A stretch of DNA of 25,907 bases from a virus: the IMG/VR virus record IMGVR_UViG_3300020394_000231, positions 1 through 25,907 of that record. One strand, 5' to 3'. The position numbers and the translations under genes are program-made. This document shows, in pieces, positions 1-25,907 of this stretch. The notes under the pieces were generated by a model. That model had not been told where the DNA came from. It did no database searches and saw only the letters and a program-made list of their open reading frames with translations. Position 1 is the first letter of the stretch; each line of letters starts with the position of its first letter.

Positions 1-782
1 GTGACTGATTGTACTTGTGCAGGAGCCGAAGGTTTGCCTGAAAAATAGTCTGATATTGCGTTAGCTGCTGATGCTGCTTTTGCTGCCGCTTGTGTTGGAT
101 CGATACCGCCAGTTAAGGCACTAGCAACTTTACCCGCTATAGACTGAGGACCGCGTGGGTTGTTAGGATCAAAACTTTCAAATCCCGGTAGCCCCGGTAT
201 ACCGTATTCTTGCGTCCCTATTTGAGCAGCCGCCAAACCAACAGGGCCACCAAAAAGACCCATAATACCACGAGCTATCATATCCGGTGTTGATTGCTCG
301 GCATACTGACCCATCACTTTGCCGTACTGAGTCTCAAAACCAGCTTTTTGAACGCCCGGACGTAGCTTGCCTTTCTCAGCAGTCGGAAAAGCTGGGTTGT
401 AACCTATCTGACCGGGAATGTTTTGCGGGTTAGCAAACTTTGAAAATTGATTATTAGCAATTGCTTGACGAGTAGAGAAGGACATTTGATCGGCATAGCT
501 AATATCCTGTGGATCTATTCCGAAAGTACGAGAGAAAAAACCCTGTTTACCGTAAGGATTGTCTGTGGTTATGCCGTTAATAGCATTAAAGGTAGCTTGA
601 GCGTTATCGGCATTTCCAATATTATATCCCTTACCGTGCTCTTGCTGACCAAGCTGATCGTCGTGCATTCCAAAGCCGTAACCACTACTGGAGTCACTAG
701 TAGACCCACTTGAACTGGTTTCACCCGGTCCAATGCCAGCGCCTGTAGGTCCGCCAAAGTCACTGCCGCCTTGATCAGCCAT
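1..782 (-). CDS. Partial hypothetical phage protein, Gly/Ser-rich N-terminus (C-terminus beyond window)
   Basis: The frame stays open from an ATG at 782-780 to the left edge, about 260 codons with no stop, so this is a truncated gene. The product begins MADQGGSDFGGPTGAGIGPG and has a Gly/Ser/Asp-rich, probably disordered first 50 residues. A hydrophobic Gly/Ala-rich stretch (IMGLFGGPVGLAAAQIG) lies near residues 185-200 and an Ala-rich segment near the cut end. The ATG shares one base with the stop of the upstream gene (TAATG), so it is the last visible member of the leftward structural operon. I do not recognise the family. The position after portal and lysis genes suggests a virion or internal-core protein, which is inference only. 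Confidence 0.75.
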   Translation of the reverse strand, partial: MADQGGSDFGGPTGAGIGPGETSSSGSTSDSSSGYGFGMHDDQLGQQEHGKGYNIGNADNAQATFNAINGITTDNPYGKQGFFSRTFGIDPQDISYADQMSFSTRQAIANNQFSKFANPQNIPGQIGYNPAFPTAEKGKLRPGVQKAGFETQYGKVMGQYAEQSTPDMIARGIMGLFGGPVGLAAAQIGTQEYGIPGLPGFESFDPNNPRGPQSIAGKVASALTGGIDPTQAAAKAASAANAISDYFSGKPSAPAQVQSV

Positions 783-1183
783 TATCTAACTCCGCTGAAC
801 TTCGTGCCTTGAATAGCAATACCACCACCACGAGACATACCCATCGCTTCTAGCTGATCTGGGTCTGCTTCGTCTATTGGTAAGGTGCCGGGATTCTTGG
901 TTACATCACTCTGCATCTTTTCCAACATCTTTTTCTTGGACTTAGGCAGCTTCATCTTTTTTTTCTTCTTGTCTTCAGACATGGTTCCAATCCTTGTGTC
1001 TTCGGTGAATATACGCTCTGCATCTTCAAAGCGTTGCATCCTTTTGCGTAGCTCTGGAGAATAGCTGTCTAATATTTCGGACCCGCCGTCTTTACGAGCA
1101 CGAGCCTTTTTCATCAGCTTATTTGCTTTTGGTCTGCTAATTTTTAGATCATCAGCGAACTGACTTACTCTTGGTCTTGCCAT
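782..1183 (-). CDS. Hypothetical 133-aa basic protein with HTH-like N-terminus and poly-lysine stretch
   Basis: The ATG at 1183 follows an AGGAG ribosome site (TCAGGAGCGTGTT-ATG). Residues 5-27 (RVSQFADDLKISRPKANKLM) read like a helix-turn-helix: an Ala-Asp helix, the turn LKISRP, then a basic recognition helix. The middle is charged and carries a run of five lysines encoded across an A8 tract (957-964). The C-terminus ends in a Gly-rich MSRGGGIAIQ stretch. The stop overlaps the next ATG by one base. The start lies inside the 3' end of the DUF1289 gene, in another frame. Family not recognised. It could be a small DNA-binding protein or a structural accessory protein. Confidence 0.75.
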   Translation of the reverse strand: MARPRVSQFADDLKISRPKANKLMKKARARKDGGSEILDSYSPELRKRMQRFEDAERIFTEDTRIGTMSEDKKKKKMKLPKSKKKMLEKMQSDVTKNPGTLPIDEADPDQLEAMGMSRGGGIAIQGTKFSGVR

Positions 1184-1331
1184 AACACGCTCCTGACCTA
1201 GTTATCTCTTCAATTGTCCTATCGCAGCCAATACATCTTATACCATCTTTGTCAAGCGTACAAACACCGATGCATGGACTGTTATTCTTTGTGGTCTTTG
1301 TGTTCGTGCCCCATCCAGATTCCGAAGACAC
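1152..1331 (-). CDS. DUF1289-family small Cys4 protein (59 aa)
   Basis: This short frame reads SPCIGVCTLDKDGIRCIGCD followed by RTIEEI. That is the DUF1289 (PF06945) signature: C-x3-C, eight residues, C-x2-C, then R-T-hydrophobic-E-E-I. It fills the otherwise empty gap between the two-TM protein and the 133-aa gene. The only obvious start in frame is GTG at 1331, inside the end of the upstream gene; the stop TGA is at 1154-1152, inside the start of the downstream gene. DUF1289 proteins are small, putatively metal-binding proteobacterial proteins of unknown function. The family call is strong from the cysteine pattern. The exact start is uncertain because homologues often begin only a few residues before the first Cys. 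Confidence 0.72.
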   Translation of the reverse strand: MSSESGWGTNTKTTKNNSPCIGVCTLDKDGIRCIGCDRTIEEITRSGACYGKTKSKSVR

Positions 1332-1494
1332 CTGTCATTACTCCCATAACTACGCTGACAAAAGCAGACTGTGACGCCGTCGGATCTTCCAAAGCCATAA
1401 ACCATTCAGCACAGCGCCACGACATCGCAGTACTAACCAACATCATAAATCTAGGTAGAACTTTCCAACGTAGAAACTGTTCTACCGTGATCAC
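1282..1494 (-). CDS. Small two-TM membrane protein, possible lysis accessory (70 aa)
   Basis: The GTG start at 1494 overlaps the stop of the 3TM holin in a GTGA junction, so translation is probably coupled. Two hydrophobic segments are visible: residues about 12-33 (LPRFMMLVSTAMSWRCAEWF) and about 43-61 (AFVSVVMGVMTGVFGIWMGH). They are separated by a short loop (EDPTASQS), and the tail is charged (HEHKDHKE). Size, topology and the place directly after a holin fit a second holin, a holin regulator or a pinholin-like protein. I cannot assign a named family, so the lysis role is inferred from context. Confidence 0.75.
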   Translation of the reverse strand: MITVEQFLRWKVLPRFMMLVSTAMSWRCAEWFMALEDPTASQSAFVSVVMGVMTGVFGIWMGHEHKDHKE

Positions 1495-1886
1495 TTAGAC
1501 ACACCCTTGAACTTTTCAAAGCTACGCATTCCACCCAAACCGAGCATGCCTAGCAATACAGTCATCAAACTTTCCATATCAAAAGCAGGCATTGGCGGTA
1601 TCTCGTAGCCCATATAGGCTACAACAAAGTCTGTTGCCGGAAACAAAACAAAGTGCGCCATTAACGCAATGCCACATGTCCAGCCGATAAACGGACGCCA
1701 ACCCGCCACAAATATACTACGGTGCTGGGCCTCGGCTTTATTCACCTCTAGCTGGCCCATCACCTGCTCATGCATCTGCTTTTCAGCCATCGTGGCAATT
1801 TCGTGAGCCAACTTGTTTTTCTGGTCTTTGTCTTCGATAAACTTATCTAGCAGTCCTGTGACCGGACCAATCAATGCTTGCAACAT
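1491..1886 (-). CDS. Holin of 3TMs, GTA-release type (PF11351-like), 131 aa
   Basis: The N-terminal 50 residues form an amphipathic, charged helix (LLDKFIEDKDQKNKLAHEIA), followed by the motif RSIFVAGWRPFIGWTCGIAL. The W-R-P-x-x-G-W signature and three hydrophobic segments (about 64-82, 84-98 and 106-121) are the hallmark of the 3TM holin family first described for gene-transfer-agent release. The protein should oligomerise in the inner membrane at lysis time. TAGGAG, at the stop of the upstream micro-ORF, serves as ribosome site about 6 nt before the ATG. No endolysin is visible in this window; it probably lies outside. Confidence 0.88.
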   Translation of the reverse strand: MLQALIGPVTGLLDKFIEDKDQKNKLAHEIATMAEKQMHEQVMGQLEVNKAEAQHRSIFVAGWRPFIGWTCGIALMAHFVLFPATDFVVAYMGYEIPPMPAFDMESLMTVLLGMLGLGGMRSFEKFKGVSK

Positions 1887-1895
1887 TTCATGCTC

Positions 1896-1991
1896 CTACA
1901 TACACAGATCTTCATATTTAGTCGTGTGTTGTCTGTGCTCAGACATGTCACCCACTTTGCACGACCAGAGTTTTTTCAGCCACTTAATCAT
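1896..1991 (-). CDS. 31-residue micro-ORF between portal and holin
   Basis: The ATG at 1991-1989 overlaps the portal stop codon in an ATGA junction. The TAG stop at 1898-1896 is part of the ribosome site of the holin gene. The product starts MIKWLKKLWSCKVGD: a short amphipathic basic helix with Trp at positions 4 and 9, then a polar tail. The tight coupling on both sides argues that it is translated. It could be a functional micropeptide or simply a spacer that carries ribosomes from portal to holin. Function unknown. Confidence 0.55.
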   Translation of the reverse strand: MIKWLKKLWSCKVGDMSEHRQHTTKYEDLCM

Positions 1992-4393
1992 TGTCTACGG
2001 TTCCTTGCTAAATCAGCTTGTGTGTTTATGCGGTATACGTTGACATCGTTTCTGTCGTTGGCAATGTCACGCTGCACAGACATGCGTTGATTTGCCAACT
2101 GCATGGCCTGCGTGATCTTTGCCTGATCGATCTGATAGTCCATCGCATCGTTGTTCATCTTGCGCTGGATTTCCATCGCATCGTTCTGCAACTCCTGCTG
2201 ACGGATCGCCACCAGCGGATCTCCCTGCTGTGCAGGCATCAACATAGGTGCAAGCTGCTCCAGTGTTTCTGCGATCTGCTGTGCAACCATAGCTTCAACA
2301 GCCTCTGGCGCAATTTGCGGGATAGGCTCACCCGCCATCTGCGCCTGCTCAACGCCTTTTCTAAATACTTCCTGCACAATATCACGCGCAAACATAGAGA
2401 CGTGATCTTGCACATGCGACTGCAACATCAAGAAAGCTTGTGGGTTTGCTGCTAGTGCAGGTGATTGCAACAGCGCCGCGTGTACACGGATGTGTGCGCG
2501 GTGATCCTGCTGCGGGAACGCTTGCGGCGGCTTGCCCTTCATAGCTTCTGAGTTTTCTGTTGCTGGATCTTTAGGTGCGGGTGGTTGTGGTGGTGGCAAA
2601 ATGCTGTCTATGTTTTTAACATCCAGCGCATCATACATCCGACGATAAGCCTCATACAGATTGTGCATCTGCGGTGCTGCCTGCGCCAGTTGCAGTTGTG
2701 TCTGAGCGAGTGACAGACGCTGCGCCATAGAAAAGATTGACGGATCAGAAACTGGCAAGATGTCCACACGTCCGTCAAAGTCCTGTGCCATGATCTGCGG
2801 GTTTACATTAGCCCCAACAGGATACGGATACGGCACCGGATTATTGGCAAATATTTCTGACAGCATCCTGAACTCTGATTTTTGTGCATAGTGCAGGCGC
2901 TTATGTATGCTTGATATAACTTTTGAACCCTGTTCAATCAGGGCCACTGTTGTTCCCACGGGAGCCTGTGAGTTGACATCTGCGATCTTTGTGTCCGCAA
3001 CTTGTGCAAATCGTCTGCCCGAATCAACGACCACCCCGAGTAGTTGAGCCAACGTACCAGAAGGCTCCTTGTATGGGAGTGGCATAAGAGCATTGCGAAT
3101 ATCACCGCCGGGGACATCAAGATCGCGGAACTCGCCCGGGTTAACAGGGTCATCGCTGTTTCTGATGCGGACGCCACGCGCTTTGAACCCGCCCGGTAAA
3201 TTCGACAAAGTGCCTGCATCGATAAGCTGGCGTAGTATTGAAGTTGCTGCACGGCTCAAGCCCCCTATCATGTGCAACAGGCCAAAGCCATAAAAGCCCA
3301 GACCCGGCAAAAACTTGTAGTGTACAAAGTAATCGCGCTTGCGGCGCATTGGATCAGCTTCACGATAATTGCGTACTACCGCAAGAATTTTTCCCGAATC
3401 CGCGTCCATAGTGACGATATACGGAAGTTTGATACCTGTTGGCTCACCTGACTGACCCATGTCTTCAAACCCGTCAAGGTCAAGATCAACATGGACTTCA
3501 TATAGTGTAACCAGTTCATCAGAGTATCCCGGGCGCAAACCCTGAATTTCGTCAGCTTTACCACGAACAGTCGTGTCGCTCTCGTCAGCTTCGCTTGGAG
3601 ACAAGTCAACATCTCTATATATCCCCGCAACTTGTAGCTTCCGCACTTCGTTTTCTGTCATACGGAAGACGTGTGTGTAACGCTCCGCAGTGCGTAAGTC
3701 AGAAGCAGCATACGGAACAACCAAATCTTCAGCAGGCACAAACTTTGACACTGCACGTTGTTTTGTCTTGTCAAAGTACACCTTCTTGAAGGTAGATCCA
3801 GTAATCGGTAGATAGAACAACATCTGATCTGTGTCTTGATCAAACTCTTCCATCACCTCTGTAATCTGGTAATTCATGTAGTCCTTGACACGCTGTGCCT
3901 GATCTTCCAACTCGCGTGTCTGTGCCCCTAGTATCTGTGTCTTTACAGGACCGCCCGGTGGCAGCATCTCACGATACGCCTGTGCCTGAAACTGCGTCAC
4001 AGCTTCCGACAACAACGGATGTGTCACACCAGACGCACCCATGAATGGCTCGTTGCGCTCTTCATAGTTGATGCCAAGCAGACCTAGCCCCTTCGCAATG
4101 GCTGACTCCCAATCTTCACGCGACGACTTGTCTTCGTCGATCTTAGTTCCAAGGTCCGAGGACAAAGAGCCAAGAACCGAATCGTCCAAGATCTCTGCTA
4201 AGTTGGCATTATGATCATAGACCTCTGCCTCTACTTCCATAGCCATCTCTTCTGCGCCAACTAACTCAATGTTGGGCGGAAGATCTGGTAAATCGGTATT
4301 CGGTACTTGAACCTCGGTCATTGCTTGTTCAGCAGTCATGCCGGGACCGCCGGGTCCCATAGCCATGTCAACCATCTGTGGTGGTAGTGCCAT
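1988..4393 (-). CDS. Portal (head-to-tail connector) protein, 801 aa
   Basis: This protein forms the dodecameric ring at the capsid vertex through which DNA is pumped and the tail attaches. The assignment rests on the N-terminal region with SREDWESAIAKGLGLLGINY and the following NEPFMGASGVTHPLLSEAV, a pattern typical of large podoviral portals. Also supportive are the central ITGSTFKKVYFD and HYKFLPGLGFYGFGLLHMIG segments and the very long C-terminal Gln/Ala-rich helical barrel (about residues 560-801), rich in LQLAQ and MQLANQRM repeats. At 801 residues it is in the P22-like/large podoviral range rather than the smaller siphoviral one. Its ATG overlaps the preceding stop by one base, and it sits four genes after terL in the same operon. 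Portal identity is confident; the subfamily is not. Confidence 0.88.
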   Translation of the reverse strand: MALPPQMVDMAMGPGGPGMTAEQAMTEVQVPNTDLPDLPPNIELVGAEEMAMEVEAEVYDHNANLAEILDDSVLGSLSSDLGTKIDEDKSSREDWESAIAKGLGLLGINYEERNEPFMGASGVTHPLLSEAVTQFQAQAYREMLPPGGPVKTQILGAQTRELEDQAQRVKDYMNYQITEVMEEFDQDTDQMLFYLPITGSTFKKVYFDKTKQRAVSKFVPAEDLVVPYAASDLRTAERYTHVFRMTENEVRKLQVAGIYRDVDLSPSEADESDTTVRGKADEIQGLRPGYSDELVTLYEVHVDLDLDGFEDMGQSGEPTGIKLPYIVTMDADSGKILAVVRNYREADPMRRKRDYFVHYKFLPGLGFYGFGLLHMIGGLSRAATSILRQLIDAGTLSNLPGGFKARGVRIRNSDDPVNPGEFRDLDVPGGDIRNALMPLPYKEPSGTLAQLLGVVVDSGRRFAQVADTKIADVNSQAPVGTTVALIEQGSKVISSIHKRLHYAQKSEFRMLSEIFANNPVPYPYPVGANVNPQIMAQDFDGRVDILPVSDPSIFSMAQRLSLAQTQLQLAQAAPQMHNLYEAYRRMYDALDVKNIDSILPPPQPPAPKDPATENSEAMKGKPPQAFPQQDHRAHIRVHAALLQSPALAANPQAFLMLQSHVQDHVSMFARDIVQEVFRKGVEQAQMAGEPIPQIAPEAVEAMVAQQIAETLEQLAPMLMPAQQGDPLVAIRQQELQNDAMEIQRKMNNDAMDYQIDQAKITQAMQLANQRMSVQRDIANDRNDVNVYRINTQADLARNRRQ

Positions 4394-4851
4394 TAAAATG
4401 TTCCTTTGAATGTGCCGCCACGGGCTTTCATAATTGCTTTACCATTAAAGCCACCCTTTGCCAATCTACGAGCAAACGGATTAGGACCAGTTAAACCCAT
4501 AGCTGCTCTAACAGCGCTACGGCCCCCACCACCCCTTCCGGGTTGATTTGCCTTACCTGCCATAGAAGCACGGGCAGTTGTTTCAGCTTTTTGCCTGTCA
4601 GCAATGGCTTTAAGTCTTGCTAGATCAGACTCTCTTTCACCCTTAATCTTACCAGTAGCTACATCTTTGTCCCTAACTGGGGGTTTTCTTCTTCTGCTTC
4701 TTTCATCTCTTCGCTCTGCTGGACTAGCACTAGCGTCCCTGTACGCTTCTTCCTGTTTTAGACGAGCATCTACCGATTTTGTTCTCGTGCGGTTTCTTCT
4801 ATCTTCTTCAGAATCGTACAGCGGTTTACGTTTGTTTTTTTTATTTCCCAT
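4393..4851 (-). CDS. Hypothetical basic 152-aa protein
   Basis: The product is strongly basic and low in complexity. It opens MGNKKNKRKPLYDSEEDRRN, continues with a charged Arg/Glu/Lys-rich region that is probably disordered or coiled (residues 10-90), and ends with a Gly/Arg/Phe-rich tail (GGFNGKAIMKARGGTFKGTF). No known domain is visible. It is joined to the genes on either side by TAATG overlaps. The position between the 1309-residue virion protein and the portal suggests a small virion or DNA-associated protein made in a fixed ratio with its neighbours. That is inference. Confidence 0.75.
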   Translation of the reverse strand: MGNKKNKRKPLYDSEEDRRNRTRTKSVDARLKQEEAYRDASASPAERRDERSRRRKPPVRDKDVATGKIKGERESDLARLKAIADRQKAETTARASMAGKANQPGRGGGGRSAVRAAMGLTGPNPFARRLAKGGFNGKAIMKARGGTFKGTF

Positions 4852-7800
4852 TACATTACTTCCCTAGCCATAGAGCCAATACCAGATCTTACCATACCAC
4901 CAGCCGCACGTCTAATAGGACGACGAACCACTTGTCTATTTGCTTCTGCCTGTAATCCATCGTTTGGTCCACCAAACTCTACCACGCGAATTGGTGCTTT
5001 ATATTCTTGTACTAAACCACGCTTAACTTGTCTGAGCTGTGCCTCAGCAAGAGCTAGCGCTTCTGAAGCGGCAACATAGGGCTGTAAATAGTATGCGTCT
5101 TGATCAGGTATGCTTTCAAAAAAGTCAACATCGTTTGAGTTGGGTAGACTTTTTCTGATTACATAATTTTGCTTTTGACTATCCGACAATCTTGCGTAAG
5201 CTTCCTTCTTTGCTTTTTTTGCTGCCGCCTCGGCTTCTTCCAACGGCTGTAATATCTCAAGATTACCGAAGTTATTTCTATCTATGGCATTTACTGTAAA
5301 TGCTCCTTCTCTTCTGTATTCTGGTAAAATATCATAACCTTCGTCGTATACGCTAACACCTGCGTTTTGATTTGCCTTAGATAGTTCTTTTAGCTCTTCG
5401 TCTAATATTTTACCGTAACGCCTAATAAACGGGTCACTTGCAACTATCTGTTCAGGTCTACCACCCATGCGCTGTGGCTGTGTAGCCAAATAGTTAGCAT
5501 CTGGGAAAATAACGCCATCAAGACCTAGTTTCTCTGCCTCTTGCATAATTGACCGCACAGCGAACCTAGTGAAGTCGTCTTCGTTGTCGTATGGTTCAGG
5601 GGCCTGAAAGCCTTTTTGACCATTCGTTGTTTCTGTCTTTGCAGCAACATCTTGAAGCGTCAACATTTTTTGTCCGTCTGGATCATTGGCTATCGTTTGG
5701 TCAAAGGGATCCTTGTCACGAGTAGCTGCTGGCATGTTGTTTGCTAACTCTTCAGTTAACTGAACCAGTTTTTGGTTGTTTTTTGCAATGTTAAATTCAT
5801 TCATTAGGCCATCTAACTCAAGGGCTAACAAAGAATTTATGTTATCCTTAAAAAATTCATCGTTATCTAAACGCAGCACTCGTTCTGGTTTAAGCTCATT
5901 CGCAGCACCAAAAGCAATTTGATCTGTGATTTCTGATTGATAAAACTGGTCTAGCTCATCCAATATCTCTGCTTTATCTGCATCCGTGAACTTATTAAAA
6001 ATAGATTCGACAACAGGCTCTCTTGCTCGTAAGCCGTCGTTAACAAGATCTAGCTCATCTGGGGTAAGGGAAGTAACTGCATCCCTAAACTTAGGGTTGT
6101 TAGAAAGTATAGCTTGCATTTTTATGGTTTCAGCCCCAGCTATGTCATCTATTATCCTGTCTCTTATCAGAACTGAAGCAAGCTGATCTGGTGACAAAGA
6201 CTCTAATCTATCGTTGATTTCCCGAGTTCTAGGAAATGGGTCATTTGAACCCGTAATTCTTTGCTTCATTACTCTAGAATAAAGCATTGGCATGTTGCCT
6301 TCTGACGCTTCTTTAACCCTTCTTGCGACTGTGGTCATCAAGTCTAGGATATGTTCTATTTGATCTGGAGATGCTATTTCACCCAGAGCATCTAAGTGAT
6401 CACTGATGTTTGTCTGTATCTCTGATCTAGCTCGTGTAGTTGCGTCTCCGACATATTCACCCAGATCTTCTGCTCTTGCCACCAATCTAGCCATTATGTT
6501 TGGATCGGACGCCATAGATAGTATTGTGTTGGCATACTTTAGCTTCGTTCCTGTTTCTCCAGATTCATCAAGCTGTCGTGACGGCAGGTGTGTAGTCGCA
6601 TATTCGCGTTCTAGCCGAGTGTTAGTTTTTTCTAGTTGGTCTATTTCTTTACTCAGACTTTTCTCTCTTTTCATAGATTCTGGCATTAGATCCTGATACT
6701 TCTGCATCAATCCGTGTACTTCTGGTGTATACGGAACACGGATACTCTCATTAACCGCACTTTCCCCGCGACCAGCAAAACCATCAAGTCTGTCTTCCAA
6801 AGTCTTACGATAGAAGTTTACTTCTTCACCTCTGTCGTTAATTGTTTTGCCCGACTTAAATCCACTAGCCAGATTGCTAACTGAGTTTGATTGTATTTCG
6901 TTTAGTTGTAAGTATCTCTTACCATCAACGCCTTCGACGATAATAAAGCGAACATGCCCATAGTAACCCGGGTAATCACCGTAATAATCATGGACAGCCC
7001 TTGGCTTTTGACGACCAAAACCGGGCACGTCGATTGTCGGGGCTGTATTGCTAAATATCAAGACACCCTTGTCTATTGCAGCATCTAGATCTTCCTGCCT
7101 GTACTGAGAACTCAAATGGAATGGACCTCTACTACCAAAAGGAGCCGTTTCCGCTGTTCCACCACCAAACCTGCTTTCCAAATACACTCGTGACCTTGTC
7201 TGCGGCAAGCGTGTTGTCAACAGTCTGCGGACATCTTCCGCGCTAAATCTTTTATCCTTGCTTTCAGTTAAAATACGTTCAAACTCTGAATTCTTTATTT
7301 CTGGTCCAACGGCTTTTATGTTTTGTCTGTTCGCTGCGTTTTGTCTTAAAGCAGAAAGCCACTGGTCACCTGTCATGGTTCCGTCTTTTGCAGCCCTCTT
7401 AGCATAAGTCTTACCGTTATTGTGACCCATGAAGTTGTAGAAGTTAGCCATTGTAGGTGAGGTATGGTCAACGGTGCCAAGGTACTCATCGGGGGACGCA
7501 CCAATCCGTACACCCTTCAGGCCATAAACAGGGGCAGCTTCGTCCAAAGCACCAATACCACCCGGCTGACCAGCAAAGGTGCCTTCTGGTATTGGGTTAC
7601 CATTTGTATCAGTAACATCAAGTGGGACTAGCTCATCCTGACTTACCTCTTCAGGCACACCTCGGCTGAACGCCGCTTGATCTATTGCCTCACCAATCTG
7701 ATCCATAAGAGCAGCAGGCGGTTCAAACTCTTCGGGCATAGGTAGCGCATCAACTTCGTCTTGGGTAAGCTGCGTAATGTGACCGTCACGACGACCTATT

Positions 7801-8780
7801 AGCTCGTTCTGAATCTGCCTTAGATAATTTTCATGCGAAATAACGTCACCTTCAGCAATTATTCTGGCTTCATCGGTTACATCAGGATCTGCAAGAGCTT
7901 CATTCAAGCGTTGCCGAGCGCCGTCTATATCAGCCTGCCTTGATGTTGCCTGTCTTAACAACTCATCTTCGGTCATGGCACCGAACTGTTGTCGTTGTAG
8001 GGGGTTGTTAAATTGATCCACCTCGTATGTATGATTACCAATAACCTCATCAACTGTTGGCATTTCATCTGGCATAATTGCTGCCAAAGCATCCGCATCT
8101 ACGTCTTCCGCTCTAGCTGTTGGTATTAGCGTACCTATACCTTCATCACCCACTGTCAGTGAATTAGTAAGCCTGACAAGCGCCTGACGCTGGTTTCTTG
8201 TAGCCTCTTCTCGTTTTGCAGCACGACCTGATTTAGCTTTCAACAGGCCCTTGATAGCACCACCAATAACAACAGGATCTACAATAGATGATAGCAAACG
8301 ACCTGTAGTAACACCGGGCTTGGCTAAAGTGTCTGCGTCCACACCCAAGTAACCCGCCAAGGCATCAGAACCTATAGTGTCACGAATTGCATTCAGACCT
8401 TCGTCTAAAACTGTTGATGGCATCTCATCAAAGCTTTTGCCCATAGCAAGAGCCGCCGCGAACTTAGGCGCGTCGCTCAACAGCAGGGCAGGCAAGTCAC
8501 CCGCTAGTCCAACAATGTCTGTGGTCAGGCCAAGACCTATACCCTTGGCAAAGTCACCCGCCTGTGCACGGCGCTCCGCTTCTTGGGCTGGCGTCTCAGC
8601 TATCCTTGCAATAGATGGAAGGACCGAGGTCCGAGGTCCACCAAACCCCAAAAATGCCTCTGGGTCATTCAACTGACTAAGCATGTTAGCCGCGTTTACG
8701 TCGCGGGACATCTGATCTCTGGAAGCTGGAAGGACTGTGTCGTAACGCACAGGAACCATGGGAGTTGGTTGTCTAGCCAT
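4851..8780 (-). CDS. Giant virion-associated polyvalent-type protein, 1309 aa
   Basis: This is a very large protein encoded directly after terL. Around residue 600-630 it contains HVRFIIVEGVDGKRYLQLNE followed by IQSNS. This matches the H-V-R ... E-I-Q-S-D pattern of a domain common in phage polyvalent proteins. The second half of the same domain appears about 440 residues later: an FAVRSIMQEAEKLGLDGVIF block at about 1068, then YGKILDEELKELSK at about 1122. The intervening segment is helical and charged. The N-terminus has hydrophobic/amphipathic stretches (residues 75-120), and the C-terminus ends RRAAGGMVRSGIGSMAREVM. Polyvalent proteins are often packaged and injected with the DNA; that role is inferred here. 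The catalytic activity, if any, is unknown. Joined to terL by a TAATG overlap. Confidence 0.8.
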   Translation of the reverse strand: MARQPTPMVPVRYDTVLPASRDQMSRDVNAANMLSQLNDPEAFLGFGGPRTSVLPSIARIAETPAQEAERRAQAGDFAKGIGLGLTTDIVGLAGDLPALLLSDAPKFAAALAMGKSFDEMPSTVLDEGLNAIRDTIGSDALAGYLGVDADTLAKPGVTTGRLLSSIVDPVVIGGAIKGLLKAKSGRAAKREEATRNQRQALVRLTNSLTVGDEGIGTLIPTARAEDVDADALAAIMPDEMPTVDEVIGNHTYEVDQFNNPLQRQQFGAMTEDELLRQATSRQADIDGARQRLNEALADPDVTDEARIIAEGDVISHENYLRQIQNELIGRRDGHITQLTQDEVDALPMPEEFEPPAALMDQIGEAIDQAAFSRGVPEEVSQDELVPLDVTDTNGNPIPEGTFAGQPGGIGALDEAAPVYGLKGVRIGASPDEYLGTVDHTSPTMANFYNFMGHNNGKTYAKRAAKDGTMTGDQWLSALRQNAANRQNIKAVGPEIKNSEFERILTESKDKRFSAEDVRRLLTTRLPQTRSRVYLESRFGGGTAETAPFGSRGPFHLSSQYRQEDLDAAIDKGVLIFSNTAPTIDVPGFGRQKPRAVHDYYGDYPGYYGHVRFIIVEGVDGKRYLQLNEIQSNSVSNLASGFKSGKTINDRGEEVNFYRKTLEDRLDGFAGRGESAVNESIRVPYTPEVHGLMQKYQDLMPESMKREKSLSKEIDQLEKTNTRLEREYATTHLPSRQLDESGETGTKLKYANTILSMASDPNIMARLVARAEDLGEYVGDATTRARSEIQTNISDHLDALGEIASPDQIEHILDLMTTVARRVKEASEGNMPMLYSRVMKQRITGSNDPFPRTREINDRLESLSPDQLASVLIRDRIIDDIAGAETIKMQAILSNNPKFRDAVTSLTPDELDLVNDGLRAREPVVESIFNKFTDADKAEILDELDQFYQSEITDQIAFGAANELKPERVLRLDNDEFFKDNINSLLALELDGLMNEFNIAKNNQKLVQLTEELANNMPAATRDKDPFDQTIANDPDGQKMLTLQDVAAKTETTNGQKGFQAPEPYDNEDDFTRFAVRSIMQEAEKLGLDGVIFPDANYLATQPQRMGGRPEQIVASDPFIRRYGKILDEELKELSKANQNAGVSVYDEGYDILPEYRREGAFTVNAIDRNNFGNLEILQPLEEAEAAAKKAKKEAYARLSDSQKQNYVIRKSLPNSNDVDFFESIPDQDAYYLQPYVAASEALALAEAQLRQVKRGLVQEYKAPIRVVEFGGPNDGLQAEANRQVVRRPIRRAAGGMVRSGIGSMAREVM
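8624..8640. repeat. Tandem heptamer CCGAGGT inside the 1309-aa gene
   Basis: Two exact CCGAGGT units sit head to tail (8624-8630 and 8631-8637), followed by the beginning of a third (CCA). They belong to the degenerate 7-nt family found elsewhere in the window. Here they lie within coding sequence, in the region for residues 47-52 (GPRTSV) of the large virion protein. Confidence 0.5.
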
Positions 8781-10270
8781 TAATAATATTCTCTAGCGCG
8801 TGGGGGCGGGTCGTCTTCAAACTCTTCGCCGTCTAAACTAATAAAACCGCCCTGACGAAAACGCATCAAGGCCATAGTCATACTATCACAGAAATCGTCA
8901 TGGTCGCCATTAGGAAATGACGCAATCTCTTCGATGACCTCGTCTGCAAATTTTTCACCAGCAGGATACCACACTTTGCCGGATTCAAAAATAGGAGACA
9001 CAATATGCATGCGAGTTGTTTTGTCCATGCCCCCACCACCGCGTTTGCGGCCCGGACTGAACGTGGCAACAGGTAAATTCAGCATACGCATCTCGTCCGC
9101 CAGCGGCTGACCCGACGCTTTGGCCTCTATCAGCATCAATTCTGGCTCCCAATACTCGTATTCTTCCTGTGCTATACCCTTTAACTCAGGAAAATTCCAG
9201 CGTCCCTTCTTCGCATCCATCAATATCAGGTGTTGTTCGCCGTTTTCGTGCGGTTGAAACACACCCCACGTCGTAATAGCAGAATAATCAGCCGTTTCCT
9301 TCTTGCTGTAGGCCGTATCGTACGATTGAATGATGTAATCTAGCTTTGGTATGGCGTCCTCGCCCCATTCTTTCCACCATTCCCGCTTGACCATAGCGGT
9401 TTCTTCTGATGTAGGGTTTTGTTGCCACTGCGCGTTCCATTTTCCTACCGACAGCGAAGCTTTGACCTTGAGTAGCTCTTCCTTTTGCCAAAATTCAGGC
9501 CACAATGGTTCCCCCGACGGCATAATTGCAGGAAATTCAACGATTTCCCACTGGTCAGCCATCAAATCTTTGCTCATCGCGGTCAGTAACCTGCCCGTTA
9601 TGTCCTTTTTCGACCACCTAGTCTGCACAATAATGATCGAACCACCCGGTTGTAGACGCTGTCGAGGCCCAGATGTGTACCATTCCCACGCATTATCATA
9701 CGCAGACGTGGATAAAGCGTCCTGTTCCGAGTGCGGATCGTCAATTATAAGCAAATCAGCGCCACGACCAGTCATTGCAGCGCCCACCCCTGCTGCAAAA
9801 TATTCCCCGCCAGCGCTAGTCTCCCACCGACCTGCCGCTTGGCTATCCGGTTTAAGGTCCGTGTTGGGAAAGATCTCCCGATAGACTGGGTCGGCGATCA
9901 GATCTCGGACCTTGCGCCCGAATCTTACAGCAAGTTCCGTATTCATGGTAGCCTGAATGATCTTGAGCTTGGGATTACGGCCCAAGAACCAAGATGGCAT
10001 GAGGTAGGATGCAAATTCAGACTTAGAATGCCGAGGTGGCATGTTCACAATCAAACGCTTCAAGTCACCCGACGCAATGCGCTCTAACTTTTTCGATATG
10101 ATTCTATGATGGGTCCCCTCTATAAAGCCGTCGTACACATGCTTTACATACGACATGAACTTATCTTGGGCCTCGGACCTTGTTTCTAGGCGCTTTTGCT
10201 GCTCTTCCAGTAACAGGATTTCCTTTAGGACTTCCTCTGGCAGCAGGTCTAGGTTTTGCATGTCTGTCAT
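8780..10270 (-). CDS. terL: Terminase large subunit, 496 aa
   Basis: This is the packaging motor ATPase and nuclease. The atypical Walker A reads MPPRHSKSE (residues 77-85), Walker B with catalytic acid is LLIIDDPH (173-180), and the coupling motif is VQTRWS (215-220). The RNase H-like nuclease follows: QSYDTAYSKKETADYSAI with Asp318, LIEAKASGQPL with Glu382, and NGDHDDFCDSMTMAL with Asp457/Asp459. I chose the ATG at 10270 (MTDMQNLDLL) over an upstream in-frame ATG at 10381. The upstream 37 residues (Cys-rich, no similarity) would cover the palindromic operator pair, and terminases of this type start close to the first helix. A three-unit heptamer repeat lies in the codons for residues 30-36. 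terS is not adjacent; it lies 2.5 kb away. Confidence 0.93.
   Translation of the reverse strand: MTDMQNLDLLPEEVLKEILLLEEQQKRLETRSEAQDKFMSYVKHVYDGFIEGTHHRIISKKLERIASGDLKRLIVNMPPRHSKSEFASYLMPSWFLGRNPKLKIIQATMNTELAVRFGRKVRDLIADPVYREIFPNTDLKPDSQAAGRWETSAGGEYFAAGVGAAMTGRGADLLIIDDPHSEQDALSTSAYDNAWEWYTSGPRQRLQPGGSIIIVQTRWSKKDITGRLLTAMSKDLMADQWEIVEFPAIMPSGEPLWPEFWQKEELLKVKASLSVGKWNAQWQQNPTSEETAMVKREWWKEWGEDAIPKLDYIIQSYDTAYSKKETADYSAITTWGVFQPHENGEQHLILMDAKKGRWNFPELKGIAQEEYEYWEPELMLIEAKASGQPLADEMRMLNLPVATFSPGRKRGGGGMDKTTRMHIVSPIFESGKVWYPAGEKFADEVIEEIASFPNGDHDDFCDSMTMALMRFRQGGFISLDGEEFEDDPPPRAREYY
10163..10183 (-). repeat. Three heptamer units in the 5' part of terL
   Basis: On the minus strand the sequence divides into ACAAGGT, CCGAGGC and CCAAGAT, three units of the same degenerate 7-nt family. 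They encode the charged linker around RSEAQDK of the terminase. A weak match on its own; listed because of the other copies. Confidence 0.4.
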
Positions 10271-10513
10271 GCCCAAACGATAATATCGCTGAATGAATTT
10301 ATCAACCCTGCAAATTGTGCACAATCGTACGCAGCTTGTATACAATATAGGGGGGTGGGGGGCTGCCACAGCCAAGGTCATTTGTCAATCAAAATCAGTA
10401 ACCCCATTGTTGCCAATATAGCAAAACACATTTGCTGAGATAGGGGTTAATGCTGCGTTGCCACCTGTAGTACAATCTTATCAAGAACCAACTGTGTCTG
10501 AAGGAGGAGAATC
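10271..10513. other. Divergent intergenic control region
   Basis: These 243 bases separate leftward terL from the rightward 62-aa gene. Besides the palindrome pair they contain a G-rich block on the plus strand (G6-T-G6, 10350-10362), a TTGACA box on the minus strand (10388-10383) without a convincing -10 partner, and a strong ribosome site (AAGGAGGAG, about 10501-10509) before the ATG at 10514. I could not define a confident promoter for either direction, although both must start here or be read from outside. Confidence 0.4.
10315..10345. promoter_or_regulatory. Tandem operator-like palindromes TTGT-NN-ACAA, 21 bp apart
   Basis: TTGTGCACAA (10315-10324, extended to 12-bp ATTGTGCACAAT) and TTGTATACAA (10336-10345) are both perfect palindromes of the form TTGT-NN-ACAA. 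Their centres are 21 bp apart, two turns of B-DNA, so dimers bound at both would lie on the same face. They lie 45-75 bp upstream of the terL start, in the divergent region between the leftward structural operon and the rightward island. A phage- or host-encoded dimeric repressor is the natural reading. The winged-helix protein at 11294 or the RHH protein at 19847 are candidates, but nothing links them directly. Confidence 0.55.
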
Positions 10514-10702
10514 ATGGCACATGCACACCTAGCTACCATCAAGGGCATCGACATCTATGAGGACGAGACCCATGGTGATGAAGTTCCATTCCTGTTCAAG
10601 ATCAATGGGAAGTTTGTTAGCAGCACCTTGTATGACTGGATGTACCCAGACGAGGTCGTTGACGCATACAACTATGTGAAGGGAGAGATGGGCAATGACT
10701 GA
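10514..10702 (+). CDS. Hypothetical 62-aa protein
   Basis: This is the first rightward gene after the divergent region, with a near-perfect ribosome site (AAGGAGGAGAATC-ATG). The product is small and acidic. It has an alternating hydrophobic pattern (ATIKGIDIYEDE, VPFLFKINGKFVSSTLYDW) suggesting a small beta-rich fold, then a C-terminal helix (DEVVDAYNYVKGEM). No family recognised. Strong initiation and first position suggest an abundant early protein, which is inference. Confidence 0.75.
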   Translation: MAHAHLATIKGIDIYEDETHGDEVPFLFKINGKFVSSTLYDWMYPDEVVDAYNYVKGEMGND

Positions 10703-10799
10703 GATCGTAATGTTGGTGTTGCTGGGCTGGGTCTTGATCGCCTGTTGGTGTCTGGTCGCAGCGCTCTGGGATCTTCGGAACCATGACCTTGAAAACTAA
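10695..10799 (+). CDS. 34-aa single-TM small membrane protein
   Basis: The ATG at 10695 overlaps the end of the 62-aa gene by 8 nt. The product has one clear hydrophobic segment, IVMLVLLGWVLIACWCLVAA (residues 4-23), flanked by MTE and a charged tail (LWDLRNHDLEN), so a single-pass membrane peptide is likely. A second in-frame ATG (10710) would still keep the TM helix. The 3' end overlaps the next gene by 17 nt. Function unknown; a superinfection-exclusion or membrane-stress peptide is conceivable. Confidence 0.5.
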   Translation: MTEIVMLVLLGWVLIACWCLVAALWDLRNHDLEN

Positions 10800-11124
10800 A
10801 CGTATCGAAGGGGCTGTCAGTGTTTATCCTGACATCCCCACCATCATTCAGTACGATCATATCTTCTACTGTGACGATGAATTGCGGTTTGCTGTGCTGT
10901 CTGATTTCAAATCGGAAATCGGAACGGAGCGCTGCGGTCAACACTACTGGCACGTCTGGTACGGCCCGACGTGCAGATCATGTCGCGGCGCACCCAAATC
11001 CGTTGGAGAGATGTGCCTAGCTAAATACTCACACGAATGGCGTTGCAACAGATGCTACGCCCGTAATCCAAAAGACAGCACACCACACGGCTGGCGGTAC
11101 ATCCCAACTGAGGAAGAAGAATGA
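10783..11124 (+). CDS. Hypothetical 113-aa protein with putative zinc ribbon
   Basis: The C-terminal half has two CxxC pairs: CRSC (about residues 63-66) and CNRC (about 88-91), with extra Cys and His residues (ERCGQHYWH, MCLAKYSHEW) that could bind metal. The N-terminal half looks like a small beta-domain (YDHIFYCDDELRFAVL). The start at 10783 overlaps the upstream TM peptide and has only a weak ribosome site, so coupled initiation is likely. The tail is acidic (PTEEEE). Family not recognised. Confidence 0.65.
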   Translation: MTLKTKRIEGAVSVYPDIPTIIQYDHIFYCDDELRFAVLSDFKSEIGTERCGQHYWHVWYGPTCRSCRGAPKSVGEMCLAKYSHEWRCNRCYARNPKDSTPHGWRYIPTEEEE

Positions 11125-11128
11125 TAAG

Positions 11129-11161
11129 CGCGGCGCGGCGGCGGACGGGCGCAGGTCGCAG
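11129..11161. repeat. GC-rich intergenic repeat, copy 1
   Basis: These 33 nt are identical to 11671-11703. They consist of a CGCGGCGCGG-type GC stretch, then ACGGG, then GCGCAGGTCGCAG, which is made of the CGCAGGT heptamer. Degenerate heptamers (AACGCAGATCG) and an AT-rich GATTATTG tail continue to about 11179; copy 2 has the similar tail GATTGTTATTG. The copy stands directly after the stop of the 113-aa gene and before the AT-rich leader of the winged-helix gene. Confidence 0.85.
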
Positions 11162-11293
11162 AACGCAGATCGATTATTGCATTTTTAACAAAATACATTT
11201 GCCAAAATAGTAATTGATTAATCCATAGTAAGCACTACGATGGATATATGGGATTCCCCCATAGTGTTAACAGTCAAATGAAGGGATATAGCT

Positions 11294-11605
11294 ATGACTG
11301 ATATCATCATAAACATCACCGTCGCTGACGGTAAGCCAAAGGTCGAGGTGCATAAGCCTGTGACCGTTGGTAAAAAGGTGAAGAGCGCACCAAAGCTTGG
11401 ATCTCCTAAAGTCTCCACTATTGAGCGTAACAAGCGCATGATCTTGAACATCTTGCGCGATGCGAAAGGTGGGCGTGTTACTCGTCGGACGATTGAGCGC
11501 GAGACAGGATTGTCGGCTAGCTCTGTGTATAACGGCATCTGGCTTCTACGCCATGAAAACGGGGTTTCGATAACCACTAGGAAGGGTTATCGTTTGGTCG
11601 GGTAA
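11294..11605 (+). CDS. Winged-helix DNA-binding protein (103 aa), putative regulator
   Basis: The C-terminal 60 residues read as a winged helix. There is a first helix (ERNKRMILNILRDAK), then a helix-turn-helix (TRRTIERETGLSASSVYNGI) with recognition helix SASSVYNGIWLLR, then a beta-wing (GVSITTRKGYRLVG). The N-terminal 40 residues are Lys/Pro-rich (KPVTVGKKVKSAPK) and may be a flexible arm. It is a monocistronic unit: its own AT-rich leader (11180-11283), an AAGGGA ribosome site, and a strong terminator 15 nt after the stop. It is a candidate regulator of the phage's transcription switch; the target is unknown. Confidence 0.75.
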   Translation: MTDIIINITVADGKPKVEVHKPVTVGKKVKSAPKLGSPKVSTIERNKRMILNILRDAKGGRVTRRTIERETGLSASSVYNGIWLLRHENGVSITTRKGYRLVG

Positions 11606-11620
11606 TATCCCGCCCGACTC

Positions 11621-11662
11621 AGCGGCTGTGGTGTTCTCCCTACCACAGCCGCTCTTTTTTTT
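11621..11662 (+). terminator. Rho-independent terminator after the winged-helix gene
   Basis: A perfect 12-bp stem (AGCGGCTGTGGT / ACCACAGCCGCT), a 9-nt loop and a run of eight T (11655-11662). A smaller hairpin (GTCGGG / CCCGAC, 11597-11618) overlaps the stop codon just upstream. Confidence 0.95.
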
Positions 11663-11670
11663 ACACGGAA

Positions 11671-11703
11671 CGCGGCGCGGCGGCGGACGGGCGCAGGTCG
11701 CAG
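11671..11703. repeat. GC-rich intergenic repeat, copy 2
   Basis: Identical over 33 nt to 11129-11161 and extended by another GTCGCAG heptamer and the ATTGTTATTG tail (to 11720). It lies between the terminator of the winged-helix cassette and the promoter-like leader of the Gp88 gene. Confidence 0.85.
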
Positions 11704-11717
11704 GTCGCAGATTGTTA

Positions 11718-11746
11718 TTGTTTTATATATTCATTTATGGGATAAT
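11718..11746 (+). promoter_or_regulatory. Putative promoter of the Gp88-family gene
   Basis: TTGTTT (11718-11723), a 17-nt spacer, then GATAAT (11741-11746) preceded by TGG as an extended -10. The surrounding sequence is AT-rich, and an AAAGGGA ribosome site follows before the ATG at 11773. A TATGGGAT string spans the -10 and recurs near 11247 and 13576, upstream of two other genes. Confidence 0.45.
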
Positions 11747-11772
11747 CTTATAAACTATTAGAAAGGGATATT

Positions 11773-12402
11773 ATGGAACAAGTAAAACTAGATTTTCCGA
11801 TGTTGTCTAAGCCGTCAAAAATGCCCGGCTATTCAATCAACCGTGACGCTAGGCTCTGCCATACTGGGTCGATGCTTCGCAAAGTAAAGGGTAGCACATG
11901 CGAAAATTGCTATGCATGCAAAGGTCGTTACAACATGCCAAACGTGATCGATGCGATGGCGCGGCGTGAAGTGTTCTTTAATGCGTTGGATTTTGTCCCG
12001 CGCATGGTCGCACTATTGCACAGCAAACGCGTTGCAAAGCATCCAGAGTTTAGATGGTTTGACAGCGGCGACGTTGACAGCGTTGCGATGGGTCTAAACA
12101 TTCTAGACGTTTGCGATGCGACGCCGCACCTACGTCATTGGATACCAAGCCGCGAGTACGGGATCTGGGCAAAAGTGTTGAAGCTTCGCAAGCTTCCCGA
12201 CAATGTCACGTTGCGGATGTCTGCAACAATGATCGACGGCATACCAGCCGGATCATGGCAAAATACCAGCACGGTCAACAGTAAATCGATGGCTGGTCAT
12301 ATCGGGCATAGATGCCCAGCACCACAGCAAGGTAACAAATGCGCCGATTGTCGCGCATGCTGGGATCGTACAGTTGAAAATGTTGCCTATATCGAACACT
12401 AG
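11773..12402 (+). CDS. Gp88-family phage protein (PF17338-like), 209 aa
   Basis: The pattern fits the phage Gene product 88 family: an N-terminal substrate-like region, a Cys cluster TCENCYACKGRYNMPNV (about residues 42-58), the block FRWFDSGDVDS (about 95-105), HLRHWIPSREY (about 118-128), and a C-terminal Cys cluster CPAPQQGNKCADCRACWD with VAYIEH. The function of the family is not established; conserved cysteines suggest bound metal or an iron-sulphur cluster. The gene forms a monocistronic cassette with its own promoter-like leader and a perfect terminator 6 nt after the stop, as expected for a moron-type insertion. Confidence 0.75.
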   Translation: MEQVKLDFPMLSKPSKMPGYSINRDARLCHTGSMLRKVKGSTCENCYACKGRYNMPNVIDAMARREVFFNALDFVPRMVALLHSKRVAKHPEFRWFDSGDVDSVAMGLNILDVCDATPHLRHWIPSREYGIWAKVLKLRKLPDNVTLRMSATMIDGIPAGSWQNTSTVNSKSMAGHIGHRCPAPQQGNKCADCRACWDRTVENVAYIEH

Positions 12403-12408
12403 GACAGC

Positions 12409-12440
12409 AAGCCTAGCGGGTTTACCCGCTAGGCTTTTGT
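12409..12440 (+). terminator. Rho-independent terminator after the Gp88-family gene
   Basis: A perfect 12-bp stem (AAGCCTAGCGGG / CCCGCTAGGCTT) with a TTTA tetraloop, followed by TTGTTGT. It stands between convergent genes. The minus-strand side lacks a T tract, so it mainly acts on rightward transcription. Confidence 0.9.
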
Positions 12441-12444
12441 TGTG

Positions 12445-12885
12445 TCACGCCGCCGACTCGCCGTCCGCAGGTTGCAGGTCGCAGTTCCACCGTGCGAGGG
12501 CGCAGGTGCGAAGCGCAGAAGGCGCAGATCGCAGGTCGCCGCACCATGAGGCCGCAGATCGCAGGTCATCGATCCTTGAACCTTGCAACTTGGCCGCTAA
12601 ACCCCCGTCAAATAAAAATACATTGCCTGTCGAGGGGCAGTGGAGCAGGAAAAAACTTACACCATTACAGCGCGTATGCCCCAAATGCCAAGCAATCTGG
12701 GACTTTGAGACAGAGACCTTGCCATTTTTAATTATTTTTAATTCAGACCAAATTGGTACGCCATCCATGCACAGATATACATCTGGCATACCCTCACCCG
12801 CTCTGTTTTCTATCCGCTGGAAGTGGGTCTTTTTCGGTAAATGTTGCCTCAATGAGTTCCACAGGCTTTGTTCTGTTCGTGGCAT
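12445..12885 (-). CDS. VRR-NUC-like PD-(D/E)XK nuclease with repeat-encoded C-terminus (146 aa)
   Basis: The core (residues 1-95) has the PD-(D/E)XK layout of phage VRR-NUC/resolvase-like proteins: Glu5, the segment ENRAGEGMPDVYL with Asp35, then PIWSELKII with Glu48 and Lys50, and SQIAWH. Such enzymes cut branched or flap DNA and help resolve replication or packaging intermediates. I start it at ATG 12885, which has AAAAGGG upstream; a TTG two codons earlier is also possible. It overlaps terS by 92 nt in another frame. From about residue 99 the sequence is low-complexity (RIDDLRSAA, WCGDLRSAP, NCDLQPADGESAA) and is encoded by the heptamer array, so the original C-terminus was probably replaced or extended by repeats. 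Confidence 0.75.
   Translation of the reverse strand: MPRTEQSLWNSLRQHLPKKTHFQRIENRAGEGMPDVYLCMDGVPIWSELKIIKNGKVSVSKSQIAWHLGHTRCNGVSFFLLHCPSTGNVFLFDGGLAAKLQGSRIDDLRSAASWCGDLRSAPSALRTCALARWNCDLQPADGESAA
12448..12592. repeat. Degenerate heptanucleotide repeat array
   Basis: Successive 7-nt units related to CGCAGGT / CGCAGAT fill this stretch on the plus strand (for example GCAGGTC at 12474-12480 and the CGCAGATCGCAGGTC string at 12533-12547). They run into CCTTGAA / CCTTGCA units near 12574-12586, the complement of the TCAAGGT type. It joins the terminator at 12409 to the body of the nuclease gene, whose last about 48 codons it supplies. It also has GC-rich GCCGCCGACTCGCCG at its left end, resembling the 33-nt repeats. 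Confidence 0.75.
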
Positions 12886-13396
12886 CTTCAACCCTTTTCA
12901 TGTCAGGTTCGGGGAATGCATTGGGGTATTGCTTCCTGATCGCGGCGAGTCGAGCGACAATATCTTCACGCGAAAGATTGTCAAGTTGATGCACATGTGT
13001 GGACTCTCTCCTGTCGATGGTCAAACCACCAAGACTAGATCGTATCTTTTCGGCATTGATCGCGGCACTGAATTGTCCAGCCTCTTCAGCGGCAACCGAC
13101 AATTCTTCAAACCGTTTGAGTTGATTGATCAAGGTCACGCCGTATCTGCGTTCTCTGGCTTGCCGCATATCTTTGATCAGTTCGGGCACTTCAGGGAAGG
13201 ATTTACCGTCAAGCAGTTTAGCGGCGTGTTGCGCGGCGCTACCTTCAGCGTAGCCAGCTTTTCTGGCACACTCTGCGTTGGAGTATTTACCCTCGACATA
13301 ATACTTGGCAAATTCACGTTGTCTGTTGGTGAGTCCAGCAGGTCTACCAGCCTTGCCTATAGTGTTTTCTGTGGGTTTATCCTTTTTATTTTCCAA
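12794..13396 (-). CDS. terS: Terminase small subunit (Terminase_2-like), about 200 aa
   Basis: The N-terminal DNA-binding part reads GRPAGLTNRQREFAKYYVEG then KYSNAECARKAGYAEGSAAQ. This is the classic L-T-x-R-Q-x-x-F ... Y-x-x-x-G ... A-A-x-x-A-G-Y pattern of phage small terminases, with a helix-turn-helix. A helical oligomerisation region follows (LIKDMRQARERRYGVTLINQ) and then an acidic, Pro-containing tail. No ATG is available at the N-terminus. TTG at 13396 has GGGGA upstream; TTG at 13420 is the alternative and adds eight residues. It recognises the phage packaging site and hands DNA to TerL. It is unusual that terS and terL are separated by a rightward island and the nuclease gene. Confidence 0.85.
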   Translation of the reverse strand: MENKKDKPTENTIGKAGRPAGLTNRQREFAKYYVEGKYSNAECARKAGYAEGSAAQHAAKLLDGKSFPEVPELIKDMRQARERRYGVTLINQLKRFEELSVAAEEAGQFSAAINAEKIRSSLGGLTIDRRESTHVHQLDNLSREDIVARLAAIRKQYPNAFPEPDMKRVEDATNRTKPVELIEATFTEKDPLPADRKQSG

Positions 13397-13429
13397 AATC
13401 CATCCCCGTGCGATCTCCAAAGTGTTACA

Positions 13430-13499
13430 GTGATACAGAAGTGGTACAGCTACAACCGTTGCTCAGTAAGGGTTGTATCACTTGTACCGTTTGTATCAC
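13430..13499. promoter_or_regulatory. Imperfect inverted repeat upstream of terS, operator-like
   Basis: Left arm 13430-13457 and right arm 13471-13499 are imperfect inverted repeats built from GTGATACA and GGTACA blocks. The inner six bases (ACAACC / GGTTGT) are perfect around a 13-nt centre. The blocks GTATCAC and TTGTATCAC also repeat directly. It lies just upstream of the terS start and within 170 bp of the rightward early promoter, so it may be a shared operator or a hairpin in the terS leader. Confidence 0.5.
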
Positions 13500-13568
13500 T
13501 ATTTTCAGAAAAAAATAAATTAAATCGTTTACCCGTAGAAAACACTATATGTCCTGTTACTTTTATGT

Positions 13569-13596
13569 TTGACCTTATGGGATATTATGCTAGGAT
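13569..13596 (+). promoter_or_regulatory. Putative sigma70-type promoter of the small-gene region
   Basis: TTGACC (13569-13574), a 16-nt spacer and TAGGAT (13591-13596), with TGC directly before the -10 (extended -10). It precedes the run of sixteen rightward small genes starting at 13664. The same TTGAC[A/C]-N16-TAGGAT arrangement occurs at 19996-20023. Confidence 0.6.
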
Positions 13597-13626
13597 TCTA
13601 CTAAATCAGGTGTTAATTGTAAAGCA

Positions 13627-13647
13627 CCAAGGTCCAAGGTTCAAGGT
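13627..13647. repeat. Three tandem heptamers in an early leader
   Basis: CCAAGGT occurs twice (13627-13633, 13634-13640), followed by TCAAGGT (13641-13647). The repeat lies in the 5' leader between the promoter and the ribosome site of the first small gene. Confidence 0.8.
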
Positions 13648-13663
13648 AGAAGGGGTTCTAACC

Positions 13664-13798
13664 ATGAAACACAAACCAATTACTATCGGTCTAGCGAAAC
13701 CGAAGCTACGTCATCGTGTGTTGCACATTACGATCAACAACCGTGCGTGGTTGAAACAGGCTGTATCCAAACCAATGACAGTGAAGGGAGCAAAATAA
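13664..13798 (+). CDS. Small basic 44-aa protein, first gene of the early cluster
   Basis: The ATG at 13664 has AGAAGGGG upstream (8-9 nt). The product begins MKHKPITIGLAKPKLRHRVL and is rich in Lys/Arg with a beta-like ITIGLA / VLHITINN pattern. A much longer in-frame reading extends upstream through antisense terS and has no codon logic, so the ATG with the ribosome site is preferred. The stop shares one base with the next ATG (TAATG). Small basic early phage proteins often bind host enzymes or nucleic acid; no family recognised. Confidence 0.6.
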   Translation: MKHKPITIGLAKPKLRHRVLHITINNRAWLKQAVSKPMTVKGAK

Positions 13799-14202
13799 TG
13801 CAAGCATATTTCATAAATCCATTTAGCCAGAACGTCACGACAGTTGACTATGACGGCGATTATAAAAGCATCAGTCGCATGATCGATGCCAGCCGTGGTT
13901 GTTTCGATGTCGTGCGTCTGTATCAAAACCAAGATGCGGCCTTTGTCGATGATGAGGGTTTGTATGTCAATGATCAGGCATTCTGGATTCACCGCAACTA
14001 TCCCCAGCCGCTAGCTGGTAAGGCGTTGGTGTTGGGCTGTGATGATGAGGGCGAGTCTATCGCGCCCAAGACTAGCTTTGAAACACTGCAAGATGACATT
14101 CGTTTTATTGGTCATCGTTTTGAATTCACGCTGTTGATAAAATTTATTGGCGATGTTGACGACTATCGCCCACACTTTTTCAAAGATCTGGAGGTTGCAT
14201 AA
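13798..14202 (+). CDS. DUF3846-like protein (134 aa)
   Basis: The start at MQAYFINPFSQNV (ATG 13798) is chosen for the TAATG overlap and GAAGGGAG site; an upstream in-frame ATG at 13747 lies inside the previous gene. The middle part (FVDDEGLYVNDQAFWIHRNY and AGKALVLGCDDEGE) follows the D-E-x-G-L ... N-x ... G-x-A-L-V-L-G pattern seen in DUF3846 proteins of phages and mobile elements. Function unknown. The remainder is an acidic alpha/beta protein. Confidence 0.65.
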   Translation: MQAYFINPFSQNVTTVDYDGDYKSISRMIDASRGCFDVVRLYQNQDAAFVDDEGLYVNDQAFWIHRNYPQPLAGKALVLGCDDEGESIAPKTSFETLQDDIRFIGHRFEFTLLIKFIGDVDDYRPHFFKDLEVA

Positions 14203-14810
14203 TGGAAGACAAAACCATCGTATCAATTTCTTACAGCAATGCTGTAGTGCCTAGTTTCGACAGCCGTGGAAAGCCAGACCTTTTGGCTTGGGATGAGGCT
14301 ATGGATGAACATGAAGATAGTGAAGACACGCTGGCGATTTTTTACGATCCAGATGTTCTTGAGGCTTGCAAACCAATCATCGAAGAAATGTACGCTGATG
14401 AAGAAAAACTGATGGAGCAATACGAAAGCGACTATGTGTATTTGAATTTTCACAAGCCGCCGCCAGTCAGGGAAGAAGACAAACCCACGCTTAAATGGTT
14501 TTGGAATGATGTTGTCGGCGACTTTTTTGATTGCGAAAAGTGGCGCGATGAGGATGGCAACATCTTAGACGATGCAGGAAAGCCGTTTGATTGGAACAGT
14601 GATGGTTTATACAACCAAAAACCAAGCCTAGAGAATTACAAAATTGCTTGCATGGATTACCTTATTGGTGACTTGGGCGGAGCAATACATCCAGAAGACG
14701 CCCCTGCTAGCGTCTGGGAGAGTGAGTTCCAAGAGGCCGCTAAAAAAATGATGGAATTGGGCAGGAAACTTTACAATCCTGACTACGATTTAGAAGAAGG
14801 GGACGAATAA
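14202..14810 (+). CDS. Hypothetical acidic 202-aa protein
   Basis: A GGAGG ribosome site lies within the end of the preceding gene and the ATG overlaps its stop (TAATG). The product is strongly acidic (EAMDEHEDSEDTLAIFYDPD, DYDLEEGDE at the end) and has aromatic-rich patches (LKWFWNDVVGDFFD). No recognisable domain. Acidic early phage proteins can be DNA mimics or inhibitors of host nucleic-acid enzymes; this is only a possibility. Confidence 0.72.
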   Translation: MEDKTIVSISYSNAVVPSFDSRGKPDLLAWDEAMDEHEDSEDTLAIFYDPDVLEACKPIIEEMYADEEKLMEQYESDYVYLNFHKPPPVREEDKPTLKWFWNDVVGDFFDCEKWRDEDGNILDDAGKPFDWNSDGLYNQKPSLENYKIACMDYLIGDLGGAIHPEDAPASVWESEFQEAAKKMMELGRKLYNPDYDLEEGDE

Positions 14811-15274
14811 TGGGACTCGATATGTATTTGCGTGGTGACAAGTTTAAGCACACCGAATATAAGCGCTTGCCTGATGGCGAGTTGGAGCGCACTGAAGATG
14901 GGGGGATCATCCCCATCAATGTGCGGATGATTGATGGCTTTGAGTGTGAGGCCGAAAGGCTGAAGCTGGGTTATTGGCGAAAGCATGCGCCGTTGCACAA
15001 GCTGATTGTCGATACGTTTGCGGACGGTGTTGATGAGTGTCAGGTCATTCACTTGAGTTCCGAAGACTGTCGTCTGATTGCACACAAGCTACGGCACAAG
15101 GACTTTCCTAAAGATGTGGGCGGGTTCTTTTTTGGCGATGAAGATTGGTGGCAAGAGTGTTGCGATGCCGCCAATGAAGATGCTGATTTGTTTGAACGTG
15201 TGGCAGATTGGAATGACTTGGATAGTCAGATCGATGGATACTGGCATTCGGTTGAATATCAGGCGAGTTGGTGA
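14810..15274 (+). CDS. Conserved phage protein of the MGLDMYL type (154 aa)
   Basis: It begins MGLDMYLRGDKF and contains LKLGYWRKHAPLHKLIVDTF, DGVDECQVIHLSSEDCRLIA and a C-terminal Trp-rich part (DEDWWQECC). These blocks (GLDMYL, GYWRK-x-x-x-x-H, the cysteine before the conserved hydrophobic strand) recur in small phage and prophage proteins of unknown function. The ATG overlaps the preceding stop by one base. Not linked to any enzyme family I can name. Confidence 0.72.
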   Translation: MGLDMYLRGDKFKHTEYKRLPDGELERTEDGGIIPINVRMIDGFECEAERLKLGYWRKHAPLHKLIVDTFADGVDECQVIHLSSEDCRLIAHKLRHKDFPKDVGGFFFGDEDWWQECCDAANEDADLFERVADWNDLDSQIDGYWHSVEYQASW

Positions 15275-15305
15275 GGTGCGTGATGATTACGAAAGGAAAT
15301 AGAGC

Positions 15306-15566
15306 ATGATAACACTTGAACTTACAGAAGTTTATCACTTGTCTGGAGAGGATCTGGATAAAATATTTTTGGTTGGTGACAGGTTCACTGTCACCACCCG
15401 CAATATGAAGTGGGGCGGGACAGAGCGCGAGGTTACAGTAATTAATGATGGTCTGTGCCGCCATGACGGTTATTTTGTTGCGGAAAGCTACGCACATGTG
15501 AGGGACATGATCCAGAACAAGTTGATTGCACGGGATGCATATGTAGCGAGGTCAAAGGTGCGATGA
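15306..15566 (+). CDS. Hypothetical 86-aa protein
   Basis: An AAAGGAAA site precedes the ATG by 7 nt, after a short 31-nt gap. The protein has a beta-strand-rich N-terminal half (MITLELTEVYHLSG, IFLVGDRFTVTTRN) resembling a small barrel and a helical C-terminus (VRDMIQNKLIARDAYVARSK). The pattern of a conserved Asp-Lys-Ile-x-L-V-G turn suggests an OB- or SH3-like fold, but no family is recognised. Its stop overlaps the next start (ATGA). Confidence 0.65.
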   Translation: MITLELTEVYHLSGEDLDKIFLVGDRFTVTTRNMKWGGTEREVTVINDGLCRHDGYFVAESYAHVRDMIQNKLIARDAYVARSKVR

Positions 15567-15787
15567 GGAAGGTCGAAAGGAACGGGCTTGATAGGAAGCT
15601 GAACGACAGGTCTGAGTTGAGCATCAACCGTCACGCTGATGATGAGCGCAAGCAAAACAGACTCGCATGCATAAAGAATAGCGAGATGTTTGCTGATGAT
15701 TCTTTTGCCGATGACGTGCAGGACGATGACAACAAGGTGTATTATTCAAGAAGTGTTTATGAAGGAAGGAGAAATGGTAATGACTGA
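15563..15787 (+). CDS. Hypothetical charged 74-aa protein
   Basis: An ATGA overlap with the previous gene. The product is highly charged and polar: a basic first half (MRKVERNGLDRKLNDRSELS) and an acidic Asp-rich second half (MFADDSFADDVQDDDNKVYY). It is probably largely disordered. The bipolar charge is notable but no function can be assigned. Confidence 0.55.
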   Translation: MRKVERNGLDRKLNDRSELSINRHADDERKQNRLACIKNSEMFADDSFADDVQDDDNKVYYSRSVYEGRRNGND

Positions 15788-16055
15788 TGAAAAGACAATT
15801 GAAGAGCGTCAAGAATATTGGCGCAAGCAAAGGGAGCAGGAAGCCGCCGTGCGCGAGGCTTTGCTTCATCAGTTGCATGACAAGTATCCATCGATGCTGG
15901 AAGCCGTGGATGAACTGTCGAAGGTCGCAAGCAGTATTGGAGATGATCTTCAGTGGCATGGCCCAGAGGGTGTGACCGTTACCGACATGCACAAACTGAT
16001 TGACGGTGCCCATACTGTTCGTAGACTCTATCATTTGGATGTATCCGATGAGTAA
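15780..16055 (+). CDS. Hypothetical helical 91-aa protein
   Basis: I start it at MTDEKTIEERQEYWRKQREQ (ATG 15780), 8 nt inside the previous gene, because GGAAGGAG sits 9 nt upstream; a Met two codons earlier is also close. It is a charged coiled-coil-like helix (residues 5-30), then a helical part (DELSKVASSIGDDLQW) and a C-terminal helix (MHKLIDGAHTVRRLYHL). The longer upstream reading frame lies inside the preceding gene and is ignored. Function unknown. Confidence 0.6.
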   Translation: MTDEKTIEERQEYWRKQREQEAAVREALLHQLHDKYPSMLEAVDELSKVASSIGDDLQWHGPEGVTVTDMHKLIDGAHTVRRLYHLDVSDE

Positions 16056-16239
16056 GTATCTTTTGATTATGGTCACGATGACCCACTTCAACGGTGGCAC
16101 GGTCAATGTGATCAGTACCCATGACACAATCAGTGAATGCTATGTGGCACTTACTCAACACGGGTTCAAGTCTGAACAACCAATGCACAGCACCTTCTGC
16201 CTGACTACCGAAGAGGGCGTGGACTGGAGATTAGAATGA
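16048..16239 (+). CDS. Hypothetical 63-aa beta-rich protein
   Basis: I start it at MSKYLLIMVTMTHFNGGTVN (ATG 16048), overlapping the previous gene by 8 nt. The alternation of hydrophobic residues in the first 30 positions suggests a two-stranded beta-hairpin, followed by a helix and the tail FCLTTEEGVDWRLE. No family recognised. Its stop overlaps the next ATG (ATGA). Confidence 0.55.
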   Translation: MSKYLLIMVTMTHFNGGTVNVISTHDTISECYVALTQHGFKSEQPMHSTFCLTTEEGVDWRLE

Positions 16240-16418
16240 CAGATCGTGGAACATATCGGGTCAAGGTTCAGGTGTTAGTGGATCGTGAGGTATACGTCCA
16301 TGCATCTGACCTTGAAGATGCAGAAGAAAAGGCTATGCGTGAGGCCGTAAACCTGACAGGCGGCAGGGAACCAGAAGTGATATGGTTGCATCAGGAGACC
16401 TCAGATGGGTGTGCCTAG
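16236..16418 (+). CDS. Hypothetical 60-aa protein
   Basis: An ATGA overlap with the previous gene. The sequence TYRVKVQVLVDREVYVHASD followed by LEDAEEKAMREAVNL is a beta-beta-alpha arrangement common in small phage proteins with an added helix (A-S-D-x-E-D-A-E-x-x-A). No function known. The C-terminus (HQETSDGCA) overlaps the next gene by 14 nt. Confidence 0.6.
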   Translation: MTDRGTYRVKVQVLVDREVYVHASDLEDAEEKAMREAVNLTGGREPEVIWLHQETSDGCA

Positions 16419-16602
16419 CTGGTCGCGGTTGATCGCAGATCTGCGTATACTGGAAGTGCGAAGGGAATATGATACGCTGGGACGTATTAAGACCAAGAAG
16501 CGTTTGCGTAGCGATGTTAATTTTAGGAAGGAGTTAGGATATGGGCAGAGTGAAAGCCATGATGATGGAACAGGAGGAAAAGTTCCAAGACGAGGCGGCT
16601 AA
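16405..16602 (+). CDS. Hypothetical basic 65-aa protein
   Basis: AGGAG is 8 nt upstream of the ATG. The first 40 residues (PSWSRLIADLRILEVRREYD, then a Lys/Arg-rich run) form a basic helix. The last 20 residues overlap the next gene in another frame and look unstructured (GTGGKVPRRGG), so the functional part is probably the N-terminal two thirds. Weaker than its neighbours, but the ribosome site and coding style support it. Confidence 0.45.
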   Translation: MGVPSWSRLIADLRILEVRREYDTLGRIKTKKRLRSDVNFRKELGYGQSESHDDGTGGKVPRRGG

Positions 16603-16753
16603 TATTATAGGTGAGTGCGAGACGTGGCATGAGTTCACGACTCGTATGGAGAGTCACATGCATTTGGTTGAGTTGCATTCGTTGAGCGAGACCATGGATC
16701 TTATGTCTGAGATGTGGGCTGAATATTGGAGTGAGTATAAAGATGCTAATTAA
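16541..16753 (+). CDS. Hypothetical 70-aa helical protein
   Basis: A strong ribosome site (AAGGAGTTAGGAT-ATG). The protein is acidic and helical, with a Met/Trp-rich centre (ETWHEFTTRMESHMHLVELH) and end (MSEMWAEYWSEYKDAN). It overlaps the preceding gene by 62 nt and the next by 11 nt. No family recognised. Confidence 0.6.
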   Translation: MGRVKAMMMEQEEKFQDEAANIIGECETWHEFTTRMESHMHLVELHSLSETMDLMSEMWAEYWSEYKDAN

Positions 16754-16973
16754 AGTTGGTGACACGGTTGATACGGCGCATGGCGTTGCAAAAATTAAAT
16801 GCATCGATGAGGTGCGTCATGGCGATAAATATGGACACGAATGTTTGGAAGCTAACATTGGTGATGTAGATAGTGACCGTAGGTTTAGGTATGTAATTGA
16901 TCTGGACAATGGTCACTGGTGTCGAGGCACACAGATTAAATGTCTTGTGCATAGAGATGGTTTTTTAAGATGA
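16743..16973 (+). CDS. Hypothetical 76-aa beta-rich protein
   Basis: I start it at MLIKVGDTVDTAHGVAKIKC (ATG 16743). The GDTV-x-T-x-x-G-x-A-K-I opening resembles the KOW/SH3-like beta-barrel turn (G-D-x-V ... G-x-x-G-x-V) seen in small phage proteins. The rest (RRFRYVIDLDNGHWCRGTQI) continues the beta pattern. It overlaps both neighbours (11 nt and ATGA). A nucleic-acid-binding barrel is a guess. Confidence 0.55.
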   Translation: MLIKVGDTVDTAHGVAKIKCIDEVRHGDKYGHECLEANIGDVDSDRRFRYVIDLDNGHWCRGTQIKCLVHRDGFLR

Positions 16974-17206
16974 AGAAGAAAACAAACACTGAAAAAGCTG
17001 CAATCATAATCAACGATGCGATGGAAGCTTTTGCAGAAAAGCGTCTGGATCCAGATATGATTTCGTTTTTGCTGATGTGTACGGCGTTATCGATGGCGTT
17101 GCGGAATAATCCGCATTCGCCTTGTGCAGTGACCCAGATGGTGGCATCCGCGATGGAAGCGGCTGTAACATCTGTAATGGATGATGAAAAGGAAACCAAA
17201 CATTGA
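16970..17206 (+). CDS. Hypothetical 78-aa helical protein
   Basis: An ATGA overlap with the previous stop. The product starts MKKKTNTEKAAIIINDAMEA and is predicted all-helical, with a conserved-looking hydrophobic centre (MISFLLMCTALSMAL) that is too broken by polar residues to be a clear membrane segment. No family recognised. Confidence 0.55.
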   Translation: MKKKTNTEKAAIIINDAMEAFAEKRLDPDMISFLLMCTALSMALRNNPHSPCAVTQMVASAMEAAVTSVMDDEKETKH

Positions 17207-17583
17207 TTATACAAGGCGATGGAAGTTGGGGAAAGCTCATGGACTACGGCAGATGTCCAAGGTGCGAGGGCGCAATAAATCAGATCGCAAAACCACATGC
17301 GAAGCGCGAGTGCCATTCATGTGGACTGACGATAATTGACAACAGCGCACGATCCTATAAAATAAAGGATAATAAACCAAAACAGGAGTCTGATATGCAT
17401 GAGACCAGACTGAAAGCAGATGAAAAGCAAATAGCGCAAGACGCGAAGGCTTTGATGCCTTGGCCTGACGCTGTTTCGGTGATCGAAAACGTCATAAACG
17501 AGTACCTGTATGATCCAGAACCAGTACATCACACACATGAATCAGAGGTGTTAGAGGCATGGAACAGGATATTGCGGGGCTAG
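17203..17583 (+). CDS. Hypothetical zinc-ribbon protein (126 aa)
   Basis: The N-terminal part carries CPRC and, 15 residues later, CHSC, a Cys4 zinc-ribbon with the GL-x-I end typical of phage zinc ribbons. The C-terminal half is helical (PWPDAVSVIENVINEYLYDP). The frame begins at a TTG that overlaps the previous stop (TTGA); ATG at 17239 (MDYGRCPRCE) is a good alternative. A third possible start, ATG 17395 with AGGAG 7 nt upstream, would give only the helical half, so two products from one frame are possible. Confidence 0.6.
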   Translation: MIIQGDGSWGKLMDYGRCPRCEGAINQIAKPHAKRECHSCGLTIIDNSARSYKIKDNKPKQESDMHETRLKADEKQIAQDAKALMPWPDAVSVIENVINEYLYDPEPVHHTHESEVLEAWNRILRG

Positions 17584-17759
17584 GTCGTATCATTCGGATA
17601 CTTGACGAAGAGTACACAGAGTTGCAATCTGCTGGTCTGTACCGCGAAGCTGAGAAGGTTCACAAGCGGAAGCAGGTTTACGTTGACATGAGAAATCAAG
17701 GAACGACAGATGAGCGACAACGACAACATAATCTATCTGAAACAGCCGCAGAAAATTGA
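17559..17759 (+). CDS. Hypothetical 66-aa helical protein
   Basis: The ATG at 17559 lies 25 nt inside the previous gene with GAGG upstream. Residues 8-46 form a charged helical hairpin (LGRIIRILDEEYTELQSAGL, YREAEKVHKRKQVYVD). The last 17 residues overlap the next gene in another frame. No family recognised. Confidence 0.5.
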   Translation: MEQDIAGLGRIIRILDEEYTELQSAGLYREAEKVHKRKQVYVDMRNQGTTDERQRQHNLSETAAEN

Positions 17760-17973
17760 AGTCGTACTGGATCCGGTGCCAATTGTGTGTGAGTACGCAT
17801 CGAAGATATACAAAGATGTGGTCATCTTGGGTGAGGCAGAGGACGGATCAATCAAGATGATGACAACGCAAGAAGATGTTGCCGACATATTATTTTATTT
17901 AGAGTCCGCAAAATTTTCCCTACTTGGTAGTGGAGTAGAGGAACAAAAGGATCCGCCCGAAGAGGGGGCGTAA
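17710..17973 (+). CDS. Hypothetical 87-aa acidic protein
   Basis: An AAGGAACG site lies about 5 nt upstream of the ATG. The protein has DVVILGEAEDGSIKMMTTQE then DVADILFYLESAKFSLL, a beta-alpha pattern seen in small phage proteins near replication genes. It may sense or bind a partner through this alpha/beta unit; no function known. It is the last of the small-gene run before the helicase. Confidence 0.6.
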   Translation: MSDNDNIIYLKQPQKIEVVLDPVPIVCEYASKIYKDVVILGEAEDGSIKMMTTQEDVADILFYLESAKFSLLGSGVEEQKDPPEEGA

Positions 17974-17993
17974 CACACTACGAAGGGGCGCAG

Positions 17994-19451
17994 ATGAAAT
18001 TTAATTATAAAACAAAACCGTATGAGCACCAGCACGAAGCTCTATTAAGAAGCCACGACAAGGTAAATTACGGCTACTTTATGGAGATGGGTTGTGGCAA
18101 ATCGAAAGTTCTTATCGACAACATTGTCTGGCTATACGAGCAAGGTAAAATCGATACCGCCGTTATTGTCGCGCCCAAGGGTGTGTATAGAAACTGGGAG
18201 ATATCAGAAATACCGACTCATATGCCAGAGGACGTTGAACACGAGGTTTATGTTTGGACACCGTCTCCGAATAAAACCCAAGCTGAACGCCTCAAAGTTG
18301 GCGTTGAAGAGCGTGATAAGCTCCGCATCCTGCTGGTTAATGTTGAAGGATTTGCAACGGCGAAGGTCGCAAAATTTGTGGATCTCTTCACTCGCCAAGC
18401 GTCGTTCTTACTTGCGGTCGATGAGTCAACAACTATTAAAAACCCCAAAGCCAAGCGGACTAAGGCTCTGGTTAAGTTTGGTGAAGGAGCATCGTATAGG
18501 CGTATACTTACCGGGTCGCCCGTTACTAAATCGCCGATGGATCTTTACTCGCAATGTGGATTCATGTCCAAAGCCCTGCTTGGATTCGACTCGTACTATG
18601 CCTTCCAAGGCAGATTTGCAATTACGAGAACTCAACGGATGGGCGGTCACAGTTTTCAGCAGATCGTGGGATACAGAAATCTGGATGAGCTTTCTGCCAA
18701 GCTGGAAAAGTTTTCGTTCAGAGTCACTAAGGAAGAGGCTCTAGACCTACCGGATAAAATATACACAACAAGGGAAGTAATGCTGTCCAAAGAACAGCAC
18801 GACTACTACATCAGCATGCGAAACGCGGCAGTTATACTGCTTGAGAACGGAGAATTAGTCAGTGCTCCTGCCGTAATGACACAGATGCTAAGACTACAGC
18901 AGGTGTTGTGTGGTCACATAATGACGGACGATGGTGAGATGATAGAATTTCCAACCAAACGTATTGATGCGCTGCTTGAAACAATCGAAGAGATGTCTGG
19001 TAAGGTGATTATCTGGTCGAGGTTCAGATACGATATTAAGAACATCGAAGCCAAGCTAGCCAAGGTCCACGGTGCAAGTTCCGTGGTCACATATTACGGC
19101 GATACCTCAGATGAAGACAGACAAACAGCAGTCCGCAGGTTCCAGTTTGAAGATGCAAGGTTCTTCGTCGCCAACCCGCAGACCGCAGGTTATGGCTTGA
19201 CGTTAACCGCAGCTACAAACGTGATTTACTACGCCAACGACTTCAACTTAGAAACAAGGGTGCAGTCAGAAGACAGAGCACATCGTATTGGTCAGGACAA
19301 CGCGGTGACATATGTGGATCTAGTCAGCAGAAGAACTATCGATGAATATATAGTCAAGTCTCTGCGGAAGAAGATTGACATATCGGCGAAGACTCTGGGG
19401 GAAGAAGCTCGGAAGTGGTTGGAGCTATCACCCCGCCGAAGTGGCGATTAG
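17994..19451 (+). CDS. SNF2/DEAD-type superfamily 2 helicase, 485 aa
   Basis: Motif I is EMGCGKSKVL (Walker A, residues 31-40), motif II AVDEST (141-146, a DEST variant of DExH), and motif III LTGSPV (172-177). The C-terminal lobe has IIWSRFRYDIKNIE, then NPQTAGYGLTLTAA (motif V) and QSEDRAHRIGQ (motif VI), the diagnostic end of SNF2-like helicases. A GAAGGGG site precedes the ATG. It would remodel DNA or displace proteins during replication or recombination. The last 98 nt are antisense to the nuclease gene on the minus strand. Confidence 0.92.
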   Translation: MKFNYKTKPYEHQHEALLRSHDKVNYGYFMEMGCGKSKVLIDNIVWLYEQGKIDTAVIVAPKGVYRNWEISEIPTHMPEDVEHEVYVWTPSPNKTQAERLKVGVEERDKLRILLVNVEGFATAKVAKFVDLFTRQASFLLAVDESTTIKNPKAKRTKALVKFGEGASYRRILTGSPVTKSPMDLYSQCGFMSKALLGFDSYYAFQGRFAITRTQRMGGHSFQQIVGYRNLDELSAKLEKFSFRVTKEEALDLPDKIYTTREVMLSKEQHDYYISMRNAAVILLENGELVSAPAVMTQMLRLQQVLCGHIMTDDGEMIEFPTKRIDALLETIEEMSGKVIIWSRFRYDIKNIEAKLAKVHGASSVVTYYGDTSDEDRQTAVRRFQFEDARFFVANPQTAGYGLTLTAATNVIYYANDFNLETRVQSEDRAHRIGQDNAVTYVDLVSRRTIDEYIVKSLRKKIDISAKTLGEEARKWLELSPRRSGD

Positions 19452-19776
19452 CGGCACGTTGAGGTGCGTCAGGATGTTTGGAAAATTGATGAGGGTAAAG
19501 GTGACATTCAAGAGTTTCCCGATCAACATACAAAAGCTTGACTCCAAGTTTGCGTTGACGCTGAGTCAGCATGCGGCTGATTACGCTTCCGTCTTTCCGC
19601 CGACTTGCGGTCTTGACATCAAATTTCAGGACTTCGCCTTCCGGCGTGAGGGCTATAAGATCAATCGGACCCTGTTCAATAAAAGGAGCGTACACATAAC
19701 AGCCACGCCCGATTAACCAAGCGGCGGCGATGAGTTCGGATTGCTTACCATATGCGATTCTGTGATCTGGTCTCAT
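19354..19776 (-). CDS. PD-(D/E)XK endonuclease (PF11645-like), 140 aa, antisense to helicase end
   Basis: Residues GKQSELIAAAWLIGRGCYVY with Glu14, the segment PFIEQGPIDLIAL with Asp39, and LKFDVKTAS with Asp53-Lys55 give a full E ... D ... D-x-K active site like the PDDEXK_5 family, which includes homing nucleases of group I introns. The only minus-strand gene in the replication module, it overlaps the helicase 3' end by 98 nt tail to tail. The last 40 residues (HPDAPQRAANRHFGG to the end, Ser/Pro-rich) lie over that overlap and may be a by-product of extension. A free-standing homing-type or resolvase-type role are both possible. Confidence 0.8.
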   Translation of the reverse strand: MRPDHRIAYGKQSELIAAAWLIGRGCYVYAPFIEQGPIDLIALTPEGEVLKFDVKTASRRKDGSVISRMLTQRQRKLGVKLLYVDRETLECHLYPHQFSKHPDAPQRAANRHFGGVIAPTTSELLPPESSPICQSSSAET

Positions 19777-19783
19777 TTTTTAC

Positions 19784-19811
19784 TTGACGATCCTTTTTGT
19801 TATCAGATAAA
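19784..19811 (+). promoter_or_regulatory. Putative promoter of the RHH gene
   Basis: TTGACG (19784-19789), a 16-nt spacer and GATAAA (19806-19811). CAGATAAA occurs at 19804-19811 and 19822-19829 (18 bp apart), with CAGATAAG at 19854-19861. The direct repeats around the -10 and the start could be operators for the RHH protein. Confidence 0.45.
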
Positions 19812-19846
19812 GTTACGCTAACAGATAAAAATTCAGGAGACAATAG

Positions 19847-19999
19847 GTGGATACAGATAAGTGGAAATCAGTTGCGGTTTCAATCGACATCTACAAAATG
19901 CTGAAAGCAATGGCAGAGAAGAGCGACAGAAGTGTAAGCAAACAAGTCGCACACATTGTCAAGAAAGAATATCAAGCAGGCAATAAATTATCCGCTTGA
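19847..19999 (+). CDS. Ribbon-helix-helix (Arc/CopG-like) protein, 50 aa
   Basis: The GTG start has CAGGAG 8 nt upstream. The protein has the RHH layout: a short strand (WKSVAVSID), helix one (IYKMLKAMAEKS), a turn (DRSV) and helix two (SKQVAHIVKKEYQ). Small RHH proteins dimerise and bind direct repeats in DNA, often their own promoter. Its promoter region is shared with the divergent nuclease and holds three CAGATAA repeats, so autoregulation or control of the nuclease is likely. Confidence 0.72.
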   Translation: MDTDKWKSVAVSIDIYKMLKAMAEKSDRSVSKQVAHIVKKEYQAGNKLSA

Positions 20000-20023
20000 C
20001 ACGGTGGTCACACTATATAGGAT
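19996..20023 (+). promoter_or_regulatory. Putative strong promoter of the replication genes
   Basis: A consensus TTGACA (19996-20001) overlaps the stop of the RHH gene, followed by a 16-nt spacer and TAGGAT (20018-20023). It leads to the gene at 20071 through a leader with GAAGGAGATG. The architecture matches the promoter at 13569-13596. Confidence 0.65.
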
Positions 20024-20070
20024 CACTACCCACAGCCGAAGGGCTTAAACTTTTACGAAGGAGATGAAAG

Positions 20071-20634
20071 ATGGCTGAATGGTTCCAGCTACTAGATGAG
20101 GCAGTCGAAGCCGACAAGTTCGACAACGTAGATACGAAAGGCGGTTCTCGTCTTTCAAGTCTTATTCGTGAGTCTATCAAGGCTGACGAAGACATTGCTG
20201 CCGCAGAGCAGTATCTAAAAGATCTCAAGTACAAAAAGCGTAAGATCAACGAGGAAGACATCCCTGCCCTGATGCAAGAGATGGGTGTGGATAGTCTTGA
20301 GGTTGATGGTAACAAGATAAAGCTCCGTCAGTTTGTACACGCCCGTATCACGGACGACAAACGCGATGAAGCCTACGCTTGGTTACGTTCTATTGGCGAA
20401 GGGGACATCATCAAGAATGATGTGACAGTGTCATTCAATACAGGACAGGACAATGTAGCAGGTTCAGTTGTAGAAGACTTGCGGACACAGGGTCTAGATC
20501 CAGTACAGAAGACTCACGTCCATCCACAGACGTTAAAGGCGTGGGTAAAGAACCGGATAGAGTCGGGACAGGATATCGACTTTGAAACATTCGGTGTGTT
20601 TGTAGGAACTGAAGCGAAGATAAGCAGGAGCTAG
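20071..20634 (+). CDS. Phage replication-module protein of unknown function (187 aa)
   Basis: The first gene of the replication block, with a strong GAAGGAGATG site. Residues 25-65 form a charged helix or coiled coil (RLSSLIRESIKADEDIAAAE), followed by a beta-containing part (VDSLEVDGNKIKLRQFVHAR) and a C-terminal helix/loop (PQTLKAWVKNRIESGQDIDF, TFGVFVG). The pattern recurs next to SSB-like genes in phages, so it may assist the SSB or recombination, but no activity is known. Confidence 0.75.
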   Translation: MAEWFQLLDEAVEADKFDNVDTKGGSRLSSLIRESIKADEDIAAAEQYLKDLKYKKRKINEEDIPALMQEMGVDSLEVDGNKIKLRQFVHARITDDKRDEAYAWLRSIGEGDIIKNDVTVSFNTGQDNVAGSVVEDLRTQGLDPVQKTHVHPQTLKAWVKNRIESGQDIDFETFGVFVGTEAKISRS

Positions 20635-20641
20635 GAAGAAG

Positions 20642-21442
20642 ATGCCTGATACAGCAGTAGTAGAAAAAAAGTCCACGGCAGTGGCAAATGTAATGGATGA
20701 CTTGTACGCGAGTGCAGGTGAAGGTCTTGAGAATGTAGGTGCAGAAGATATGCAGATCCCATTTCTGCGTATTCTGCAACCGTTGTCTCCGCAGTTGAAC
20801 AAGCAGGACTCTAAGTACATCAAAGGTGCTTCGGGTGGTGACTTGTTTAATACGGTGACGGGTCAGTTCTGGGACTCAGAAGAGGGGGTCAATGTGATCC
20901 CTTGCGCGTACCAGATGAAATATCTGGAGTTCCAGCTACGCGAAAATGGTGGTGGCTTCATGGGTGAGTTGGACCCGAATAGTCCTGATATCCGTAGCAC
21001 TGAGCGTAATGGTGCTAACGAGATGCTTCCGTCCGGTAATGAGCTTGTGCGGTCAGCGCAGTTCTTGGTGTTGGCTTTCGGTGATGACGGCATACCGCAG
21101 CAAATGATCTGTGATATGAAGAAGACCCAGATGAAGATTGCCAAGCAGTGGAATACCAGACGTGCTGGTATGAAGCTGGTGCACCCAGAAAAAGGTTTGT
21201 TTACGCCACCGATGTGGGCAACTGTCTGGAAGCTGACCTCTGTGCAGGAGAGCAACGACAAAGGTTCGTGGTTCAACTACCAAATAGCGCAGGGCGATGT
21301 GAAGGAAGTGTCTAGCGAGATCTTGGTGCAGGCTCGTGACTTGTATAACCAGTTTAAGAAGGGCGAGATTAAGACAGCCGCAGGCACGGCTGAAGAGATG
21401 AGTCAGTCCTCATCAGATGAAGGAGATGAAATACCGTTTTGA
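20642..21442 (+). CDS. Putative ssDNA-binding protein with SSB-like tip (266 aa)
   Basis: The C-terminus is Ser/Asp/Glu-rich and ends SSSDEGDEIPF, matching the acidic D-x-I-P-F tip by which bacterial SSBs recruit partners. The body has a long, Asn/Gly-containing beta-rich region (FLRILQPLSPQLNKQDSKYI, VNVIPCAYQMKYLEFQLREN, MKLVHPEKGLFTPPMWATVW) consistent with a phage SSB fold. It lies directly before the primase and is likely to coat single-stranded DNA at the fork. The OB-fold itself cannot be proven from sequence alone. Confidence 0.68.
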   Translation: MPDTAVVEKKSTAVANVMDDLYASAGEGLENVGAEDMQIPFLRILQPLSPQLNKQDSKYIKGASGGDLFNTVTGQFWDSEEGVNVIPCAYQMKYLEFQLRENGGGFMGELDPNSPDIRSTERNGANEMLPSGNELVRSAQFLVLAFGDDGIPQQMICDMKKTQMKIAKQWNTRRAGMKLVHPEKGLFTPPMWATVWKLTSVQESNDKGSWFNYQIAQGDVKEVSSEILVQARDLYNQFKKGEIKTAAGTAEEMSQSSSDEGDEIPF

Positions 21443-21444
21443 TC

Positions 21445-21541
21445 GCGGGTGGTTTGGGCGTAGCCGGGGGCTGCGTACAAGGTTGATTGGTCCCGCGACA
21501 GGTCGCACTCTGACCTGAGTTTGCTAATCAACCACCCCCGC
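21445..21541 (+). ncRNA. Structured 97-nt leader between SSB and primase genes
   Basis: An outer stem pairs GCGGGTGGTT (21445-21454) with AACCACCCCCGC (21530-21541, two bulged C). Inside are a hairpin CGTAGCC-GGG-GGCTGCG (21459-21475) and a second, CAGGTC / GACCTG (21499-21517). An alternative long stem GGTTGATT / AATCAACC (21481-21533) competes with the outer stem at 21530-21533. Two mutually exclusive folds upstream of the primase start look like a translational switch or an RNA processing site. No protein is encoded here. Confidence 0.45.
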
Positions 21542-21565
21542 TCTAAACCAACATGGGGCGATCCA

Positions 21566-23101
21566 ATGAACATAGACGAACGGTTCATGGCTGCGTTTGA
21601 GGGCTTTGACGCAGCACATGGACAGACACAGATATCTGATGAACGAAGGGCTGGTAAACAGAAAGCTAAATCGTACATCGTAAGAAAGCCACTAACATTA
21701 GATTTAATTCGTGAACACTTACAGGGGTTGAACGGTGTTGGATCTATTCCTATTAACGAGCACAACAAGTGCAAATTTGGCGCTCTTGATATTGATCAGT
21801 ATCCTTTGGATCTGGTGGCAATAGACAAGAAGCTGCGCGACATGGAAGTGCCTTGCGTTGTATGCAGGAGCAAGTCCGGCGGTGCTCACATATTCTTTTT
21901 CTTCAATGATTGGATCAGCGCAGGAGAGTTGCGTGACAAAGCATCAGAGATTGCTGCCTATCTTGGGTACGGTGGCTGCGAAATATTCCCGAAGCAAGAA
22001 CAGATTCTTGTCGAGCGTGGTGATGTTGGCAACTTTATTAACCTTCCGTACTTTGATTCGGAACAGACGCTCCGTTTCGCGATTGACGAAGACGGTGAGC
22101 CAGCATCGTTAGAAAGATTCCTTGAACTCGTCTCTGCCCGATCTGTAGACCCAAATGTTTTTGTTGGTTTGACATTTGGTGAACAGGTTGACGAGTTCGT
22201 TGAGTGGTCCCCCTGCCTGAACTGTATGTTTGGGCAGGGGATTCCAGAGGGCACACGCAACACAGTCATGTTTGCAGCAGCAGTTGCCTGTAAAAAGGAA
22301 CAGCCAGACAACTGGCGGCAACGGCTAGAAGAAATCAACATGAAGTATTGCACTCCGCCGCTACCAGCTACGGAGATTGTTACCATACAGCAGCAGCATG
22401 AGAAGAAGGAGTATGGCTTTCCGTGTGATCAGGAGCCGCTCAAATCCTTTTGCAACAAGAGTCTGTGCAAGACAAAAAAGTTTGGCATCGGATCCAACAT
22501 AACAAACGTAGAGGTCACGGGTCTGTGTGTTGTCAAATCAGAGCCGCCCGTGTGGTTTTGTGATGTGGGTGGTAAGCGAGTCGAGCTAACGACAGATGAC
22601 CTACAGACACCACAACGCTTTCAAAAAGCATGCATGGAACAGATACACATCATGCCACCAATGATGAAGGTGGCTGATTGGCAGGTCATTGTATCCATGA
22701 TGATGGAAGACATGAGTGAGATCGAAGTGCCGGAAGAATTAACATACAAAGGTCAGTTCATGGACCTGCTTGAAGCATTCTGTGATGGCAGGGTGCAAGC
22801 GCAGTCAGCCGAAGAACTAGCACTGGGCAAGCCATATACTGATGATGAAGAGGGCAAGACATTCTTCAAGCTTGAAGCATTGATTAAGTATCTACGCAAC
22901 CACAAGTTTGATAGTTACAGCCGTGGTCAGATACAGGAGCGGCTGAAAGAATTAAATATTGACGGTACAGCCAATGGGCAGAAACGGTTCAACACAACCA
23001 AGGGCGACACCAAACCCATGCGTGTCTGGTGGGTTCCATGTTTTGGGGCCGAGGTTCAAGCTCCAAGGATCGATGTCGGAGAAAACGAGGTGCCATTTTA
23101 A
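21566..23101 (+). CDS. Archaeo-eukaryotic-type DNA primase, 511 aa
   Basis: The catalytic core has FGALDIDQYP (Asp75 and Asp77) and SKSGGAHIFFFFND (His108), the D-x-D and S-G-G-x-H signatures of AEP-type primases of phages and TOTE-type systems. A PriCT-like part follows (GIPEGTRNTVMFAAAVACKK, TPPLPATEIVTIQQQHEKKEYGF ending with the Y-G-F pattern) and a Cys segment (CNKSLCKTKKFGIG). It starts at ATG 21566; an upstream TTG would add 15 unrelated residues. The C-terminus ends NEVPF, again like an SSB tip. Synthesises primers for the phage polymerase. Confidence 0.85.
   Translation: MNIDERFMAAFEGFDAAHGQTQISDERRAGKQKAKSYIVRKPLTLDLIREHLQGLNGVGSIPINEHNKCKFGALDIDQYPLDLVAIDKKLRDMEVPCVVCRSKSGGAHIFFFFNDWISAGELRDKASEIAAYLGYGGCEIFPKQEQILVERGDVGNFINLPYFDSEQTLRFAIDEDGEPASLERFLELVSARSVDPNVFVGLTFGEQVDEFVEWSPCLNCMFGQGIPEGTRNTVMFAAAVACKKEQPDNWRQRLEEINMKYCTPPLPATEIVTIQQQHEKKEYGFPCDQEPLKSFCNKSLCKTKKFGIGSNITNVEVTGLCVVKSEPPVWFCDVGGKRVELTTDDLQTPQRFQKACMEQIHIMPPMMKVADWQVIVSMMMEDMSEIEVPEELTYKGQFMDLLEAFCDGRVQAQSAEELALGKPYTDDEEGKTFFKLEALIKYLRNHKFDSYSRGQIQERLKELNIDGTANGQKRFNTTKGDTKPMRVWWVPCFGAEVQAPRIDVGENEVPF
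23049..23069. repeat. Three heptamer units in the primase C-terminus
   Basis: CCGAGGT (23049-23055), TCAAGCT (23056-23062) and CCAAGGA (23063-23069) follow in perfect 7-nt phase. They encode the end of the primase (around AEVQAPRI), just before its NEVPF tip, so the repeat family is also inside a coding C-terminus here. Confidence 0.6.
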
Positions 23102-24615
23102 TGGAAACAACAATCTTTGGACCGCCCGGTACAGGCAAGACAACCAGACTCATATCAATCGTGGAAGACGAACTGTCTCGCGGCACACCGCCGGACAGGA
23201 TTGCGTTTGTGTCGTTCAGTCGGAAGGCCGCAGAAGAAGCGCGTAACCGTGCAGCCGAAAAGCTAAACATGGACGCACAGCAGATGGTTTGGTTTCGTAC
23301 ACTACATTCGTTGGCGTTCAACTGTTTGGGCTTGAACAGTCAAAAGGTGTTGAAGGGATCCGACTATACAAAGATAGCAAAGTATCTGGGTCTTGAGTTT
23401 TCTGCTAATGCATCGGTCAACATGTCTGATGGGATATTGTTTACGCCGGGGCGTGGCGGTGATGCGTATTTGTCAATGATACAAATGGCGAGAGTTACTG
23501 GTCGCACACTTGAAGATCAGTTTTCCGCTACGGCAGATCGCAGGTTGCACTACCAGCAACTCAAGCTAGTGGATCAGGTGGTGAATGACTACAAGAAGGA
23601 AACAAACAAGCTAGATTTTGTTGACATGATCGAACAGTTTGTAGCCGAGGGCCAAGGTCCGACGTTAGATGTCCTGATTGTAGACGAAGCGCAGGACCTT
23701 GTACCTATGCAGTGGCGAATGGTGCACGAGGTGTTAAAGACCAAGGCCAAGCGCATCTATTATGCAGGTGATGACGATCAATGTATCTACTCGTGGATGG
23801 GTGTGGATGTGAGAGATTTCCTGCGTTCATCAGAAAATAAAATAGTATTAGATAAGTCATACAGGCTTCCCACGGCAGTGTATAATTTAGCAGATTCCCT
23901 TGTAAAACAAATAGATATACGACAGAAAAAAGTGTGGTCACCCACCGATAAAACCGGGACAGTTGTCTGGCATCGTGATATCCTAGATGTGGACATTACA
24001 ACTGGTGAGTGGCTAATCCTTGCTCGTACAAACTTTATCGCCAACAGAATCGCAAATGACCTCAAAGAACAAGGGTTCCTGTATTGGCGCGAAGGATCCG
24101 GTTGGTCCATATCGCCCAATGTTTTAACAGGAATTGAGGTATGGCTTAGACTATGCAAGAACAAACAACTGTCCGCATCGGAACTGAAGAGCTTATCAAC
24201 ACAGTTAAACTCAACCGTTATTACCAAAGCTGGCAGGAAAAGCCTTGCAAACCTAAACCCAGAAGTAACTTACACGCTCACAGATATACAGAACCTGTGC
24301 GAGTTGAGCGCGACAGAGCAGACACCGTGGCACGAAGTCCTGAAAGTATCGGACAAGGAGCGGATTTACATTACTTCTGTACGTCGGATGGGAGAGTCTA
24401 TCTTATCGGGCAAGCCGAGGATTCGGATATCGACGATACACAAAGCCAAAGGTGGCGAGGCGGATAACGTCGCCCTACTTCTAGATTCATCACGAGCATG
24501 CGCTGAAAGCACCGATCAGGCGTCCGAGATACGGACGTTTTATGTTGGGCTTACTCGTGCTAAGAAGGCTCTGCATATTGTAGAGTCACAATCACAATAC
24601 GGATTTCAGTTATGA
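23101..24615 (+). CDS. UvrD/Rep-like superfamily 1 helicase, 504 aa
   Basis: Motif I GPPGTGKT (residues 7-14), Ia AFVSFSRKAAEEA, motif II VDEAQD (194-199), motif III GDDDQCIYSWMG (from 223), motif IV YRLPTAVYNLA, motif V STIHKAKGGEADNV and motif VI FYVGLTRAKKALHI. All SF1A motifs are present. The ATG shares one base with the primase stop (TAATG); a longer in-frame reading runs into primase codons and is discarded. It would unwind DNA 3' to 5' at the phage fork or during recombination. At codons near residue 145-149 there are two more heptamers (GCAGATC GCAGGTT). Confidence 0.93.
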   Translation: METTIFGPPGTGKTTRLISIVEDELSRGTPPDRIAFVSFSRKAAEEARNRAAEKLNMDAQQMVWFRTLHSLAFNCLGLNSQKVLKGSDYTKIAKYLGLEFSANASVNMSDGILFTPGRGGDAYLSMIQMARVTGRTLEDQFSATADRRLHYQQLKLVDQVVNDYKKETNKLDFVDMIEQFVAEGQGPTLDVLIVDEAQDLVPMQWRMVHEVLKTKAKRIYYAGDDDQCIYSWMGVDVRDFLRSSENKIVLDKSYRLPTAVYNLADSLVKQIDIRQKKVWSPTDKTGTVVWHRDILDVDITTGEWLILARTNFIANRIANDLKEQGFLYWREGSGWSISPNVLTGIEVWLRLCKNKQLSASELKSLSTQLNSTVITKAGRKSLANLNPEVTYTLTDIQNLCELSATEQTPWHEVLKVSDKERIYITSVRRMGESILSGKPRIRISTIHKAKGGEADNVALLLDSSRACAESTDQASEIRTFYVGLTRAKKALHIVESQSQYGFQL

Positions 24616-24893
24616 AAAGAGCAGACGTACTTGACACAGCCAAGGGCTATGTCACACAGGATCGCGCATCGCAGCATGGCGAGATGGAAGACAACTTCAA
24701 GAACATTGAAACCGTCTGGTATTGGTGGGATAGCATCAAGCCGGATGATCTTCCTATCGGCGCAGACTGTGCCATAAAAATGACATTATTGAAGATAGCG
24801 CGTATAGCATCAAACCCACAGCATGCAGACAATTGGGTAGACGCTTGTGGATACATGGCTTGTGGCGGCGAGGTATCAACAGATGAAAGCTGA
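24612..24893 (+). CDS. DUF6378-family protein (93 aa)
   Basis: The ATGA junction couples it to the helicase. Blocks TQDRASQHGEMEDNFKNIE, AIKMTLLKIARIASNPQHAD and NWVDACGYMACGGEV match the D-R-x-x-x-H-G-x-x-x-x-N-F ... K-x-A-R-I ... D-x-x-x-D-x-x-G-Y pattern of DUF6378 phage proteins. Their arrangement resembles all-alpha NTP pyrophosphatase-type helices, so a nucleotide-linked role near the polymerase is possible, but this is inference. Confidence 0.78.
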   Translation: MKRADVLDTAKGYVTQDRASQHGEMEDNFKNIETVWYWWDSIKPDDLPIGADCAIKMTLLKIARIASNPQHADNWVDACGYMACGGEVSTDES

Positions 24894-25907
24894 TCTATTT
24901 GACTTTGAGGACACATGGGTGCCGCCATCGTCGTTCCCTGACCTTACAAAGTATGACCGCATAGCTATTGACTTGGAGACATGTGACCCAAACTTGACAA
25001 GACTCGGCCCCGGCTGGTGTCGTGATGACGGTTATGTCATAGGCTACGCTGTGGCGGCTGGTGATTTTGTTGGTTACTTTCCTGTGCGGCACAAGTCCGG
25101 CAACCTACCGGAAAGACTTGTGATCAACTGGCTGAAGAAGCAGTTAGCTACACCAAACATTGAGAAGGTCATGCATAATTCTATGTATGACTTGGGCTGG
25201 CTACGTTGGGCAGGGATAGAGGTTCAAGGTCCTATAATCGATACCATGATAGCCGCGCCTCTGTTGAACGAGAACCGCCTGTTCTACAACTTGAACTCGC
25301 TGTCCAAGGAATATCTGGGAGAAACGAAGAACGAAAAGATGCTACGCGCTGCGGCGGCAATGTATGGCGTTGATGCCAAGAGCGGTATGTGGCAACTCGA
25401 CTCAAGCTTTGTGGGTAGATATGCAGAGCAGGATGCTGCCGTTACGCTACGCTTGTGGGATAGGTTGCGTGTGGATTTACAAAAGGAAGAATGCACATCT
25501 ATATTTAAGCTTGAGTCATCACTACTACCCGTGCTGCTGGACATGAAGCAACGCGGTGTTAGAGTGGACATAGACAAAGCAGAGCAAGTCAAGAAGGAAC
25601 TGCTGGTAAGGGAAAAAATATTACTAGAAGAAATAAGGGCCGAGACCGGAGTTATTGTAGAGCCTTGGGTTGCTACATCTGTGGCAAAGGCGTTTGATGC
25701 CCTTGGTCTTAAATATCATAGGACAGAAAAGACGGATGCCCCCGCCTTTACAAAACAATTTTTGGCAAACCATGAGCACCCAATCGCGAAAAAGATTGTA
25801 CGCCTTCGTGAATTTAACAAAGCCAACACGACATTTGTGGAGACTATTCTTGAGCATTCGCATAACGGTCGTATCCATTGTGATTTTAACCCTCTTCGTT
25901 CAGATGA
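24883..25907 (+). CDS. Family A DNA polymerase with 3'-5' exonuclease (partial, right edge)
   Basis: The ATG at 24883 overlaps the previous gene by 11 nt, with GAGGT upstream. The 341 residues before the window edge include the exonuclease motifs: IAIDLETCDPN (Exo I), VMHNSMYDLGWLRW (Exo II) and RYAEQDAAVTLRLWDRL (Exo III with the Y-x-x-x-D). A connecting part (ESSLLPVLLDMKQRGVRVD) leads into the start of the polymerase domain (NGRIHCDFNPL), which continues outside. No unusual insertion is visible in this part. It is the replicative polymerase of the phage. Confidence 0.92.
   Translation, partial: MKADLFDFEDTWVPPSSFPDLTKYDRIAIDLETCDPNLTRLGPGWCRDDGYVIGYAVAAGDFVGYFPVRHKSGNLPERLVINWLKKQLATPNIEKVMHNSMYDLGWLRWAGIEVQGPIIDTMIAAPLLNENRLFYNLNSLSKEYLGETKNEKMLRAAAAMYGVDAKSGMWQLDSSFVGRYAEQDAAVTLRLWDRLRVDLQKEECTSIFKLESSLLPVLLDMKQRGVRVDIDKAEQVKKELLVREKILLEEIRAETGVIVEPWVATSVAKAFDALGLKYHRTEKTDAPAFTKQFLANHEHPIAKKIVRLREFNKANTTFVETILEHSHNGRIHCDFNPLRSD

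Follow-up and report, generated by a model that had tools for sequence, protein, structure and literature searches.

Morons are single genes that carry their own promoter and terminator and are inserted among other genes. In T4-like phages, so-called PeSL cassettes place terminator and promoter motifs between small genes (Arbiol 2010; Comeau 2014; both as cited in PMC4503421), and according to the citing paper shuffling among related phages has been attributed to these motifs. Short conserved sequences have also been described at the borders of mosaic modules, where they are a possible substrate for homologous recombination (PMC3029335). In cluster K mycobacteriophages, many small variable genes are preceded by short repeats termed SAS/ESAS, nearly all of which share one orientation (PMC3203893). 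It has long been asked whether mosaic phage genomes arise at conserved boundary sequences or through random joining followed by selection. For HTVC023P-type phages a pan-genome with 13 core genes has been reported (PMC9599517). Our literature search covered open papers, and we found no prior description of the locus analyzed here in the main text of that study.

We analyzed a 25.9-kb stretch of viral DNA (25,907 nucleotides; IMG/VR record IMGVR_UViG_3300020394_000231), referred to as the window. The phage is placed near HTVC023P/HTVC027P by its TerL, which is 61% identical to that of Pelagibacter phage HTVC027P, and its portal matches the SU10 portal family. An initial annotation had proposed that two repeat-bounded single-gene cassettes split terS from terL. 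This did not hold, as the gap is general in the group. Several genes lie between the annotated terS and terL in HTVC027P, HTVC023P, DSL-LC04 and 023Pt_psg01, the two genes are likewise not adjacent in the IMG/VR relatives, and the terS-to-terL distance is 2-5 kb throughout the phage group. The two units in the window therefore did not cause the separation. The features of the locus are listed in Table 1.

Table 1. Features of the terL-terS interval in the window.
Feature	Position	Strand	Remarks
terL, terminase large subunit	8780..10381	-	phrog_38 (E 6.6e-104), PF17289; likely start near 10300
Unit 1, 62-aa ORF (family F18)	10514..10702	+	variable among relatives
Unit 1, 34-aa ORF with single membrane span	10695..10799	+	from translation
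Unit 1, 113-aa ORF	10783..11124	+	absent from all close relatives; right end abuts R1
R1, GC core and heptamers	11128..11170	+	homology of relatives resumes at 11125
Winged-helix-like protein (HTH_11-like)	11294..11605	+	alleles differ among relatives
Intrinsic terminator after winged-helix gene	11621..11661	+	12-pair stem (around 11621-11653), T8 tail
R2, GC core and heptamers	11671..11712	+	extra cassette of L003 sits here
gp88 promoter-like leader	11718..11746	+	TTGTTT, 17 nt, GATAAT; GGGAT motif
gp88 (PF17338), slot adjoining nuclease gene	11773..12402	+	GP88 match
Intrinsic terminator after gp88	12409..12436	+	12-pair stem
Nuclease-like gene	12445..12891	-	phrog_2165 (annotated there as DNA helicase); 3' end holds third heptamer block
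Third GC/heptamer block	12448..12592		mostly coding for C-terminus of nuclease-like gene
terS, terminase small subunit	12794..13420	-	PF03592, phrog_51

The exact 33-nt repeat on which the initial annotation was built is real (11129-11161 and 11671-11703). It is the sole exact direct repeat of more than 17 nt within the window, and its GC content is 88%, compared to 47% for the window overall. The full copies, R1 and R2, are 95% alike over 42 nt. A search for the 33-mer elsewhere, with one base left free, gave 0 matches in 84,980 species genomes. Rfam gave no match. The motif GCAGRTCGCAG occurs 44 times in 15 related records. A single copy lies outside the terS-terL interval, inside a helicase gene, where it matches a coding stretch that is also present in the window. 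This match aside, the repeat is confined to the terS-terL locus in these records. No stable hairpin was found in R1 or R2 (fold z about +1, no better than shuffles), which speaks against an attC-like folded recombination site as in integron cassettes. A second heptamer type, CCAAGGT/TCAAGGT, is found elsewhere in the window (8620-8640, 13627-13645, 23049-23067 and 25219-25242), in some cases near gene ends.

The winged-helix and gp88 units each have, as predicted from sequence, their own promoter and terminator round one gene, as in a moron. Both perfect 12-bp terminator stems were confirmed, with fold z-scores of -7.7 behind the winged-helix gene and -7.3 behind gp88, and the putative promoter before gp88 is present as described. 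The proposed gene identities were also recovered, with a clear GP88 match (E 6.6e-21) and a weak HTH_11 match below the Pfam cut-off. PADLOC returned weak CARF3 and CasR matches only, for the winged-helix protein. NCBIfam gave no match. Seven cysteines of Gp88 are invariant across 23 aligned sequences, and its AlphaFold model (pLDDT 86) has no significant relative in the PDB. In all close relatives with contigs extending that far, gp88 and a winged-helix gene are present, as different alleles. The single-gene organization holds for these two units but is not general, since unit 1 (10514-11124) has three ORFs. A terminator closing this first unit before R1 is absent and the unit runs into R1, although relatives carry one directly 3' of the 34-aa membrane ORF.

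The initial annotation further counted a third repeat block closing the second unit. Most of this block is coding sequence and forms the 3' end of the minus-strand nuclease-like gene, a member of phrog_2165 that we read as VRR-NUC-like. Its heptamers encode the protein motif DLRSAA..CGDLRSAP.ALR, which is conserved in relatives, and we therefore did not count the block as a third equivalent repeat. In HTVC027P (L096, 3178-3777) the C-terminus of the corresponding gene reads KLDACGLKLEPCCLGLEACGLHLE, a sequence apparently encoded by another heptamer repeat.

To describe gene content at this locus, about 87 terL-to-nuclease intervals were gathered from relatives and their ORFs were grouped into families. 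The family table rests on automatic ORF choice, and F24, F35, F6, F16 and F19 are among the ORFs that are probably not genes. Across the 87 intervals gene content differs widely, and the order terS-nuclease-cassettes-terL is kept. The slot adjoining the nuclease gene is usually occupied by a gp88-like gene; families F1, F22 and F43 match PF17338, F3 does not. Arrays of the heptamer GCAGGYC were found at 66 of 76 loci, 128 on the + strand and 0 on the - strand. A scan for strict 7-nt periodicity detected no arrays in the window and was too stringent. A terminator-like hairpin precedes 95 of the 128 arrays within 110 nt (102 of 760 random positions, 13%), and for 53 of 100 distinct arrays GGGAT/ATCCC occurs in the next 70 nt downstream, compared to a mean of 7.6 after shuffling. 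The GGGAT motif is positioned 20-35 nt past many arrays. The usual junction thus runs from terminator to GC core and GCAGGYC heptamers to promoter, and then to the gene. Promoters past arrays often have TGGGAT or the palindrome TGGGATNATCCCA near -10 (window 11739-11747; intervals of L022, L023 and L024), which suggests a shared regulator of these predicted promoters. Outside the gp88 slot, the neighbors of array junctions are no more diverse than those of other junctions (12/30 same). A test of neighbor diversity (0.12 vs 0.32) was set aside as support, as its signal is driven by the gp88 slot.

We aligned ten close relatives, the window included, pairwise and segmented the alignments into stretches of high and low identity. 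Genes at the locus have been gained, lost and exchanged, and the breakpoints concentrate at the repeat blocks. Homology of the window ends at different places within unit 1 and is back at 11125, three bases before R1, in 8 of 9 comparisons. On the R2 side it is regained at 11662-11671 or inside the block. In these pairwise comparisons, which are not independent and come from few close relatives, 28 of 99 unique resumption edges lie at most 15 nt from R1 or R2, where circular shifts predict 6.6. Intergenic length alone would place 11.6 of the 51 intergenic resumption edges at R1/R2, and 27 were observed there. Edges at which homology is lost are not tied to the repeats (7 observed, 7.8 expected). 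Such an asymmetry is expected where the right-hand neighbors do not differ among the genomes compared, which is the case here for the winged-helix leader and the gp88 leader; it would also result from a promoter-linked element.

Individual gains and losses could be followed in single genomes. The relative L003 carries one more gene, of 86 aa, together with a repeat and a terminator of its own. This extra cassette exactly fills the space from the winged-helix terminator to R2, so that a repeat-bounded unit, as the initial annotation had envisaged, is indeed present in one genome and absent from others. Close relatives lack both this gene and the 113-aa ORF of unit 1. Where L044 and L004 have a 36-nt terminator stretch, the window has 327 nt instead, and the right junction is R1. 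The product of the 113-aa ORF is encoded by only one other IMG/VR contig (residues 16-112, 80% identical), in a different setting and without the repeat behind the gene. By this comparison, the ORF looks like a gain in the lineage of the window, and its route may have bypassed the repeat on the left side. In L100 both unit 1 and R1 are missing. The junction in L100 (interval 90-240) is near two similar CAAAA-ACATTTGC copies, which lie upstream of terL and within the winged-helix leader.

Alleles have been exchanged as well. In gp88, the window shares 93% DNA identity with L008. L008, L003, L007 and L010, at 90-93% identity to the window, represent one allele with it, and L004, L018 and L044, at 70-72%, have another. 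In the flanking genes, L004, L018, L044 and L008 are all close to the window (terL 96-97%, nuclease gene 96-97%, terS 92-95%). Judged from these identities, the gp88 alleles conflict with the flanking genes, which group the window and L008 together with L004, L018 and L044. The swapped segment starts just before the gp88 start codon, at the promoter, and its other limit is close to the stop codon or terminator of the gene. The winged-helix alleles (window 11294-11605; L003, L007, L010) are near-identical in DNA at the gene ends and strongly different in the middle, and the borders of these swaps fall within the gene ends, not at the repeat. Likewise, the loss of unit 1 in L100 is near a different short repeat and not at R1. 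The idea of the repeat as a seam is partly supported by the clustering of breakpoints at R1/R2, but the likely seam comprises the entire terminator-repeat-promoter block and not the repeat alone; winged-helix swaps and the L100 loss end elsewhere, and outside the gp88 slot array junctions are not more shuffled than other junctions.

In these marine phages, relatives of HTVC023P/HTVC027P, the terS-nuclease to terL interval is a hotspot of gene turnover. Small-gene cassettes lie on the strand opposite the packaging genes, with a terminator on one side and the GC-core/heptamer repeat plus promoter on the other. The data show that content turns over, that block order is conserved and that breakpoints cluster at the blocks. 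Given the resemblance of these regulatory blocks across cassettes and phages, they most likely serve as short homology for exchange in co-infection, and exchange between blocks would lead to gain, loss and allele swaps in fixed orientation. We consider it probable that the terminator-repeat-promoter blocks are homology seams for cassette turnover; the recombination itself, a recombinase and independent transcription are what we infer from sequence. A recombinase of the RecT or Erf family was not found in five long relatives.

The repeat might instead be a regulatory element, an operator or insulator of the downstream promoter, with exchange occurring at random and only those recombinants surviving selection in which the break is between genes. 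The position of the arrays between terminator and promoter would fit such a role, as would the TGGGAT..ATCCC motif common to the promoters. The repeat also stays joined to the downstream leader, and the close group changes only on the left side of it; the exception is the extra cassette of L003, which opens with the repeat followed by a different leader and is hence a change on the right side. Furthermore, R1 and R2 are not homogenized within genomes, as the two copies in one genome are not significantly more alike than an R1 and an R2 taken from separate genomes (p 0.10). On the other hand, edges at the repeat exceed the number predicted from intergenic length, the array unit itself varies in copy number, and 10 of 76 loci are without any array. 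The intervals of two close relatives, L004 and L006, align with a single gap, an 18-nt unit by which their arrays differ in length. We regard a purely regulatory repeat as a serious but rather unlikely alternative and, through the intergenic excess and L003, favor homology seams over it. A stronger version of the exchange idea, in which the GC-core/heptamer block is a dedicated site maintained for cassette swapping across a broad group of marine phages, possibly recognized by a phage protein, and not a regulatory by-product, appears decidedly unlikely to us. A packaging role of the heptamer arrays, as pac or cos signals recognized by TerS, is highly improbable: it would explain their confinement to the terS-terL interval and single orientation, but the arrays are missing in the same 10 loci, vary in number and position and are tied to gene junctions, and the more conserved block directly upstream of terL is a better packaging candidate. 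The least credible reading, ordinary simple-sequence repeats accumulating without meaning in non-coding DNA, can point to GCAGGTC heptamer arrays in many bacterial genomes, where such arrays alone are too common to be informative, but is at odds with the strict orientation, the terminator/promoter association and the restriction to the interval.

The block upstream of terL, GGGGGGTGGGGGG ... CAGTAACCCC at 10350-10405, is kept in most relatives, and the DNA around it otherwise aligns poorly between them. It is a candidate packaging site or late promoter.

The locus is a natural, densely sampled case of gene-turnover junctions with a recognizable shared sequence, and it could be used to test the mosaicism question with metagenome reads and cultured HTVC023P relatives. 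Among known systems, it most closely resembles the PeSL cassettes of T4-like phages, as far as these are portrayed in the citing paper. In both cases a stem-loop terminator is joined to a promoter between genes, here judged by sequence, and genes are gained and lost between related phages at the motifs. The present phages belong to an unrelated marine group and are not T4-like, and, compared with the cited account, their junctions have an added GC core and heptamer array and are restricted to the terS-terL interval. Unlike the boundary sequences described at module borders (PMC3029335), the same block recurs here at several junctions of one genome. SAS sit at translation starts and ESAS add 17-bp inverted repeats (PMC3203893), whereas the heptamers here are direct repeats upstream of promoters. 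Like morons, the cassettes have their own signals, but they stand in series at one locus with a repeat in common, and some units comprise two or three genes.
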